Part shown: positions 1-64,000 of the stretch, piece by piece
Layout of the letters: every line of letters begins with the position of its first letter
Numbering within the stretch: the stretch's first letter is position 1
Assembly: GCF_009647655.1 (NCBI RefSeq)
Contig: NZ_WJFD01000003.1
Span: 620,001 to 684,000 of the forward strand
Source: Chitinophaga sp. SYP-B3965
GTDB lineage: Bacteria > Bacteroidota > Bacteroidia > Chitinophagales > Chitinophagaceae
Direction of reading: 5' to 3'
DNA length: 64,000 bases
Translations under genes and position numbers: made by a program
Notes under the pieces: model-generated
What the model was told of the DNA's origin: nothing
What the model saw: only the letters and a program-made list of their open reading frames with translations
Database searches by the model: none

Positions 1-38
1 TGCAGAGACGATCAATAATAATATTAAAATGCTTTGCT

Positions 39-1892
39 TCATTTTACGGGTGTTAGCGTTACTTCCATCAACTTCATCAATTCCTTTCCTGCTATTTTCT
101 CTGATTTAATTTCCAGTGTGTGTTCTCCTTTTGGCAATGTGATACTTCCGATCTCCTGTTCCTGTAATCCTGATAATACCTGTGCGCTGAGTTTTTTATC
201 ACCGAAGGATACGGTATAACTTCCACCACCTTCTGCTTCGTACTTTAACTTCACAGCATAAGTAACGGGTTCATCATTGCGGGTGAGCCATTTCAGGGAT
301 TGATCGTTCCGCGTCCAGTTCTGTACATAATACCTGTTGGTTTTCCCATCTCCGAATCCAAAACCTTTCCCTTGTTGTGTGGCATCGAATGCCAGCAATA
401 CGTTGGGATAATCTTTTGTGAACAGTGCCTCTGCTTTACTTTCCGGTGCAGGACCTTTTGTTGTTTCCAGTACCAGCACTGTGTTATTTGCATCGGGTGC
501 TTGTTCCGGCACACTGATCTCCCAATTGAAGGGGCTGACCTTCTTTACTACAAGTGATTTGTTGTTTACTAATAATCTTGCACTGTTGATCTTAAAGAAA
601 CCATTCACCAGTAACTTACCATCCTTCGGCCATTTGAAAACATGCAGGTACTTTTTATCTCCCTTCTGTGTTACAACGCCCCATGGCTGTGGTACATCAA
701 AACCTCCCTGTGCGCCATAAATACTTTCACCGTTCGGCACTAACCAGGCTCCTACTTTATGCAGGATGGTAGTATCTCTTGGATCAATGATGCCATTGCC
801 CATCGGCCCGATATTCATCAGCAGGTTACCGCCTTTTGCGGTTGCCTTTGCCATTAGCTGGATAAAGAATCCTGCTGGTTTGTGGCTGTCATCGAATTTA
901 GAATAACCATATGATTCATTGGTGGTAGGAATGGCTTCCCAATCTCCCGTTACCGGGTAAAATTCCGCGGGACGATCTGCCGTGTTCTTATAATCACCGA
1001 ATGAAACAACGGAACTTCTTGCCAAACGGCCATTCACTACTACTTTATTATCAATGTCTCTAATCGCTTTCAGGATCCTTATGTTTTCAGACAGGGGTAA
1101 TTTATGCGGCGTATCAAACCAGATAATATCCGGATGATACTTGCGCAGTAACTCCTGGATCTGCGGGATGGATTTCTCATTTACATACTTCACTGCTTTC
1201 GGCAATAACTCCGGATGTTGATCATACCAGTTAGTTCCGCCGAAGAGATTTTTATCACCGCCGGGATTGTTGTAATCCCAATCGTTGCCCGGTGCATTGG
1301 GATCTTCCCAGTCGAAGGCATGGGAATAATAGAACCCGAATTTAATACCGTATTTCTTACAGGCGGCTGACAGCTCCTGCATGGGATCTCTTTTAAAAGC
1401 AGATTGCTTTAAGGTGTAATCCCCTATGGCGGAAGGATACATAGCTACTCCATCATGGTGTTTAGCCGTGATGATCAGGTAACGCATGCCTGCATTTTTG
1501 ATCAGCTTCACCCAGGCGTCTGCATTAAACTCCGTTGGGTTGAAAGTTTTGATCAGTTTATCTGCATATTCCTGGCGGGGGATCTTTTCCTTCCGCATCA
1601 GGTGTTCTGCGTATCCGCCTACTTTCTTTCCTTTCCATTCACCACCGGGTACTGAATAAACACCCCAGTGAATAAAACAACCGAACTTGGCATCTCTCCA
1701 CCAGGCTATCCTTTCATCATGTTCCTTCATAGAATTTGTCCACCAACCACTCACTGCTTCTGCAATAGCGATGCTGTCCCGCGATGCAGCTTTCTGCATC
1801 AGGATGCCATCATCATCTCCCTTGAACTGGGCAAATGAACTGGCAGATAGAGCTATCAGCGCTGTTGTTATATATGTTCTTACTCCGCTCAT
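39..1892 (-). CDS. GH29 alpha-L-fucosidase with extra C-terminal region
   Basis: This is a secreted or periplasmic exo-alpha-L-fucosidase that removes terminal fucose from glycans by a retaining mechanism. A signal peptide ends near residue 22 (SSFAQ). The GH29 barrel shows [14 protein letters not shown] (about 73-86), the AKHHDG motif with tandem histidines at 145-146, and DIIWFD, whose Asp260 is the likely nucleophile. At 617 residues it is longer than the usual ~450. The last ~130 residues look like an additional beta-sandwich, possibly carbohydrate-binding (inferred). The ATG at 1892 overlaps the stop of the upstream GH95 gene by 4 nt, so translational coupling is likely. It is the last gene of the beta-helix/GH95/GH29 unit. 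The family call is firm; the linkage preference cannot be read from sequence. Confidence 0.93.
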
Positions 1893-4429
1893 TTTACTGT
1901 TATCTCATGTACGCCGGCAGACAGCATCACATTTTGGTCATATACTTTTTTCAGGTTCAGTTCCGGTAATTTGGAAGCATCCTTTATCTCTTTATTCACG
2001 GGAAAGCCATAATCTTTTACAAGGCTGTAATCCAATGTTGGAGGCCCAACGGGAGATTTAATCTGCACAGGTTCAAACGTACGGATCACTTGTTTTCCAC
2101 CTTCATAGGTTGAATGGATCACGGCTTTCACGAGGCGTTTATCTTTCCAGGTAATATCTACTTCAAAACCACCTTTTACTTTTAATCCTTTTACACTGCC
2201 CGTTGGCCATACGGAAGGTAATGCAGGTAATAAATGGATCACACCATCATGGCTCTGCACCAGCATTTCCGTAATACCGGAAGTAACACCAAAGTTGCCA
2301 TCTATCTGGAAGGGCGGATGCGCATCAAAAAGATTTGCATAAGAACCACCGCTGTTATCTGCCACACTCACAGAATCTCCTGATGCGTAAAAGAGTTGTT
2401 TATTCAACATCAGATAGGCATGGTCTCCATCTTCGAGCCTGGCCCACCAGTTGATCTTCCATGCTTTTGACCATCCTGTTCCTCCATCTCCACGTAATTC
2501 CAAGCTACGTTTAGCAGCAGCAGCCAGTTCAGGCTGACGGCGTGGTGTGATCATATTGCCAGGGAACAGACCATAGAGATGTGATAAGTGACGGTGACTA
2601 TCTTTCGCATCATCCCAATCCAGGTACCATTCCTGTAACTGACCCAAACGGCCTGCATGGAAAGGATATAAGTCTTTTAATACACCGTTTATTTTTTCTG
2701 TGAACTGTTTGTCTGTTCTTAATTCATTCGCCGCTTGTACCGTTCTGTTAAGCAGATCATAGATGATAGACATATCCATGGTAGAGGCAATGCTCACACT
2801 TCCTTTCCTGGCACCATCTATCAGGAAATTATTCTCCGGGGAGGTGGAAGGATTGGTTACCCATTGGCCCTGCGGGTTCTTCACCAGCCAGTCCAGCATA
2901 AACTCTGTAGCTCCTTTCATTAAAGGATAAGCTTTATCGCGCAGGAATTTTTCGTCTCCGGTATATGTATAATGTTCCCACAAATGCCTGCACAACCATG
3001 CACCTGCCATTGGCCAGATGGCCCAGCGTGGATCACCTTTCGGATCTTTCCAGTCGAACCCTCCGGAGGGAGAAGACAATGCCCAGATATCCACGTTGTG
3101 ATGTACCGCCCAGCCTTTCATGCCATAATTCACTGCTGCTGTTTTCGCTCCTGTTACAGAAATCTGTTTAATAAAATCGAACAGCGGCTCAGCACATTCA
3201 GAAAGGTTAGCCGTTTCTGCCGGCCAGTAATTCATTTCCGTGTTGATATTGGTGGTATAGTTAGAACCCCATGGTGGCTGCATCTTATCATTCCAGATCC
3301 CTTGCAGGTTCATAGCGGGGCCGCCTTTGCGGGAACCGGCAATCATCAGGTAACGGCCATACTGATATAACAGCGTGGTCAGTTGCGGATCCATATTACC
3401 ACCTGCTTTTGTGTATGCTTTCAGGCGTACATCTGTTGCTTTTGGTCCGGAACCGTCATCACCCAGGTCCAGTTTCACCCGGTTGAATAATTTTGTATAG
3501 TCAGCAATGTGCTGTTGTAATAAAGTGTTGTAATCTTTTGGTTTGTCCAAATATTTTAAGGCTTCTGCTGCAGGATCTTTTCCTTCACTTACCGGGTTCT
3601 TTAAAGCACCGTTGAAACTGGTACCGATGGAAACCAGCAGCACGGCTTCTGTTGCGTTCTTTACCTGTAAGCCATTTTCATCTGCTACACTGCTGCCGTT
3701 CTTCAGTTTTGCCTGTACGTGTACTTCATACTTAATACCATTCTTCGGATCATATTCAAACTTCCTCGTTTCATATGGGCGGTGTGGTACATAAGAAGGA
3801 CATTGCCCACTTAATACGATGTGGCTGCTTGTACGTTTGCTGATCTTAGTGGGCATGGGATTATCAAAGGCCACATGGAAATTCAGGGCGCCTGCCTTTG
3901 AGCTGCGCCAGCGGATCACGAGTAATTGATCCGGATAACTCACAAATGTTTCCCTTGTATATTCCACACCGTTTGAAGTATACTTTACTTTAGCAACAGC
4001 GTTGTTCAGGTTTAATTCTCTTTCATATTTTGTAGCAGTGGCTACCGGCTGATCATTCTTCAATAATAAATTCCCCAGGGTAAGATACCTGGCAGAATAA
4101 GTACCCAGCATTAAACGACTGATGGAATCCGCTTTCATGTATTCCGCATTCCACAAGGCTTGCCGAACAACGAGCAACTGTTCTTTTGCACCGGGATTGT
4201 TACCATCCTTCGGACTGCCACTCCATAAAAATGCTTCGTTCAATTGCAGTTTTTCTTCCTGTACGGTACCAAATACCATCGCGCCAATACGGCCATTCCC
4301 AATGGGCAGGGCTTCATTCCAGTTTGCGGCCGGTTGCTGATACCAAAGCCGGAGCAGGGGATCTGCTTTCTGGCCCAGTGTGAGCAATGGCGCGCTTATT
4401 AATACCAATCCGAAAACGAAACTTCTCAT
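1889..4429 (-). CDS. GH95 alpha-L-fucosidase
   Basis: This is an inverting fucosidase of the type that cleaves alpha-1,2-linked fucose or, in some plant-polysaccharide members, alpha-L-galactose. The signal peptide ends around LLTLGQ. An N-terminal beta domain starts with [19 protein letters not shown], and an (alpha/alpha)6 barrel follows. Visible GH95 landmarks are [19 protein letters not shown] with the paired Asn, PSTSPENNF with the general-acid Glu region, [13 protein letters not shown], and [12 protein letters not shown] with Asp710. The 846-residue length is normal for the family. It starts one nucleotide after the beta-helix gene stops and its own stop overlaps the GH29 start, so the three genes are surely one transcript. 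The two fucosidase families together suggest a substrate with more than one fucose linkage (inference). Confidence 0.93.
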
Positions 4430-4430
4430 A

Positions 4431-6002
4431 TTATCTTAGTTTACCCTCTCCTTTCCAAGCTGCCAGTAATTCCCAGATATTTCCGGATGCCTGTGCTTTA
4501 GTGATGGTGTTATCAACTGCTTTATCTCCCAATCTTTCTTTCAACTGTTGCAGATACAGGCTGCGGGGTGATACCGGTGTACCCCAGCTTTCCCAGTAAC
4601 CTGTAGTTCCGTCCTGTTTTTGTCCGGTGCAACCAATGGCCCAGTTCTTTGAACCCGGTGCGCTGGTTACTTTAAGATCACTTTTGTAAGAGTGATTATT
4701 CCAGAACATCACCTGTGCACCAGACCATCCATGGCCACTTCCCATAGCCCCGCGATTTTGCACCCTTATCTGACCGCCATAAATATTATCAAACAACAAA
4801 CCGGTTGCCCAACGGTGATGCGGACCAATGTCCGCATAAGTATCCGTGGCATAACAATCCAGGAATACATTCGGGCCGGGCACCACAGAACCTGTTACAA
4901 AATCATGCCGTCCGCCGCGGGAATAGCAACGGTTCAATAAATTAAATGCTGAACCGCTTTCTATTACAAAAGAATATTTCCTGCCGCCGGTGGTGATGGA
5001 TTTAGGATCCAGCATCGCACATTCCATTACCGTATTATAAACAGATTGCGATTCGATGGATACACAGGCATAACCGAAATACTTTGCTGTTACCTGTTTC
5101 ACCCAACAATTCTCTGCCCGTAACAAAGCCACTGCATCCCATCCGTGATCTTCACTGGTATCTGTTTTATAGGCAGATTCCATCCGCATGTTTTCAATAC
5201 CACAGTTGCTGATGCGGCCATTTCTCTTTGCTTTATAAATATACCCTCCGCCATGCTGCACCCGTATAGGATCAACAACAGGCTCTTTTAGGGTGAGTTG
5301 ATTGCCGGTTATTTTGACAATCGTTCTCTCAAATTCTGCTTTATATGCGTTAGGCTTCCAACCGAACTGTGCCGTATTGAGATCATCTATCCATAACTGA
5401 TTCGGCGTACGCACCAGCATAATACTATCTCCCGCTTTAAATCCTGCAGCATTTTCTACTTCCAGTACAGTTGCTCCTGTGGGCAGATATTGTGTAGTAA
5501 TGTTACTACGGTTACTTTCACTACCATGGCCTTTCCCTTCTCCTTTGATGCGGATAAAGCTATGCTGACCGGGTACGAGGTCCTTTAATATTGTACCATC
5601 TGCTCCTTGTCCTTCTCCTCTTAATACTACACCACTTTTTGAAATGGTGAGCAGTCCATTTAATTCATACGTACCTGCTTTCAGCAGGATGGCTCCACGG
5701 ATACCATTTTTATCAAGCGGGAGTTGTTCCACTGCATGAATGGCATCTTGTATATATTGATGATTATCTCCGGCCTGAGGACTTAAAGTCTTCTTTACGG
5801 ATACTTCCGGCAGCGTTATACCGCCTCCTTTGTAACCAGCATGAGAATAGTCAGGTACCTTATTAATACTGTTGCTCTCTCCTTCATTGGCGTAGGTGGC
5901 ATAGATCAGTTTACCATTGCTTCCGGTTTGCACCAGTTTGCTTTGTTGACCGTAGGCCCCGACAGCCGCGAGTGTTAATACTACAATTGCGTGGAACTTC
6001 AT
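4431..6002 (-). CDS. Secreted right-handed parallel beta-helix protein (pectate-lyase-like fold)
   Basis: A signal peptide ([19 protein letters not shown]) supports the ATG at 6002 rather than a longer reading frame. Residues ~85-150 match the N-terminal cap and first coils of pectate-lyase superfamily beta-helices ([36 protein letters not shown]). Repeated short Asn/Gly-rich coils run to about residue 480. The catalytic chemistry is not evident: proteins of this fold include lyases, glycosidases and epimerases. It is the first gene of a unit with GH95 and GH29 fucosidases and is probably the backbone-cleaving or glycan-processing member (inference). Two LacI-type palindromes lie in its upstream region (6185-6263). 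The substrate is unknown. Confidence 0.8.
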
Positions 6003-6184
6003 GTAATCTGTTGTAACGTGGTTTACCAGCTTCTGCCCTCCACAGGAAGTACGGCATCTACAAACCGTACAGCCCGTGAATTGCAGCAAAAGCATGATCT
6101 TAATAGTAATGAAAAAACGTGTCTAATCTTCATAACGCGGTGCCCTCGTGGGCATATAAAAAAAGAGTTTATTGTTCTAATCTT

Positions 6185-6198
6185 TGCAAACGTTTGCA
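6185..6198. promoter_or_regulatory. LacI-type operator palindrome (proximal)
   Basis: TGCAAACGTTTGCA is a perfect 14-nt palindrome with the central CG typical of LacI/GalR/PurR-family operators. It lies about 185 nt upstream of the beta-helix gene start. The 12-nt core recurs at 53636-53647 upstream of the GH105 gene. Confidence 0.7.
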
Positions 6199-6251
6199 TC
6201 CTTAGGGACACTTGTGCGCAATAAAGGTATTGAATCCGTTACACAAATTAT

Positions 6252-6263
6252 GCAATCGGTTGC
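6252..6263. promoter_or_regulatory. Degenerate LacI-type operator (distal)
   Basis: GCAATCGGTTGC is a near-palindrome matching the GCAAACGTTTGC core at 10 of 12 positions. It lies about 55 nt further upstream than the perfect site. A weak minus-strand -7-like element (TACCTTTA, plus-strand 6222-6229) falls between the two sites, compatible with looping repression. The rest of the 6003-6310 interval shows no gene. Confidence 0.45.
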
Positions 6264-6310
6264 ACATACTTGCACATTATTTTAACCTTTCTTGATATTG
6301 AATTAGCATT

Positions 6311-7606
6311 TCACAGCGCGGGGCTGGAAAAACCCAGGGATTTCAGGCCTTTTTTGATGTCCGGATGACTCATAAAAAGCCGCCAGAGCAGCCCTGAGCG
6401 GTAGTTTTCGATCATTACCACAATAGGGCCCTGGTCTATGGCCAGGTATTGGTAGTCATACCAGTTATGGGATTCGGAGAAAGCATCGTAGAAGCCAAAT
6501 TCCCCCCAAAGCCTTGCCCCTACTTTGTTGTAGAAGTATTTGAGGGCCTGCATGGAATAGACGGGGGTGTAAGGAAAAGAGGATAATGCGGCAGTAGGTG
6601 TTATAACACCGAGATCATTAGTGGGGGAATGTGCATTGTAGAATTCATGATTATCGCTGGCGGTTAGGCCCCAGCAATCTGCGCTGTATCCTTTATATTG
6701 TTTGGGATTATTAATACAATACTGGCGATTGATCAAAGTATGGTTGGTGTTCTGCTCCCAGTAATCTGCATACTGGTCTTTTAATCCACGCGGGTCCAAA
6801 CCCAGGAATGAATAATGCGCAAAGAAAAGCGGGCCACCGTAATCAAAACCCAGCGGTAATTTGATCCCCAGGAATTCTTTTCCGTTCTTAAAGTAATTAC
6901 TCACTGCCCAGCCCTGGTGGTAGGCTTTAGGGGACACCCGGAAATTAGGAGAGGAAGCCCCCAGCACATAAGTGATCAGGCATTCATTCCAGCCACGGAT
7001 GGTATGATTCATAGACCATCCGTTGTTGGGCGACCAATGCCAGTATAATACATCCTGCCCTCCCTGTGTGTACCAATTCCATTCTGCATCATTCCACAGC
7101 CCGGTGATCCTGTTCCGCAATTCCTGTTCTTTTGGGGTATTGCGATCAAAGTATTGCTGCACGGCTAATAAACCCTGGAACATAAATGCAGATTCCACCA
7201 GGTCTCCTCCATCATCTTTTCGGCTGAAGGGAATGGTTTTACCGGTGGCCCCATTCATCCAGTGTGGCCAGATGCCGTGGTAGTGATCTGCTTTTGACAG
7301 GAACTGTACGATCTTTAATAAACGTTCCAGCCCCTGTTCCCGTGTAACGAATTTTCGTTCTATTCCTACCAGGATAGCCATCACGCCAAAACCGGAACCA
7401 CCAATGGTAACGACTTCCGGAGTGGTAGTACGTTCAGGTGCTAAGCCAGATACGGGATGCGCAAACTTCCAGAAATAATCAAAGGTTTTCTGTTGCACGA
7501 GGGTGAGCAAAGCAGAGTCCCCCAGTTGTGGCCGGGGGATCTGTTTCTTTTGTGCGGCAACCGGTAATGCGGTGCCAATAAGCAGGCTTAATAATAAGAT
7601 GCGCAT
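6311..7606 (-). CDS. GH144-like endo-beta-1,2-glucanase (glucoamylase-like domain)
   Basis: The protein has a signal peptide (LLIGTALPVAAQ) and one domain of about 400 residues of the family once named 'putative glucoamylase', now largely GH144, whose characterised members cleave beta-1,2-glucan. Family landmarks are QQKTFDYFWKFAHP, RTTTPEVVTIGGSGFGVMAI, GIWPHWMNG, DGGDLVESAF, WHWSPNNGWSMNH and GWNECLITYVLGASSP. The ATG at 7606 is preferred over an in-frame TTG just upstream because it sits in a TGATG stop/start overlap with SusD. That makes it the last gene of the sigma/FecR/SusC/SusD operon, so it likely trims the glucan that SusCD imports. No GH3 beta-glucosidase partner lies in the window. 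The fold call is strong; the beta-1,2 specificity is inferred. Confidence 0.82.
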   Translation of the reverse strand: MRILLLSLLIGTALPVAAQKKQIPRPQLGDSALLTLVQQKTFDYFWKFAHPVSGLAPERTTTPEVVTIGGSGFGVMAILVGIERKFVTREQGLERLLKIVQFLSKADHYHGIWPHWMNGATGKTIPFSRKDDGGDLVESAFMFQGLLAVQQYFDRNTPKEQELRNRITGLWNDAEWNWYTQGGQDVLYWHWSPNNGWSMNHTIRGWNECLITYVLGASSPNFRVSPKAYHQGWAVSNYFKNGKEFLGIKLPLGFDYGGPLFFAHYSFLGLDPRGLKDQYADYWEQNTNHTLINRQYCINNPKQYKGYSADCWGLTASDNHEFYNAHSPTNDLGVITPTAALSSFPYTPVYSMQALKYFYNKVGARLWGEFGFYDAFSESHNWYDYQYLAIDQGPIVVMIENYRSGLLWRLFMSHPDIKKGLKSLGFSSPAL

Positions 7607-9099
7607 CAATAATTTGGATTTTGTTCTAAACGCCCGCCGCTTAAGAGGATCTGCTCTTGCGGGATGGGGAATAATTCATGTTTTCCGTCTACAAAGTTCT
7701 TTCCATGTGCTCTCATCACTTGTCCTGCACGTCCTTGTCTTACCAGGTCCCAGAAACGATCATGTTCCATGGCCATTTCCACTCTCCTTTCTTTCCAGAT
7801 AGCTAAGCGCATGTCTGCTTGTCCTGCTGCAGGGGCATCTGGTAATCCGGCACGTTTGCGGATGATGTTCAGTTTTGCCAGTGCTTCTCCTGCGCTACCT
7901 ATTTCATTTGCCGCTTCTGCATAGATCAGCAACACTTCTCCGTAACGCAGCACGCGGAGGTTTTTGGGCGTACGATCCGGGCTACCGCAATAAGGTTCCT
8001 GTGTACGACTGTGATAAGCTTTATAATTATACCGGTCGTTTTCCACGGAATCCCTGGAAGGTACCCTAAAGCCATCCCATAACGTTGTACCGTTCGGCTC
8101 TATGGTAATAATGGTACCTGCTTTGCGTTTGTCGTTTGGCTCGTAAGCTGCTGCCAGATCTGCGGTGGGATTATTAAATCCGAATCCGAAATCAGACCAG
8201 CCTTTCCTTGCCCGGATACCCTGGCAATTTGCATACAGCTCTATCGCAGAGTTGCAGGCAGCGCTGGTGCCCGTTTGTACCTCAAAGATGGATTCCATTG
8301 AATTAGCCCCCTTTGCACGCCAAATATCGGCATAATTGGAAAGGGTATCATATAACTTTGAATCGATCACGGCTTTGGAGAGATCAAATGCTTTCTGATA
8401 GTCCTTCTTGTAAAGATAAACTTTGGCCAGCATGCCCTGTGCCGCTCCCTTTGTGATACGGCCTACAGGGGTTGCGCCTTTCAGCGGCAAATTATCTACT
8501 GCAAACTGCAGGTCGCTGATGATAAGATCATAGATCTCTGTAGCAGTAGCACGCGTCTGGAATTCATCTGAATTGGCTTCTTCCGGTTTGGGTACACGAT
8601 CCAGTTTAGGCACACCTCCAAAAGTACGTACGAGGTTAAAGTAAAAATACCCGCGCAGGAAACGTACTTCACCGATCAACCTGTTCTTTGTAACATCATC
8701 CAGCGGACTCAATGGTAATTTATCCAATGCCTGGTTTGTTCTGGCAATGGCCTGATAATAACCCGTCCAGAAATTCTGCACGTTGCTATTAGCCGGTGTG
8801 TAGGTGAAATTATCGATCTCTAATGCAGGACCATAATCCTGTGGTGTACTGCCTTTATCTCCTTCATCACTTGCAATGCTGGTGAGCACTACCATTTGTA
8901 ATCCATGTACATCTGGTCCAAAACCTCCCAGCCACATTACATTATATACACCATTCACGAGGTCTATCGCTGCATTGGGATTGTTCCTGATCTCTTCTTC
9001 CGTTACCCTGCCCTGCGGTGGGATATCCAGAAAACCTTTTCCGCAGCTGACATACATCAGCCCGAAACTTATAAGTAATATACTGATTAGCCTTTTCAT
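7606..9099 (-). CDS. SusD/RagB-family surface glycan-binding lipoprotein
   Basis: This is the outer-membrane, surface-exposed lipoprotein that caps a SusC transporter and delivers oligosaccharides to it. The ATG at 9099 gives a lipoprotein signal ending LMYVSC with lipidation at Cys19. The body shows SusD tetratricopeptide helices (YYQAIARTNQALDKL, RFLRGYFYFNLVRTFGGVP) and the C-terminal SusD region (LRYGEVLLIYAEAANEIG, WKERRVEMAMEHDRFWDLVRQG). At 497 residues it has the expected length. It begins 10 nt after SusC stops and shares one base of its stop with the GH144-like start. The family call is secure; the ligand is inferred from the neighbour as beta-1,2-glucan. Confidence 0.95.
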   Translation of the reverse strand: MKRLISILLISFGLMYVSCGKGFLDIPPQGRVTEEEIRNNPNAAIDLVNGVYNVMWLGGFGPDVHGLQMVVLTSIASDEGDKGSTPQDYGPALEIDNFTYTPANSNVQNFWTGYYQAIARTNQALDKLPLSPLDDVTKNRLIGEVRFLRGYFYFNLVRTFGGVPKLDRVPKPEEANSDEFQTRATATEIYDLIISDLQFAVDNLPLKGATPVGRITKGAAQGMLAKVYLYKKDYQKAFDLSKAVIDSKLYDTLSNYADIWRAKGANSMESIFEVQTGTSAACNSAIELYANCQGIRARKGWSDFGFGFNNPTADLAAAYEPNDKRKAGTIITIEPNGTTLWDGFRVPSRDSVENDRYNYKAYHSRTQEPYCGSPDRTPKNLRVLRYGEVLLIYAEAANEIGSAGEALAKLNIIRKRAGLPDAPAAGQADMRLAIWKERRVEMAMEHDRFWDLVRQGRAGQVMRAHGKNFVDGKHELFPIPQEQILLSGGRLEQNPNY

Positions 9100-9109
9100 G
9101 ATAACGTTT

Positions 9110-12100
9110 TTAAAATGTAACATTCAATCCAACTGCAAACGTCCTTGTGGTAGGATACGGCATCAGTTCTATGCCGCTTTCCAGTGGACTGGCATTGTTC
9201 TGTGCTGAAATGAATCCATCCGCTTTTGGATTGGTGGAGATCATTTCAGGAGAGAAACCACTAAAGCGTTTTACCGTGAAAAGATTCTGAGAGGTGAGGT
9301 AGATCCGCAGCCTGCTCATCTTCATGCGTTCCAGTAATTGTTTAGATAAGGTATAACCCAGCGTGAGGTTATTGAGGCGGAAGAAATTACCGGACTCAAT
9401 GAAATAGGTGGAAGCCGGGATGCTGCTGTTGAGGACTCTTGGATCTGTTGCTGAAGGGCGAGTAGATGTCCAGCGTTTATCAGCGTAATCTGCTTCTATG
9501 TTATCCGTGATCTCGTAGCGGAATGCTTTTTTACCGTTGTATATCTTATTACCGGCATTGCCGTAAAAATCCACACTCAGGTCTAAACCTTTGTAATTTA
9601 CACCGGCATTGAGACCGTAATATAACTTAGGCTGATAGGAACCTGCATAGATCTTGTCATCTACTGTGATACTGCCATCATCATTTACATCCCTGTAACG
9701 CAGATCGCCTGGTTTAGCATCGGGCTGGATCTTTTGCCCGTTCTTATTCAGATAGGCATCTACTGCTGCCTGATCTACGAACACACCCTGTGCATCATAC
9801 ACATAAAAACTACCAATGGGATAACCACTGGCTGTTTTTGTTACTGGTCCCTGGCCGCCCACACCACCTTTCAACAATGGCTGGCCCTGGTTGAGACCGG
9901 TTACTTTGTTATCATTCAGGGTGAGGTTGCCCCCAAATGTATAATCGAAACCATCACTGATCTTATCTTTCCATTGCAGCGTGAATTCCCATCCTTTGTT
10001 GACGAATGAACCGGCATTGGTGATATATTCATTATCCGGATCGCCCAACAGACCAGGGATCTTTACGCCCACCAGCGCATCGATGGTTTTCTTGTTATAG
10101 TAGTTTATTTCACCGGTTAGTTTTTGTCCGAGGGAAGTAAACTCCAATCCAAAATCATACTCTTCCGTGGTTTCCCATTTGAGATTGCGGTTCTTGATAT
10201 CTGCCAGGCTGGTACCCAGTGTAGCTTTGCCATCAAAGAAATATTGCTGGCCGGTGCTGCCGGTTAGCACATACAGATTGGACTCAATATTATCATTACC
10301 AATACGCCCCCAGCTGCCGCGCAGTTTCAGGAAGTCGAAGATCTTCTGGTCCTTCAGGAAGGCTTCCTGTGAAAGCACCCAGCCCACACCTACAGCAGGA
10401 AAATAACCATTGCGGTTTTCTGAAGGGAAACGGGAAGAGGCATCGTTCCGGAAGGATACGGTAGCGAGGTATTTATCTTTATAACTATAGTTTACACGGC
10501 CAAGAATGGAGGCACGCGCATATTTATCACCATCTGCGGTAACAGTGGAGGTGTTGGGATCTCCTGCAATCAGGTACCAGAGGTCTGTACTGATAGGCAC
10601 ATTCCTTCTGCTGCCTTCAATATATTCTCCCTGGTATTTTTGTGCAGTATATCCTGCCAGCACGGTGAGATCATGATCGCCGAAACGTTGCTGAAAAGTA
10701 GCGGTATTATCCCAGAGCCATTCCTGATTCTGTTCTTTCACCATGGTCAACTGACTTTCCGGACGTTGCTGGTTACCTCCTGCTATGAGGAAAGTGGATT
10801 CGTCATTCAGGAATTGAAAGTTATACTTCTTCCTGTTAAAGTTGGATTGGTTTACACTCATGCTGGAACGCAGCTTGAGGAATTTCCAGGGAGAGTATTC
10901 CAGGTAAGTAGTTCCCTGTACACGGCCTTCCTGGAGTTTATCATTGTTCTTATCAATGGTGAGCGCAGGGTTACCTACGTTGCCGAAAGCCGCGGTATTA
11001 CCATATTTCCCGTTCTGCATAACAGGGATCAATGGAGAGGCGCGATAGGTATTGGTATAAATTCCCTGCAAATCTACATACTGCGTATTGGAACGCATGT
11101 AAGAGAACTGCGCCACGAATTTCAACTTATCGTTGATGTTGTATTCGTTGTTGGAGCGGATAGTTAACCGATCATATTTATTAGTGTTCACCACCCCTTC
11201 ATCTGTGAGATATCCTGCATTGAAATAATAGAGGAATTTCTCTGATCCGCCGGAGAGGGAAATATTATGTACCTGCTGGAATCCCTTCCGCAGAACAGCA
11301 TCATACCAATTGGTGGATACATTATAACCGGGCAGGGTAACATTAGGCGCTGCATCTTTCAGGTAATCTGTATACTGCGTACTGTTCGCCATTTTAACGA
11401 GATGGGCTACTTCTCTGAATCCAGCGTTCATGTTATAGCTTACTTCCATCTCCCCGATCTTCCCACGTTTGGTGGTAATGATCACTACGCCATTGGCAGC
11501 CCGCACACCGTAAATGGCGGCGGAGGATGCATCTTTCAGGATGTCCATGGAAACAATGTCTGCCGTGTTGATATTCCTGATATCATTGGTGAGCACACCA
11601 TCCACTACATATAAAGGTTCTGCACCAGCCAGCATACTACCAGTACCGCGCACACGTACAAGTGGTTGTGACCCTGGTGCGCCGGAACTGATGATCTGCA
11701 CACCGGCCAGTTTTCCCTGTACACCTTGTGTGGCAGCATTTACCGGTTGCTTAGTTAATTCCTCTCCCCGCACGCTACCGATAGATCCTGTGAGGTCTCT
11801 TTTGCGGCGGGTGCCATATCCTACTACCACTACCTGTTCCAACTCACTGGTAGATGCATTCATCACTACATTCAATTCTGTTCTTCCATCCAGTGCTATC
11901 TCCTGCGGATCGTATCCGATATAAGAGAACAGCAATGTTACATTGGCATCGGGCGCATTCAACGTAAAAGCGCCATCCGGTGTGGATACAGTTCCCACAC
12001 TGGTACCTTTTACCTGGATGGTTACACCGGGGATGGGCTGACCATCTTTATCCTTTATGGTTCCTTTTATGGGAACAGCGATATTTGTTTGCACAGTGAT

Positions 12101-12418
12101 CAGCGCAGGCTGGATCACATACAAACCTTCGTCTATCTTTTTATATTGTAATTGCAGTGGTGTGAGCATGTCATCCAGTGTTTCCTGCAATGGTCTTTTT
12201 TTCTCGGAAACAGCGGGAACTTTCTTATTGTCGATGAGTTTGCTGCTGTAGGCAAAGCTGATCTTATGTTGCTTACCAAGTTTGTTGAGTGCTGATCTGA
12301 GCGGCATGGCTGTTTCCTCTGCTTCGGATGGTGGTGGCGGAACGTATCCCACATCCTGCGCCTGCATGCACAAGGGCAATAAGAGCATGCATCCGCATAG
12401 TAATCTGTTTAGTTTCAT
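9110..12418 (-). CDS. SusC/RagA-family TonB-dependent transporter with STN signalling domain
   Basis: This outer-membrane channel imports oligosaccharides using TonB energy. From the ATG at 12418 there is a signal peptide ending CMQAQ, then an STN domain (~45-100, KISFAYSSKLIDNKKVPA) that contacts a FecR anti-sigma factor. A carboxypeptidase-regulatory beta-sandwich follows (~120-190, PIPGVTIQVKGTSVGTVS). The plug carries the SusC signature with DGVLTNDIRNINTADI and LKDASSAAIYGVRAANG, and a 22-strand-type barrel ends in a C-terminal aromatic (FAVGLNVTF). The STN domain and the upstream sigma/FecR pair show that substrate binding is relayed to transcription. It is followed 10 nt later by its SusD partner. 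Confidence 0.96.
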   Translation of the reverse strand: MKLNRLLCGCMLLLPLCMQAQDVGYVPPPPSEAEETAMPLRSALNKLGKQHKISFAYSSKLIDNKKVPAVSEKKRPLQETLDDMLTPLQLQYKKIDEGLYVIQPALITVQTNIAVPIKGTIKDKDGQPIPGVTIQVKGTSVGTVSTPDGAFTLNAPDANVTLLFSYIGYDPQEIALDGRTELNVVMNASTSELEQVVVVGYGTRRKRDLTGSIGSVRGEELTKQPVNAATQGVQGKLAGVQIISSGAPGSQPLVRVRGTGSMLAGAEPLYVVDGVLTNDIRNINTADIVSMDILKDASSAAIYGVRAANGVVIITTKRGKIGEMEVSYNMNAGFREVAHLVKMANSTQYTDYLKDAAPNVTLPGYNVSTNWYDAVLRKGFQQVHNISLSGGSEKFLYYFNAGYLTDEGVVNTNKYDRLTIRSNNEYNINDKLKFVAQFSYMRSNTQYVDLQGIYTNTYRASPLIPVMQNGKYGNTAAFGNVGNPALTIDKNNDKLQEGRVQGTTYLEYSPWKFLKLRSSMSVNQSNFNRKKYNFQFLNDESTFLIAGGNQQRPESQLTMVKEQNQEWLWDNTATFQQRFGDHDLTVLAGYTAQKYQGEYIEGSRRNVPISTDLWYLIAGDPNTSTVTADGDKYARASILGRVNYSYKDKYLATVSFRNDASSRFPSENRNGYFPAVGVGWVLSQEAFLKDQKIFDFLKLRGSWGRIGNDNIESNLYVLTGSTGQQYFFDGKATLGTSLADIKNRNLKWETTEEYDFGLEFTSLGQKLTGEINYYNKKTIDALVGVKIPGLLGDPDNEYITNAGSFVNKGWEFTLQWKDKISDGFDYTFGGNLTLNDNKVTGLNQGQPLLKGGVGGQGPVTKTASGYPIGSFYVYDAQGVFVDQAAVDAYLNKNGQKIQPDAKPGDLRYRDVNDDGSITVDDKIYAGSYQPKLYYGLNAGVNYKGLDLSVDFYGNAGNKIYNGKKAFRYEITDNIEADYADKRWTSTRPSATDPRVLNSSIPASTYFIESGNFFRLNNLTLGYTLSKQLLERMKMSRLRIYLTSQNLFTVKRFSGFSPEMISTNPKADGFISAQNNASPLESGIELMPYPTTRTFAVGLNVTF

Positions 12419-12462
12419 AAGAACGTGTTTACGGAGTAACAATAATCCTGTTTTGGTCGTCT

Positions 12463-13452
12463 TTATTTCCTTGTAAAAATATACGTGCTGTCAGCTCCCG
12501 GTGTTAATTCCAGGCTGAAAGCTTCTTTGATGGCAGCAAGTACTACTGCCTGGTCTGCCGTTGTTAACGTTGCGCTGAACTTTTCTTTTGCAAGTGATGA
12601 ATCCCTGAAAACCAGTCTGATCCCGAATTGATGATACACTTGTGCGGCCACTGTTTCCAGTGATGCATCTTCGAACACAAGCGTACCCTTTACCCAGGAA
12701 GCATACCGTTCCGGCTGTACTTCTCGGCGTATATATTTTTCTTCTTTCTCTTTATATTCTACGAGATCGCCGGGTTTCATAATCAGTCTTTCTTTCTGCC
12801 TGCGCAGGGCTATTTTTCCTGAACTCAGTACTACCTGTGTATTGCCTGTGTAATTTTGTACATTAAATGTGGTGCCTAATACTTCAATATCCAGCGAGCC
12901 GGCATGCACAATAAATGGTACTGCGGTAACAGCTGTATGCTGTACGTTGAAATAAGCTTCACCTTCCAGCCATACTTCCCTGATCTCTTTGAAACTTCCT
13001 AAACGGAGCGTGGAATGCGGGCCCAGTATTACTTTTGAACTATCCGGCAAAATGAGCGTTCTGTTCTCTCCAAACTGACTGGTATAAACAGGTGGAATTG
13101 TTTTACTCCGGAACAACCATAATGCAGCTACTGCTACAATGCCTGTTGCCATGGCTGCTGCCAATGCCATGGGCCATCTTCTCTTTCTCACAGGCGTGGT
13201 TGTTTCCATCTCTTCTGCTATCACACTCCAGATCCGGTCATAACTTTCCACAGGCATTTCTTCCCTGGTATATTCCAGGGAGAGGAGGATCTTGCGGGCC
13301 TCTGTGATAATGGGCTGGCGTGTAGGATACAGCTGTTGCCATTCTTCCCAGAAAGCATTATTCTCCTTATTGGGTCTCAAAACCCATTCCGAAAAATAAT
13401 CGTCTGTCAGGAAATCCTCCTGCCGGTAATCCGCATAATCTTTCCATTCCAT
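12463..13452 (-). CDS. FecR-family anti-sigma factor
   Basis: This inner-membrane anti-sigma factor senses occupancy of the adjacent STN-containing SusC and releases or activates the ECF sigma factor. The cytoplasmic N-terminus (1-92) is followed by one transmembrane helix at ~93-114. The periplasmic FecR domain spans ~120-220 (ENRTLILPDSSKVILGPHSTLR, VWLEGEAYFNV, VLGTTFNVQNY) and a C-terminal DUF4974-type STN-binding domain spans ~255-325. It lies between the sigma gene (72-nt gap) and susC (44-nt gap) on the same strand, the canonical order for this relay. Nothing looks broken. Confidence 0.95.
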   Translation of the reverse strand: MEWKDYADYRQEDFLTDDYFSEWVLRPNKENNAFWEEWQQLYPTRQPIITEARKILLSLEYTREEMPVESYDRIWSVIAEEMETTTPVRKRRWPMALAAAMATGIVAVAALWLFRSKTIPPVYTSQFGENRTLILPDSSKVILGPHSTLRLGSFKEIREVWLEGEAYFNVQHTAVTAVPFIVHAGSLDIEVLGTTFNVQNYTGNTQVVLSSGKIALRRQKERLIMKPGDLVEYKEKEEKYIRREVQPERYASWVKGTLVFEDASLETVAAQVYHQFGIRLVFRDSSLAKEKFSATLTTADQAVVLAAIKEAFSLELTPGADSTYIFTRK

Positions 13453-13524
13453 AAGGTGCGATTGTACTTGACCATATGTATAGAGGAGAACAGGACGGGT
13501 TTTATCCCTTCTTCATAAAAATAT

Positions 13525-14112
13525 TTATTTCCAGAGAAGCCAACCCATTGCCAGCCATAAGGGGAAATCGATCAGGCGGTGGCGGAGTTTATCAAAAGCT
13601 TTGTATACCATCTTATACACGGACTTCTGGTGAATGTTCATGATGGCAGCAATATCTTCAAAAGAAAGGTTTTCATAAAAGCGCAGGAACAGTACTTCCT
13701 TCATCCGGGGTGGCAGCGCATTGATCTCTTCCGCTACTTTACGACGGCGGGCCAGGGTACTTTCATCACTGATAAGTTGGGTTTCAGGGGAAACAGTGAT
13801 ATCAAAACCTTCTATGGGGAGTTCCTGTTGTTTCCGGTTTTCCGTGGCCATACGTAAAAGATCACGGCGGAAAGCCTTCACCAAATATGCTTTTACATTC
13901 TGTACGGCTGATAAATGACTGCGGTGTGTTAGCAGGTAGAGAAACAGCTGTTGAATACAATCCTCTATCAATGAACGATCTGCATACAACTTGCAACCAT
14001 AGTTATATAACTGTGGTGCATAACGGGCATACAGGGTTCCGCAGGAGGCCTGATTTCCGGTTATGAAAGCCTGCCATTCGGCGGCATCGTCGTGGAATGA
14101 AGTTGCATACAT
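13525..14112 (-). CDS. ECF-type RNA polymerase sigma-70 factor
   Basis: This is an extracytoplasmic-function sigma factor of the Bacteroidota FecI-like group. Region 2 lies around residues 25-95 (LYNYGCKLYADRSLIEDCIQQLF), and region 4 around 130-185 (ALPPRMKEVLFLRFYENLSFEDIAAIMN, then a recognition helix QKSVYKMVYKAFDKLR). It ends in a short hydrophobic tail (PLWLAMGWLLWK) seen in some family members. It heads the operon sigma, FecR, SusC, SusD, GH144. A TATCTTTG -7 element sits 9-16 nt upstream of the ATG. It presumably drives the downstream susCD genes when the substrate signal arrives. Confidence 0.95.
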   Translation of the reverse strand: MYATSFHDDAAEWQAFITGNQASCGTLYARYAPQLYNYGCKLYADRSLIEDCIQQLFLYLLTHRSHLSAVQNVKAYLVKAFRRDLLRMATENRKQQELPIEGFDITVSPETQLISDESTLARRRKVAEEINALPPRMKEVLFLRFYENLSFEDIAAIMNIHQKSVYKMVYKAFDKLRHRLIDFPLWLAMGWLLWK

Positions 14113-14120
14113 GCGTACTT

Positions 14121-14128
14121 CAAAGATA
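14121..14128 (-). promoter_or_regulatory. -7 element of the sigma-factor gene
   Basis: Read on the minus strand this is TATCTTTG, an exact match to the Bacteroidota TAnnTTTG -7 consensus. No convincing -33 TTTG is present at 19-nt spacing, so only the -7 half is supported. Confidence 0.45.
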
Positions 14129-14220
14129 GGGGAATTATCACTTCATGGCTTAATTCATGAGGTTTCCTTATTGACTGACTGGTACAAAAATGTAATCATT
14201 GTGCTAATAGAACTAAAAGA

Positions 14221-15117
14221 CTATTGATAAAATCTATGGTTTAGTAATTCTCCATTGGGGCTAAATTCGTATTCAAAATTCCCAACAACAAAGTATCTTT
14301 CTCCCATATTTTTGCCTTTAAGCTCATTTGAGAGCCAGTATCTCCCATGATTAATTTCCAAAAATTCATCTAAGGTTATGCTCTTCCCATAATGACAGAC
14401 TAATAGCATAAAGAAATTTATGGTATTATACTCTTGTTGATGAAGATGAGTAAATTCATTTGAAAAAGAATTGGGCGTATTTGCCCAAGCATCTGCCTGA
14501 AAATTCATTTCATCCAAAATTTTTCTCGGATTATTACCCCAATGGCTTTGAGCAACTTTTAAATAGCTATTAAACAAATCAATATTTAATTCCTTCCATC
14601 GTTGAGCCCATTGATTTAAGCCATTCGAGGAACTGTAGTTGACTAATATCCCATCTAAGAAAAATAAATACAGTTCAAAGTCGCTTACGTAAATCATTCC
14701 ATCAGAAACTGGGGCAGGTATCTGCAAAACCTGAGACAAATAGTCTATATCTAAGGCCCGAGCCAAAATCCCTTCATCAAGAATAGTGCTAATATTTGAA
14801 CTGTCGTATATTTCTGATACTTGCTCTTGGCTCCAAAATGAATCAAGCATTTTAGTTGTAATGGCATTGCACCTATTTCCTGCCATTATGAATACGATTT
14901 CTTTGGTAAATATTTTGACTATTATATTTATTATCTTCCTAGATTCATAGTCTCCGAATAAGACATGCACTTGAGTACGATGGTAACCTAAGTGTTCAAT
15001 AATTCCATTAATTGATTCGTTCTCAATATCTCCTTTAAACTCCTGAAAACCACTTTCTGTTGGAACAAATATACCAGATCTCTTTTCTCCCTTTAAATAC
15101 TTAGTAAACCATTTCAT
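14221..15117 (-). CDS. Unrecognised protein encoded with the Clp_N-KAP NTPase
   Basis: I do not recognise this 298-residue protein. It has no signal peptide or transmembrane segment and looks cytoplasmic. It is rich in aromatic and acidic residues and ends with GNFEYEFSPNGELLNHRFYQ. It starts at an ATG 20 nt after the KAP NTPase gene stops, on the same strand, so the two are almost certainly co-transcribed. Like its partner it is visibly more AT-rich than the flanking CAZyme genes, which suggests joint acquisition. It could be an effector, adaptor or sensor for the NTPase (inference only). No catalytic motif stands out. Confidence 0.75.
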   Translation of the reverse strand: MKWFTKYLKGEKRSGIFVPTESGFQEFKGDIENESINGIIEHLGYHRTQVHVLFGDYESRKIINIIVKIFTKEIVFIMAGNRCNAITTKMLDSFWSQEQVSEIYDSSNISTILDEGILARALDIDYLSQVLQIPAPVSDGMIYVSDFELYLFFLDGILVNYSSSNGLNQWAQRWKELNIDLFNSYLKVAQSHWGNNPRKILDEMNFQADAWANTPNSFSNEFTHLHQQEYNTINFFMLLVCHYGKSITLDEFLEINHGRYWLSNELKGKNMGERYFVVGNFEYEFSPNGELLNHRFYQ

Positions 15118-15137
15118 ATTTATGAGTTAATTACAAT

Positions 15138-17219
15138 TCAATATGGCACAATGACCTCTATTACTTTTAGAATTTCATCTAATAAATAATTATCAACTCT
15201 ATATTTTGAACTAAACAGTTCAATTTCCGTTTCCGAATTCCCATGCAACTGAGTCCTAGATAATATTTCTATTTTTTCTGGGTTTGAAATTATACTGAAA
15301 TGCATTATGAGAAGTGGAAATATGGATTTATCATTAGCAGGTGAATTCCACAGCGAAAAAATCTTCTTATCTTTAAGAAAAGAATATGCTAAATAACGCT
15401 TACCCAAGAGGTATCTATAATAGAAAATTCTTATGTTTCTAGGGGTTGCGCGGTTGCAGACTTCGACTGTTCGAATTAATAAATCGAGCTCAAACCATTC
15501 TAGTTCATACTGATTAGTTTCTTCTTGAAGTTCAGTTGTAATAGTCTCTTGTATGTAATTGAGTAAGTCTTCATTTAGTTCATTATTTCCTTTCAAATGA
15601 TCATCTGCTAATGCGTTCTCGTTTGCCTTCTGTTCCGTCTTTTTAGCTTTATCAATTTTATCCTGTTTTTTTATTTTCCCCTTTACCATTGAAAGCAAGA
15701 GGTCCCGTCTTTCCTCTTTATTTAATATGCGTAGTTTAATCCCACCAATAAACAATTTATCCATATATTCTCTTACAATAGACTCCAGATAACTACTCTT
15801 TTCTGCTTCATCTGTAAAATTATTGCTAACCAATTCCAGGTATTTTTGGGAAATAGCGAGTTTAAGTATCCTTTCATCTATTGCTGCTATCACAACTGTC
15901 CTTTTTGCTATTTCTAAATCATCTAACATTATTCTTAGTGAATCAATAATCTGAAGAATCTTTGATTCATTACATCTATCTATATCATCAATAAATAATA
16001 AGAGTCGTTTTTTACCAATTCTTTTCTCTGGTATCCATGCTTTTAATAATGTTTGAATTTCGCTTTGTATTTCAGCTTGCAAGCCTAGATGTTGAGACAA
16101 GTTATGTCTTTCTCCATATTTTAAAAACAAATCTTTTGCATGCGTACTGAATGTCTTTTTAAATATTTGAATCAAACTAAATGTTGTGATTAATATTGTA
16201 GAAGGCACTCCTAGCCATAGTAATGCTTCTTTTAGATCGGTAGTAGATACTTTGATGAAAGAGTAATTAACGTAAAGAACAAAGATCCCTATCAATAGAA
16301 TCATCAAAAATTTCAAAAACGGAACAATCCCTTTTCTTTTAAAATTTAAATATATCAATTTATAAAAAAATGAAAACCAACTAAATGTGATAGTTTTTTG
16401 AGGCTTTTTGTAATATGCAGAAGTTAAACATTCGTAAAGGTATGCCCATGTCGCCGGCGTATCCTGGTATTTCCAAGCATGAAATTCCACTTTATAAAAT
16501 GGTTTACTCTTATACTTTGACACATTGTTCCATATATTTTGCCAAAAAAAAGTCTTTCCCCTACCCCATTGACCGAAAAGACCAAACATCATTCCTTTTT
16601 CATAATGTAAATTGATTAATAGTTTGGCGATTTCAGCAGATTCTTCAGATACTCCTAAAACACCTTCTGTATTTTCTCGCATGCTCACCTGAATGAGCTT
16701 TTCAATATCAAATGAATAGATAGGTCCATCCTGATTCTTATCTACATTTTCAATATCATTCTCATCACTAAATTCAAACAAATTCTCTGAATAATCTTCT
16801 AAAACAATAGCATAACTTAATTGATAATCGAATAATATTTTCAACAATTTCTCATCAGCATTCTTAAGTATTGAAAGAAGCATGTGGATACTAGATATTC
16901 TTTTTACTTTAAGTTGCCTTGCTTCTAAAGCAGCTCCTCTAACAGCTTGCTCAGCTTTTATTGTAAGTGGTAATGATTGTAGCTCCAGTTGTTGGTTTTC
17001 CTGTCTATGTATTTTTGATATTTCCTCAACTAGAGATTGAATTTCGATGTTTTTTCTTTCAAGGATTTTTCTTGCTTGAGACGTTGTCTCACACATTCCA
17101 ATTAAAAAGTGCGTGTTATCAATAAATGAATTCCCAAGACGAATTGAACTACTTCGTGCTTGAGTTATAACTTCCTTAAAATCATCAGTAAATTGACTCG
17201 GTTGTATTTTTTCTTCCAT
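15138..17219 (-). CDS. Clp_N domain fused to a membrane-anchored KAP P-loop NTPase
   Basis: Residues ~8-143 resemble a ClpA/ClpB N-terminal repeat domain (FKEVITQARSSSIRLGNSFI, THFLIGM, then the second half with AEQAVRGAALEARQLK and ISSIHMLLSILK). Residues ~190-650 are a KAP-type STAND NTPase. Walker A is GQWGRGKT (216-223), followed by VEFHAWKYQDTPATWAYL typical of KAP proteins. Two transmembrane helices (~300-320 and ~333-353) are inserted between Walker A and Walker B, as usual for KAP NTPases. Walker B is LLLFIDDIDRC (~407-416). The start is the ATG at 17219; a TTG two codons earlier is less likely. KAP NTPases include PifA, linked to phage exclusion, and eukaryotic Kidins220. The Clp_N fusion and the AT-rich two-gene context are unusual and suggest a conflict or defence role (inference). 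Confidence 0.88.
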   Translation of the reverse strand: MEEKIQPSQFTDDFKEVITQARSSSIRLGNSFIDNTHFLIGMCETTSQARKILERKNIEIQSLVEEISKIHRQENQQLELQSLPLTIKAEQAVRGAALEARQLKVKRISSIHMLLSILKNADEKLLKILFDYQLSYAIVLEDYSENLFEFSDENDIENVDKNQDGPIYSFDIEKLIQVSMRENTEGVLGVSEESAEIAKLLINLHYEKGMMFGLFGQWGRGKTFFWQNIWNNVSKYKSKPFYKVEFHAWKYQDTPATWAYLYECLTSAYYKKPQKTITFSWFSFFYKLIYLNFKRKGIVPFLKFLMILLIGIFVLYVNYSFIKVSTTDLKEALLWLGVPSTILITTFSLIQIFKKTFSTHAKDLFLKYGERHNLSQHLGLQAEIQSEIQTLLKAWIPEKRIGKKRLLLFIDDIDRCNESKILQIIDSLRIMLDDLEIAKRTVVIAAIDERILKLAISQKYLELVSNNFTDEAEKSSYLESIVREYMDKLFIGGIKLRILNKEERRDLLLSMVKGKIKKQDKIDKAKKTEQKANENALADDHLKGNNELNEDLLNYIQETITTELQEETNQYELEWFELDLLIRTVEVCNRATPRNIRIFYYRYLLGKRYLAYSFLKDKKIFSLWNSPANDKSIFPLLIMHFSIISNPEKIEILSRTQLHGNSETEIELFSSKYRVDNYLLDEILKVIEVIVPY

Positions 17220-17457
17220 AAACAAACTTCTTTGTTAATATGACAGTAAATAGATTTAGACAGGGCAAACTATACTCACTAGGTTCATTAGGAAACTTAT
17301 AAAGTAAAATAACTTATTATGTTTTAAAGGAATCATTGGGGTGAAGAATCTTTTCCAAGCCAAAATAACAACTATTAGAATTCAATTTAAGCTTCTGCAA
17401 CAAATTGACTGAAAGAATAAATATCCTTATAGTCAACAACGGAGTAAATGAGAGGAT

Positions 17458-18933
17458 TTAGAATTTCCCTTCAGATCGGATAACTACCTTTCCGGGCTCT
17501 CTTCTCTCAGCGCCGGGCATTTTCCGCAGCTCATCTCCCAAAGCATTACGATACATATCTGCCAATGCTTCCAGCTCTTTTACCACTTCCGGAAAATGTT
17601 CTTTTACATCGAGTGTTTCACCGGGATCTATGCTGAGATCATATAACGCCAATGGAACATCTACGTTGGGTTGCGCACCGGGAAAACCGTCATATCCGGG
17701 CAGGTTATTTTTATAAGTACGACCCTTATGCGGGAACACCAGTTTGTATTTTCCTTTACGGATACCTTCCAGGCTATTCACGCCATAATAGTAAACAAAA
17801 TGATCTCTTGGATGTGCGCCTTTTTCATTGCGTAACAATGAGAGGATATTCACACCGTCTATTTTTTTAGCCGGTAATTTTGCGCCGCAGATAGTAGCTA
17901 CTGTGGGCAGCAGGTCTATGGTCGAAGCCACTTCGCCGCTTACTACGCCAGCGGGGATCTCTCCGGGCCAGCGCATAATGCAGGGCACTCTCTGGCCACC
18001 TTCCCAGCTGGATCCTTTTCCTTCTCTTAATCCTCCTGTGTTACCGGCATGATTGCCATAATTGAGCCAGGGGCCGTTATCACTGGTGAATACAACCAGC
18101 GTATTTTTTGTAAGACCTTGTTCTTCCAGTGTGCGCATCACTTCTCCAATAGAAGCATCCAGTTCTTCCATCAGGTCTCCAAAGAGGCCTGCGCCGCTTT
18201 TATTGCGAAATGGTTTAGATACAGCAATTGGTACATGTGGCATGCTGTGTGCGAAGTAAAGGAAGAAAGGACCTTTCTTATTTTCGCGGATGAACTTGCA
18301 GGCACGTTGTGTATAGAGGGAAGTTAATTCAGATTGATCTTCCAGTGTTTTGATGATGCGGATCGTGTTGTTTCCTTCTATTAAAGGTAAGGGAGGATAT
18401 TTACTACGGCTGTTAGTTGTATCTGTATATGGTTTCCCATCATAATGTACCGGCCACATATCATTAGAATAGGGCAAGCCCAGGTATTCATCAAAACCAT
18501 TTTGCAAAGGCAGGAAAGGCTGCTTGCTGCCCAGGTGCCATTTACCGACCATGCCTGTTTTATATCCCCTGCCCTTCAATAATTCAGCTATGGTTTCTTC
18601 CTCACTGTTTAACGCTATGGGCGAAGTGGGTGATAAAGCTCCGTGAATGCCAATGCGATTAGGATAACATCCTGTCAGTAATCCTGCGCGGGATGCAGAA
18701 CATACAGCCTGCGCTGCATAGAAATGTGTAAAGCGCATTCCCTGCGCCGCCATCCTGTCCAGGTTAGGTGTTTTATAAGGCCCGCCGCCATAACTGGCAG
18801 GATCGCCATATCCCATGTCATCCATAAAAATGATGATCACATTGGGTTTATTCTCTTTTTGCTCCGGCTTCGGCGGAATAAAACTGGATGTGGTAGCTAA
18901 GCAGAGTACGGCGGTGAGGATCTTATTTATCAT
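17458..18933 (-). CDS. Formylglycine-dependent sulfatase
   Basis: This is a secreted type I sulfatase that hydrolyses sulfate esters, probably on carbohydrate. A signal peptide (MINKILTAVLCLATTSSF) supports the ATG at 18933. Metal ligands appear in FMDDMGYGD (37-43). The maturation motif is CSASRAGLLTG with Cys78, where Ala replaces the usual Pro of CxPSR, still within the C-x-(P/A)-x-R rule, so an anaerobic or FGE-type maturase must exist elsewhere. Later landmarks are GKWHLG and FTSDNGPW. It lies downstream of a GH29 fucosidase on the same strand, which fits removal of sulfate from fucosylated glycans. A 15-bp perfect hairpin ends only 3 nt before the start codon, where a ribosome site would normally be. 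Confidence 0.93.
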   Translation of the reverse strand: MINKILTAVLCLATTSSFIPPKPEQKENKPNVIIIFMDDMGYGDPASYGGGPYKTPNLDRMAAQGMRFTHFYAAQAVCSASRAGLLTGCYPNRIGIHGALSPTSPIALNSEEETIAELLKGRGYKTGMVGKWHLGSKQPFLPLQNGFDEYLGLPYSNDMWPVHYDGKPYTDTTNSRSKYPPLPLIEGNNTIRIIKTLEDQSELTSLYTQRACKFIRENKKGPFFLYFAHSMPHVPIAVSKPFRNKSGAGLFGDLMEELDASIGEVMRTLEEQGLTKNTLVVFTSDNGPWLNYGNHAGNTGGLREGKGSSWEGGQRVPCIMRWPGEIPAGVVSGEVASTIDLLPTVATICGAKLPAKKIDGVNILSLLRNEKGAHPRDHFVYYYGVNSLEGIRKGKYKLVFPHKGRTYKNNLPGYDGFPGAQPNVDVPLALYDLSIDPGETLDVKEHFPEVVKELEALADMYRNALGDELRKMPGAERREPGKVVIRSEGKF

Positions 18934-18936
18934 ACA

Positions 18937-18972
18937 AAAGGGCTGCGGTATGTTATGATACCGCAGCCCTTT
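18937..18972 (-). terminator. Strong hairpin between GH29 and the sulfatase start
   Basis: AAAGGGCTGCGGTAT pairs perfectly with ATACCGCAGCCCTTT around a 6-nt loop. On the minus strand it follows the GH29 stop and ends 3 nt before the sulfatase ATG. There is only a short T-run after it, so it may attenuate transcription or block translation initiation rather than terminate fully. Confidence 0.6.
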
Positions 18973-18987
18973 CAAGATACAAAAATA

Positions 18988-20364
18988 TTAGTCTGCCAAT
19001 ATCAATTCAATAACGGGGATCTCAACGCCTGGTTTTATAACAGGCAGGCTGAGGTTCAGGTCATTTTCTCCGGGGCCGCCTGTTCTGTAACCATATCCTG
19101 ATGGTGCGGAAAAACGAATTTCAGAACCATCATGCAGGAACTGTGCATATTTGATCTTGCCCTTATAACCGGGCAGCGTGAAGTTCTGCAAAGGATAATC
19201 CAGCAAATGCACATATAACCTTTTGGTGGTGGGATTGTAAGTAAGCAGGCAATTATCAGGACGGGCATATTTATCCGGGGCTTGTGTGCAGCCATAAATA
19301 GCACGGCTGTTCAGTTCCATCCACTCTCCCATTCCTTTCAGTGCAGTTTGTGCGCGGTTATCAATTTTACCACGGGCGGTAGGACCAACATTTAATAATA
19401 CGTTACCACCTTTACTTACAGATTCTATCAGTAATACCAGTAATTGTTTTACATCTTTCCAGGTGTTTTCATCCCTGTAATATCCCCATGAACCAGAGAA
19501 GGTCTGACAGGTTTCCCAGGGAACGCGTTTACCGTTTTCAGTAGGCCATGCTGCTACCTTATATTGTTCAGGTGTTACAAAATCTCCTCCGTCACTATAT
19601 TCTTTCAAATCCAGGCGGTCATTTACAATAATGCCGGGTTGTAGTTTGCGCACCATTTTAATAAGGTTCTCAGAATCCCAGTCGTTATGGTCTTTACCAC
19701 GTTTGCCGGGATAAGAGAAATCCAGCCAGAGGATATCGATCTTACCATAATTGGTGAGTAGCTCCCTTACCTGGTTATGGAGGTAGGTGCGATATTTAGC
19801 CATGTCCCGGTTCTTGTTCAATTGTTCATAATCCGCATCGTTATTGGGACGCGCGGAATGGGTACCATCTATCGTAAAATCAGGATGGTGCCAGTCGATC
19901 AGAGAATAGTAAAATCCGATCTTGATCCCTTCTGCGCGGAAAGCTTCTACGTACTCCTTGATCAGATCTTTTTTGATGGGAGTATTTGTGGCTTTATAAT
20001 CCGTGAATTTAGAATCGAAGAGGCAGAAGCCTTCATGGTGTTTGGTGGTGATCACGGCATATTTCATGCCGGCTGCTTTGGCCATTTTGGCCCATTCGCG
20101 GGGGTTATACAGGTCCGGATTGAAGTTGTCAAAGTACTTCTGGTAAGCGGAGTCTGAGATCCGCTCCCTGTTCTTTACCCATTCGTGGCGGGCGGGCAGT
20201 GCATACAATCCCCAGTGAATGAACATACCGAAGCGGTCGTTGGTCCACCAGGCGAGTCGTTTTTCTTTTTGTTCAGGTGTTTCCGAAAAGAGTTTTTTCT
20301 CCTGGGCAAAGCTGTTCAATGTGAGTAACGTGGCAAGAAAGAGTAGGATGGTGTTACGTTTCAT
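18988..20364 (-). CDS. GH29 alpha-L-fucosidase
   Basis: This secreted retaining exo-fucosidase of 458 residues is close to the minimal family length. A signal peptide ends TLNSFAQ. The barrel shows GMFIHWGLYALPARHEW (46-62), ITTKHHEGF with His109-His110, and IDILWLDFS with Asp215 as likely nucleophile. The C-terminal ~100 residues form the usual beta-sandwich. It differs clearly from the 617-residue GH29 at 39-1892, which lacks the HHEGF form, so the two probably prefer different linkages. It precedes the sulfatase on the same strand and probably shares its transcript, subject to the hairpin between them. The >950-nt upstream interval holds no obvious -33/-7 pair for it. Confidence 0.93.
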   Translation of the reverse strand: MKRNTILLFLATLLTLNSFAQEKKLFSETPEQKEKRLAWWTNDRFGMFIHWGLYALPARHEWVKNRERISDSAYQKYFDNFNPDLYNPREWAKMAKAAGMKYAVITTKHHEGFCLFDSKFTDYKATNTPIKKDLIKEYVEAFRAEGIKIGFYYSLIDWHHPDFTIDGTHSARPNNDADYEQLNKNRDMAKYRTYLHNQVRELLTNYGKIDILWLDFSYPGKRGKDHNDWDSENLIKMVRKLQPGIIVNDRLDLKEYSDGGDFVTPEQYKVAAWPTENGKRVPWETCQTFSGSWGYYRDENTWKDVKQLLVLLIESVSKGGNVLLNVGPTARGKIDNRAQTALKGMGEWMELNSRAIYGCTQAPDKYARPDNCLLTYNPTTKRLYVHLLDYPLQNFTLPGYKGKIKYAQFLHDGSEIRFSAPSGYGYRTGGPGENDLNLSLPVIKPGVEIPVIELILAD

Positions 20365-20599
20365 CTCGTATAAGTTTTAAATATTAACAAGGTAATGTAA
20401 GGATATGGCCCAGGCTCATAGCATTTTGCCAGAGTGTGTTGCTGAATTACCACCTGTTATTTCCTTCAACCACTTCTTATTAACAACTCGTTAACAACTG
20501 ATTAACATTTAGGCAAGTATAATCCACGTAAAATTGTCCTTCGAAATTAACGCTTATAAAAGCTTATTTTTTTGCGTTTTTATTCGCGCTAAGTAATTA

Positions 20600-21051
20600 G
20601 TGCTCCGATTTAACTTCAGGTGAACGGCTGTCATTTGCTTCTGCATTTGACAGCTGTTTTCTGTTAGCTTGTAATATAATACAGTATTGAATTACAAAGA
20701 TTTTTAAGAATCCGGTCCCTGTACATTTTTGAACGCATTGACTCCTCAGGTCAATGAGCAGAAAACAGGTATTCCAGGTAGTTGTATGCTTAGTTGAAAA
20801 AGGGCTATAAAAGATCTGAAAAAGATAGTTTTGCTGGGTTATGCCCCAATTTCTCTGGGTGTTAACACTTAAAAAATATGACAATTCTTTAACATGGCAT
20901 TAACATTTACAAATCTTATATACTTGTAACATTGTATCTGAATATATCAATGACATTATATCATACATCCATAAGTTTTTTACGTTCCAAGTTAACTATT
21001 CATTATGACGACTGCCGTCTATTTTCCCCATAGATAGCAGTCGTTTTTTTT
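20600..21051 (+). ncRNA. Candidate structured non-coding RNA region
   Basis: The interval has no credible ORF but contains several hairpins. GGCTGTCA/TGACAGCT (about 20633-20661) has an inner TGC/GCA helix and is followed by T4. CATTGAC/GTCAATG surrounds a 7-nt loop near 20738-20758. A canonical terminator closes the region at 21008-21051. No upstream plus-strand gene explains that terminator. The 5' end is not defined; TATACTTG at 20919-20926 is only a weak -7-like element. It may be one long or one short RNA, or independent elements. The remainder of 20365-21332 shows nothing recognisable. Confidence 0.3.
21008..21051 (+). terminator. Orphan rho-independent terminator
   Basis: ACGACTGC pairs with GCAGTCGT and TCTAT with ATAGA across a 2-nt internal mismatch, with a TTTCCCC-type loop, followed by eight T residues. 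It points to a plus-strand transcript ending here although no plus-strand gene lies upstream. Confidence 0.75.
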
Positions 21052-21332
21052 GTGCCTGAACCCAACTAGCCGGCTTTCTGAGCTGGTGAATAAATATACT
21101 AACTGAGATATTATTGCAGTGCGGTTTGCTACCTTAGATTCAACATTGAGCCATAATAAGACACAGTTAACAAGACTCAGGAATAGTCCGTAATAAACCT
21201 AGACATGGAGATACACTTATCTGCACTTGGGGTGCAGCAACTACAGTGAATGCTTTTAACTTCCTGAGTGCATACAGTATATTTCGTTGAAACCCGAATT
21301 CCAATTTAGCTTTTAAACCCCCTGTTGATCCA

Positions 21333-21623
21333 ATGCCCAAGCGCTATTTTGAAAGACTACAGACAATAGACTATCTTATTCGCATTAAAGGTACAGGTAA
21401 GCCTGCGCAGTTAGCAAAGCGTTTACGTATCTCCGAGCGAACATTATATGAGTTCCTTAAACTCATGAAAGATCTCGGTGCGCCTATAGAATATGATAGG
21501 TATAAGGAAAGTTATTATTACGGTGAAAAAGGTGGCTTCAGCATCAAGTTCACCAAAAGTATTGCAGGCGCTTCGCCTGCGGCAATCCTGTGCCTGATGA
21601 TCATGGCGCATACATGTATGTGA
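21333..21623 (+). CDS. Small HTH-domain regulator
   Basis: This 96-residue cytoplasmic protein is mostly one helix-turn-helix of the HTH_11/DeoR-like type. ERLQTIDYLIRIKGTGKPAQLAKRL forms the first helices and ISERTLYEFLKLMKDLGAPI contains the recognition helix; a YYYGEKGGFSIKF beta-wing follows. Larger WYL regulators start the same way, but here only the DNA-binding part is present, as in other short Bacteroidota proteins. Its end (ILCLMIMAHTCM) is odd, and the coding sequence contains a GCAGGC/GCCTGC hairpin near 21568-21584, so the 3' part may have been altered. It stands alone on the plus strand; targets are unknown. Confidence 0.65.
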   Translation: MPKRYFERLQTIDYLIRIKGTGKPAQLAKRLRISERTLYEFLKLMKDLGAPIEYDRYKESYYYGEKGGFSIKFTKSIAGASPAAILCLMIMAHTCM

Positions 21624-21685
21624 AATGCTTAAACTACATGATTGCCTAACTGCTTAACAACTTTTTAACTCCATCATTTTTTGCA

Positions 21686-21793
21686 GTGACCTACTTTGTT
21701 GCTCGGAATTTTTATGCGTACAACGAAGTCGTCAACCACTACTATATGCTGCTGCAAAAGATATTAAATGAACTACCAACCATCCATCAGTGA
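21686..21793 (+). CDS. Possible tiny ORF (35 codons) in a gene-poor stretch
   Basis: A GTG-initiated frame continues with TYFVARNFYAYNEVVNHYY and ends LNELPTIHQ before TGA. The frame is open for about 47 codons and its Tyr/Asn-rich composition looks protein-like, so it may be a small protein or the remnant of a larger gene. There is no clear ribosome-binding site. The rest of 21624-22057 holds nothing I can identify. Confidence 0.2.
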   Translation: MTYFVARNFYAYNEVVNHYYMLLQKILNELPTIHQ

Positions 21794-22057
21794 TGCCCCC
21801 AAAGAGTATCGCAATACTCAATTGCTGCATCCCATGCTGTTACCGGTATGGGACATGCGGGTTTCTGTTAAGTTACCTGCCTTGTTTCCATTCATAGATT
21901 GCTTTTTTAAAGACCCGTTTCCGACAAGCCGTCTGAAGCAATAAAGAGGCTTTTTCATAACGCGGTTTAGATTAGATGATCAATCTATGATGCGAATATG
22001 CCTGCAGGTCTCTCTTTAGTCACCTGCACATTTTTTTGAAAAAGCGTAAGGAAAGTT

Positions 22058-22639
22058 TTAATGCGAGGGCGATTCCCGCCAGTGTGCATGCTCCCAATTG
22101 ATAGGCGCCTCGCTCCATTGCGGGCCGGGAACATAAGCGTAGTTGGTATTGTTGATATACAGCTTGATCAGTTTGGTTTCCTGCCCATTGATCTTCCACA
22201 CGTAGTTGTCGGACAGCTTATACGAAGGGGTACTGACGGTAGTATCGTTCCGGTGACTGGCTTTGAGGTGAATATGCAGCATACTGTCCACCACCTCCAT
22301 ATGCTCGAAATGAAAGAACCAGTCCTTTTCCTCATTATGCACTGCCATGGTTATCAGGAAATCCTTTCCAAAACGCATGGGTAATGTATCTTTTCCCGTT
22401 ATAGTCTCCACACAATTGCTTATATCCAGACTGTCTGTGAGCACATATACCAGGTAGTACCCTCCCTTTTCCAGATCCCCGCAAATGCGTGCCTGGCCAC
22501 AGGGAGCATAAAAGTGATAGTCGGGCAGCATCTCGTAATCCACTGATACAGGATCTTTGGAAATGATCGTACAGGCTCCGCATAAAGCCATTGTACAGAG
22601 GTAACAAATTGCCTGCCGGCATTGGTTGGTCAATCGCAT
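22058..22639 (-). CDS. Putative secreted or lipid-anchored protein of unknown function
   Basis: I do not recognise the family. The chosen ATG at 22639 gives MRLTNQCRQAICYLCTMALCGAC, an atypical lipoprotein-like signal with a candidate lipidated Cys after ALCGA; an ATG at 22666 is an alternative. The mature part of roughly 170 residues is predicted mostly beta, with many charged and aromatic residues (NEEKDWFFHFEHMEVVDSMLHIHLK). It reads away from the GH95 gene, from which it is separated by about 140 nt. Cell-envelope location is inferred from the signal only. Confidence 0.55.
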   Translation of the reverse strand: MRLTNQCRQAICYLCTMALCGACTIISKDPVSVDYEMLPDYHFYAPCGQARICGDLEKGGYYLVYVLTDSLDISNCVETITGKDTLPMRFGKDFLITMAVHNEEKDWFFHFEHMEVVDSMLHIHLKASHRNDTTVSTPSYKLSDNYVWKINGQETKLIKLYINNTNYAYVPGPQWSEAPINWEHAHWRESPSH

Positions 22640-22777
22640 ATTCACCGTGGGATTTATAAAAGCCATACAATTTAACGATTCCCCCCGAGGAAAGTTCAAT
22701 AATGGAATATTCTCAATTTATCGGTCTACTTTACCTAAGGCTTTATAATTAGGCATTTAGCAGTTACATTTATTATT

Positions 22778-25195
22778 ATGAACCACGTGCTACTACTAAC
22801 TGGCCTCCTGGCCCTATCCATTTCCGCGTCTGCCCAGAAACAGGATGTTTCCCTTCGTTTTAAAGCGCCTGCTGCTCATTACCAGGAAGCCCTGCCATTG
22901 GGCAATGGTAAGATCGGTGCATTGATAACAGGCCATCCCGGAAATGACAGGATCACCCTGAATGAAATTTCTCTCTGGTCCGGCGGCGTGCAGGATGCGG
23001 ATAATGATACGGCCTACCGTATACTCCCCAGGATACAGGAATACCTGTTGCATGGCCGCAACCGGGAAGCACAGGAACTGCTGCAACAATATTTTGTTTG
23101 TAAAGGAGAAGGATCAGGACGCGGCAGTGGTGCCAAAAAACCTTTTGGGGCATACCAGGTACTGGGAGATCTTCAACTGCTCTGGAAAGACAGCCTCGCC
23201 TCCTGGACCAATTACCAGCGAACCCTCGATCTGGAAAAAGCAGTAGCCACTACCACCTGGCAAAAGGACGGCGTTACCTATAAACAGGAAGCCTGGATCA
23301 GCATCCCCGCAAATATCCTGGCCATTAAGATCAGCGCTTCCCGGAAAGGAATGATCTCTTTGTCGGCCTCACTCAGCCGGAAGGAATTTGCATCCGTAAC
23401 TGTTCAGAAGGATCACATCATCATGCAGGGACAACTGCCGAATGGTGATAAGCCCGGTATGCATTATGCTTCTGCGTTACAGGTAAAAACCAGTGGCGGT
23501 ACAAAAACTACTACAGATAAAAATATACAGATCGAAAATGCAGATGAATGTCTTTTACTGTTCAGCGCCGCTACAGATTATAATGTAGCGGATTACACGA
23601 AGCCCAAAGCAGATCCTTTACCCGGTGTGCTCAACACTCTGCAATCTGCTGCTGCCAAACAATATGGCCCATTGATGAGTGACCATGTAAAACGTTACGC
23701 ACAATACTTTAACCGTAACCGCTTTTATCTTGACGGAAATATTTCAGATACACTCAGCACACCGGAAAGACTGGCCCGTTATTTTGAACAACAACCGGAT
23801 CCGCAATTACCCGTGCTGTATTTTAATTATGGCCGATATCTGCTGATCAGTTCTTCCCGCCCTGGTGGCCTACCTGCCAACTTGCAAGGGCTTTGGGCAC
23901 CGGAATATCAAACACCCTGGAATGGAGATTATCACATCAATATCAACCTCCAGATGAATTACTGGCTGGCACCGATGACCGGTCTGGCGGATCTCGCGGA
24001 GCCTGTGCACCACTATACAAAAGGACTGGTAAAAACAGGTACTAAAACAGCTAAAGCTTATTACAATGCACCAGGATGGGTAGCACATGTGATCACTAAC
24101 CCATGGGGCTTTACATCTCCCGGAGAAGGTGCAGACTGGGGTTCTACACTTACCGGCGGCGCGTGGTTATGTGAGCACCTGTGGGAACATTTCCGTTATA
24201 CAAAAGATACCGCATTCCTTCGTCAATATTACCCGGTGATGAAAGGTGCAGCCAGTTTCTTACGGGCCATCCTTATCAAAGAACCTAAACATGGCTGGCT
24301 GGTAACAGCTCCTTCCAATTCACCGGAGCATAGTTATATCATGCCGGATGGCACACGTGCCAATACTGTAATGGGCCCTGCAATAGATATGCAGATCTGC
24401 CGTGAATTATTCGGCGCCTGCATTGAAGCTGCCGGTATATTAAAAACAGATGCAGCCTGGGCAACTGAACTTAAGGAGGTACGCAAACAGCTGGCCCCTA
24501 ACCAGATCGGTGCTGCGGGTGATCTTAACGAATGGCTGGATGACTGGAAAGACGGAGAACCGCATCACCGTCATATCAGCCACCTGTATGCACTTCATCC
24601 TTATGATGAGATCACGCCATGGGCTACACCTGAATTAACTACCGCAGTACGGGAAACACTTCGTCAGCGGGGTGATGATGGTACCGGCTGGTCTTTAGCC
24701 TGGAAGATCAATTTCTGGGCAAGACTGGGTGATGGCGATCATGCACTGGTGCTTATACATAAACTGCTTCGCCCGGTGGATCCCGTAAAGCCTGTTGGCG
24801 GCGGATCTTACCCTAATCTTTTCAGCGCACATCCTCCATTTCAGATAGATGGTAATTTCGGTGGTACATCCGGCATAGGAGAAATGCTGCTGCAAAGTCA
24901 TGGAGATGATCAGACCATCCGTATGCTGCCAGCCCTGCCAACAGATGCAGACTGGCAAAGCGGCAGGGTGAAAGGAATGCATGCCCGCGGTGCATTTATC
25001 ATCGATATGGACTGGAAAAAAGGAGCACTCACCACGGCAAGGATCATTTCCCCAAAAGGCGGTACCTGCCGGTTATTATTACCAGCCGGGAAAACAGTAC
25101 GCAATGCAAAAGGCGGCGTATTGGCACAGGCAGGGAATAAAGCGGAAGTGGTTACATTCACTACGATCCGGTCTGGCGTTTATCAGGTACAATAA
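22778..25195 (+). CDS. GH95 alpha-L-fucosidase (second copy)
   Basis: The signal peptide ends ALSISASAQ. N-terminal beta-domain motif APAAHYQEALPLGNGKIG and barrel motifs NLQGLWAPEYQTPWNGDY, HININLQMNYW, APSNSPEHSY, HHRHISHLYALHP and [12 protein letters not shown] (Asp691) all fit GH95, and the 805-residue length is standard. It is a paralogue of the gene at 1889-4429 but clearly divergent: the acid-region motif is SNSPEHS rather than STSPENN, and an insert (CKGEGSGRGSGAKKPFG) occurs near residue 110. It lies on the plus strand directly before a two-component pair, 41 nt upstream of it. It probably releases alpha-1,2-fucose or alpha-galactose; specificity is not proven. Confidence 0.93.
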   Translation: MNHVLLLTGLLALSISASAQKQDVSLRFKAPAAHYQEALPLGNGKIGALITGHPGNDRITLNEISLWSGGVQDADNDTAYRILPRIQEYLLHGRNREAQELLQQYFVCKGEGSGRGSGAKKPFGAYQVLGDLQLLWKDSLASWTNYQRTLDLEKAVATTTWQKDGVTYKQEAWISIPANILAIKISASRKGMISLSASLSRKEFASVTVQKDHIIMQGQLPNGDKPGMHYASALQVKTSGGTKTTTDKNIQIENADECLLLFSAATDYNVADYTKPKADPLPGVLNTLQSAAAKQYGPLMSDHVKRYAQYFNRNRFYLDGNISDTLSTPERLARYFEQQPDPQLPVLYFNYGRYLLISSSRPGGLPANLQGLWAPEYQTPWNGDYHININLQMNYWLAPMTGLADLAEPVHHYTKGLVKTGTKTAKAYYNAPGWVAHVITNPWGFTSPGEGADWGSTLTGGAWLCEHLWEHFRYTKDTAFLRQYYPVMKGAASFLRAILIKEPKHGWLVTAPSNSPEHSYIMPDGTRANTVMGPAIDMQICRELFGACIEAAGILKTDAAWATELKEVRKQLAPNQIGAAGDLNEWLDDWKDGEPHHRHISHLYALHPYDEITPWATPELTTAVRETLRQRGDDGTGWSLAWKINFWARLGDGDHALVLIHKLLRPVDPVKPVGGGSYPNLFSAHPPFQIDGNFGGTSGIGEMLLQSHGDDQTIRMLPALPTDADWQSGRVKGMHARGAFIIDMDWKKGALTTARIISPKGGTCRLLLPAGKTVRNAKGGVLAQAGNKAEVVTFTTIRSGVYQVQ

Positions 25196-25208
25196 AAGAG
25201 GGATGTGC

Positions 25209-25216
25209 TATCTTTG
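25209..25216 (+). promoter_or_regulatory. -7 element before the histidine kinase
   Basis: TATCTTTG matches the Bacteroidota TAnnTTTG consensus and lies about 20 nt before the kinase ATG. A -33 element at the right spacing is not clear. Confidence 0.4.
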
Positions 25217-25236
25217 CCCCTGATAAATAAACAACC

Positions 25237-26370
25237 ATGTTTCATTTCGGTCAGCGGCAAACATTAGTTATTTCCATCTTTATCATGCTGGTAACAGCAT
25301 GTTTGCTGGTATGGCGGCCTGATTATAACTTTTTCGACGGTGGTCTTATCACGGCCATCCTCCTCACGATATTTATAAAGAAAGATACACCCACCAGGAT
25401 CATGGGCATTGCCTGTACGATCCTGGTGGTGGTGATTGCCTGCCTGCCTCACAGGAATCCTAAGCTGGCAGAGGTTTTCATTGAACACTTTTTCTCCCTG
25501 ATCCTCGTGATCAGCTCTACTTTGCTGGTATTGTTCCTGAAAAGTCTTTACCGTACCATGCAGGAACTGAACCAGGCATTGGAAAAAGAAGTAGAAAAGA
25601 GAACAGCCAACCTGGAACTCGCCCTCTCCCATCTGGCCTCTTCTCAGGCGGAATTGAAGGATGCCCTGGAAAAGGAAAAAGAACTGAGCGAGATCAAATC
25701 CCGCTTCGTATCCATGGCCTCTCATGAATTCAGAACACCTTTAAGTGCTATCCTCTCCTCAGCAGCCCTGATCGGGAAATATCCCACATCTGATGATCAG
25801 CCACGCAGGGAAAAACACGTACAGAAAATAAGGGATTCCGTGATCCACCTGAATGAACTGCTGGAGGATTTCCTTTCTCTTGGCCGCATAGAAGAAGGTA
25901 AGATCCATGCACATCCTGAAAATATTTCCCTCTATAATTTTGCACTGGAAACGGTGGAAGAAGTGCAGGGTCTACTGAAACCAGGGCAGCACCTGCATCC
26001 TGATGTGCAGCCGGACCTGCAGGTGAGATCAGACAAACGATTACTGAAACATATTTTCGTGAACCTGCTCACCAACGCATCCAAGTTCTCTCCTGCTGAA
26101 ACCAGCATTGGCTGGAAACTCTGGGAAGAGAACGGTTACATCCATGCTATTGTAGCTGATCAGGGGATGGGTATTCCTGAAGAAGATAAAACTTATCTCT
26201 TTTCCAGTTTCTTCCGCGCACGCAATGTGACCAATATACAAGGTACCGGCCTCGGCCTCCATATTGTAAAAAGGTATGTGGACATGCTGCATGGCAACAT
26301 CAGCGTAGAAAGCGAACTGGGCAAAGGCACTACGATATTAATTAACTTTCCAAATCTGCAAGTACAATGA
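25237..26370 (+). CDS. Membrane histidine kinase
   Basis: Several hydrophobic segments in residues ~9-102 form a compact membrane sensor with no large periplasmic domain. A coiled linker (ELNQALEKEVEKRTANLELAL) follows. The HisKA dimerisation helix contains SHEFRTPLS with phospho-accepting His163, and the HATPase domain shows the N box (FVNLLTNASKFSP), G1 (DQGMGIPEED) and G2 (GTGLGLHIVKRY). The signal is unknown; it could be membrane-intrinsic or a lipophilic cue (inference). Its stop overlaps the start of the response-regulator gene by 4 nt, so the two form a cognate pair. Confidence 0.95.
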   Translation: MFHFGQRQTLVISIFIMLVTACLLVWRPDYNFFDGGLITAILLTIFIKKDTPTRIMGIACTILVVVIACLPHRNPKLAEVFIEHFFSLILVISSTLLVLFLKSLYRTMQELNQALEKEVEKRTANLELALSHLASSQAELKDALEKEKELSEIKSRFVSMASHEFRTPLSAILSSAALIGKYPTSDDQPRREKHVQKIRDSVIHLNELLEDFLSLGRIEEGKIHAHPENISLYNFALETVEEVQGLLKPGQHLHPDVQPDLQVRSDKRLLKHIFVNLLTNASKFSPAETSIGWKLWEENGYIHAIVADQGMGIPEEDKTYLFSSFFRARNVTNIQGTGLGLHIVKRYVDMLHGNISVESELGKGTTILINFPNLQVQ

Positions 26371-27431
26371 CAGCCACCATCCTGGTAGTAGACGATCATC
26401 CCGGCATACGCGAAAATGTAGCGGAAATACTTACGCTTGCGGGATACAAAGCCATTGAAGCAGAGAATGGCAAACAGGCCATAGAACTGGCTAAAGAACA
26501 TCTTCCCAACCTGATCGTCTGCGATATTATGATGCCGGAGCTGGATGGTTATGGTGTGTTGCATATGCTGCGTAAATACCCGGAAACGGAACACATTCCT
26601 TTCATCTTCCTCACGGCGAAAACAGACAGGAGTGATTTCAGAAGAGGTATGGAAATGGGTGCGGATGATTATATCACCAAACCTTTTGAAGATGTGGAAT
26701 TACTGAACGCGGTGGAAACAAGGCTGAAGAAACAGCAATTCCTGCAGGAGAAATTCGCGGCAGCGCATACACAATCTATTGGTACCCTGTTGCAGGACTG
26801 GCAGGCTTCCGGTTTATTACACCTGGAAATGGATGCCTACGATGTTGCGCAGTACACGAAGAAACAACCTGTTTACAGAGAAGGCAAACATCCGCAGTTC
26901 CTCTATTATGTGAAAAGCGGAAAAGTAAAAGCCTACCGTTTGAACGACGACGGGAAAGAGTACATCACCAATCTCTTCAGCCAGGGAGATTACTTTGGCT
27001 ATGTTCCTTTGCTGGAAGACAAACCATACGAAGAAAATGCGGAAGCCCTGGACCATACGGAACTCGTGCAAATACCGAAAGAAGTATTCCTGGAGCAACT
27101 GCTGAATGATATCAGTGTGGCACGTACGTTCATTAAACGTATTGCCATGGAAGTAAAAGAAAAAGAAGACCGCTTACTGCAACTGGCTTACGATTCTCTC
27201 CGGAAACGTGTAGCCAACGGGCTTTTAGCCATCCACGACAAACTGCATTTAGAGCAGCAGCCGGATGCGCTGATAGAATTATCCCGTGATGATATTGCGC
27301 GGTTTGTGGGTACTGCCACTGAATCGCTGATCCGTACGCTGAGTGATTTTAAATCAGAGAAACTGATTGAGATGCAGGGAACGCGGATCCGTATTGTGCA
27401 GCCGGATCTGTTGAGGAAATTACTTTACTAA
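26367..27431 (+). CDS. Response regulator with REC and CRP/FNR-type output
   Basis: Residues 1-120 are a receiver with Asp9-Asp10, phospho-acceptor Asp53 (VCDIMMPELDGYG), a conserved Thr (FLTAK) and Lys (ITKPF). Residues ~150-265 form a cyclic-nucleotide-binding-like beta-roll (YYVKSGKVKAYRLNDDGKEY, FSQGDYFGY), and ~285-350 a CRP-type winged HTH (LSRDDIARFVGTATESLIRTLSDFK). The beta-roll lacks the usual Gly-Glu and Arg-Ser/Thr cAMP contacts and there is no Cys cluster for FeS, so phosphorylation is the likely control. The start overlaps the kinase by 4 nt. The last 27 nt of the gene recur twice downstream as degenerate copies. Targets are unknown. Confidence 0.93.
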   Translation: MTATILVVDDHPGIRENVAEILTLAGYKAIEAENGKQAIELAKEHLPNLIVCDIMMPELDGYGVLHMLRKYPETEHIPFIFLTAKTDRSDFRRGMEMGADDYITKPFEDVELLNAVETRLKKQQFLQEKFAAAHTQSIGTLLQDWQASGLLHLEMDAYDVAQYTKKQPVYREGKHPQFLYYVKSGKVKAYRLNDDGKEYITNLFSQGDYFGYVPLLEDKPYEENAEALDHTELVQIPKEVFLEQLLNDISVARTFIKRIAMEVKEKEDRLLQLAYDSLRKRVANGLLAIHDKLHLEQQPDALIELSRDDIARFVGTATESLIRTLSDFKSEKLIEMQGTRIRIVQPDLLRKLLY

Positions 27432-27508
27432 GAGAGGATCTGTTGCGGATATTATTTTATTAAAGAAAAAAAATGCGCCCTCGTCTGTTGAGGGAATTAC
27501 TTATTTAA
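27405..27508 (+). repeat. Three degenerate copies of the regulator's 3' end
   Basis: The final 27 nt of the REC-CRP gene (27405-27431, encoding DLLRKLLY plus stop) reappear as 27-nt copies at 27437-27463 (would encode DLLRILFY, stop) and 27482-27508 (RLLRELLI, stop). The copies are out of frame with the gene and lie after its stop. Confidence 0.6.
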
Positions 27509-27544
27509 AAAAAACACCCCCAAAAGACTACTTTATTAAAGAAA

Positions 27545-27578
27545 AACACCCCCAAAAGTTCAGGCTTTTGGGGGTGTT
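27545..27578. terminator. Bidirectional terminator between the regulator and the sulfatase
   Basis: AACACCCCCAAAAG pairs perfectly with CTTTTGGGGGTGTT around a TTCAGG loop. It lies between convergent genes. The left arm is itself duplicated at 27511-27526, which belongs to the same repeat-rich stretch. Confidence 0.75.
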
Positions 27579-27599
27579 CCATTATTAGGAGGGTTCCTT

Positions 27600-29117
27600 T
27601 TATTTCGAATCATCCTTATACTGCTTTCTCAGTGCATCCAACTTCTGATGCAACTCCTTCGCAATCCCCGCATACGCCGGATCCCCATACACATTCTTCA
27701 TTTCAGAGGGATCCTTTTGCAGATCATACAACTCCCACTTATCGATATCGTTGTAAAAATGCATGAGCTTATAGCGATCAGTGCGTACACCGTAATGCCT
27801 GCGTACTTTATGTTCTCCGGGGAATTCATAATAGTGATAATAGATCGCATCTCTCCAGGCTATTTTCTTCCCTTCCATTAAAGGCTTCATCGACTTGCCC
27901 TGCAGATCGGCGGGAATTTTCACACCGGCGTATTCCAGGAAAGTAGGTGCATAATCAATGTTCTGCACCATTTCATTTACTTCTCCTTTCTTTTTAATAC
28001 CGGCGGGATAACGCATTACCATGGGCATCACTAATGATTCCTCATACATAAAACGTTTATCAAACCAGCCATGTTCGCCCATATAAAATCCCTGATCTGA
28101 AGTATAAATGACGATCGTATTTTCTGCCAGGCCATGCTGCTCCAGGTAATCCAGCACACGGCCAACATTACGGTCTACAGAAGCGATGCAACGCATGTAA
28201 TCTTCCATGTAACGCTGGTATTTCCATTCTGCCAGTGCTTTACCGCTGAGTTTATCTTTTTTGAATGCTGCGGTGATGGGATCATATTCTCTATCCCATG
28301 CTGCTTTCTGCTTTGCATTCATCCTTTCTGTGCCGGATACTTTTTGTTGCCATGGCCGGTTAGGATCACTGCTGGTATCTACTTTCAGGTCAGAGGCCAG
28401 GTGCATATGATTGGCAATAGTCATTTCCTGTAAGCCGGCAGCAGTGCGGCCTTCGTAGTTATCATAAAAATTAGGAGGCAAAGGATATTTGCGGCCGCGG
28501 AACTTATCAAAGTCTGCGGTATCCGGCATCCAGTTGCGGTGTGGCGCTTTATTATATAATAACAGGCAGAAAGGTTGTGAAGTATCACGGCCGTCCAGCC
28601 AGTTCAAGGCTTTATCGGTAATGATGTTGGTAGCATATCCTTCCACCCGTTCTCTCTTCCCATCCATCTTGATGAAATCAGGATTGTAATACTGACCCTG
28701 GCCGGGTACTACCGTCCAATAATTGAAACCGGTGGGATTGCTGATCAGGTGCCACTTTCCTACGAGCGCAGTCTGGTAGCCGGCCTGTTGCAATAACTTC
28801 GGAAAGGTTTGCTGCGAACTGTCGAACCGCACCGTGTTATCAATGTGCCCGTTCAGATGAGAAAATTTACCGGTGATGATCACTGCACGGCTGGGCGCAC
28901 AAATAGAGTTGGTGCAATAGCTTCGCTTAAAGACCAGTCCTTCTTTTCCAATCCTGTCTATGTTCGGCGTTTCCGTCAGCCCTTTGTGGAAAGTACTGAT
29001 GGCATTCTGCGCGTGATCATCAGACATGATCATAATGATGTTAGGTCTTTTCTTTGTTTGTGCAAAACCGTTGAGTGCTATCAGCAACGAACAGCTTGCC
29101 AGGATCATATACTTCAT
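27600..29117 (-). CDS. Formylglycine-dependent sulfatase
   Basis: This is a second, divergent type I sulfatase of about 505 residues. A signal peptide ends IALNGFAQ, which supports the ATG at 29117. Metal residues are in IMSDDHAQ (31-37), and the maturation motif is CAPSRAVIITG with Cys73, the classical CxPSR. Other landmarks are GKWHLI, IYTSDQGFYMGEHGWFDKRFMYEE and the C-terminal YHYYEFPGEHKVRRHYGVRTDRYKL split across the family fold. It begins 5 nt after the SGNH esterase gene, so the two are co-transcribed. Removing acetyl and sulfate groups together points to a decorated polysaccharide or host-type glycan (inference). Confidence 0.93.
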   Translation of the reverse strand: MKYMILASCSLLIALNGFAQTKKRPNIIMIMSDDHAQNAISTFHKGLTETPNIDRIGKEGLVFKRSYCTNSICAPSRAVIITGKFSHLNGHIDNTVRFDSSQQTFPKLLQQAGYQTALVGKWHLISNPTGFNYWTVVPGQGQYYNPDFIKMDGKRERVEGYATNIITDKALNWLDGRDTSQPFCLLLYNKAPHRNWMPDTADFDKFRGRKYPLPPNFYDNYEGRTAAGLQEMTIANHMHLASDLKVDTSSDPNRPWQQKVSGTERMNAKQKAAWDREYDPITAAFKKDKLSGKALAEWKYQRYMEDYMRCIASVDRNVGRVLDYLEQHGLAENTIVIYTSDQGFYMGEHGWFDKRFMYEESLVMPMVMRYPAGIKKKGEVNEMVQNIDYAPTFLEYAGVKIPADLQGKSMKPLMEGKKIAWRDAIYYHYYEFPGEHKVRRHYGVRTDRYKLMHFYNDIDKWELYDLQKDPSEMKNVYGDPAYAGIAKELHQKLDALRKQYKDDSK

Positions 29118-29122
29118 ATCAA

Positions 29123-30517
29123 TTACTTTTCTTCCCAATTATCAGTACGGAATGGATTCACCGGTAAACCTGCTTTGTTGAAGATGTTACCGATAGCTGT
29201 GTTGGTAAAAGCAAAACGCACTGCTTCCGGTTCCTTCACCGTTTTAGCGGATACGGTTACCGTATTGCCTTTTATCGTTACATCCGCAGGTACGAACTGA
29301 TGGTCTGCACCGGCAATAAAGAACTGTTCTGCTTTTTTACCTTTCAGCACCAGGCCGTCTTCTGCATTGTCAAAGTGAAGGATGATCTTGTTATCCTTCT
29401 TTTCCATCTGGTTGAACTGCGGACTTTTATAGGCAATGCCTGTTTTGCCGTAGGTATCACTCAGTGCCCAGTTAGCGAGACGAAGTCCTACATCATGTTT
29501 GTTACTGGGATGGATATTTCCGGTATCTGCTACGAGGTCTGTAATAACAGCCATGCCTGTACGCGGGAATTTCAGGGTTTCCGTTTGTGCTTCTCTCAGC
29601 AATGCACCTATAATGTTACCCTTACCATAATTATACGGCGCTATCTGTACGAAATAAAAAGGTAATTCTTTCTTCCATGCTTTGCGCCACGCGCTGATCA
29701 TGGTACCCATTAATTTAGTGTAAGTACCGGAGGTGGTGGTATTACTTTCTCCCTGGTACCAGATGGCTCCTGCGATGCTGAAGCTGGTAATAGGGGTTAT
29801 CATAGCATTGTAAGTATAACCGGGTGTGATTGGCCAGCTATTACTTGGCTTAAGTTTGGTGGCCGCTTCTTTTAACGCAGGATCATTTTCCACTTCCGGT
29901 GCAGGCGTCCAAACCTCTGCAGGTGTGCCACCCCAGCTGGTGTTGATGAGCCCGATAGGAATATTCAGGTCCTGCCGTAATTTCTTTCCGAAGAAATACC
30001 CGACAGCACTAAACCCTTTCAGCGTATTGGAATCACAGGCCACCCAGCTGGCGCTGCAATCATCCTGTGGATATTCGGCTGTTGTATTAGGGATCTGGAA
30101 GAAGCGGATCTTACTGTCTGCACAGGTAGGAAATTCTGCTATAACATCTTTCAAGCCCTGGTAAGAACTCCAGGCCATATTACTCTGGCCGCTGCATACC
30201 CATACTTCACCGATGAGCACGTTTTCCAGTTTCACCAGGTTATTACCTTGTAACGAGATCGTGTAAGGGCCACCAGCTTCTGGTGTTTTAATACTGATGC
30301 GCCATTTGGCATCACTTGTGGTAACCGTTGAATCCAGGCTGTTGTTCCAGGAAGTGTGTACCCTGATCTTTTCACCGGCATGTGCCCAGCCCCAAAGCTG
30401 TACGGTAGAATTTCTCTGCAAAACCATATTGCTGGCAATCACTGCAGGCAGGCGGATCTGACCGGAAGCCCAGGTGCAGCAGCATACTAAAAGGAACGTT
30501 GATAGAAAACGTGGCAT
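29123..30517 (-). CDS. Sialate O-acetylesterase-like SGNH hydrolase
   Basis: This secreted carbohydrate esterase belongs to the family that includes sialate 9-O-acetylesterases and plant-polysaccharide acetylesterases. A signal peptide ends TWASGQ. An N-terminal jelly-roll (IRLPAVIASNMVLQR, VQLWGWAHAGEKI) precedes the catalytic core with CSGQSNMAW (nucleophile Ser112), IWYQGESN and the terminal acid/base region NIHPSNKHDVGLRLANW. The 464-residue length is typical. It is upstream of, and 5 nt from, a sulfatase. It is a paralogue of the gene at 62465-63961. Whether it acts on sialic acid or on xylan or fucan acetyls cannot be decided here. Confidence 0.9.
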   Translation of the reverse strand: MPRFLSTFLLVCCCTWASGQIRLPAVIASNMVLQRNSTVQLWGWAHAGEKIRVHTSWNNSLDSTVTTSDAKWRISIKTPEAGGPYTISLQGNNLVKLENVLIGEVWVCSGQSNMAWSSYQGLKDVIAEFPTCADSKIRFFQIPNTTAEYPQDDCSASWVACDSNTLKGFSAVGYFFGKKLRQDLNIPIGLINTSWGGTPAEVWTPAPEVENDPALKEAATKLKPSNSWPITPGYTYNAMITPITSFSIAGAIWYQGESNTTTSGTYTKLMGTMISAWRKAWKKELPFYFVQIAPYNYGKGNIIGALLREAQTETLKFPRTGMAVITDLVADTGNIHPSNKHDVGLRLANWALSDTYGKTGIAYKSPQFNQMEKKDNKIILHFDNAEDGLVLKGKKAEQFFIAGADHQFVPADVTIKGNTVTVSAKTVKEPEAVRFAFTNTAIGNIFNKAGLPVNPFRTDNWEEK

Positions 30518-30600
30518 GATGATGAATAAATTTTAATTGTATAGAGTAGACGGTTTCGTCCGGTCAAATTAATAAACCTAACGCAGAAATCACAATAAGC

Positions 30601-32487
30601 TTAACGGAACTGAAGGAAAGAAGGGGCCCTCATGGCAAATATATCGAAACGGAGATCCACTACGGTAGTGACCTCAAAATACACATTACGCTGACCGGGA
30701 GGGGCATCCGGGAAATAGTAAGCCCCCAGTTTGAAGGTATTCAATGGCAGGTTTTCGTTCCTGATCCTTACTCCCAGCCCGTATCCTGTGTACACCGGGT
30801 TTTCCAGTAAATAGTTTTCCTTGTAGGACACCTGGGAAGCCTGTACTGATGCAAAGAAATTAAACTTGAAGCCATACACTTTCCAGGGACTGTAATACAC
30901 TCCCTCGGAACGCAGGTTGATACGATGAAAACCACTGATTTTGGTATCCCGGTATCCCCAGATACCGCGCTCCATATTTATATCCAGTGGTTTATAGAAA
31001 TAATTGTTAGGATTGCCGAGGTAATCAATATTCACGAACAGCCGGAAAGCCCCCTTCCAAAAACGCATCAGGCGACTGTAATAAGCTGCCTTGGCACTGA
31101 TCACCATATCTTCAGAAATATTCCGCTGCCAGAAACTACTGATACCGGCGCCAATACTCAACAAACCATTCAATCTTGTATGCCAGTACTTTTCTCCTTC
31201 CAGCCCTGTGTAGAAACGTTTCCTGTCCATCCAGTTCTCCCAGCCTGCGGACAAGCCCATCCTGTAACCGTAGGGAATATCCTCGGTTCGGCCAAAGCCA
31301 AAGAACTGATGGGTTTTGAAGTAATCCTGTTTAAAAAGCAGCAACTGGCCCAGGTAGTAGTGCCGGTCGTTATAAATGGGATCTTTTATGAAGGTAGGTT
31401 GCGAGGGATTTTTATCAAACTTCAGGTTGAAATACCTCCCCAGTATAGCCAGGTTGGGTCTGTTATAAGAACGCCCATCATTCCGGAAACGGTTTAAGAA
31501 ACTATAACCCGTCCAGATATCCAGTACTTTATAGGCATAATCCCTGAAGATGCTATCCGGCTGGCCATAAATATTGATGGAATAATTCCGGGAGAGCGTG
31601 AATCCTCCTGCAAACTTTGCTGAGTTCCGATACAAAGGCCGCTCTACCTGCAGGTAATAAGATCCTTCGTACACGTTACTGTCCAGCGGCAATTGCGTAT
31701 TCAGGCTGCTGTAGCCAACTGCCGCATCCAGGAAGGTTCCTAATATATTGTATTTTGTATATCTCGCTTCCGTGCCCCAGGGCCGGCTGTACGCATTATT
31801 CCATCGGAATCCGAACTGTAATCCCTGCCCTGCCCCAAACAGGTTATTATTAAAAATTTTGGCTGCGACGGCATTGGCACTGGCTTCCCGGAGGTCCAGC
31901 CCATATTCGAATACATCCTTGGTCACCACCATTACATCCACAGAATCCATATAAGCCGTTTCCACCATGAGGATCCGGGCATCCTGGATAAAGGGCCTGT
32001 TACGGAGATACCTTTCATTATCTGCGAACTCGTATGCATTCACCGTATCCTTTTCCCGGAAAAAGAGGTTTTGTTTGATCAGCCATTCTTCCGAATCAAA
32101 ATGGAGGCGGTTGGCCAGGTGGATCAACTTCATGGAAGTGGTGAAAGTGGTATCGTTGATATTCCGGGGACCGAATACTTTCACCCGGCGGTAATAGATA
32201 TGACGAATCGTTCTGCCGCCATGGGGCAGAAATCCCTGTTCACTCCTGATCATACTGCTATCATCTGTAGAAGGCGGTGGGTCATTGTGCCGGGAGAGCT
32301 TAAAAAGTACAGAATCCCGGTAACGCCTGCTCTTCAGAGAGTCGACATAAGTATTGAATTTCTTGAACCACCTTTTGCCCTGCGCCGGTATGGTGTCCGC
32401 CTGCGCAGCAGCCTTTTGTGGCATGCAAAACAAAATCAGGTAACAGCTAAGGGTTGCAATAATGCTTATTTTCCAGTACAGTTTCAA
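30601..32487 (-). CDS. Outer-membrane beta-barrel protein, POTRA/Omp85-like
   Basis: The signal peptide (KISIIATLSCYLILFC, cleavage near KAAAQ) begins right after a TTG codon at 32487. The codon before it is a stop (TAA TTG) and the next Met lies inside the signal peptide, so TTG initiation is well supported. Residues ~100-200 resemble a POTRA-type module (SEEWLIKQNLFFREKDTV, YLRNRPFIQDARILMV, VDVMVVTKDVFEYGLDL). The rest is rich in amphipathic beta-strands and ends in Phe-Arg after LRFDIFAMRAPSFLQF. That suggests an Omp85/ShlB-like barrel used for insertion or translocation, but the assignment to a subfamily is uncertain. It is encoded alone, downstream of the GH20 terminator region. Confidence 0.7.
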   Translation of the reverse strand: MKLYWKISIIATLSCYLILFCMPQKAAAQADTIPAQGKRWFKKFNTYVDSLKSRRYRDSVLFKLSRHNDPPPSTDDSSMIRSEQGFLPHGGRTIRHIYYRRVKVFGPRNINDTTFTTSMKLIHLANRLHFDSEEWLIKQNLFFREKDTVNAYEFADNERYLRNRPFIQDARILMVETAYMDSVDVMVVTKDVFEYGLDLREASANAVAAKIFNNNLFGAGQGLQFGFRWNNAYSRPWGTEARYTKYNILGTFLDAAVGYSSLNTQLPLDSNVYEGSYYLQVERPLYRNSAKFAGGFTLSRNYSINIYGQPDSIFRDYAYKVLDIWTGYSFLNRFRNDGRSYNRPNLAILGRYFNLKFDKNPSQPTFIKDPIYNDRHYYLGQLLLFKQDYFKTHQFFGFGRTEDIPYGYRMGLSAGWENWMDRKRFYTGLEGEKYWHTRLNGLLSIGAGISSFWQRNISEDMVISAKAAYYSRLMRFWKGAFRLFVNIDYLGNPNNYFYKPLDINMERGIWGYRDTKISGFHRINLRSEGVYYSPWKVYGFKFNFFASVQASQVSYKENYLLENPVYTGYGLGVRIRNENLPLNTFKLGAYYFPDAPPGQRNVYFEVTTVVDLRFDIFAMRAPSFLQFR

Positions 32488-32543
32488 TTATTCCCTTGTT
32501 CGTAAACAACAATACAATTTTTTGACCAATTATGCGGATTACT

Positions 32544-32591
32544 GAAAAAAAACAAGGGAAGGGCAAACAATACCTGTTTGCTCCCTCCCTT
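32544..32591 (-). terminator. Terminator of the GH20 gene
   Basis: On the minus strand a long stem with CAAACA/TGTTTG as inner helix and a purine/pyrimidine outer helix with one bulge and one mismatch is followed by eight T residues. It lies just after the GH20 stop. Confidence 0.75.
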
Positions 32592-32614
32592 CCTATAACT
32601 TGTAATATTCTGAC

Positions 32615-35104
32615 CTAGTTTTGTATGGTAACCGTTCTGCCGCTTCTACCCACACTATCATACACTTTTAGTTTTATGATCCCTTTCTGCGCTATCGGCG
32701 CTGTATAAACGGGACTTTTAGCCGTTGGCTCTTTCCCGTCTGTACTATAACGGATGACAAGGCCCGGAAGTTGCACATTCGCTAAAACTTTTCCATCTTC
32801 CACCACGGCCCCTGCTGTGGGTATGCGATATGCATATCCCCCGTTCCATACAGCCAGCCGGGGTAGTTCCCTTTTACCTACCACATTCGCAAAAACGTTC
32901 CAGGCTTCATTATACAAGGTCTCGCTTTTTGTCCAGGAAGGATCTTTTGCCCAGGCTCGTTCAGCCATGCCCAGGAGTTTTGGTAATAAAAGATATTCCA
33001 GCTGCGCCGGGGTTTTAACGGTTTCAGACCATAATGCCGCCTGGATACCGGTGATATTCTCCTGCCCGTATTCCGTTAAACGATCCTTTCCGGTAAAGGT
33101 AGAAGCTGGTAAAGGATTACCGGCACCATCTTCTTTGGAATTTTTATAGAGATCGAAAGGAATAAAGTAGAACGGTTTGTCCACATCCACAAAACCACCC
33201 CAATAAAAACCGGGTTCATTATAATCCCGTGTGTAAGCCATGTCGAAATAATAATTGCTCACACCGGATAACACTACTTTATATCCTGCATTGGCCAAAC
33301 GATAGGCCAGATCTTCCACGCCCCAGCCCATCACGTTATTCCATACATCCAGCTGAAAATTGCGGTTGCCGAAATCGGGATTCGCGATCATTACTGTTTG
33401 TCCGTCCTTTTTTGTTTTGCGCATACCGGCTTCTTCCCAACCATATAATTGTAAGCCACGTTTATTCACGATCTGTGCTACTTTATCGTAGAAATAATAC
33501 CACAGATCGTCCGTATGTTTCAGAGATGGATTATCTTTTATCAATTGCTGGCTAACAGGAGACTTTTCCCATACGCCTGCGGGTGTTTCATCTCCTCCCA
33601 TGTGAATGATATCTAAGGGAGCTCCTGCTTCTTTATGCATCGCTGCCAGTTCATCCACTACTTTTTCCAGGAATTTGTAGGTGGAAGGAAGCGCCACATT
33701 CATAACATTATCTTTCCATTCCTGCACAGAGCGGTACTGACTTTTATCATCCGGATCACTCAGCCTGTATTCATTTGCAGCGGTTGCGTTTCCTGCCTTC
33801 ATGAACTTAGCATAACGCGCATCCATAGATTTAATAGCTGCGCGGGCATGGCCGGGCATTTCAACTTCTGGGATCACTTTAATGTGCCGGGCATTTGCGT
33901 ATTTTAATATTTCGATGTAATCTGCTTTTGTGTAGAAACCGGAACCGGTAGTATTATTTATATCCGGACCAGAACCATAAGAAGGTTGTATGGCAGTCAA
34001 CTCTTGCAGATCATGTCCTCTGCGGCCGCCTACTTCTGTCAGTTCAGGCAAACCGGGTATTTCTATCCGCCATCCTTCATCATCACTCATGTGTAAATGA
34101 AAAACGTTGAGTTTGTATAACGCCATTACATCCAGTACCCTTAAAACTTCTGCTTTAGCGTGGAAATTGCGGGAAACATCCAGCATAAAAGAGCGGAAGG
34201 GGAAACGGGGTGCATCTGTTACTTGTGCATATTGCAAAGTAACCGTTTTTGCTTTGACAGGTAATAAAGAGCGAAGGGATTGTATGCCGTAAAAAGCCCC
34301 TTCTGAGTTGGGCGCAGTGATCAGGATGCCGTTGTTGTCAATGCTCAGTGTATAGCTGTCTTTTATTGCTGCTTTGACGATGCGAATGTTAGGATTACCC
34401 GTTTTAACTGGCTTGCCAAACACCTTACTCAATTCTGCTGCCAGGAAGTCCGCTTCCTGTGCAAAGGCAGGGTCGGCACTGATCGAAATATCCCCACCCA
34501 ATTCATACTTCCCTTCTTTCTTTTCATAACTAACCGGCGTAGGAAAAATAACCGGTAATTCTTCTGCCGGAATATCTTTCGTAGTGCTGTTCTTCTGATA
34601 AATATCTGCGGCGGTAGTTTGTGCTTTCTTATCACTCGCATTCCGGAGTAATTGTTTATCCTGTGTGGAAGGGATCACTTTAAACTCCGCAAAAGAATAT
34701 CCCTTTGCCGGTTCTTTATCCCATACAATGTAAGGCCCGTCTGGCGCATCCGTATAGTTGGTGACCCAGGCTACAGAAATGATATTGATCTTTAAAGAAT
34801 CCCCCGGTGCAATACCTCCAAAACCGGCCTTTGGTTTCAAAGTGTACAGATGGCCGTTAATGTGCCCAGCTTCAATACCCGGTGCTACTTCTCCCGGTGT
34901 TACAAAACGGATGAAATTGTAATAGATCGTCCAACCGGAAGCCGGGAAAACCTGTTTGGTGTTGTTGATGATGGTGAACGTGGATAAAGACTGCGCCTTC
35001 CCCTGGTAACCATTCTCCACTAACTCCCAGGTAATGGTGGGTGTTTTTTGAGCCTGGGCCAGGGAGGAAAACAGTAAGAAAACAAACATTAGTCTGAGCT
35101 GCAT
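32615..35104 (-). CDS. GH20 beta-N-acetylhexosaminidase
   Basis: This secreted exo-enzyme releases terminal GlcNAc or GalNAc by substrate-assisted catalysis. A signal peptide ends LAQAQ (19). Residues 20-150 match the chitobiase N-terminal carbohydrate-binding-like domain, 185-300 the GH20b domain, and 300-690 the TIM barrel with FHLHMSDDEGWRIEI and the catalytic pair Asp505-Glu506 in HMGGDETP. A chitobiase C-terminal domain (~750-829, VIRYSTDGKEPTAKSPVYT) ends the protein. At 829 residues the full four-domain architecture is intact. It lies 85 nt downstream of a GH18 chitinase on the same strand, so the two probably act in sequence on chitin or GlcNAc-containing glycans. Confidence 0.95.
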   Translation of the reverse strand: MQLRLMFVFLLFSSLAQAQKTPTITWELVENGYQGKAQSLSTFTIINNTKQVFPASGWTIYYNFIRFVTPGEVAPGIEAGHINGHLYTLKPKAGFGGIAPGDSLKINIISVAWVTNYTDAPDGPYIVWDKEPAKGYSFAEFKVIPSTQDKQLLRNASDKKAQTTAADIYQKNSTTKDIPAEELPVIFPTPVSYEKKEGKYELGGDISISADPAFAQEADFLAAELSKVFGKPVKTGNPNIRIVKAAIKDSYTLSIDNNGILITAPNSEGAFYGIQSLRSLLPVKAKTVTLQYAQVTDAPRFPFRSFMLDVSRNFHAKAEVLRVLDVMALYKLNVFHLHMSDDEGWRIEIPGLPELTEVGGRRGHDLQELTAIQPSYGSGPDINNTTGSGFYTKADYIEILKYANARHIKVIPEVEMPGHARAAIKSMDARYAKFMKAGNATAANEYRLSDPDDKSQYRSVQEWKDNVMNVALPSTYKFLEKVVDELAAMHKEAGAPLDIIHMGGDETPAGVWEKSPVSQQLIKDNPSLKHTDDLWYYFYDKVAQIVNKRGLQLYGWEEAGMRKTKKDGQTVMIANPDFGNRNFQLDVWNNVMGWGVEDLAYRLANAGYKVVLSGVSNYYFDMAYTRDYNEPGFYWGGFVDVDKPFYFIPFDLYKNSKEDGAGNPLPASTFTGKDRLTEYGQENITGIQAALWSETVKTPAQLEYLLLPKLLGMAERAWAKDPSWTKSETLYNEAWNVFANVVGKRELPRLAVWNGGYAYRIPTAGAVVEDGKVLANVQLPGLVIRYSTDGKEPTAKSPVYTAPIAQKGIIKLKVYDSVGRSGRTVTIQN

Positions 35105-35189
35105 ATAGTTAGGATTTAATTACAAAATATCAAAAACGAAGAACGGCTTGAGCGGGCCGCTATTCATGATCGATCATCTGTAATTACTT

Positions 35190-36311
35190 TTAAAATGACT
35201 GATTAATGGCATGCAGGAGATATCCTTTAGGATCACTGGAATACTCCCAGAACATCACACCTCCCAGTTTATATTTCTTCACATACTTGCATTTCGCTTT
35301 CACGGAACGCTCATCATCATAAGTGATAAAAACATTGTTCACCGGATGAAAGAGATAAGGTGCTTTGGCGCGTTTATCCCAATGGCGGTCATATCCCTGT
35401 ACCATGAGGCTATCTTTCAAACGGGTGTAACCTCCGCTGCGGGCTCCTTTCAGGGCCTGGCGGTTGAGGCCTTTATTATCGCCGTTGGGCATCGTCCAGC
35501 CACGGCCGTAAAATGCTACGCCCATTACTATTTTCTCTGCGGGTACACCTGCACGGAGATACAATCTTACAGAACGGTCTGCTGAAGCTTCCAGGCTGTC
35601 TTTCGTTGAACCATATAAGTTAGTATGGTGACCGGCAATACCTTTCTCATTTGTTTTGTAATCGTAGCTCATGATGTTCACGTAATCCAGGTATTGCTGG
35701 GCTTTGCGCATCTCTGTATGATCAATAAAATACTGGCCGCCACCTACTGCTGTGGTGAGCTGGTATTTTTTGCCGGTTTCCTTTTCCAGTGAGTCCAGTG
35801 AAAAACGGATGGCTTTGAACATATTGGTATAGTTCTCTTTATCTTCCGGGCGGTAGATATTACCTTGTTCGCCGGGCACTCCGGGATATTCCCAATCGAT
35901 ATCCACGCCGTCCAGTTTGTACTTGCGAACGATGTCCACGGCTGTGGCGGCAAAAAGCTGCTGGCCTTTTTCCGTGAGTACGGCGTCTGAGAAGTTCTCT
36001 GACCAGGACCATCCGCCAATGGAAATCAATATCTTAAGATCAGGATTTCTTAGTTTGAGGGCATTAAGTGTACGGAAGTTGATGGAGTCTGTGCCCAGAT
36101 TGCTTAACCAGGCCTGGCCGTTCTTCACATCCACAAAAGCGTAATTGATGTGGGTGAGTTTTTCCACTTCAATGGAAGCGGGGTCTTTGATCAATCCGCG
36201 ATAGCCGCCTACGTAGGCGATCACTACTGGTTTGCGGCGTTCTTTGTCTGCCTTTTTGAAGGCCATGCAAAAGAAGAGGATAGCTGATATAAGGAGTATT
36301 GGATAGCGCAT
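35190..36311 (-). CDS. GH18 chitinase
   Basis: This is a secreted endo- or exo-chitinase-type enzyme of the GH18 family. The ATG at 36311 is chosen because MRYPILLISAILFFC starts a signal peptide; an upstream frame adds only hydrophobic residues. The DxxDxDxE motif is LDGVDIDWEYPG with Asp134, Asp137, Asp139 and catalytic Glu141. Earlier LISIGGWSWSENF is the family's SxGG motif. Later strands include YVNIMSYDY and VMFWEYSSDPKG. No carbohydrate-binding module is attached. It precedes the GH20 hexosaminidase, which would split the released chito-oligosaccharides. Confidence 0.94.
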   Translation of the reverse strand: MRYPILLISAILFFCMAFKKADKERRKPVVIAYVGGYRGLIKDPASIEVEKLTHINYAFVDVKNGQAWLSNLGTDSINFRTLNALKLRNPDLKILISIGGWSWSENFSDAVLTEKGQQLFAATAVDIVRKYKLDGVDIDWEYPGVPGEQGNIYRPEDKENYTNMFKAIRFSLDSLEKETGKKYQLTTAVGGGQYFIDHTEMRKAQQYLDYVNIMSYDYKTNEKGIAGHHTNLYGSTKDSLEASADRSVRLYLRAGVPAEKIVMGVAFYGRGWTMPNGDNKGLNRQALKGARSGGYTRLKDSLMVQGYDRHWDKRAKAPYLFHPVNNVFITYDDERSVKAKCKYVKKYKLGGVMFWEYSSDPKGYLLHAINQSF

Positions 36312-36345
36312 CCTTAAAAATAGTAAAAAAGGCGAGATAAAGAGA

Positions 36346-36371
36346 AGGGCCAACCTGAAAAGGTTAGCCCT
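36346..36371 (-). terminator. Hairpin between tonB and the chitinase gene
   Basis: AGGGCCAACCT pairs with AGGTTAGCCCT with one mismatch around GAAA. It lies downstream of the TonB gene and upstream of the chitinase on the minus strand, with a moderately T-rich tail. It probably separates the two units. Confidence 0.5.
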
Positions 36372-36456
36372 AATATCATATCCACATTTAGCGTCATCTA
36401 CTGCTAATAATAGATGCCGGGGTTATGATGCTGGAATTTATCAGATTCCATAAATA

Positions 36457-37305
36457 TTATTGTTGATCTGCAAGGGTAAATCTTATGGGGAGGTTAAAGT
36501 ATACGGATACATTCTCTCCATTCTGCCGGCCAGGTTTCCATTTTGGCATCTTTTTCACTACGCGCATGGCTTCTTCTTCCAATCCGCCTCCTTTCTTTGC
36601 GCCTTCTACCACTACGTTACCGATCTCTCCGTTCTTGAACACTACAAATTTTACAAACACTGTTCCTGAGATACCTGTTTCAGAAGCGATGGTTGGATAA
36701 TTGGTGTTATTTCTCAGGAACTTCATCAATGCAGCTTCTCCACCCGGGAACTCTGGCATGATCTCTATGAAGCCGGTAAAAATTTCTTCTTTTTCTTTTG
36801 CCTTAGGGGCTTCTACAAAACTACCCGTCTTACCCATTCCTTCCGGCACTTCAAAATCTGCACCATCCGGATTTCCCTTATCAATATTAGCAACGCCTAT
36901 CACTTTATCTATCATGTCTGCATTCTTCGGCACTTCATCCCTAGGATCTATCTCGTCTGCAGCTACGATCTGGAAAGTAGTGGCTTTGATCATTGGTTTG
37001 GAAGCCGGTGGCTCTATTTGTTTTACCGGCGGAGGGGTATAAACAGGTGGTTTTTCGATGTCAACATTTCTTATAGTTATTGGATCAGGTGCCACATATG
37101 CTTCACGCACATTGTCAGCAGCAATTAAATTTGTACTGATCAAATACCCTCCTATAATCACCACTACAATAGCAGACATCCCCATCACGGCATTGCGCAC
37201 ACGTTTATCATATTTGCGGCGCAGGTCATAAGCTCCATAATCTTTGTTACGATCATCAAAAAGGATGTCGAGGAATTCTGAGTTTAAGAGTTTGGTTGTT
37301 TCCAT
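36457..37305 (-). CDS. TonB family energy transducer
   Basis: This inner-membrane-anchored protein couples the ExbBD proton motor to TonB-dependent receptors such as the SusC here. The ATG at 37305 gives the typical Bacteroidota start (METTKLLNSEFLDILFDDR, KDYGAYDLRRKYDKRVRNA). One transmembrane helix (~42-62) and a Pro-rich stretch (PPVYTPPPVKQIEPP) follow, and a C-terminal TonB_C domain (~195-282, GISGTVFVKFVVFKNGEIG, MPKWKPGRQNG) ends the protein. The longer upstream reading frame lacks support. No exbBD gene is adjacent. It is divergent from the RND efflux operon. Confidence 0.93.
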   Translation of the reverse strand: METTKLLNSEFLDILFDDRNKDYGAYDLRRKYDKRVRNAVMGMSAIVVVIIGGYLISTNLIAADNVREAYVAPDPITIRNVDIEKPPVYTPPPVKQIEPPASKPMIKATTFQIVAADEIDPRDEVPKNADMIDKVIGVANIDKGNPDGADFEVPEGMGKTGSFVEAPKAKEKEEIFTGFIEIMPEFPGGEAALMKFLRNNTNYPTIASETGISGTVFVKFVVFKNGEIGNVVVEGAKKGGGLEEEAMRVVKKMPKWKPGRQNGENVSVYFNLPIRFTLADQQ

Positions 37306-37417
37306 GGCAGTTTGTTTAGTACTGAGATGCGCCCTCTGATTTTTTCCATAAGTGGTCTGAAACATTGAACTTTTTTGAGTAGTTTGGTGTTCTTTAAGCA
37401 CATCCTTCGGTCTCTAA

Positions 37418-38800
37418 ATGAATACATTAGTCAAGATGAAATGCTGGAACCCGTCAACTGCCCTCCGAGCAATAATGCTGGTTACCACTGCTATGGCCAT
37501 TTTACAGCCAGTGCAGGCCCAGCAGGATACTGCCCGTTCGTATCAATTTTCGCTGGAGGAGTGCATCCAATATGCCCTGGCCAACCAGCCCACGGTACAA
37601 AATGCCCGTTTAAGCCGGGAAGCTTCCAGGGAAAAGATCCGGGAAAGCACCGGGAAATTGTTACCGCATGCTAATATCACCGGTAGCTTTACGGACAACC
37701 TGAAACTCCAGACCTCCGTGATCCCGGATTTCAACAACCCTTCGGGCCCTAAAATACCTGTTCAGTTCGGTACCAAATATGCCTCCGCGGTAGCCGGCCA
37801 GGTGAATCAGACCATTATTAACAGTGATTATTTCCTCGGCCTCAAAGCCGCTAAAGTATATGACGAACTTTCCGTTCGTGACCTGCAACGTACTGCCATT
37901 GATGCCCGCGTGCAGGTAAGCAATGCTTATTTCAATGTACTGGTAAGCCGGGAAAGCATCCGGCTGGTAGATGCCAATATTGTACGCCTGCAGAAAACCC
38001 TGAAAGATACCCGTGCCCGTTATGACGAAGGCGTTTCTGAACGGATAGACGTTGACCGCATGCAGGTATCTTTTAATAATGCAGAAACCCAGCGCGCCAA
38101 CCTGGAACGCCTCCAGCAATATTCACTGGATGTATTGAAGTTCAATATGGGTATGCCCCTGCAAAACACCCTGGAACTGGAAGAAAATGTGAAATCCTTT
38201 GCCGGCATTCAGGAAATGCCGGACAGCCAACAATATAATATCCAGGACAGACCAGAGTATCACATGCAGAGAGTGCAGGTGGAATTAAACAAACTGGACC
38301 TGAAAAGTAAACGCCTGGGTATTGTTCCATCTTTAAGCGCTTACATCAATTATGGGGTGAACTGGTTTGCCCCACAGTTTGCTGATCTGTACAAAACCGG
38401 CTACGGAAACTCTGCTTTGGGGCTCACTTTAAACTTCCCCATTTTTACGGGAACTGAAAGAATCCACCAGGTAGCACAATCCCGCATTGCTTTAAAGCAA
38501 TCAGAAAACGACCTGACCAACCTCTCACAACAGATCCAGCTGGAAGTGCGGAATGCTTACACAGATTATCAGAACAATACCACGTCCCTCCGAACCCAGG
38601 AAAAGAATATGGTCCTTACACAGGGGGTGTACGACAGGGTGGTGCTGAAATTCGACCAGGGCGTTTCCAGTAGCCTGGATGTGGTTTCTGCAGACAATGA
38701 ATTAAAACAGGCACAAAGCGATTATATCAATGCCCTCCTGGATACGCTGATCAGTAAAGTGAAATTGGATCAGGCTATGGGCAAGATCAAAGTACAATAA
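37418..38800 (+). CDS. TolC-family outer-membrane efflux protein
   Basis: This is the outer-membrane exit duct of a tripartite efflux pump. A signal peptide ends LQPVQAQQ; an ATG at 37436 is an alternative start. Two repeats of long alpha-helices and strands are visible: FSLEECIQYALANQPTVQNARL opens the first, and NDLTNLSQQIQLEVRNAYTDY with DRVVLKFDQGVSSSLDVVSA the second. At 460 residues it is normal. It is the first gene of the operon, ahead of the adaptor (21-nt gap) and the RND pump. The substrate cannot be told from sequence. Confidence 0.94.
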   Translation: MNTLVKMKCWNPSTALRAIMLVTTAMAILQPVQAQQDTARSYQFSLEECIQYALANQPTVQNARLSREASREKIRESTGKLLPHANITGSFTDNLKLQTSVIPDFNNPSGPKIPVQFGTKYASAVAGQVNQTIINSDYFLGLKAAKVYDELSVRDLQRTAIDARVQVSNAYFNVLVSRESIRLVDANIVRLQKTLKDTRARYDEGVSERIDVDRMQVSFNNAETQRANLERLQQYSLDVLKFNMGMPLQNTLELEENVKSFAGIQEMPDSQQYNIQDRPEYHMQRVQVELNKLDLKSKRLGIVPSLSAYINYGVNWFAPQFADLYKTGYGNSALGLTLNFPIFTGTERIHQVAQSRIALKQSENDLTNLSQQIQLEVRNAYTDYQNNTTSLRTQEKNMVLTQGVYDRVVLKFDQGVSSSLDVVSADNELKQAQSDYINALLDTLISKVKLDQAMGKIKVQ

Positions 38801-38821
38801 CGAATCATCAAAATAATTACC

Positions 38822-39901
38822 ATGTACCTCCCCAGGAGCATTTACACTTTACCGATGTGTTTGCTGCTATGCGCCTGCGGCGGAAAGCAAAAACCCGCAC
38901 AGGGTCCTATGCCCCGCCCTACCGTTAGCACTTTCGAAGTAAAACCGGCCACTTATGTTGTAACGGAAAATTTTCCGGCTACTTTAACGGCTCACAGTAT
39001 TGTGGAGATCCGTTCTGATGTTACCGGTTTCCTGGAAACCATCCGCGCACAGGATGGCAGCGTAGTGAGTAAAGGACAGGTATTGTATGAAGTGGACAGA
39101 AGCCGCAGCATGGCCAGTTATGATCAGGCCAAAGCATCTGTTGCACAGGCGGAAGCAGACCTTGCGCAGAAACAACGTGACCTTGAAAGATATAGCAACC
39201 TGCTGAAGCAGGATGCCATTGCAAAACAAACGGTGGAACAGGCATCTACCCTCGTTGAAACGGCAAAAGCCAATCTGGCCGCTGCTAAAGCAGCACAAAC
39301 AAGATCAGGCACGGATATTAACCATGCCGTGATCCGTGCCCCGGTGAGTGGGAAGATAGGTATCGCTTTAGTACGTGTAGGCGACCTGGTGAGTGCAGGT
39401 CAGACAACGATCAATACGCTCGTAAATGAAAATCCTATTTATGCGGACATTGATCTGCCGCAGAACAGGTATGCAGAATTCAGAAAGGGAAACCTCCAAC
39501 GATATTACATCATGCAGGATAACGGGGAAGTATACCCTGAGGAAGGAAAAGTATTACTGATCAACAACATCATTGATCCGCAAACCGGTACCATCCGTGT
39601 ACGCCTCACTTTCCCCAACAAACAGGAAGCACTGAAGTCAGGCATGTCTGCCGTAGTACAGGTGAAATATAATACAGCAGATACTGCGCTCGCCATTCCT
39701 TCAAAAGCCATCGTGGAATTACTGGGAGAAGTGAAAGCTTATGTAGTGGACGAGCATAATGTTGTACAGCAAAGACCGATAACAAGAGGCCCCATTATAG
39801 ACAGTATGCTGGTGATCCGTTCCGGTATACGTGCAGGAGATAGAATAGTGGTGGAAGGCATTCAGAAGGTTAAACAGGGAGACACAGTGAATATTAAATA
39901 G
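38822..39901 (+). CDS. RND efflux periplasmic adaptor lipoprotein (HlyD/AcrA family)
   Basis: This periplasmic membrane-fusion protein bridges the inner-membrane pump and the TolC duct. A lipoprotein signal ends LLLCAC with the likely lipidated Cys at about residue 19. The lipoyl/barrel-sandwich halves are VEIRSDVTGFLETIRAQDGSVV and VIRAPVSGKIGIALVRVGDLV, separated by an alpha-hairpin (AQAEADLAQKQRDLERYSNLL). A beta-barrel and membrane-proximal domain complete it (GTIRVRLTFPNKQEALKSGM). At 359 residues all domains are present. It lies 13 nt before the RND gene. Confidence 0.95.
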   Translation: MYLPRSIYTLPMCLLLCACGGKQKPAQGPMPRPTVSTFEVKPATYVVTENFPATLTAHSIVEIRSDVTGFLETIRAQDGSVVSKGQVLYEVDRSRSMASYDQAKASVAQAEADLAQKQRDLERYSNLLKQDAIAKQTVEQASTLVETAKANLAAAKAAQTRSGTDINHAVIRAPVSGKIGIALVRVGDLVSAGQTTINTLVNENPIYADIDLPQNRYAEFRKGNLQRYYIMQDNGEVYPEEGKVLLINNIIDPQTGTIRVRLTFPNKQEALKSGMSAVVQVKYNTADTALAIPSKAIVELLGEVKAYVVDEHNVVQQRPITRGPIIDSMLVIRSGIRAGDRIVVEGIQKVKQGDTVNIK

Positions 39902-39914
39902 AACTCAACGCAGC

Positions 39915-42900
39915 ATGATCTCAAAAACATTCATAGAAAGGAAGAACACCACTATTGTGATCTCGATCATCCTGGTGATTGTGGGCCTCATCTGCATGGT
40001 AAATCTGCCGATTGCACAGTTGCCGGATATTGCTCCACCGGTAGTAGCCGTAAGCGCCAACTACATCGGAGCCAACTCTACTACTGTAGAAGAAACCGTG
40101 ACCACTCCCATTGAAAACCAGGTGAATGGTACGCCGGGTGCCATGTACATTCAATCCGTGAGTGCCAACGACGGTTCTATGAGCATCACCGTTACCTTTA
40201 ACATTGGAACCAATCCGGACATCAGTGCGCTGGATGTACAGAACCGGGTAAGCCTTGCGCTGCCTTCTGTACCGGATGATGTAAGAAGAGTGGGTGTGAC
40301 CACCAAGAAACGTTCCAACGATATGTTGATGGTAGTGGCATTGAACTCTCCCAATGGCACCTACGACCGTAACTTCCTTGATAACTACCAGAATATTTAT
40401 ATCAAACCGGAGATTGCCCGTATTGCAGGAGTGGGTGATGTGAATGCATTTTCGCAGGATTACAGTATGCGTATCTGGCTGAACCCTGATAAGATGGCTT
40501 CCCTGGGTATTACTACTGCAGATGTATCACGTGCCATCCAGGAACAAAATACACAAGCCCCCGCAGGAGTACTGGGAGCGCCTCCGGCCAATAGTAAACA
40601 AGCATTTGAATACACCGTAAAAGTGAAAGGGCGTTTGCTGGATACGGAAGAGTTTGGCAATATCATTATCTCTGCCAACCAGCAAACAGGTTCGCTCATT
40701 CGTTTGAAAGATATTTCCCGGCAACAGCTGGGGTCCTTTTCCTATGCAGTGGAAGTAAAGGCAGATGGCAAACCCGGAACGGGTATGGCCATTTACCTTT
40801 CTCCCGGGGCTAATGCGCTGGATGTGGCAGACCGTGTGGAAAAAAGATTTGCAGAACTGGCTAAAACATTCCCGCCGGATGTTAACTGGCTCGTTCCTTT
40901 TGAAACCGTTTCCTTTGTAAGGATATCTATTGAAGAAGTGGTGCAAACGTTCATTGAAGCACTGCTGCTGGTAATATTAGTGGTATATCTTTTCCTTCAA
41001 AGCTGGCGCGCCACATTGGTACCTGTGCTGGTAATTCCTGTTTCCATCATTGGTACTTTCATCTTTTTCACGTTACTGGGCTTCTCCATCAACACACTCA
41101 CCCTGTTCGGTTTCGTACTGGCCATCGGGATAGTGGTGGATGATGCCATTGTGGTAGTGGAAGCTGTGCAGCATCATATTGATATAAATGGAATGACACC
41201 GCTGAATGCTACTTACAAAGCCATGTCTGAAGTACAGGCGCCTGTAATTGCTATCGGGCTGATCCTGGCTGCTGTGTTTGTACCCGTAGCTTTTATTCCC
41301 GGCGTGAGCGGAAGATTGTATCAGCAGTTTGCATTGACCATTGCGTTCTCTGTAATATTGTCTGCATTCCTGGCACTCACTTTAACACCAGCCCTTTGCG
41401 CTATGATGTTGCGCCCTTCCAATCTGAATGAAAAATCCAGGGGCATCAACAAACTACATTTCAAATTCAATAAATGGTTCACCCGTTTTACAGACCGTTA
41501 TACACATGGGGTACGCCGTGCTATCAAACAAACCTTATTGGTATTGGTACTGCTGGGTATCTTGTTCGGAGCAGCATTCATCCTCTTTAAGAAAGTACCC
41601 ACTACGTTTGTGCCACAGGAAGATATGGGCGCGCTTTTCATTTCGCTTGAATTACCGGATGCCGCCTCTTCTCAAAGAACAAGAGAGATAGCCACCCGCG
41701 TAAATGAGATCATGGCAGCAGACTCTGCAGTGAATCACTATATGGGTGTAACAGGTACCAACTTTATTGCAAATGCCGTAAAGCCCAATTCGGCCACCTG
41801 GTTTGTGAACCTCAAACCCTGGGGCGTACGTTACCCCGTTGGCGATAATATTACCAAAGTAGCAGGCCGCTTACAGGCAAAACTTTCACAGATAACGGAA
41901 GCTTCCGTACTGGTGATACCTTCTCCCACCCTGCGTGGGCTGGGTACTTCAGGTGGGTTCTCCTATGTACTGGAACAAAAGAGCGGTAACGACCTTGCCG
42001 AATTCAATAAAGTATTGGGGCAGGTTTTAATGGCCGCCAATCAACGTCCGGAGATTGCGGTGGCATATGCGTTCTTCAGTTCCAAAACACCAGAGTATAA
42101 TGTGGAGGTTGACCGTGACAGGTGTAAACAAATGGGCGTTGCTGTGTCTGATGTGTTTGGTGCTTTACAGACTTTCCTTGGTGGTGCTTACGTGAATGAC
42201 TTCACCAAATTCGGGCGAAGCCTGCGTGTGGTATTACAGGCCGATACTGCATACCGTAAAGATATCAGTGCACTCAAATCTTATTTCGTTCGTAATGTAA
42301 AAGGGGAAATGGTACCGCTCAGTTCGCTGATCCGTTCCAAACTGGGAGCAGGTGCGCCGGTGATCAATCACTTTAATCTGTACCGTTCTGTGGAGATCAG
42401 TGGTACGCCCAAACCGGGATACAGTAGTGGTGACGCTATTAAAGCCATGGAGGAAATATCTGCACAGATACTGCCCAGTAATTTTGGTTATGAGTGGACG
42501 AATGTTTCCCGGCAGGAAATTGAAGCAGGCAACAGTAGCATGATGATCTTTGGCCTGTCTATCCTCTTTGTATTTTTACTATTAACCGCGCTATATGAAA
42601 GTTGGTCTGTCCCATTCTCCGTACTATTGGCAGTTCCGGTGGCCCTGTTTGGATCTATCCTTGCTTTGTGGCTAACCGGACAAGCCAATAGCGTGTACTC
42701 ACAGATCGGGCTGATCACACTGATCGGGTTATCTGCAAAGAACGCCATCCTGATCGTGGAGTTCTGTAAAGAGCGGGTAGACAAAGGAATGCCTTTGATA
42801 CAAGCTACACTGGAAGCAGTCAGCTTGCGCTTTAGGCCCATTCTGATGACTTCCTTTGCCTTCATTCTTGGCTGTACACCACTTGTATTCTCCGAAGGTG

Positions 42901-43100
42901 CGGGTGCCGCATCACGCTTGAATATTGGATTTACAGTGATCGGAGGAATGCTGGCAGCTACATTACTGGCCATTTTTACAGTACCTGTACTGTATGTGCT
43001 GATCACAAGAGTTGCGTATGGTAAGAAGAAACTCGCGCAGATGGAAGAAGATGGTAAAAAATGGGAAGCTGAAAATGGTTCGCATAGCGGAGGACATTAA
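39915..43100 (+). CDS. RND multidrug efflux transporter (HAE1/AcrB-like)
   Basis: This is a proton-driven inner-membrane pump of 1061 residues with twelve transmembrane helices in two halves. It has the N-terminal helix ISIILVIVGLICMVNLPIAQ, periplasmic porter domains, and TM4 with GIVVDDAIVVVEAVQ carrying the paired Asp of the proton relay. TM10-11 contain GLSAKNAILIVEFCKE with the matching Lys. Partners are the upstream adaptor and TolC genes, so the pump is complete. Its stop shares the TTAA tetranucleotide with the stop of the convergent KefC-like gene, leaving no room for a terminator between them. The substrate is unknown. Confidence 0.96.
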   Translation: MISKTFIERKNTTIVISIILVIVGLICMVNLPIAQLPDIAPPVVAVSANYIGANSTTVEETVTTPIENQVNGTPGAMYIQSVSANDGSMSITVTFNIGTNPDISALDVQNRVSLALPSVPDDVRRVGVTTKKRSNDMLMVVALNSPNGTYDRNFLDNYQNIYIKPEIARIAGVGDVNAFSQDYSMRIWLNPDKMASLGITTADVSRAIQEQNTQAPAGVLGAPPANSKQAFEYTVKVKGRLLDTEEFGNIIISANQQTGSLIRLKDISRQQLGSFSYAVEVKADGKPGTGMAIYLSPGANALDVADRVEKRFAELAKTFPPDVNWLVPFETVSFVRISIEEVVQTFIEALLLVILVVYLFLQSWRATLVPVLVIPVSIIGTFIFFTLLGFSINTLTLFGFVLAIGIVVDDAIVVVEAVQHHIDINGMTPLNATYKAMSEVQAPVIAIGLILAAVFVPVAFIPGVSGRLYQQFALTIAFSVILSAFLALTLTPALCAMMLRPSNLNEKSRGINKLHFKFNKWFTRFTDRYTHGVRRAIKQTLLVLVLLGILFGAAFILFKKVPTTFVPQEDMGALFISLELPDAASSQRTREIATRVNEIMAADSAVNHYMGVTGTNFIANAVKPNSATWFVNLKPWGVRYPVGDNITKVAGRLQAKLSQITEASVLVIPSPTLRGLGTSGGFSYVLEQKSGNDLAEFNKVLGQVLMAANQRPEIAVAYAFFSSKTPEYNVEVDRDRCKQMGVAVSDVFGALQTFLGGAYVNDFTKFGRSLRVVLQADTAYRKDISALKSYFVRNVKGEMVPLSSLIRSKLGAGAPVINHFNLYRSVEISGTPKPGYSSGDAIKAMEEISAQILPSNFGYEWTNVSRQEIEAGNSSMMIFGLSILFVFLLLTALYESWSVPFSVLLAVPVALFGSILALWLTGQANSVYSQIGLITLIGLSAKNAILIVEFCKERVDKGMPLIQATLEAVSLRFRPILMTSFAFILGCTPLVFSEGAGAASRLNIGFTVIGGMLAATLLAIFTVPVLYVLITRVAYGKKKLAQMEEDGKKWEAENGSHSGGH

Positions 43101-44962
43101 GTCCGTTCCTCCGCATTCTCTTTATCCCATCCGGCATCACGGACCAGTAAATTCGTATAGCTATCTGACTGGATGAGTTTTTGCAGTTCATCAATCCGTT
43201 CTTTCACCACATTCACATATTGCTTATCATCCCGGTAAGCTGCCATTCCTTTTAAGGATTGTTCATCAAATCTGCGGAACATCCGCGCTGCGCGTTGCGA
43301 CTGATAAGCCCTATGGCCCAGCATCTCCAGCGCATCAGATGCCATACGGAGAGAAGTGTCCACCGTTTCCCGGTAGATATGTAAGACGCCTGAATTCATC
43401 AGGTCAAAAGCATCTGCATTTTCTGTAGCCCTCACCAGCATCTGCAAATGCGGGAAATGTTTTTTCACAGCGTCTACCACTTCCAGGTTTTTTTCTGGTG
43501 TTTCCATTGCAATAACGATCAGTTTTGCCTGCATGGCACCAGCTGATTGCAACATATCCATACGGGCTGCATCTCCGTAATGTACTTTCAATCCCATCCT
43601 TCTTAAGAGATCTACTCTGTCTGAATCCAGGTCCAGCACCGTAGAACGTACGCCACTGGCCCTTAAGAAACGGCCTACGATAGTACCGAAGTGATCAAAA
43701 CCTGCAATGATCACAGGATTCTTTTCATCGATCTTATCCGGTTCCCTTTCTGGATTTTTAGCACCGCAGCCAAAGTTGGGCTGTATCCATTTTTCGTGCG
43801 CCAATAATAACAAAGGGGTCAAAGCCATGCTGAGGGCCACCACTGCCATCATGAGGCCCACTATTCGTTGTGGTAATAATGCGGATTGCAGGGCGAAGGA
43901 AAATAACACAAATGCAAATTCCCCTACCTGCGGCAACGCAAATGCAAATAATAAATTCTGATCTCCGCTGAGCCGGAACAACCGGCCCAATCCCAGTAAC
44001 ACAACAAACTTCACGAGCATCACACCCAGCACCAAACCCAATACCAGTAAAGGTTCTGCCAATACCAACCTGAAATCAATTGAAGCACCTACCCCTATGA
44101 AAAACAAACCCAGCAACAGTCCTTTGAATGGTTCAATATCACTTTCCAGTTCATGCCGGTATTCACTGTTCGCTAATACCACCCCTCCAAGGAAAGCCCC
44201 CAGTGCAGGGCTTAACCCTACTAAAGTCATCAGTACCGCAATCCCTACCACCAGCAATAAAGCAGAGGCAGTGAATAATTCACGCAGCCGCGTGCGTGCT
44301 ACAATATGTAAAATGGGTTTCACCACAAAACGGCCACCAATACCCAAAGCAGATACAGCACCCAATACGATCAATGTTTTAGCCCAGGCCGGTTGGTTCT
44401 GGATAAGAGAAGTACTTTCTGAATGTGCCACGCCTGCTCCTTCCGGTGCCAGCAAAGGAAAGATAGCCAGCATGGGGATCACGGCAATGTCCTGAAAGAG
44501 TAATACTGAGAAAGTACTCTGGCCGGCAGCAGAACCCATCTGTCCTTTTTCGCCTAAGATCTGTAATACAATAGCGGTAGAAGAAAGTGAAAGGATCATG
44601 CCCAGGATCAATGCTTCATTGATGGACATGCCTAATAAAAAAGATAAACCTGCTATTAAAACCGCTGTGAGGATCACCTGCAATCCTCCTAATCCAAGGA
44701 TGGGTGCACGGAGTTTCCAGAGCAACGAAGGTTCTAATTCCAGTCCTATCAGGAACAACATCATCACTACACCAAATTCTGCAAAGTGCATCAGGTCTTC
44801 TCCCCCATGACCGATCAATCCCAGCAATGCCGGCCCAATGATGATCCCTCCTATCAGGTATCCCAGTACGGAACCCAGGTTGAGTTTTTTGGCAAGTGGT
44901 ACAAATACCACCATGGTGGCGAGATAGACTAAAGCCTGGTAGAAAAAGGATTCGTTAGACAT
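43097..44962 (-). CDS. KefB/KefC-like K+/H+ antiporter (CPA2) with RCK domain
   Basis: This inner-membrane potassium efflux antiporter of the CPA2 family has 621 residues. About 12-13 helices cover residues 1-385 (including SALLLVVGIAVLMTL, GAFLGGVVLANSEYRHELESDI). A cytosolic TrkA-N/RCK Rossmann domain spans ~415-530 (VIIAGFDHFGTIVGRFL) and a C-terminal regulatory tail is rich in basic and acidic residues. In E. coli, Kef systems are held shut by glutathione and opened by electrophile adducts. Whether this holds here is uncertain, as many Bacteroidota lack glutathione. It follows a KefF-like gene by 24 nt, the classical pairing. Confidence 0.93.
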   Translation of the reverse strand: MSNESFFYQALVYLATMVVFVPLAKKLNLGSVLGYLIGGIIIGPALLGLIGHGGEDLMHFAEFGVVMMLFLIGLELEPSLLWKLRAPILGLGGLQVILTAVLIAGLSFLLGMSINEALILGMILSLSSTAIVLQILGEKGQMGSAAGQSTFSVLLFQDIAVIPMLAIFPLLAPEGAGVAHSESTSLIQNQPAWAKTLIVLGAVSALGIGGRFVVKPILHIVARTRLRELFTASALLLVVGIAVLMTLVGLSPALGAFLGGVVLANSEYRHELESDIEPFKGLLLGLFFIGVGASIDFRLVLAEPLLVLGLVLGVMLVKFVVLLGLGRLFRLSGDQNLLFAFALPQVGEFAFVLFSFALQSALLPQRIVGLMMAVVALSMALTPLLLLAHEKWIQPNFGCGAKNPEREPDKIDEKNPVIIAGFDHFGTIVGRFLRASGVRSTVLDLDSDRVDLLRRMGLKVHYGDAARMDMLQSAGAMQAKLIVIAMETPEKNLEVVDAVKKHFPHLQMLVRATENADAFDLMNSGVLHIYRETVDTSLRMASDALEMLGHRAYQSQRAARMFRRFDEQSLKGMAAYRDDKQYVNVVKERIDELQKLIQSDSYTNLLVRDAGWDKENAEERT

Positions 44963-44986
44963 ATAGACTCATTAAAATAGTTAGGA

Positions 44987-45586
44987 CTAGTGTGTAGGCG
45001 CTCCCACCAATGCATTCATATAATGCTGCCGCTGTGCTTCCGGCAATGCAATGTTGCCGGACTGAAAACCTTTTAACAGCTTAGCATATGCTTCCGCATA
45101 TTTATCCAGTTGTGCAGCATTCAGTTCATTGGCATCATGCACTACAAAAGGTGGCAGATAATGCATATGGCAGAGTGTGGCTGTTTGCAGAAAAGGCAGC
45201 ATGAACTGCTTGAGCGGATACCCGTGATGGCCTTCCGGGGAATAGGACATTTCTTTCCCGCCGGTGGAAATAACATTCATGAGGTATTTGCCTTTCAAGG
45301 CAACACCTTCATGACCATAAGCCCAGCCATGCAGCAATACAAGGTCCAGCCACTGTTTCAGTAAGGCTGGTCCGCTATACCAGTAAAAAGGATGCTGGAA
45401 GATAATGACGTCATGTTCCGTCAGTAATTTCTGTTCGATCTTTGGCACTACGTCAAAGTCGGGGTATGCTTCGTAGAGATCGTGCACGGTAACATCCTGC
45501 AAACCTGCTGTGGCTTTTAGCAGCGCAGCGTGTATGCGGGAGCGTTCAAACGCAGGGTGTGCAAAGAGTATGAGGATTTTGGCCAT
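44987..45586 (-). CDS. kefF: KefF-like NAD(P)H-dependent oxidoreductase
   Basis: This flavodoxin-like FMN quinone reductase of 199 residues activates Kef antiporters in enterobacteria. ILILFAHPAFERSRIHAAL is the FMN phosphate loop; HDVIIFQHPFYWYSGPALLKQWLD and VISTGGKEMSYSPEGHHGYPLKQFMLPF match the MdaB/KefF group. It is cytosolic, starts at the ATG at 45586, and precedes the KefC-like gene on the same strand. A long inverted repeat lies just upstream (45596-45660), between it and pgl. Confidence 0.85.
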   Translation of the reverse strand: MAKILILFAHPAFERSRIHAALLKATAGLQDVTVHDLYEAYPDFDVVPKIEQKLLTEHDVIIFQHPFYWYSGPALLKQWLDLVLLHGWAYGHEGVALKGKYLMNVISTGGKEMSYSPEGHHGYPLKQFMLPFLQTATLCHMHYLPPFVVHDANELNAAQLDKYAEAYAKLLKGFQSGNIALPEAQRQHYMNALVGAPTH

Positions 45587-45595
45587 GTTAGAGGT

Positions 45596-45660
45596 TACGA
45601 ATTATCAATTGCACCAGACGAATGATAATTGCCGTTTTCATGCGCAATTGATAATTCGTA
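45596..45660. repeat. Long inverted repeat between pgl and kefF
   Basis: TACGAATTATCAATTGC (45596-45612) and GCAATTGATAATTCGTA (45644-45660) are perfect 17-bp inverted arms around a 31-nt centre. The centre itself contains a related ACGAATGATAATTGC. No T-run follows on either strand, so it is not a standard terminator. It may be a REP-like or miniature element, or an mRNA-stabilising hairpin within a long transcript. Confidence 0.6.
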
Positions 45661-45666
45661 CCGGCT

Positions 45667-46392
45667 TTATACTTGCAGCGCTTCAGCCGCCGCTTCATCT
45701 ACAAACCAATGCAGCTCACCATTTTCGGGGCGGATCAGTTGAGAAGGATAACGGTCAGGATCTGGCGCGCCGTTAATAACACCTTGCAGGGTGAGTGCTT
45801 TTCCTGCACCAGTAGCCATGAACACCACACTGGAAGCGAGGTTGGTAACCGGCGCCGTGAGCGTGATGCGATACATGTCCTGTGCTTTCAGGAAAAAGGC
45901 TTTCACCCAGGCTTTCTTTTCATGCACGATAGGTAATCCGGGGAAGAGGGATAAAGTATGCCCGTCATCTCCCATGCCTAACAGCACCATGTCAAATGTA
46001 TTTTCTTTTCCATCAAAATAACGATGGAGGATCTTTTCATATTCTGCCGCTGCAACTTCCGGCTCAATATCCGTACGCATCACATGAATGTTTTCCGGCG
46101 GTGTGCCTGTTTTGTCCAGCAGCACATCAAATGCCATGCGGGCATTGTTGCGGGCATCGTCAAAAGGTACTGCTCTTTCATCACCCCAGAAAAAATGCAC
46201 CCTGGCCCAGGGGATCATATTGATATATGGTTCCTTGGCCAGCAAAGCATACAGACTTTTAGGCGTGCTGCCACCGGAAAGTACAAATGTAAAGATCTCC
46301 TGTTGCTGCAATACATCCTGGATCTTCTGGCTGATAAAAGCAGCCAGGTTTTCACTCAGTTGTTGCGTATCCTTTGCGATGTGTAATTCCAT
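45667..46392 (-). CDS. pgl: 6-phosphogluconolactonase
   Basis: This enzyme hydrolyses 6-phosphogluconolactone to 6-phosphogluconate in the oxidative pentose phosphate pathway, in the cytosol. It is a 241-residue protein of the glucosamine-6-phosphate isomerase-like fold. Visible family motifs are VLSGGSTPKSLYALLA, VHFFWGDERAVPFDDARNN and LGMGDDGHTLSLFPG. It lies 5 nt downstream of zwf on the same strand and follows gnd-zwf, so all three steps of the branch are in one operon. Confidence 0.95.
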   Translation of the reverse strand: MELHIAKDTQQLSENLAAFISQKIQDVLQQQEIFTFVLSGGSTPKSLYALLAKEPYINMIPWARVHFFWGDERAVPFDDARNNARMAFDVLLDKTGTPPENIHVMRTDIEPEVAAAEYEKILHRYFDGKENTFDMVLLGMGDDGHTLSLFPGLPIVHEKKAWVKAFFLKAQDMYRITLTAPVTNLASSVVFMATGAGKALTLQGVINGAPDPDRYPSQLIRPENGELHWFVDEAAAEALQV

Positions 46393-46397
46393 GTTTC

Positions 46398-47906
46398 TTA
46401 TTTTTTTTCAGGAGGAAGATTGATCCATGAATGTCCGTCGCGGGCAATCATGGCGTCTGCATCTTCAGGGCCCCAGGAATCCGGTCCGTAGTTCGGGAAG
46501 TCTTGCGGAATGCGTGTTTCCCATGTATCCAGGATAGGCATGATCACTTTCCAGGCAGCCTCTACCTGATCTGCACGCATGAATAACGTTGCATCTCCTT
46601 CCATCACATCCAGCAGCAAAGTTTCATATGCTTCCGGTGTGTGGTCATCAGAGCCTTCATAATTGAAGGTCATGTTCACAGGGTCCAGCGTCATCGTCTG
46701 ACCAGGGCGTTTAGCCTGGAAGCGGATACGGATATCCATTTCAGGTTGAATGCTGATGGTGAGCCTGTTGGAACGCCAGGATTCTGCTGCTTCTGCAGGG
46801 AATGCAAAGGTGGGTGCTTCTTTAAACTGAATGGTAACGTGCGTAGATTTCTGGTGCAGGTATTTACCTGTGCGCACATAGAAAGGTACTCCTTCCCAAC
46901 GCCAGTTATCGATATAGAATTTTACGGCAGCATACGTTTCTGTATTGGAATCAGGCTTCACATTCTTTTCTTCACGATAACCGATCGCTTGTTTCCCTTT
47001 CATCCATCCGGGGCCATACTGGCCACGCACCGCATTTTCATGCACATCTTCTTTCTTAATAGGGCGAATGGCATTGAGCACATCTACCTTTTTATTACGG
47101 ATCTCGTTCGCATCAAAGGAAACCGGTGCTTCCATGGCCACCATACACATCAGTTGCAGAATGTGATTCTGCACCATGTCCCGCAAGGCGCCGGAGTTTT
47201 CATAATAACCCGCACGATCTTCCAACCCTACACTTTCTGCTGCAGTGATCTGAATGTGATCTATATAGTGACGGTTCCATACCGGCTCAAATAATGCATT
47301 CGCAAAACGTAAAGCCAGGATGTTCTGTACCGTTTCTTTTCCGAGGTAATGATCTATACGGAAGATCTGCTCTTCTGCAAACAGGCCGGTGAGCAAAGCA
47401 TTCAGTTCATGCGCAGATTCCAGATCATGCCCGAATGGTTTTTCTATAACGATACGTGTAGTGCTTTTATCCTTGCAGAGATTGAGTGTACCCAGTTCCT
47501 GTGCAATGGAAGGCACCAGTTGCGGCGCCACTGCCAGGTAGAAGATCACGTTAGGATGAATGCCCCATTCCTGTTCTTTCTTTTGCACGTAATCCGCAAT
47601 AAGCTGGTAGGATTTAATATCCCCTGCATCTAATTGCAGGTAATTCACATGCTCAAAGAACTGCTGGTAATGACCGTTCTGTTCTTCCTTACGACGGGAG
47701 AACTTCGCGATCCCTTCCTTTAAATGACTGCGGTAATCATCAGAACTGTATTCTGTACGGCCGATCCCTACGATGGCGAATTGATCAGGCATCCATTCGT
47801 CCAGGAACAGGTTGTACAACGCAGGTGTTAGTTTCCGGTAATTCAGGTCGCCGCTGCCGCCGAAAATGAAAAGGATGGAAGCGGGCGGACGTTTATGTTG
47901 TTGCAT
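46398..47906 (-). CDS. zwf: Glucose-6-phosphate 1-dehydrogenase
   Basis: This enzyme oxidises glucose-6-phosphate to the lactone with reduction of NADP+, the entry of the oxidative pentose phosphate pathway. The N-terminal Rossmann motif is FIFGGSGDLNYRKLTPAL, and the active-site signature is RIDHYLGKETVQNI, with IEKPFGHDL before it. Length (502) is normal. It sits between gnd (17-nt gap) and pgl (5-nt gap) in one operon. Coenzyme preference is inferred from the family. Confidence 0.97.
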   Translation of the reverse strand: MQQHKRPPASILFIFGGSGDLNYRKLTPALYNLFLDEWMPDQFAIVGIGRTEYSSDDYRSHLKEGIAKFSRRKEEQNGHYQQFFEHVNYLQLDAGDIKSYQLIADYVQKKEQEWGIHPNVIFYLAVAPQLVPSIAQELGTLNLCKDKSTTRIVIEKPFGHDLESAHELNALLTGLFAEEQIFRIDHYLGKETVQNILALRFANALFEPVWNRHYIDHIQITAAESVGLEDRAGYYENSGALRDMVQNHILQLMCMVAMEAPVSFDANEIRNKKVDVLNAIRPIKKEDVHENAVRGQYGPGWMKGKQAIGYREEKNVKPDSNTETYAAVKFYIDNWRWEGVPFYVRTGKYLHQKSTHVTIQFKEAPTFAFPAEAAESWRSNRLTISIQPEMDIRIRFQAKRPGQTMTLDPVNMTFNYEGSDDHTPEAYETLLLDVMEGDATLFMRADQVEAAWKVIMPILDTWETRIPQDFPNYGPDSWGPEDADAMIARDGHSWINLPPEKK

Positions 47907-47923
47907 AAAAAAAGTAAAAATGA

Positions 47924-49339
47924 TTAATGATGCAGCCAGGTGGTATGAAAACTACCGGGCATATCTATTCGCTGATAAGTGTGGGCGCCAAAATAATCAC
48001 GTTGCGCCTGCACCAGATTAGTAGGTAATTTTTCGCTGCGGTAAGCATCGAAATAAGAAAGTGCAGCCATAAAACCAGCAGCCGGAGAACCGGTTTGCGT
48101 AGCTTGTACCAGTACGGCACGCATGTTATGCTCTTTGCTCTTTACCTCTTCCGCCACACCGGCATTGAGTAAAAGGTTCGGTAATTCCGGCGCCAGTTTC
48201 AACGCATCGTAGAAAACGCTTAACAGGGCGGAACGGATAATGCAACCACCTCTCCATACTTTCAGTGCCTCCGGTAAAGGAATGTCCATTTCTAATGCGG
48301 AAGATGCACTATGCAGCATGGCCATCCCCTGTGCGTAACACATGATGGTAGCAAATTGCAGGGCATCTTTCACCTGAGAAATGAAAAGCGCTGTTTCCGT
48401 TGAAATGGGAATATTTGGTTCTTTGTAGATCTTTGAAGCGGCTACCCTTTCCTCTTTATAAGCGGAAATCGTACGCATGGAAACTGCTGTATCAATAATA
48501 GTAGCTGGAACGGCCAGGTCCATCGCATCCTGGGAAGTCCATTTGCCGGTACCTTTAGATCCTGCTTTATCCAGGATCACATCTATCATCCGTTGGCCGG
48601 ATTTATCATCATCTTGTAAGAAGATGTCCGCCGTGATCTCCAGCAGGTAAGATTGCATGGGGCCACTGTTCCATTCTTTATATACCTGGTGAAGCTGGTC
48701 GTTATTCAGACCTGCTTTTTTCAGAAGTTCATAACTTTCGCTGATCAGCTGCATGATGGCATATTCAATACCATTGTGCACCATTTTCACATAGTGACCG
48801 GCAGCACCTTTTCCGAGGTAAGCTACACAGGGTTCACCATTCACTTTGGCAGCAATCGCTTCCAGTAAAGGTTTCACATGTGCGTAGGCTTCCTGATCCC
48901 CTCCCGGCATAATACTTGGGCCGGTTCTGGCTCCCTGCTCTCCTCCGGAAACGCCAACTCCCATGAAATGGAATCCGGCAGCTTTGGTGGAAATCACCCT
49001 GCGGAGGGTGTCTGTATAGTGAGAATTACCCCCATCTATAATAATGTCTCCCGGAGACAGCAAAGGTTTCAGGGCTTCCAGCACATCGTCTACCGGTTTA
49101 CCGGCCGGAACGAGCATCATGATCTTCCGGGGGCTTTGCAGCTGGTTGATCATGTCTTCCAGCGTTACCACCCCTTTTACGCGGGTGCCCGCTGTGGCGG
49201 AAGATTCCAGGGCCCTGCCCTTTTCGGCATCTTTATCGAAGCCGATCACGGCGAACCCGTGATCCGCCATATTGAGCAGGAGATTACGCCCCATCACGCC
49301 CAAACCGATCATTCCAAATTCATACAAGCTATTTGCCAT
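47924..49339 (-). CDS. gnd: 6-phosphogluconate dehydrogenase (decarboxylating)
   Basis: This cytosolic enzyme converts 6-phosphogluconate to ribulose-5-phosphate, CO2 and NADPH. The nucleotide-binding loop is GLGVMGRNLLLNMADHGF, the substrate signature is GVSGGEQGARTGPSIMPGG, and catalytic Lys-containing HYVKMVHNGIEYAIM follows. KGTGKWTSQDA belongs to the C-terminal all-helical domain. At 471 residues it is the long homodimeric form. It is the first gene of the gnd-zwf-pgl operon; a promoter-like site lies about 38 nt upstream. Confidence 0.97.
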   Translation of the reverse strand: MANSLYEFGMIGLGVMGRNLLLNMADHGFAVIGFDKDAEKGRALESSATAGTRVKGVVTLEDMINQLQSPRKIMMLVPAGKPVDDVLEALKPLLSPGDIIIDGGNSHYTDTLRRVISTKAAGFHFMGVGVSGGEQGARTGPSIMPGGDQEAYAHVKPLLEAIAAKVNGEPCVAYLGKGAAGHYVKMVHNGIEYAIMQLISESYELLKKAGLNNDQLHQVYKEWNSGPMQSYLLEITADIFLQDDDKSGQRMIDVILDKAGSKGTGKWTSQDAMDLAVPATIIDTAVSMRTISAYKEERVAASKIYKEPNIPISTETALFISQVKDALQFATIMCYAQGMAMLHSASSALEMDIPLPEALKVWRGGCIIRSALLSVFYDALKLAPELPNLLLNAGVAEEVKSKEHNMRAVLVQATQTGSPAAGFMAALSYFDAYRSEKLPTNLVQAQRDYFGAHTYQRIDMPGSFHTTWLHH

Positions 49340-49376
49340 ATAGAAATTTACTGTTGTATAGTGCGGCGAAATTAGC

Positions 49377-49384
49377 CAAAAATA
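49377..49384 (-). promoter_or_regulatory. -7-like element before gnd
   Basis: On the minus strand this reads TATTTTTG, matching TAnnTTTG, with TTTT where the -33 TTTG would lie at 19-nt spacing. It is placed about 38 nt before the gnd ATG. Confidence 0.4.
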
Positions 49385-49462
49385 GGCACAAAAATGTTAT
49401 AGGAAAACAGGAAGAATGGGGCTATCTTACTGCTACTAATCCCCATACAATCCCAATACGAA

Positions 49463-49831
49463 ATGAAAAAATCGACACTTTTCAGACATTACCTCCCCTG
49501 TATCTATTTCATTATCCTTGCCATTGCCATCCAAATTGGTGGTGCTGCGATCAACTTTCTCGGTCTCACTTTACTATTAATTTTCGGCACACTCCTGTTC
49601 TTTAAATCAGATGTGGCCAGAATGACCGTAGGCGGACTCATGCTTTTTGCCTCCATTTACTTTTCCCTTGCCCTGGCGGATGAAGCCAACGATGTGATCT
49701 CAGCCGGACAGGATTCCACAAAACTAGTACTGGTAGGCGGTTTGTTCATTGCAGGCACTTTCCTGATGTCCATTTTGCTAATTGTTCCATTAAATCTTCC
49801 TAAAAGGGTTCCTTTATATAACAGGAGATAA
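49463..49831 (+). CDS. Small multi-pass membrane protein, unknown function
   Basis: I do not recognise the family. The 122-residue protein is strongly hydrophobic with about four transmembrane helices (CIYFIILAIAIQIGGAAINF, LGLTLLLIFGTLLFF, VGGLMLFASIYFSLAL, LVLVGGLFIAGTFLM), a short basic N-terminus and an acidic loop (ADEANDVISAGQDST). It precedes a VOC-family gene by 17 nt on the same strand, and the two may be co-transcribed. Inner-membrane location is inferred. Confidence 0.7.
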   Translation: MKKSTLFRHYLPCIYFIILAIAIQIGGAAINFLGLTLLLIFGTLLFFKSDVARMTVGGLMLFASIYFSLALADEANDVISAGQDSTKLVLVGGLFIAGTFLMSILLIVPLNLPKRVPLYNRR

Positions 49832-49848
49832 GTATCTTGTCTCCCGTT

Positions 49849-50298
49849 ATGAAAAAAATCCTGCTTCTTGGCCTTTTCTCCTGTGCCGCACTCACTGTTG
49901 CCGCACAGACTAAAACACGTCCGGTACTGAACCATATTGCCCTGTATGTACAGGACCTGCAGAAAGCCACGGTATTTTACCGGGACCTGCTGGGATTGGA
50001 TACCATTCCGGAACCTTTCCATGATAACAAACATACCTGGTTTTCGGTTGGCCCGGCCAGTCATTTACACCTGATTGCGGGTGCAAAAGCAAAACAGCAG
50101 GGCGACAGGAATACGCATATCTGTTTCAGCGTCCCCTCCGTGGAAGCGTTCATTGAAAGATTGGATAAAGCAGGCATGGAGTATATGAACTGGGCCGGGG
50201 AAATGAAAAAACTCACCGTGAGGGTGGATGGTGTGAAGCAGATCTATCTGCAGGATCCGGATGGATATTGGGTGGAAGTGAATGATGCGACTAAGTAA
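49849..50298 (+). CDS. Secreted VOC-family (glyoxalase-like) protein
   Basis: The ATG at 49849 begins a signal peptide ending LTVAAQ; a TTG four codons earlier is less likely. The remaining ~130 residues form one vicinal-oxygen-chelate module: NHIALYVQDLQKATVFYRDL, then HLHLIAG, and YWVEVNDATK with candidate metal ligands His and Glu. Members include glyoxalase I, dioxygenases and fosfomycin-resistance enzymes; export to the periplasm is uncommon but known in this phylum. Its reaction is unknown. A repeat-rich stretch follows the stop codon. Confidence 0.82.
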   Translation: MKKILLLGLFSCAALTVAAQTKTRPVLNHIALYVQDLQKATVFYRDLLGLDTIPEPFHDNKHTWFSVGPASHLHLIAGAKAKQQGDRNTHICFSVPSVEAFIERLDKAGMEYMNWAGEMKKLTVRVDGVKQIYLQDPDGYWVEVNDATK

Positions 50299-50308
50299 GG
50301 CACTGCTT

Positions 50309-50416
50309 ATATTTTGAAAAAAATTCATGTGGATGCGCCCCATATTTTGAAAAAAGGGGCATTCATCTTTTGAAAAAAACTTCATGCAGATGGGGTTTTC
50401 ATATTTTGAAAAAAAA
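50309..50416 (+). repeat. Four short direct repeats downstream of the VOC gene
   Basis: ATATTTTGAAAAAA occurs at 50309, 50342 and 50401, with a one-base variant (ATCTTTTGAAAAAA) at 50365. Two copies sit in loops of G/C clamps (GCCCC...GGGGC and GGGG...CCCC). Spacing of 33, 23 and 36 nt is irregular. Confidence 0.65.
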
Positions 50417-50439
50417 TCCCCTCCCTTTTTGCATTTAAT

Positions 50440-50478
50440 AATTACGGCCAGATCTCTCATAGATATCTGGCCGTAATT
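50440..50478. terminator. Bidirectional terminator between VOC and SGNH genes
   Basis: AATTACGGCCAGAT pairs perfectly with ATCTGGCCGTAATT around an 11-nt loop between convergent genes, with AT-rich flanks on both sides. Confidence 0.7.
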
Positions 50479-50482
50479 AATA

Positions 50483-51841
50483 TTATTGTTTCTTCAGCAT
50501 AAACTTATGTACCACCGTTTTATTCAACAACGGTAAGGAATCCAGCGAAGCCTTCAGCTCAGCCATAATTTCCACTTCCTTCGGTTTATCTCTCATATAC
50601 TGAACGAAATTCTTCCTCATACCATCTGTCTCGGGTTTCTTCGCCAGCGCCGTATCAAAGTAGTTCCGCACGTTATCCAATTTCTCTTTACCAGGTACCA
50701 CATTCAAATGACGGTATTCCATCAGGCGAATTGTTCTCATCAAACCTTCCAGCCTCCAGTGTTTCTGGTATAATGCCTGTACTTTCAAGGCCTGCTGATA
50801 TTGTGGAGAATGAGGTACCAGCGCAAGGTTCACTCCTCTTTGCAATTCTCCGGAAAAGTATTTTCCAATTTCCACATCATCTATCGTCAGGATGTAATTT
50901 CCCGGATCGAGGTAATTGAACTGTACCATATCCCTGTTCAGGTTCTCTGTAAAAGGTATCAGCTCCAGCGCTTTCTGCTGATCTTCCCTTACCGGGAAAG
51001 GCAATGCCTTTTCCAATGCAGTAAAAGTGATCGTAGATTTATCCCGTTTCAGATCAGAGATCACACAATTCGCACTTTTCCCCTGGCTCATTTTCGTATC
51101 CTGATCAACCACAATGTTAGCCACTACAACCGGCGCCTTGATGGTTTTCAGGAATTCCCAACCCATCAGCAGATGACCTATCCCACCAGGATGTACCCTG
51201 TCCTGACCGATCAAAGTAGCCATGGAATCTGTTTGCTGCACTTGTGCATTCAGCGTGGAAAGCATCGTCCAGTAATCCACCACCTGTAATTTATATTTCG
51301 CGGCGAACTCTTTGATATAACCTGCACAGGTCTTCAAGGCATCGTTTGCACCAAACATGTTAGCGGAGGCCATCTTTGAAGTCTGGTCATAAATAGAAGG
51401 CGTTTGCATGATCACCTTGATACCTTTAGCCAGGAAGATATTGATGATGCTGTCCAGGTTCCTTTTATAGACCACCAGTGCATCCTGTTGTTTTTCCTTG
51501 ATACCCGGTTCGTCTTTCCGTTTTGGATCGTACAGTGGCCTGTTCACATCATTCATCCCGATCATGATCACAGCCCAGGTGGGGTTATGAATAAAGATGT
51601 CGTCATTCATCCGGCGAAGGATGCCTGCCGTCACATCCCCGGAAATGCCACAATTGAAAAACTCCACGCCCAGCTGAGGATAGCGGGTGTTGTAATAGAG
51701 CTGTACATTATGCCAGAAATCTCCGTTATGCGTAATGCTGTTTCCAACGAAACAAACCCTGTCTCCTTTCTTGAATTGCTGTGCTGAAACGGACAGTTGA
51801 AAGGTGATGATAATGGTGCTGAGGAATAAAAATGAGCGCAT
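50483..51841 (-). CDS. Secreted SGNH/GDSL hydrolase
   Basis: This is an esterase-like enzyme of the SGNH superfamily. A signal peptide ends QLSVSAQ. Block I is VCFVGNSITHNG with Ser35, block II Gly is in CGISGDVTAGI, block III is IMIGMNDVNR, and block V is DRVHPGGIGH with the catalytic Asp and His. The first ~230 residues are catalytic; the remaining ~200 carry a beta-rich domain with YLDPGNYILTIDDVEIG and a helical tail. Similar proteins occur among carbohydrate deacetylases. It is monocistronic, with a terminator just downstream. The substrate is unknown. Confidence 0.88.
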   Translation of the reverse strand: MRSFLFLSTIIITFQLSVSAQQFKKGDRVCFVGNSITHNGDFWHNVQLYYNTRYPQLGVEFFNCGISGDVTAGILRRMNDDIFIHNPTWAVIMIGMNDVNRPLYDPKRKDEPGIKEKQQDALVVYKRNLDSIINIFLAKGIKVIMQTPSIYDQTSKMASANMFGANDALKTCAGYIKEFAAKYKLQVVDYWTMLSTLNAQVQQTDSMATLIGQDRVHPGGIGHLLMGWEFLKTIKAPVVVANIVVDQDTKMSQGKSANCVISDLKRDKSTITFTALEKALPFPVREDQQKALELIPFTENLNRDMVQFNYLDPGNYILTIDDVEIGKYFSGELQRGVNLALVPHSPQYQQALKVQALYQKHWRLEGLMRTIRLMEYRHLNVVPGKEKLDNVRNYFDTALAKKPETDGMRKNFVQYMRDKPKEVEIMAELKASLDSLPLLNKTVVHKFMLKKQ

Positions 51842-51905
51842 GGTATTATTAGCTATAAGACCGAAAAGTACTCATTTTTATGAGAAAGTAAAAGAGGATG
51901 TCTTT

Positions 51906-52763
51906 TTAAAGGTTTTTCCGCAGGAACTGATCTATCAACACACTGATCGCTTCATGATGGTCTTCCAGCGCAAAATGTCCCGTATCCAGCAAATGAAGAT
52001 CAGCATTTTGCAGATCACGTTTATAAGGATGCGCGCCGGATGGAGGAAAGATAGGATCATTGGCCCCCCAGGTGATTAATGTTGGCGGCTGATATTTGCG
52101 GAAATAGGCCTGCCATTTTGGATACAGCGGAGGATTAGTACTATAGGATAAGAACAGCGCCAGCTGAATGTCCCTATTGCCCGGCCTGTCTAACAAAGAC
52201 TGATCATGCTGCCAGTTATCCGGACTGATCTTCGTTTCATCCTGTACACCAAATACATATTGCCAGCGAACCAATTCAGGTTGCACCATCACTGCTACCC
52301 CTTCAATGTTCGCCGGGTTCTTAGGATCTTTCCAGTATTTAAAAATGGGTTCCCAGAAATCCGTCAATCCTTCTTCATAAGCATTTCCATTTTGTACCAG
52401 CAAGGCCTGTATCTTTTCCGGATTCCTTTCTGCAATGCGGTATCCAACAGGGGCGCCATAATCCATTACGTACATGCTGAATTTTTCCAGGCCGATAGTG
52501 TTGATGAATTCTTCTATTACCACAGACAGGTTGTCAAAGCTATACTCAAATTCCTGTACAGTGGGCATACTGCTGTAACCAAAACCCGGAAGATCAGGCG
52601 CCACCAGATAATATTTATCCGCGAGGTCTGCTATCAGGTTGCGGAACATATGCGAAGAAGTGGGAAACCCATGCAGCAGCAGGATAGCAGGTTTCTTTGG
52701 ATCACCGGCCACGCGGTAAAAAATGTTCAATCCTTTGATCTGGATGTTCTTGTACTGTATCAT
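51906..52763 (-). CDS. Alpha/beta hydrolase with Asp nucleophile (dehalogenase/epoxide hydrolase type)
   Basis: This cytosolic 285-residue hydrolase has the oxyanion motif LLLHGFPTSSHMFR and nucleophile elbow YVMDYGAPVG, where Asp101 replaces the Ser of esterases, as in haloalkane dehalogenases and epoxide hydrolases. The general-base His is in DTGHFALEDHH near the C-terminus. It lies 57 nt downstream of a tetR gene on the same strand but has its own copy of the TetR-type operator (52783-52802). It is probably induced by, and acts on, a small hydrophobic or reactive molecule sensed by the TetR protein (inference). Confidence 0.9.
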   Translation of the reverse strand: MIQYKNIQIKGLNIFYRVAGDPKKPAILLLHGFPTSSHMFRNLIADLADKYYLVAPDLPGFGYSSMPTVQEFEYSFDNLSVVIEEFINTIGLEKFSMYVMDYGAPVGYRIAERNPEKIQALLVQNGNAYEEGLTDFWEPIFKYWKDPKNPANIEGVAVMVQPELVRWQYVFGVQDETKISPDNWQHDQSLLDRPGNRDIQLALFLSYSTNPPLYPKWQAYFRKYQPPTLITWGANDPIFPPSGAHPYKRDLQNADLHLLDTGHFALEDHHEAISVLIDQFLRKNL

Positions 52764-52782
52764 ATGGTGAAGTTTTAATTCT

Positions 52783-52802
52783 ATACCGATTGGTCAAATA
52801 TT
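52783..52802 (-). promoter_or_regulatory. TetR-type operator before the hydrolase gene
   Basis: The site contains ACCGATTGGT directly followed on the plus strand by CAAATATT and matches the tetR upstream site at 17 of 20 positions. Read on the minus strand, TTTG (-33) abuts the operator. It ends 20 nt before the hydrolase ATG. Confidence 0.7.
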
Positions 52803-52820
52803 AGTGTAAAAAAAAGGAGA

Positions 52821-53408
52821 TCACGCTCCTTTGAAAATTTCGAGATTTAATTCTACCATCTTTTCCAGGTCCTTACGGCCATAGATCCTACGGGAGATAT
52901 TGAGACCGTTCCACATGTTCACCAGGTATTTGGCCAAAGTTTCCGGAGGAATATTTCCTTTGAGATAACCTTCTTTCACTGCCTTCTTCATATAAGTAAG
53001 ATAAATGGCTTCCACGTCCAGGAGTTTCTGGCGGGCCACTGCTGCCAGCTCTTCATCCATGCCGCTCATTTCACTTAATATCTTTATCAGGAAACATCCT
53101 TTCTTATGTGCCATGGGATCTGTGGGCCGTGCTACGTCCCGGAACATTTCCTTTACTGCATCGAGGGGATTTTTATGTTTGTCGAAATTAGCTTTGATAT
53201 CCGCACCGCTTCTCTTCGCGAAATCATCAAACACCTGCAGGAACAATTCCCTTTTGTTGCCGAAAGCATTGTACATGCTTCCTTTATTGATGCCCATTGC
53301 CTGCAGGAGATCTTCTGTGGAAGCAGATTCATACCCCTTCACCCAGAACACTTCTGCTGCATCTGCAAGGGCCGTTCCTTCATTGAATTCTTTATTTCTA
53401 CCCGACAT
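52821..53408 (-). CDS. TetR/AcrR-family repressor
   Basis: The N-terminal DNA-binding domain (about 8-55) contains ALADAAEVFWVKGYESASTEDLL and MGINKGSMYNAFGNKRELFLQV, with GSMYNAFGNK as recognition helix. The C-terminal ~135 residues form the ligand-binding helical domain (KGCFLIKILSEMSG, LAKYLVNMWNGLNISRRI). Length 195 is typical. An operator-like site overlaps its own promoter and a second copy precedes the downstream hydrolase, so autorepression and co-repression are likely. The ligand is unknown. Confidence 0.93.
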   Translation of the reverse strand: MSGRNKEFNEGTALADAAEVFWVKGYESASTEDLLQAMGINKGSMYNAFGNKRELFLQVFDDFAKRSGADIKANFDKHKNPLDAVKEMFRDVARPTDPMAHKKGCFLIKILSEMSGMDEELAAVARQKLLDVEAIYLTYMKKAVKEGYLKGNIPPETLAKYLVNMWNGLNISRRIYGRKDLEKMVELNLEIFKGA

Positions 53409-53415
53409 AATACAC

Positions 53416-53450
53416 CAAAGATAGTATTTTATACCAAACGGTCAAATATT
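53416..53450 (-). promoter_or_regulatory. tetR promoter with embedded operator
   Basis: On the minus strand TTTG (53443-53446) and TATCTTTG (53416-53423) are separated by exactly 19 nt, a perfect Bacteroidota promoter. The spacer contains the palindrome-like ACCAAACGGT (53433-53442), adjoining the -33 box. A bound repressor here would block sigma contact. Confidence 0.75.
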
Positions 53451-53461
53451 CTTCTAAAAAT

Positions 53462-53489
53462 AAATGCGCATTCGGGTAAATGCGCATTT
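53462..53489. other. Hairpin upstream of the tetR promoter
   Basis: AAATGCGCATT and AATGCGCATTT form a perfect 11-bp stem around CGGGTA. The core AATGCGCATT is itself palindromic and so is repeated twice. It may be a second protein-binding site or a transcription block between divergent genes; no T-run follows. Confidence 0.4.
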
Positions 53490-53635
53490 GAAATAAAGGG
53501 GGATTGGGAACAACAAACAAACAGTTATTTTTTGACTAGCAGTGTAAAGATAATATCAAGCTTTGGTAAAATACCACGTACTACTGCTGATATTGCATTA
53601 AGCGTACTTTTACGCATGAAAAACTTAGGATTAAA

Positions 53636-53647
53636 GCAAACGTTTGC
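53636..53647. promoter_or_regulatory. LacI-type operator before the GH105 gene
   Basis: GCAAACGTTTGC is identical to the core of the operator at 6186-6197. It lies about 28 nt before the GH105 ATG and is flanked by a direct repeat AACTTAGGAT (53622 and 53650). Confidence 0.7.
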
Positions 53648-53675
53648 ATAACTTAGGATCTTCTTAATTCACGAT

Positions 53676-54821
53676 ATGAAAACAGCAACTTTCTCTCTCT
53701 GGCTGGCAGCGTCCAGCTTATTGATCAGCAGCGCCAGTGTTGCGCAATCCGGCAAAAAGGATGGAGACCTAACCAACTTTCCAAAAGGATCTACTCCACA
53801 GGAGATCGGAAAAAAGGTGGCGGACCATTTTATTGCCTCACCACATCCTAACTTTGGCAGACCAGTACCTCCCAAAGTGATCACTTACCCGGAAACTTGT
53901 GCATGGTATGGTTCTCTTACCTTCGCAAAGGCAACAGGCAACAAAGCTATGACCAAACAACTGGCGGATCGTTTTGAACCCTTATTCGGTTCCCGGGACA
54001 CCCTGATCCCAAAACCGGATCATGTGGACTACACTGTTTTCGGTTCTGTTCCACTGGAACTTTATCTGCAAACTAAAGACGCCCGTTATCTTACACTGGG
54101 TAAAAGATTTGCTGATAGTCAATGGGGAGAACCGGTAGGCCCAAGGGTAAATGCTGCTTCCCGCGAATTTTATAGCAAAGGGTACACCTGGCAAACCCGT
54201 CTGTGGATTGATGATATGTTTATGATCACCGCAGTGCAGTCTCAGGCAACCCGCGCTACGGGAGATCTTTCTTATATTAATAACGCAGCGAAGGAAATGA
54301 TCCTTTATTTAGATTCCCTGCAAAAGCCCAATGGCCTTTTCTACCATGCGCCAAACGCTCCTTTCTTCTGGGGTCGTGGTAATGGTTGGATGGCTGCTGG
54401 TATGAGTGAATTATTACGTTCTGTTCCTAAAGATAATCCTAATCGCCCGCGTATCATGGCCGCTTATAAAACCATGATGGCTTCTCTGTTGAAATATCAG
54501 GCTGAAGATGGCATGTGGCGCCAACTCATAGATGATCCCACCTCCTGGCCGGAAACTTCCTGCACGGGAATGTTCACCTTTGCTATGATCACTGGTGTGA
54601 AAGAAGGTTGGCTGGATAAAGCTACTTATGGTCCTGCTGCGCGTAAAGCATGGCTGAAGCTGATCACTTATTTAGATGCCAATGCAGATATCAGTGAAGT
54701 ATGCGAAGGTACCAACATGAAAAATGATCATCAATACTACCTGGATAGGAAACGCCTGGTAGGTGATATGCATGGCCAGGCGCCGATACTTTGGTGTGCT
54801 ACGGCTCTGCTAAGGAAATAA
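53676..54821 (+). CDS. GH105-like unsaturated rhamnogalacturonyl hydrolase
   Basis: This enzyme removes the unsaturated uronic acid left at the non-reducing end after polysaccharide lyase action. A signal peptide ends ASVAQ. The (alpha/alpha)6 barrel is ~350 residues with PDHVDYTVFGSVPLELY, RLWIDDMFMITAVQSQA (catalytic Asp region), FFWGRGNGWMAAGMSE and SWPETSCTGMFTFAM, all consistent with the GH88/GH105 clan. It would follow a pectin or rhamnogalacturonan lyase not found in this window. Its upstream region holds a LacI-type palindrome identical to that before the beta-helix gene, suggesting joint control. A terminator follows at 54857. Confidence 0.88.
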   Translation: MKTATFSLWLAASSLLISSASVAQSGKKDGDLTNFPKGSTPQEIGKKVADHFIASPHPNFGRPVPPKVITYPETCAWYGSLTFAKATGNKAMTKQLADRFEPLFGSRDTLIPKPDHVDYTVFGSVPLELYLQTKDARYLTLGKRFADSQWGEPVGPRVNAASREFYSKGYTWQTRLWIDDMFMITAVQSQATRATGDLSYINNAAKEMILYLDSLQKPNGLFYHAPNAPFFWGRGNGWMAAGMSELLRSVPKDNPNRPRIMAAYKTMMASLLKYQAEDGMWRQLIDDPTSWPETSCTGMFTFAMITGVKEGWLDKATYGPAARKAWLKLITYLDANADISEVCEGTNMKNDHQYYLDRKRLVGDMHGQAPILWCATALLRK

Positions 54822-54824
54822 TCT

Positions 54825-55087
54825 GGCGGCATAAAATATTCAAGCTATTTTAAAAGTCCCTCCGGCTATGCGGGGGGATTTTTTTATTTGAGAGAGGGAT
54901 TTTTTTATTCAAAAATCATGCTTTTAAAAAAAGGCCATCCTTCCAAAAGAAAAAAAATCTCCGCCCTTTGCTGCGCGGCAAACTGCCGGCATAAAATATT
55001 TAAGGGATTAAAAGCCCTCCCGGCAACGAGAGGTTTTTTTATTTTTCCTTAAAAGAAAACCCTCCGCCCTTTGCAGCGCGGCAAACT
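54825..55087. repeat. Interleaved repeats in the GH105/DUF4198 intergenic region
   Basis: Two repeat types alternate. GCGGCATAAAATATT occurs near 54827 and as GCCGGCATAAAATATT near 54985. CTCCGCCCTTTGCTGCGCGG occurs at 54959-54984 (26 nt) and with one change at 55062-55087. A second terminator-like hairpin (CCTCCCG-GCAA-CGAGAGG with one mismatch, then T7) lies at 55016-55040. The block looks like partial duplication of a terminator unit. No gene is present in 54822-55155. Confidence 0.6.
54857..54885 (+). terminator. Terminator of the GH105 gene
   Basis: TCCCTCCG pairs with CGGGGGGA (one G-U pair) around GCTATG and is followed by seven T residues. Confidence 0.75.
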
Positions 55088-55096
55088 CCTAACAAA

Positions 55097-55131
55097 GAAA
55101 AATCCCCCGCCAAAATAAATCAGCGAGGGAT
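55097..55131 (-). terminator. Terminator of the DUF4198 gene
   Basis: ATCCCCCGC and GCGAGGGAT form an 8-bp stem with one mismatch, followed on the minus strand by a T-rich run. It lies 25 nt after the DUF4198 stop. Confidence 0.55.
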
Positions 55132-55155
55132 AATGGGGTTTATTGCTTTAGTTGG

Positions 55156-55872
55156 TTATTTCACTTCAATACAATAAGTAGCACAACGCCAAACTGCTTC
55201 ATAAGGTTTACCATTATGCTCACCAGGTTTTTTATCTGTATTCGCTACTTCCACAAAATAACGACCAGGCCAAATTGGCGTAAACTTAGCAGAGCCGGTA
55301 CTGTCTGTCCAGAGTTTCTTACCCCAGCCATTCGGAGCATACACTTCCACTTCCTGATCACCCACCGGTAATTTATCCAGCAGCGCCTGCAGCGTAATAC
55401 TTTCATTCACTTTATAAGCACCTTTAGCAATAGAATAAATGCTGATAGGATTCTTGTTCACAGAAGCCGCATCACCAACATTACTTTTACCCACCACTAC
55501 AGCAGCACTGGCATGATAATCCAACCGGCTGCCATTGTAGAGGTCTTTTACAGAATGTTGCAGCAACACAGTGTACACACCATCTGCATCCGGCGTAAAA
55601 AATGCTTTATAATGATCAGAACCCGGAGCAGAGGTCAGCTTGATCTCTTTTTTATCAGGTGTGATCAGGGTAAGCGTATAAGATTTGGTATCAGAGAACC
55701 ATTTATCCAAAGGAGAAATGTCTTTATCAGCATACTCACCCCAGAAAACACGCACTTCCTGTGGCTGTCCCTTTTTGCCGTTAGGACTGGTTTCAATCCA
55801 GAGGGCATGTCCAAATACCTGGGAACAAACCAGGGTAAACAAGGCAATCATTGAGAAAAATCGTACATTCAT
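55156..55872 (-). CDS. Secreted DUF4198-family protein
   Basis: This periplasmic protein of 238 residues belongs to a family that in some species lies with TonB-dependent metal receptors. The signal peptide of MNVRFFSMIALFTLVCSQVFG would leave a mature N-terminus HALWIETSPNG, so the first residue would be His. That is common in the family and suggests a metal-binding role (inference, not shown). Two beta-sandwich-like halves follow (YTLTLITPDKKEIKLTS, VYTVLLQHSVKDLYNGS, then VNESITLQALLDKLP and GRYFVEVANTDKKPG). No receptor gene is adjacent, so the substrate is unknown. Confidence 0.78.
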   Translation of the reverse strand: MNVRFFSMIALFTLVCSQVFGHALWIETSPNGKKGQPQEVRVFWGEYADKDISPLDKWFSDTKSYTLTLITPDKKEIKLTSAPGSDHYKAFFTPDADGVYTVLLQHSVKDLYNGSRLDYHASAAVVVGKSNVGDAASVNKNPISIYSIAKGAYKVNESITLQALLDKLPVGDQEVEVYAPNGWGKKLWTDSTGSAKFTPIWPGRYFVEVANTDKKPGEHNGKPYEAVWRCATYCIEVK

Positions 55873-56044
55873 ATAACCAGTGTTTTAGTTCAATTCCCGC
55901 AAAAGTAACTCTACAAGAGGGCTGGTTCTACTCGATTCGGAAAATCCATTTACGCAATACGGAAAAAAACAGGCTCTTCTGGTAGTATATTAACTGCCCG
56001 GCAAAAACCCATTTGTTGTGGACGCCTTCGCTACGTGTTTGATA

Positions 56045-56075
56045 CTTGTTCGATCAGCCATTACCGGTAATTTTG
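56045..56075 (+). promoter_or_regulatory. Promoter candidate for the 56.2-kb gene
   Basis: CTTG (56045-56048) and TAATTTTG (56068-56075) are spaced by exactly 19 nt, one mismatch from the Bacteroidota consensus. It would give a 5' leader of about 140 nt. Nothing else is evident in 55873-56220. Confidence 0.35.
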
Positions 56076-56220
56076 TATCAGGATTGAAAAGGCATGAGAA
56101 TTGCATATAGTAAGGCAAAGGGGTCCAAATTGCCCCCGAAAAAGGTAAATATTGCATAATTTAGTGATCCTGAACGTTAATATCCATTGGTGACTCTCTA
56201 ACATTTAGAAATAATTATAC

Positions 56221-57315
56221 ATGAAACGGTTTTTATTATTCCTTGCTACGATCTTACCGCTGGTTTCAAGCGCCCAAAAACTCTCAGAAACAGCCGTAGA
56301 AGATGTTTCCACCAAAATGGCCACTCAATTCCTGAAGCTGAACGACCCAGCCCTGGTATTCGTGACCGAACAAATGAACCGCAGCGGTTCCGGCGGACTG
56401 GAAATCGACAAAACCATGCAGGAATTAAAGAAAGATCCGGCCGCGATGGACGCAGCCCTCAAATTCTTATTCCAGTACAGCGACTGTAACCGCCAAACCC
56501 TCATCTCGAATTTAAAGGCCATGAACATCCAATCCGGAAATGTGTTCCCGGTAGCGACATACGTGGTGAATAAATATAAAGGTGAAACCAAAGCCCTGCA
56601 GGAAGAAAAAACAGAGCTGTACAAGATCGGCGCCATTCCGAAAGTAATTTCCGTGATGGTGGCCCCTCCAACCAGTCAGGCACAAGCGGTAACCACTACT
56701 ACCCTGCCCCCCGGCAGTACAGTACCCACTCCAACAAACACTGTAACAGACCAGCCCCAGGCTGCCCTCAGCGGCAATCCTGCAGCAGGACCAGCAGATA
56801 CCCGCAACTGGGATGTACGCGTGATCTTCCAGATCAACACACCAACCCAGCTACAGCAGATCTATGGTAAAGAAAATATGGAACTCAGGGATGTGAATGA
56901 CCTCGATGGAAATTCTGCCGGAAAAGCCTGGGTGATCTACCCGGACACAGATGATGAAATGGAAGTGATCTTCCACGAAGATTCCAGCAAATCCATCATG
57001 TTCGGAAAAGAGCGTTCCAAATGGAAACCACCCTTCGGCATAAAACCCGGAGACCCCATTGAAAAAGTAACCAAGGTGAACACCCGCGCCTTTAAAGTAA
57101 ACGGTTTTGAATGGACCAACGGCGGAATCGTAGATAGCTGGCAGGGCGGCGCCATGGATAAAAAAGGCGTAGAGATCCTTTTCAGGGCAGTGAACACCGG
57201 CGATCCTAAACTGTACGATCAGTTCACCGGCGAAAAGAAATTCAGCTCAGATAATTCAGGTTTGAAGAGATTAGGCGTGATTGTGGAGAAAGTAGTGTTC
57301 ACTACCTATCAATAA
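56221..57315 (+). CDS. Secreted protein of unknown function with Pro/Thr-rich linker
   Basis: I do not recognise the family. A signal peptide (ends PLVSSAQK) precedes a helical N-terminal region (~20-140) with KMATQFLKLNDPALVFVTEQM and FQYSDCNRQTLISNLKAMN. A low-complexity Thr/Pro/Ala linker spans ~150-195 (TTTTLPPGSTVPTPTNT), and a beta-rich C-terminal domain (~200-364) contains WVIYPDTDDEMEVIFHEDS and KWKPPFGIKPGDPIEKVTK. The last part resembles lipoprotein-like adaptor domains that compare a measured value with a stored one, but no family can be named. Its stop overlaps the convergent dehydrogenase gene. Confidence 0.65.
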   Translation: MKRFLLFLATILPLVSSAQKLSETAVEDVSTKMATQFLKLNDPALVFVTEQMNRSGSGGLEIDKTMQELKKDPAAMDAALKFLFQYSDCNRQTLISNLKAMNIQSGNVFPVATYVVNKYKGETKALQEEKTELYKIGAIPKVISVMVAPPTSQAQAVTTTTLPPGSTVPTPTNTVTDQPQAALSGNPAAGPADTRNWDVRVIFQINTPTQLQQIYGKENMELRDVNDLDGNSAGKAWVIYPDTDDEMEVIFHEDSSKSIMFGKERSKWKPPFGIKPGDPIEKVTKVNTRAFKVNGFEWTNGGIVDSWQGGAMDKKGVEILFRAVNTGDPKLYDQFTGEKKFSSDNSGLKRLGVIVEKVVFTTYQ

Positions 57316-58268
57316 TCTACCATTACTTTAATACTGTCTGAAGGGAAATTTTCCATGAAGGTTTTCAGTTCAGAAAAATGAACCCGGTGTGTGATAAAAC
57401 GTACCGGGTTTATTGTTTTGTTTTTTATCGCCTGGGTGACCTGTTCAAAATCCTGGCGGGTCGCATTCCTGCTACTCATAACAGTGCCCTCCCGTTTATG
57501 CAGCTCCGGATGGGAGAAAGACAACGCTTCCTTCTGCAATCCAACTAACACGTAACGCCCGCCATGAGCGAGGTATTGCAATCCACCATTAATGGCTGCG
57601 AGATTACCTGTAGCATCCATCACCACATCTGCTACTATTTCAGCGGGATCATTCGTAATCGCAACATCTAATTCTTTTGCACAAAATGCCAGCCGTTCTT
57701 TGTTGAGATCAAATACGGTTACATGCCCTCCTGCTATTTTGGCGAAAGCAGCCAAACCCAAACCGATAGGCCCGGCACCAATGACCAATACTGTATCTCC
57801 GGGTTGAACATCTGCACGCCTTACACCATGTGCCCCAATGGCCAGGGGTTCTACCAGGGCCAGTTCATCTGCACTTAAGCCTTCATTTTTGACGAGAGCA
57901 GCAACAGGAACGGAAAGATATTCCACCATGCCGCCATCCACATGTACGCCGCAAACTTTCATCTGCACACAGCAATTCGTTTTGCCACGAAGGCAGGCGT
58001 TGCAAAAACCACAATGAAAGTAAGGGATGAACGTCACCACCTCTCCGGGTGTAAACCCTTCCACATTATCCATCAGCTCGCCAGCCAGTTCATGCCCCAG
58101 GATCCGGGGATAACTGAAGTAAGGCTGATTCCCTTTGAAAGCATGAAAATCCGTACCACAAATACCCGTCCGCCGGATGCGGATAATGGCATGGTCTTTC
58201 TTCTTTTCCGGTGCTTCGATGTCCTGGTATTCCAGCAATCCCGGTGCGCTGCAGATCAATGCTCTCAT
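57309..58268 (-). CDS. Zinc-dependent alcohol/polyol dehydrogenase (MDR)
   Basis: This cytosolic enzyme of 319 residues belongs to the medium-chain dehydrogenases that oxidise sugar alcohols or sugar acids such as L-gulonate, sorbitol or threonine. Catalytic zinc ligands are Cys37 (GICGTDFH) and His59-Glu60 (GHELAGE). The structural zinc site Cys86, Cys89, Cys92, Cys100 (CGFCNACLRGKTNCC) is intact. The NAD-binding loop is VIGAGPIGLGLAAFA, and Asp/Asn after VTVF suggests NAD preference. It is divergent from an AraC-family gene, a common arrangement for a catabolic enzyme and its regulator. A fucose or uronate pathway role is inference. Confidence 0.9.
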   Translation of the reverse strand: MRALICSAPGLLEYQDIEAPEKKKDHAIIRIRRTGICGTDFHAFKGNQPYFSYPRILGHELAGELMDNVEGFTPGEVVTFIPYFHCGFCNACLRGKTNCCVQMKVCGVHVDGGMVEYLSVPVAALVKNEGLSADELALVEPLAIGAHGVRRADVQPGDTVLVIGAGPIGLGLAAFAKIAGGHVTVFDLNKERLAFCAKELDVAITNDPAEIVADVVMDATGNLAAINGGLQYLAHGGRYVLVGLQKEALSFSHPELHKREGTVMSSRNATRQDFEQVTQAIKNKTINPVRFITHRVHFSELKTFMENFPSDSIKVMVDY

Positions 58269-58357
58269 GTTAGTATATTACAATTATGGAGAAAATAAAA
58301 TTTCCCACCTGCAAGTATAAAATTTCTGAAAATTAGCGTAGTATTGGTTTCTGATAC

Positions 58358-58365
58358 AAACATAG
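58358..58365 (-). promoter_or_regulatory. -7-like element before the dehydrogenase gene
   Basis: On the minus strand it reads TATGTTTG, matching TAnnTTTG, about 90 nt before the dehydrogenase ATG in the divergent intergenic region. A -33 box is weak. Confidence 0.35.
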
Positions 58366-58427
58366 AAAAACCTAGCCAATATTCGACACGTTTTCAGTTC
58401 AATTAATTGCGTTATATTAACATAGTT

Positions 58428-59288
58428 ATGAAACCAGTATTGCGTCAGATGACAGCCACGCCGGACAATTCCTTTGTTGTTCGTAAAGACATGGGTGAGA
58501 GTATGTTAAACAATTGGCACTATCATGCCGAAATAGAATTCCTTTATATCAGGAAGAGCACCGGCACCTGGCTGGTGGGAGATCATATCGGACATTTCCA
58601 GGATGGGGATGTAGTGATGCTCGGCCCCAACCTGCCACATTGTTTCCGGCATGAAGCAGATGCCATGCAAGCCGGAGAAACCATCTGCGTGAAATTCCTG
58701 CCGGACATGATGGGCAATCACTTTTTGGAATTACCCGAAGCTAAATCCATCCAGCATATAATAGCAAAATCCAACACCGGTTTAAAACTGCAGGGCAGAA
58801 CAAAAGAGCTGGCCGCTGGTATGATAGAAGAAATGCTGCAGGACTCCCCCGGCAAAAAGCTCGTGCATCTTTTATTACTGTTGCAGGAAGTGGCAGACAG
58901 CAAAGAAATAGTGCCGTTATCTTCGAAAGGTTTTATTCAATCCCCCGGAAACCCTGATGAAGAAAGGATCAAACTCATCTTCGAATATACCCTCAAACAT
59001 TATCACCAGAAGATCTCTTTAGATAAAGTAGCTTCCCTTTTGCATATGACACGCCCTTCTTTCTGCCGTTTCTTCAAGAACAAAACGAAGAAAACATATG
59101 TGCAGTTCCTCATGGAAGTACGTATTGGTTATGCCTGTAAGCTGTTGGTAGAAGATGAAAAGAATGTGGCTGAAATAGGCTATGAGTGCGGGTATAACAA
59201 CATCTCACATTTCAATCATCAGTTCAAGTCCATCACGCATAAAAAGCCGCTGGAGTATAAGAAGGATTATTTGCAGAAGAATAATTAA
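58428..59288 (+). CDS. AraC-family transcriptional regulator with cupin sensor
   Basis: The N-terminal ~150 residues form a cupin-like ligand-binding barrel (NNWHYHAEIEFLYIRKSTG, FQDGDVVMLGPNLPHCFRH), and residues ~190-285 contain the two HTH motifs of AraC proteins (ISLDKVASLLHMTRPSFCRFFK and VAEIGYECGYNNISHFNHQFK). The ATG at 58428 is preferred over a TTG seven codons earlier. It is divergent from the zinc dehydrogenase, which it may control in response to a sugar. There is no adjacent transporter. Confidence 0.92.
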   Translation: MKPVLRQMTATPDNSFVVRKDMGESMLNNWHYHAEIEFLYIRKSTGTWLVGDHIGHFQDGDVVMLGPNLPHCFRHEADAMQAGETICVKFLPDMMGNHFLELPEAKSIQHIIAKSNTGLKLQGRTKELAAGMIEEMLQDSPGKKLVHLLLLLQEVADSKEIVPLSSKGFIQSPGNPDEERIKLIFEYTLKHYHQKISLDKVASLLHMTRPSFCRFFKNKTKKTYVQFLMEVRIGYACKLLVEDEKNVAEIGYECGYNNISHFNHQFKSITHKKPLEYKKDYLQKNN

Positions 59289-59378
59289 CAGCAAAGGCAA
59301 GTATTAAACAGGAAATATCATTAATCAAGAATGACTCCATCAGGCATCCGTTAAATTCAGATTCCTTACATTAGCGCC

Positions 59379-60752
59379 ATGGATAAGCTCAACAGACTGT
59401 TGATACACCTGGGCCGCTTCAGGGCACGATACACTTCACACCGGAACTTCCTCATCTTCCTCAGTTTTGTAGTGGGCGTAGTTGCCGCCATGGCAGCCGT
59501 TCTGCTAAAGATCACCGTACAATTCTTCGAACACCGCGTAGAGGCCATGAACAACTGGATGAACAGCAACTGGCTCTCCGCCATACTGCCATTAGTTGGT
59601 ACCGGCATTTCCTTATTATTACTCACAAGGTTCTTCGGGCATAAACTCAACAGAGGTGTAGGTTTTATCATTCACAATATCATTACCAACAAAGGACGGA
59701 TAGAAAAAAGACACACTTACGGCCACATCCTCACCAGTGCCATCACTGTAGCATTTGGCGGAAGCGTTGGACTGGAAGCGCCCATCGTAGCAACCGGAGC
59801 AGCCATCGGTTCCAACACAGCACATGATCTTCGCCTCTCTGCCAAAGACACTATCCTGCTGTTAGCATGCGGCACTGCAAGTGGCATTGCAGCTGTATTC
59901 AACAGCCCTGTGGCCGGGATCATTTTTGTACTGGAAATATTCCTGCTGGATTTCAGCATTCCTTTCTTCATTCCTTTACTCATCTCTACTGCCACAGCTA
60001 CTGTTGTTTCACAACTCATTTATCCAGGCAAGTTCATATTCATTGCCAGTGAAAGCTGGAGCATGAAAGCCATTCCCTTTTATATTCTGCTGGGTATCCT
60101 TTGCGGCCTGGTATCTGTATACATTTCCCGCTCCGTAGATTTCATCGAAGGCTATTTTGAAAAAAGGACGATGAACTGGAAAAGCTGGCTCATTGCAGGT
60201 ATCCCTTTGTGCATACTTATATTTTTTATACCGGGGCTATATGGAGAAGGATATTCCACTATCACTAACCTGCTGAAAGGAGAATACACCTCCCTCACCT
60301 CCCATTCATTATTACAATCTTACAGCCAGCATGCATGGGCCATCATACTGATGACGGTATTACTGCTGATCTTCAAAGTGATCTGCTCCTGTTTAACCAT
60401 TAGTGCCGGCGGTAACGGAGGAATCTTTGCCCCTTCCATGATCACCGGCGGATTAACCGGTTTCCTGTTTGCTTACCTCGTAAATCTCTCCGGCATCTAT
60501 CATCTTAATACACCTAACTTCATTATCACGGCCATGGCAGGCGTACTGGCCGGTGTGATGCATGCACCGTTAACAGCTATCTTCCTGCTCGCCGAGATCT
60601 CCGGCGGGTATAAATTATTCATCCCGCTGATGATCGTTACGGCTATTTCTTATTTCATCACACGGAAGTATGTGAAACATTCGGTGTATCACAAAGCCCT
60701 GGTAGAAAGGAAGATCATCACAGATCAAAGTGTCGACACAGATCATTTCTAG
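59379..60752 (+). CDS. ClC-family chloride channel/transporter (variant motif)
   Basis: This is an inner-membrane ClC protein of 457 residues with about 16-18 helices and no CBS domain. GSVGLEAP (Glu133) corresponds to the gating-glutamate motif GxEGP, with Ala instead of Gly. GGNGGIFAPS matches the second anion-coordinating motif. The first selectivity segment, normally GSGIP, reads NRGVGF here, so the usual coordinating Ser is absent. The C-terminus is short and basic. Divergence of the filter suggests an altered ion choice or a distinct subgroup. It is followed by a minus-strand terminator for the convergent gene. Confidence 0.88.
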   Translation: MDKLNRLLIHLGRFRARYTSHRNFLIFLSFVVGVVAAMAAVLLKITVQFFEHRVEAMNNWMNSNWLSAILPLVGTGISLLLLTRFFGHKLNRGVGFIIHNIITNKGRIEKRHTYGHILTSAITVAFGGSVGLEAPIVATGAAIGSNTAHDLRLSAKDTILLLACGTASGIAAVFNSPVAGIIFVLEIFLLDFSIPFFIPLLISTATATVVSQLIYPGKFIFIASESWSMKAIPFYILLGILCGLVSVYISRSVDFIEGYFEKRTMNWKSWLIAGIPLCILIFFIPGLYGEGYSTITNLLKGEYTSLTSHSLLQSYSQHAWAIILMTVLLLIFKVICSCLTISAGGNGGIFAPSMITGGLTGFLFAYLVNLSGIYHLNTPNFIITAMAGVLAGVMHAPLTAIFLLAEISGGYKLFIPLMIVTAISYFITRKYVKHSVYHKALVERKIITDQSVDTDHF

Positions 60753-60753
60753 C

Positions 60754-60785
60754 ATAAAAAAAGGGCCCGGTAAACACCAGGCCCT
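60754..60785 (-). terminator. Terminator of the beta-propeller lipoprotein gene
   Basis: AGGGCC/GGCCCT and GG/CC form an interrupted stem around TAAACA, followed on the minus strand by seven T residues. Confidence 0.65.
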
Positions 60786-60807
60786 GATTGTAAGCATGAG
60801 ATATTAT

Positions 60808-62346
60808 TTACAGCGAATTCGGTTTGTACACTTTAATGAATCCATCATCTTCACTGCTCACTACCAGTAAGCTCTTCTTAATTGGACTATCTTTTGCAGA
60901 AATGAACAACACACCTTCCGGTGCATCGCCAGTTTTTACTATGCTCAGGTAAACAGGAGCAGCAGGGTTGGTGATATCATACATCGCCACCGCATCCACT
61001 CTTTCCATACCCACAAAGGCAACAGTTTTCTTACCCACTACACCGATAGTGATCCCTTCCGGTTCAATACTTTTATCATCACTGCGGCCATCTTCATATA
61101 CAACAACACCGGATGTATTTACTTTTGCATCTAGTTCATTTTTGCTATCGTAGATCTGTGCACCGGTGTTACCGTTCCAAACGCTAAAGGAACGGGCGCC
61201 CATTGAATATATTACATCCAGGAACCCATCTCCGTTAATATCTCCATCTCTGTAAAGGATGTTCAATCTGCCCAATTGCGCTGGCAGTTTCAGGTTCGCA
61301 GCATCTGGAAATACAGTAGGATCAAGCTTTACATCATTAGAAGACAATCTCTTAACATCTGTATAAGCAGCGTACTCACGTGCATCACCTTCATTAACTG
61401 TAAAGAGGTGAGGAATGTTACCACTCATTACAACAGCGATAGCATCCGGCATATAAACACCTTTCACTTTATTTTTCTTAGGAGCAAAACCACCATCCTG
61501 ATCACTCAGGTCCATCATGTTGGCATCCGTATTATAATCTTTAAAACCAAGCGGGAAAAGGTCCGTAATAGTTTTAGTAGTAAGATTGATCTTAGCGATT
61601 GCATTGTTCTCCTGCAAAGTAACCCAGGCCGTTTTTGAATCCGGCGCAACAGTTACATATTCAGGTTCCATATCTTTTGCAAACGTGGTATTCAAACCAC
61701 CGATCCGCAACCCTTTCGCAGCAAGCGTAGTTGATTGAGCAGCAAAAGAAGAGAAATCCAGGTTCACTACACTGTAATTATCATTTACAGAAATGATGGA
61801 TACAGTACCCGTGGGATCATTTGTGTAATCAGCGTTAGGTTCTCCTTCATTAGCGGTGAGGATGAATGCTCCATCCGGGCTAAAAGTCACCATATCAGGC
61901 AATGCGCCTACAGGTATAACTTTCACTACGCTGTAATCACTGGTATTAAATACCACTACTTTCCCGTCGTTCTGTTTAACAGGGGCTTCAATAGCAGCCG
62001 CTAATTTTCCATTGTAAATGGCTATGCTGTTAACCGCACCATAAGCTACCACGCTGATCTCCGTGATCTTTTTCAAATTAGCAGGATCAGCAAAATCGAT
62101 CACAACGATCTTGTTTACGTCACCTTCAAGATTAGATACAGTAAAGAGACGTTTGGTGATGGGGTCATAAGCAGAAATTTCAGCAGCACCAGGTTTAGCT
62201 GGTACTACACCAATATTCAGTCCGGTACCTAATTCAGTAAAAGTGGAGGGGTCTTCATCCACAAAAAAGGGCGCGTCCTTTTTATCTTTGTTACAGGCAA
62301 ATAAAGTGGCAATCACTAAAAGAGAAAGTAAATTTTTAACGTGCAT
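60808..62346 (-). CDS. Choice-of-anchor I family beta-propeller lipoprotein
   Basis: This surface or periplasmic lipoprotein of 512 residues has a lipobox ending LFAC with Cys18. The body consists of repeated blades such as AEISAYDPITKRLFTVSNLEGD, VVVFNTSDYSVVKVIPVG, and MVTFSPDGAFILTANEGEPN, the last a hallmark of choice-of-anchor I proteins (ANEGEPR-like). The C-terminal part includes KKTVAFVGMERVDAVAMYD. Relatives are often attached to alkaline-phosphatase-like or extracellular nuclease proteins. Here the protein has only the propeller. It is monocistronic, and its function is unknown. Confidence 0.85.
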   Translation of the reverse strand: MHVKNLLSLLVIATLFACNKDKKDAPFFVDEDPSTFTELGTGLNIGVVPAKPGAAEISAYDPITKRLFTVSNLEGDVNKIVVIDFADPANLKKITEISVVAYGAVNSIAIYNGKLAAAIEAPVKQNDGKVVVFNTSDYSVVKVIPVGALPDMVTFSPDGAFILTANEGEPNADYTNDPTGTVSIISVNDNYSVVNLDFSSFAAQSTTLAAKGLRIGGLNTTFAKDMEPEYVTVAPDSKTAWVTLQENNAIAKINLTTKTITDLFPLGFKDYNTDANMMDLSDQDGGFAPKKNKVKGVYMPDAIAVVMSGNIPHLFTVNEGDAREYAAYTDVKRLSSNDVKLDPTVFPDAANLKLPAQLGRLNILYRDGDINGDGFLDVIYSMGARSFSVWNGNTGAQIYDSKNELDAKVNTSGVVVYEDGRSDDKSIEPEGITIGVVGKKTVAFVGMERVDAVAMYDITNPAAPVYLSIVKTGDAPEGVLFISAKDSPIKKSLLVVSSEDDGFIKVYKPNSL

Positions 62347-62425
62347 GTCATCAGGTTTATTTCGCCACGATGATACAGCACTGGGTTAAACGCAATGTGA
62401 ACAAATGATTATTAAATCGTTAACA

Positions 62426-62458
62426 AAAAAGCCGGTAAGAAGGTCTTACCGGCTTTTT
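62426..62458. terminator. Bidirectional hairpin terminator
   Basis: AAAAAGCCGGTAAGA pairs perfectly with TCTTACCGGCTTTTT around AGG. On the minus strand it closes the SGNH esterase gene; on the plus strand it also ends in a T-run. Confidence 0.8.
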
Positions 62459-62464
62459 GCAATA

Positions 62465-63961
62465 CTAATTTTTCCCTTCTGTTGTCTGTTTCCAGTTATC
62501 TGTTTTGAAGGGTGATGCCGGAAGCCCCGATTTATTAAAGAGATTAGGATGCGGGAAGTTCCTCCAGGCAAAACGCACCGCTACCGGCTGCGATACTGCA
62601 TCACTCCATACTACCACCGTTTTCCCTTCAATCTGTGCCTGTGCAGGTACAAACTGTTGATCATTGCCGGCAATCGCAAACTCCTGCAGGGGACCACCCT
62701 GTACCGCCAGATCACCTGTATGATCAAAAGAGATGCGGATCTTATTCCCTTCTACTTTGTAAGAACTATACAGCGGACCGGAAACGGAAATGTTCTTACC
62801 ATATTCATTTTTCAAGGCCCAGCGGGAAAGCCTTTCCCCCACCACTTTTTTATTGCGTGGATGAATATCCAGCGAGTCCCCGTTATCCGTTGTTACCACC
62901 ATTCCAGTGTGCTTTACGGTTCTGTAAGTATAAAACTGAGCATCCCTGATCTCAGGGCTCTGACCACGATGCGGAGATATCTGCACGAAATAGAAAGGCA
63001 GATCTTCGTTCTTAAAGTCCTTCCGCCAACTGTCTATCATAGCCGGGAAAAGCCGGCGGTATTGATAAGCACGATCTGAATTGGATTCTCCCTGGTACCA
63101 GATCACACCTTTCAAAGTATAATTCACAATTGGCGCAATCATGCCATTGTATAATTTATAGGGCCCTTTACTGTTATTCGGCCCCATAGGCTCTCTTGGC
63201 GCCGCACCCTTTTTGCTGCTGGTATCTGCCTTCCATTTTTCCATCACTTGCTTATGTTTCTCTATAGCCACCGGGTATTCTGCCAATTGCTGGCGAAAGC
63301 GGTCCATGATCACTTTAAAGTCCTTGTCGTTTTCCAGCACTTCCTGTTTTGTCCAGGACTCTGCAGGCGTACCGCCCCAGGTGGAATTGATGATCCCTAC
63401 CGGGTAACCTGTTTCCTTTAAAACTTCCTTCGCAAAATAGTACGCCACTGCAGAAAAGTTTTCTACCGTTTGCGGGGAACAGACTTTCCATTCGCCGGAG
63501 AAATCCTCCTGTGGTTCGTCGGCTACCTTATTCTTTACATCTATCATGCGGATGTTAGGATAATTGGCAGATGCGATCTCTTCCTGGTAATTGAGTACAC
63601 CGGTATAATTATTACTCTGCCGCACCACTACAAATTCCATGTTGGATTGTCCGGATGCAAGCCATACCTCACCAAGCAATACATTCCTCACTTCTACATC
63701 ATTGAAACGCAAAGTGTAAGGTCCACCAGCCTTACCGGTTTTCACGCGCACAGACCATTTGCCTGCCACATCTGCCTTCACCGTCTGATCCACTTTTGCC
63801 CAGCTGCCTTCCACCTTTACCACCTCACCCGGTTGTGCCCATCCCCATAAGGTAACGGTGCTCTGCTGCTGCAGCACCATATTATCACTGATAATAGCGG
63901 GTAGCTTTACCTGTGCCATTGCGGGAATACCCAGCAATAAAAAAAACATCAACTTATACAT
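62465..63961 (-). CDS. Sialate O-acetylesterase-like SGNH hydrolase (second copy)
   Basis: This 498-residue secreted carbohydrate esterase is a paralogue of the gene at 29123-30517. A signal peptide ends IPAMAQ. The N-terminal jelly-roll (VKLPAIISDNMVLQQ, VTLWGWAQPGEVVKV) is followed by LASGQSNMEF (nucleophile Ser106), GVIWYQGESNSD, and the terminal DIHPRNKKVVGERLSRWAL with Asp and His of the triad. It is complete within the window; only the upstream regulatory region reaches the edge. An insertion near residue 225-275 (SSKKGAAPREPMGPNN) is absent from the other copy. Terminator hairpin 62426-62458 lies just downstream. Confidence 0.9.
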   Translation of the reverse strand: MYKLMFFLLLGIPAMAQVKLPAIISDNMVLQQQSTVTLWGWAQPGEVVKVEGSWAKVDQTVKADVAGKWSVRVKTGKAGGPYTLRFNDVEVRNVLLGEVWLASGQSNMEFVVVRQSNNYTGVLNYQEEIASANYPNIRMIDVKNKVADEPQEDFSGEWKVCSPQTVENFSAVAYYFAKEVLKETGYPVGIINSTWGGTPAESWTKQEVLENDKDFKVIMDRFRQQLAEYPVAIEKHKQVMEKWKADTSSKKGAAPREPMGPNNSKGPYKLYNGMIAPIVNYTLKGVIWYQGESNSDRAYQYRRLFPAMIDSWRKDFKNEDLPFYFVQISPHRGQSPEIRDAQFYTYRTVKHTGMVVTTDNGDSLDIHPRNKKVVGERLSRWALKNEYGKNISVSGPLYSSYKVEGNKIRISFDHTGDLAVQGGPLQEFAIAGNDQQFVPAQAQIEGKTVVVWSDAVSQPVAVRFAWRNFPHPNLFNKSGLPASPFKTDNWKQTTEGKN

Positions 63962-64000
63962 GCTATTGATTTAATTTATTAAACTCATCTTTTGTTACTA

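Follow-up and report, generated by a model that had tools for sequence, protein, structure and literature searches.

A membrane KAP NTPase and a relative of TIR-neighbour proteins, acquired together in a Chitinophaga genome, as a probable new mix-and-match anti-virus module

In the Tmn defence system, the protein is a KAP NTPase with two transmembrane (TM) segments (excerpts of PMC11846954); in qatABCD, the KAP protein QatA is not needed for part of the defence, so a KAP protein need not be the effector (excerpts of PMC13279940). In the conflict systems centred on effector-associated domains (EADs) or on KAP/STAND NTPases (excerpts of Kaur et al. 2020, 2021), an NTPase core carries swappable N-terminal domains; KAP can replace STAND NTPases in EAD systems (excerpts of PMC8195603), and in ternary conflict systems ClpN repeats occur on rare vWA proteins (excerpts of PMC7159879). 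Our analysis concerns two genes, A and B, in a window of 64,000 nucleotides (the whole stretch of DNA that was analysed, from Chitinophaga sp. SYP-B3965), with the following features in window coordinates:

13525-14112, minus strand: sigma factor gene, flank (ORF, Pfam)
14146-17483, no strand: inserted segment, ~3.34 kb (blastn against two congeners, L071 and L072, and boundary sequence)
14221-15117, minus strand: gene B, 298 aa (ORF); unnamed family, homologue of neighbours of TIR genes
15138-17219, minus strand: gene A, 693 aa, ATG at 17219 (ORF)
15141-16667, minus strand: KAP core of A, the constant region common to 8 relatives (alignment)
16788-17219, minus strand: Clp_N double repeat of A, the 144-residue stretch used as query (ClpC alignments)
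17458-18975, minus strand: sulfatase gene, flank (ORF, blastn boundary, Pfam)

Genes A and B share the minus strand with a spacing of 20 nt, that is, they are operon-like; the ORF of A begins at TTG 17225, ahead of the ATG at 17219. An earlier note had described an island of two AT-rich genes at 14221-17219, and their GC contents (0.31 and 0.33 for A and B vs 0.45-0.47 in the two genes on either side) bear this out. The surroundings are a polysaccharide-utilisation-type locus, in which a FecR-type anti-sigma gene and SusC/D-like genes (the latter by eye) come after the sigma factor gene. The A-B segment is an acquired island because the sulfatase/sigma factor junction is uninterrupted, an empty site, in two members of the same genus (L071 and L072; n=2). 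Two more congeners have no island at the locus (total without the island, 4/4); one of the four (L074) has lost the sulfatase as well. The insert side of the boundary includes the final 26 bases of the sulfatase gene (17458-17483), and a repeat search at the edges of the insert gave no convincing target-site duplication. By eye, the other ORFs of the window include no known defence gene (the PADLOC scan covered A and B, the Pfam scan three flanking genes); the lack of a recognised defence gene nearby in the window counts against a defence module.

Gene A matches KAP_NTPase (PF07693; E 9.9e-24, 84.5 bits, above the curated cut-off of 20) and Clp_N (PF02861; E 4.7e-6, 27.1 bits, cut-off 20.7). 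The Clp_N match covers a single stretch, one repeat; ClpC N-domains align with both repeats of A (residues 9-129). Walker A is GQWGRGKT at residue 216, the acidic Walker B is FIDDID, and two hydropathy peaks lie between them (297-315 and 332-350), which points to two TM helices inserted within the NTPase domain; these segments rest on hydropathy, the AlphaFold model of A with three relatives (pLDDT 46.1) being too poor for use and too weak to confirm them. The fusion of a Clp_N double repeat to a KAP NTPase, its Walker motifs and its two inserted hydrophobic segments thus stand as the earlier note had described them.

Like Tmn, gene A encodes a KAP NTPase with two predicted TM segments; as far as the excerpts describe Tmn, A differs in its extra ClpC-type N-domain and in its second gene. 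A PADLOC scan of A gave no Tmn match (the presence of a Tmn model there is unconfirmed). QatA shares the KAP core and is the best NCBIfam match of A; however, at 35.6 bits vs an equivalog cut-off of 600, and with B, the sulfatase and the sigma factor as neighbours instead of QatB/C/D, A was rejected as a QatA, for which the excerpts of PMC13279940 do not describe Clp_N. The earlier note had placed PifA among the KAP NTPases; A itself was rejected as a PifA, its match to that model being partial (30.3 bits, best stretch residues 184-261, not full-length); the matches to PifA and QatA span 30-36 bits. The wording of STAND-type NTPase was not upheld either, as Pfam has no STAND match in A. No Pfam EAD model matches A or B at E<=1.

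The Clp_N repeats of A resemble the double repeat of the ClpC N-terminal domain (31% identity to the presumed ClpC of the same genome), whereas the AAA+ unfoldase D1/D2 modules of ClpC were not found in A; beyond the N-domain, KAP alone passes the Pfam cut-off, and a Clp/HSP100 unfoldase identity was rejected. The TEH glutamate is replaced in both repeats (NTH and SIH), so the domain is probably a protein-docking adaptor rather than a phosphoarginine reader. In the excerpts of Kaur et al., ClpN repeats sit on another core (vWA), in contrast to KAP in A; the excerpts of PMC8195603 and PMC7159879 make no mention of Clp_N on KAP, and literature listings (open-licence PMC) gave no pointer to a Clp_N-KAP protein.

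In nine aligned KAP cores (A and eight relatives), WGRGK and DxDRC are invariant. The N-terminal regions of this clade are mostly without mutual blastp similarity (E<=0.01), the exceptions being the pair L004/L005 and, between L035 and L036, 29 residues at the edge of the core; among the relatives, LRR and DUF5648 exceed their cut-offs, and macro-like and DEAD-like (helicase) matches are weak. The KAP core is constant and the N-terminal slot is swapped between relatives, as in the systems of Kaur et al. Five KAP relatives were seen with ~20 kb of context. One (L043) adjoins an Avs2 homologue (E 3.9e-59) in a neighbourhood that also holds a PD-Lambda-2_B-like gene, a HEPN gene and a serine recombinase; another (L041) lies near AbiV-HEPN, LmuA-like (partial) and HNH-like (slightly below cut-off) genes. 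The other three (L042, L044, L045) stand alone amid housekeeping-looking genes (by eye), with no defence island; these solitary KAP genes count against a defence module.

A search with gene A matched 280 of 294 family genomes; among the matches listed, all but six (its own genome and five others) reach only query residue ~193. Matches limited to the Clp_N part (presumed ClpC) were set aside and not counted in support of gene A; the search scored at most three candidates per genome, and KAP relatives may hide behind Clp_N matches. Among 238 genomes searched with a KAP-core profile at E<=1e-30, the sole match was the genome itself. A B ORF is present in 0/8 KAP-clade loci, with L036, whose contig stops 190 nt past the KAP gene, uninformative downstream; the L037 contig begins 640 nt upstream of its KAP gene, and a partial KAP relative that lies at the end of its contig (L038), in which no B ORF was found, was excluded from every KAP count. 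The earlier note had expected a conserved Clp_N-KAP and partner module and had proposed counting how often the pair co-occurs; in that count over the 294 family genomes, A and B occur together only here among the matches listed, and the expectation fails so far because B is not kept beside KAP homologues. Neither a second Clp_N-KAP fusion nor a second KAP-B pair was found in the genomes searched, among the matches listed; the lone fusion and the lone pair count against a defence module. Viral contigs, phages and plasmids yielded no relative of the KAP part of A and none of B; the plasmid search gave one match, in which the part matched was the Clp_N region of a Clp protease subunit.

The partner that lies 20 nt on had been described as a gene of unnamed family, and so it is: B has no match in Pfam, PADLOC, NCBIfam (E<=1) or PHROGs (E<=0.1). 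Among solved structures a single match (E 0.79) was taken as chance, an AlphaFold model of B alone (pLDDT 38.9) was too poor for use, and the profile of B is unrelated to the KAP profile. Sequence searches indicate that B is homologous to proteins that adjoin TIR genes: a single-sequence search found two such proteins (E 3.8e-71 and 1.6e-25), and the B-family profile found three relatives outside its own alignment (E 1.6e-75, 2.0e-61 and 3.7e-33). Identities between B and its relatives are 24-44% in the alignment. Two weaker matches were not used as B loci, one in G820 (E 1.4e-4, an 874-aa frame running off the contig) and an 86-aa fragment in G1134.

Of the five usable relatives, four adjoin TIR-type genes and the fifth (G444) is fused to a multi-TM region. 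Two adjoin TIR-EAD11 genes like those of EAD-centred systems (L052, gap 3 nt; L053, gap 9 nt), the only TIR genes beside B with EAD11. A third (L039, genome G241; gap 26 nt) adjoins a TIR gene that matches the Thoeris-like proteins PDC-S66 (E 1.4e-106, full length) and ThsB (5.1e-45, TIR part) and is the sole TIR_2 match of its genome; in the window, Clp_N-KAP takes its place. The fourth (L040, genome G084) lies 300 nt from a CAP12-type TIR-like gene (24.2 bits vs a cut-off of 24.7), with Druantia DruE ~1.5 kb away. The only TIR_2 match in G084 sits elsewhere in the genome, not beside B; its location and the sub-cut-off CAP12 match count against a defence module. As a separate gene, B has an NTPase or TIR-type neighbour in 5/5 loci, the window and the sub-threshold G084 included. 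Judged from these relatives, B is chiefly a partner of TIR genes, and what remains of the earlier proposal is that two modular parts of defence type are newly combined here.

We infer a defence role for A and B from context: each of the two has relatives in defence contexts, which sustains that part of the earlier proposal, and for the pair itself the proposal goes as far as this context does. As a membrane KAP NTPase and a TIR-neighbour protein that were acquired together, they probably form a mix-and-match anti-virus module. Our preferred reading, held tentatively, is an acquired minimal two-gene anti-phage module in which A would be the effector or switch and B a sensor or licensing subunit; this division of labour is a guess. 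Such a module would be horizontally acquired and of the abortive-infection type. The membrane-anchored KAP NTPase would supply the constant effector core, and its interchangeable N-terminal slot would here hold a captured ClpC-type N-domain, onto which B, from a family paired with TIR effectors elsewhere, may dock. When a phage infects, B would cause A to assemble in the membrane, driven by NTP, and the cell would be arrested or killed; the Clp_N-KAP protein would thus substitute for a TIR effector, with B as the shared sensor/adaptor. A broader version, which we regard as rather doubtful, would make B a universal 'plug' of bacterial immunity, that is, one sensor/adaptor family across TIR-EAD11, PDC-S66-type TIR, CAP12-type TIR, a fused membrane domain and KAP, with the captured ClpC N-domain as its docking site.

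The roles might instead be swapped, with A as a sensor/signalling NTPase whose variable N-terminus is the receptor and B as a toxic effector or trigger-making enzyme. A constant NTPase with variable N-termini (LRR, weak macro-like) is a typical receptor design, and the fusion of B to a multi-TM region in G444 is effector-like; however, the neighbours of B relatives already bear effector domains (TIR), which leaves less need for one in B, and B has no family or solved relative in the databases searched, so we consider the swap unlikely. It is distinctly unlikely that A and B are chance neighbours, a single-gene Tmn-like KAP defence protein and unrelated cargo in the same AT-rich segment: the absence of B from the KAP-clade loci (0/8, L036 uninformative downstream), its other partners and the lack of another KAP-B pair among the matches listed would fit, but the gap is 20 nt on one strand, the insert covers just A and B, and separate-gene B adjoins an NTPase or TIR-type gene throughout (5/5, counting G084 with its 300-nt gap and sub-threshold TIR).

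Tight A-B spacing, joint acquisition and TIR partners elsewhere would also suit B as an antitoxin or restraining/immunity subunit for toxic KAP or TIR effectors, as in toxin-antitoxin pairs. Against this stand the KAP-clade loci that lack B and the 24-44% identity of its relatives, and to our knowledge it would be unusual for a single antitoxin family to guard unrelated effectors; we rate this reading as quite improbable. Housekeeping or regulation of the polysaccharide locus, which the position of the genes inside it would suggest, is highly improbable: A and B differ in composition from their flanks and are rare in relatives, and the reading is largely refuted because of the empty sites (island missing in 4/4 congeners, L074 without the sulfatase too).

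If the preferred reading of an A-effector, B-sensor module is right, this is one more small acquired defence module, the B family would link TIR systems and membrane KAP NTPases, which are so far separate kinds, and the ClpC N-domain, a chaperone adaptor, would have been recruited as an immune docking domain. In the KAP clade, one core comes with several N-terminal modules, which makes the clade ready material for domain-swap work on the function of such KAP NTPases. As minor observations, a promoter scan gave 16 sites vs a mean of 16.1 in shuffles, that is, no excess; the window shows no enrichment of the presumed Bacteroidetes -7 type motif (45 vs 54.9); and terminator-like sites number 3 vs 1.3.

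The island, in the window G000:C9:620001-684000, consists of two genes:

15138-17219, minus strand: gene A, a Clp_N double repeat fused to a KAP NTPase, 693 aa from the ATG at 17219
14221-15117, minus strand (same direction as gene A): gene B, 298 aa, 20 nt after gene A

This AT-rich arrangement had been described in an earlier note and is confirmed: gene A exceeds the curated Pfam cut-offs for both KAP_NTPase (84.5 bits) and Clp_N (27.1 bits), and the GC contents of gene A (0.31) and gene B (0.33) compare with 0.45-0.47 for the two genes on each side. The description of the partner as a gene of no known family also holds, as gene B has no match in Pfam, PADLOC, NCBIfam or PHROGs. Elsewhere in the 7.14 Mb genome, a weak KAP_NTPase match (G000:C8:632890-633012; 21 bits, profile positions 18-58) lies in a 341-aa frame and is probably a P-loop only.

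Most likely, a segment of ~3.34 kb carrying just gene A and gene B was gained between a sigma-factor gene and a sulfatase gene, because the flanks are nearly contiguous in the closest congeners found (L071 from G987 and L072 from G937; 86 and 85% DNA identity) and the segment is also missing from two more distant congeners (L073 and L074; L074 lacks the sulfatase, too). Window position 14145 joins 17484 in L071, with 3 bases between, and 14150 joins 17483 in L072, with 1 base between; the sulfatase frame extends across the boundary, its final 26 bases (17458-17483) being on the insert side. No integrase was noticed by eye among the ORFs of the window, ARAGORN found no tRNA at the insertion, and no clear direct repeat marks its boundaries.

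We collected eight relatives that share the KAP core of gene A, five from the 293 other family genomes and three from a search of genome contigs (the partial L038 was excluded). All eight keep the motif GxWGRGK[ST], and the insert has two hydrophobic segments above threshold in six and one in L003 and L007. At E<=0.01, blastp detects no resemblance among the N-terminal regions, which are 169-551 aa long, or between them and Clp_N; the exceptions are the pair L004/L005 (29% over 227 aa) and an edge of 29 residues in L035/L036. By Pfam/PADLOC, the N-terminus of L006 is LRR and that of L035 is DUF5648, both above cut-off; that of L037 (640-3405, Pedobacter sp. Leaf216) is weakly DEAD/ResIII, that is, SF2-helicase-like, under cut-off; and that of L007 is weakly macro (DarG, 3.1e-5; ThsA macro, 6.8e-4; Pfam under cut-off). 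The pattern of the clade is thus a constant NTPase carrying receptors or adaptors that are exchangeable. The KAP-clade protein at L045:9402-11999 (G262) has a weakly macro-like N-terminal domain with DarG and ThsA-macro matches, possibly a reader of NAD metabolites or ADP-ribose on a membrane NTPase.

The Clp_N region of gene A aligns to ClpC N-domains across both repeats (best PDB chain 5gui; E 1.7e-8, 38.2 bits) and is 31% identical to the matching domain of another Clp_N protein in the same genome (851-aa frame), presumably ClpC. It scores 67-75 bits against presumed ClpC proteins from this and related genomes (25 loci listed); as these outscore the PDB chains, we infer that the domain was probably captured from a ClpC-type protein of such genomes. 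The presumed ClpC has TEH in both repeats, whereas gene A has NTH and SIH instead. The TEH glutamates, E32 and E106 in B. subtilis ClpC, bind phosphoarginine, and the loss of both from gene A argues for a changed ligand.

The earlier note had further proposed that the fusion and its partner form a conserved pair, possibly anti-phage. The pairing is not supported: none of the eight KAP loci has a B-like ORF (L036 ends 190 nt past the KAP gene, so one there would escape; L037 extends 640 nt upstream of it), and among 294 family genomes, with the KAP core in six among the matches listed and B in three, both occur together only here. No second Clp_N-KAP fusion was found in the genomes searched, and the pair has so far been seen only in this genome. 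The combination here of two modular defence-type parts fits better than a conserved pair. Proximity to defence genes stands for two of the five KAP relatives with ~20 kb of context. At L043:3880-11514 (G288) the KAP-clade gene directly adjoins a 1623-aa Avs2 homologue (3.9e-59); the island also encodes a large serine recombinase, a HEPN protein and a PD-Lambda-2_B-like protein (5e-17). The L041 neighbors include AbiV-HEPN (2.4e-19), LmuA-like (2.6e-9, partial) and HNH-like (below Pfam cut-off). In contrast, the KAP genes of L042, L044 and L045 (GC 0.33, 0.42 and 0.36, below recognizable neighbors) are solitary, flanked by genes that look housekeeping by eye.

Searches for relatives of gene B, in overlapping genome sets, identified them in G241 and G084 (3/294 family genomes, own included), G444 (2/395), and G889 and G936 (5/396); another (5/298) added G1134, with a fragment, and G820, with a doubtful match. 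The B family is mostly a neighbor of TIR genes. In G889 and G936, a TIR-EAD11 gene ends 3 nt and 9 nt before B, respectively (B of G936 is truncated, 181 aa). In G241, B comes first, 26 nt ahead of a TIR gene; this TIR gene matches PDC-S66 along its entire length (1.4e-106) and, in its TIR part, ThsB (5.1e-45). There are 16 TIR_2 matches in G889, 15 in G936, and in G241 only the gene adjoining B, so chance adjacency in all three is very unlikely, as estimated from gene numbers rather than by a computed test. In G084, B lies 300 nt after a gene that matches CAP12-PCTIR_TIR slightly below cut-off (24.2 vs 24.7 bits) and ~1.5 kb from Druantia DruE (E 0); the sole TIR_2 match is on a different contig. 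In G444, B makes up the C-terminal half of a 564-aa protein whose N-terminal part contains six hydrophobic segments.

KAP NTPases, ClpC N-domains and TIR systems are known classes of parts; the Clp_N-KAP architecture, the B family and the sharing of B by TIR and KAP loci are new as far as Pfam, PADLOC, NCBIfam, PHROGs and the literature searched show. Published work describes Tmn, an anti-phage KAP protein with two transmembrane domains and a mechanism there called unexplored (PMC11846954), and QatA, a DNA-binding, partly dispensable KAP protein that appears heptameric or octameric when purified (PMC13279940). In conflict systems of this kind, KAP can take the place of STAND NTPases, according to Kaur et al. 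(2021; PMC8195603), and ternary systems are reported to include rare vWA proteins that carry fused ClpN repeats (Kaur et al., 2020; PMC7159879). Putting these together, we propose that gene B would be a shared sensor or licensing subunit, that the N-terminal Clp_N slot of gene A would be its docking place, and that the KAP-membrane core would be the effector; alternatively, gene B could execute or restrain instead of sense. Neither structure prediction was good enough to help.

Other genes accompany the B relatives. An AT-rich run in G241 (L039:6206-11692) has a GmrSD/NsnA-like gene, an SPFH/Band_7 gene, B and the TIR_2 gene. Two genes lie immediately upstream of the TIR-EAD11/B pair in G889 (L052:10992-12088): another TIR gene, short at 146 aa, and one for a 206-aa protein, hydrophobic by eye. 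Near DruE in G084 (L040:8127-11840), B is flanked by 295-aa and 165-aa genes without good family matches and accompanied by the CAP12-type TIR-like gene, a set that may be an undescribed four-gene system.
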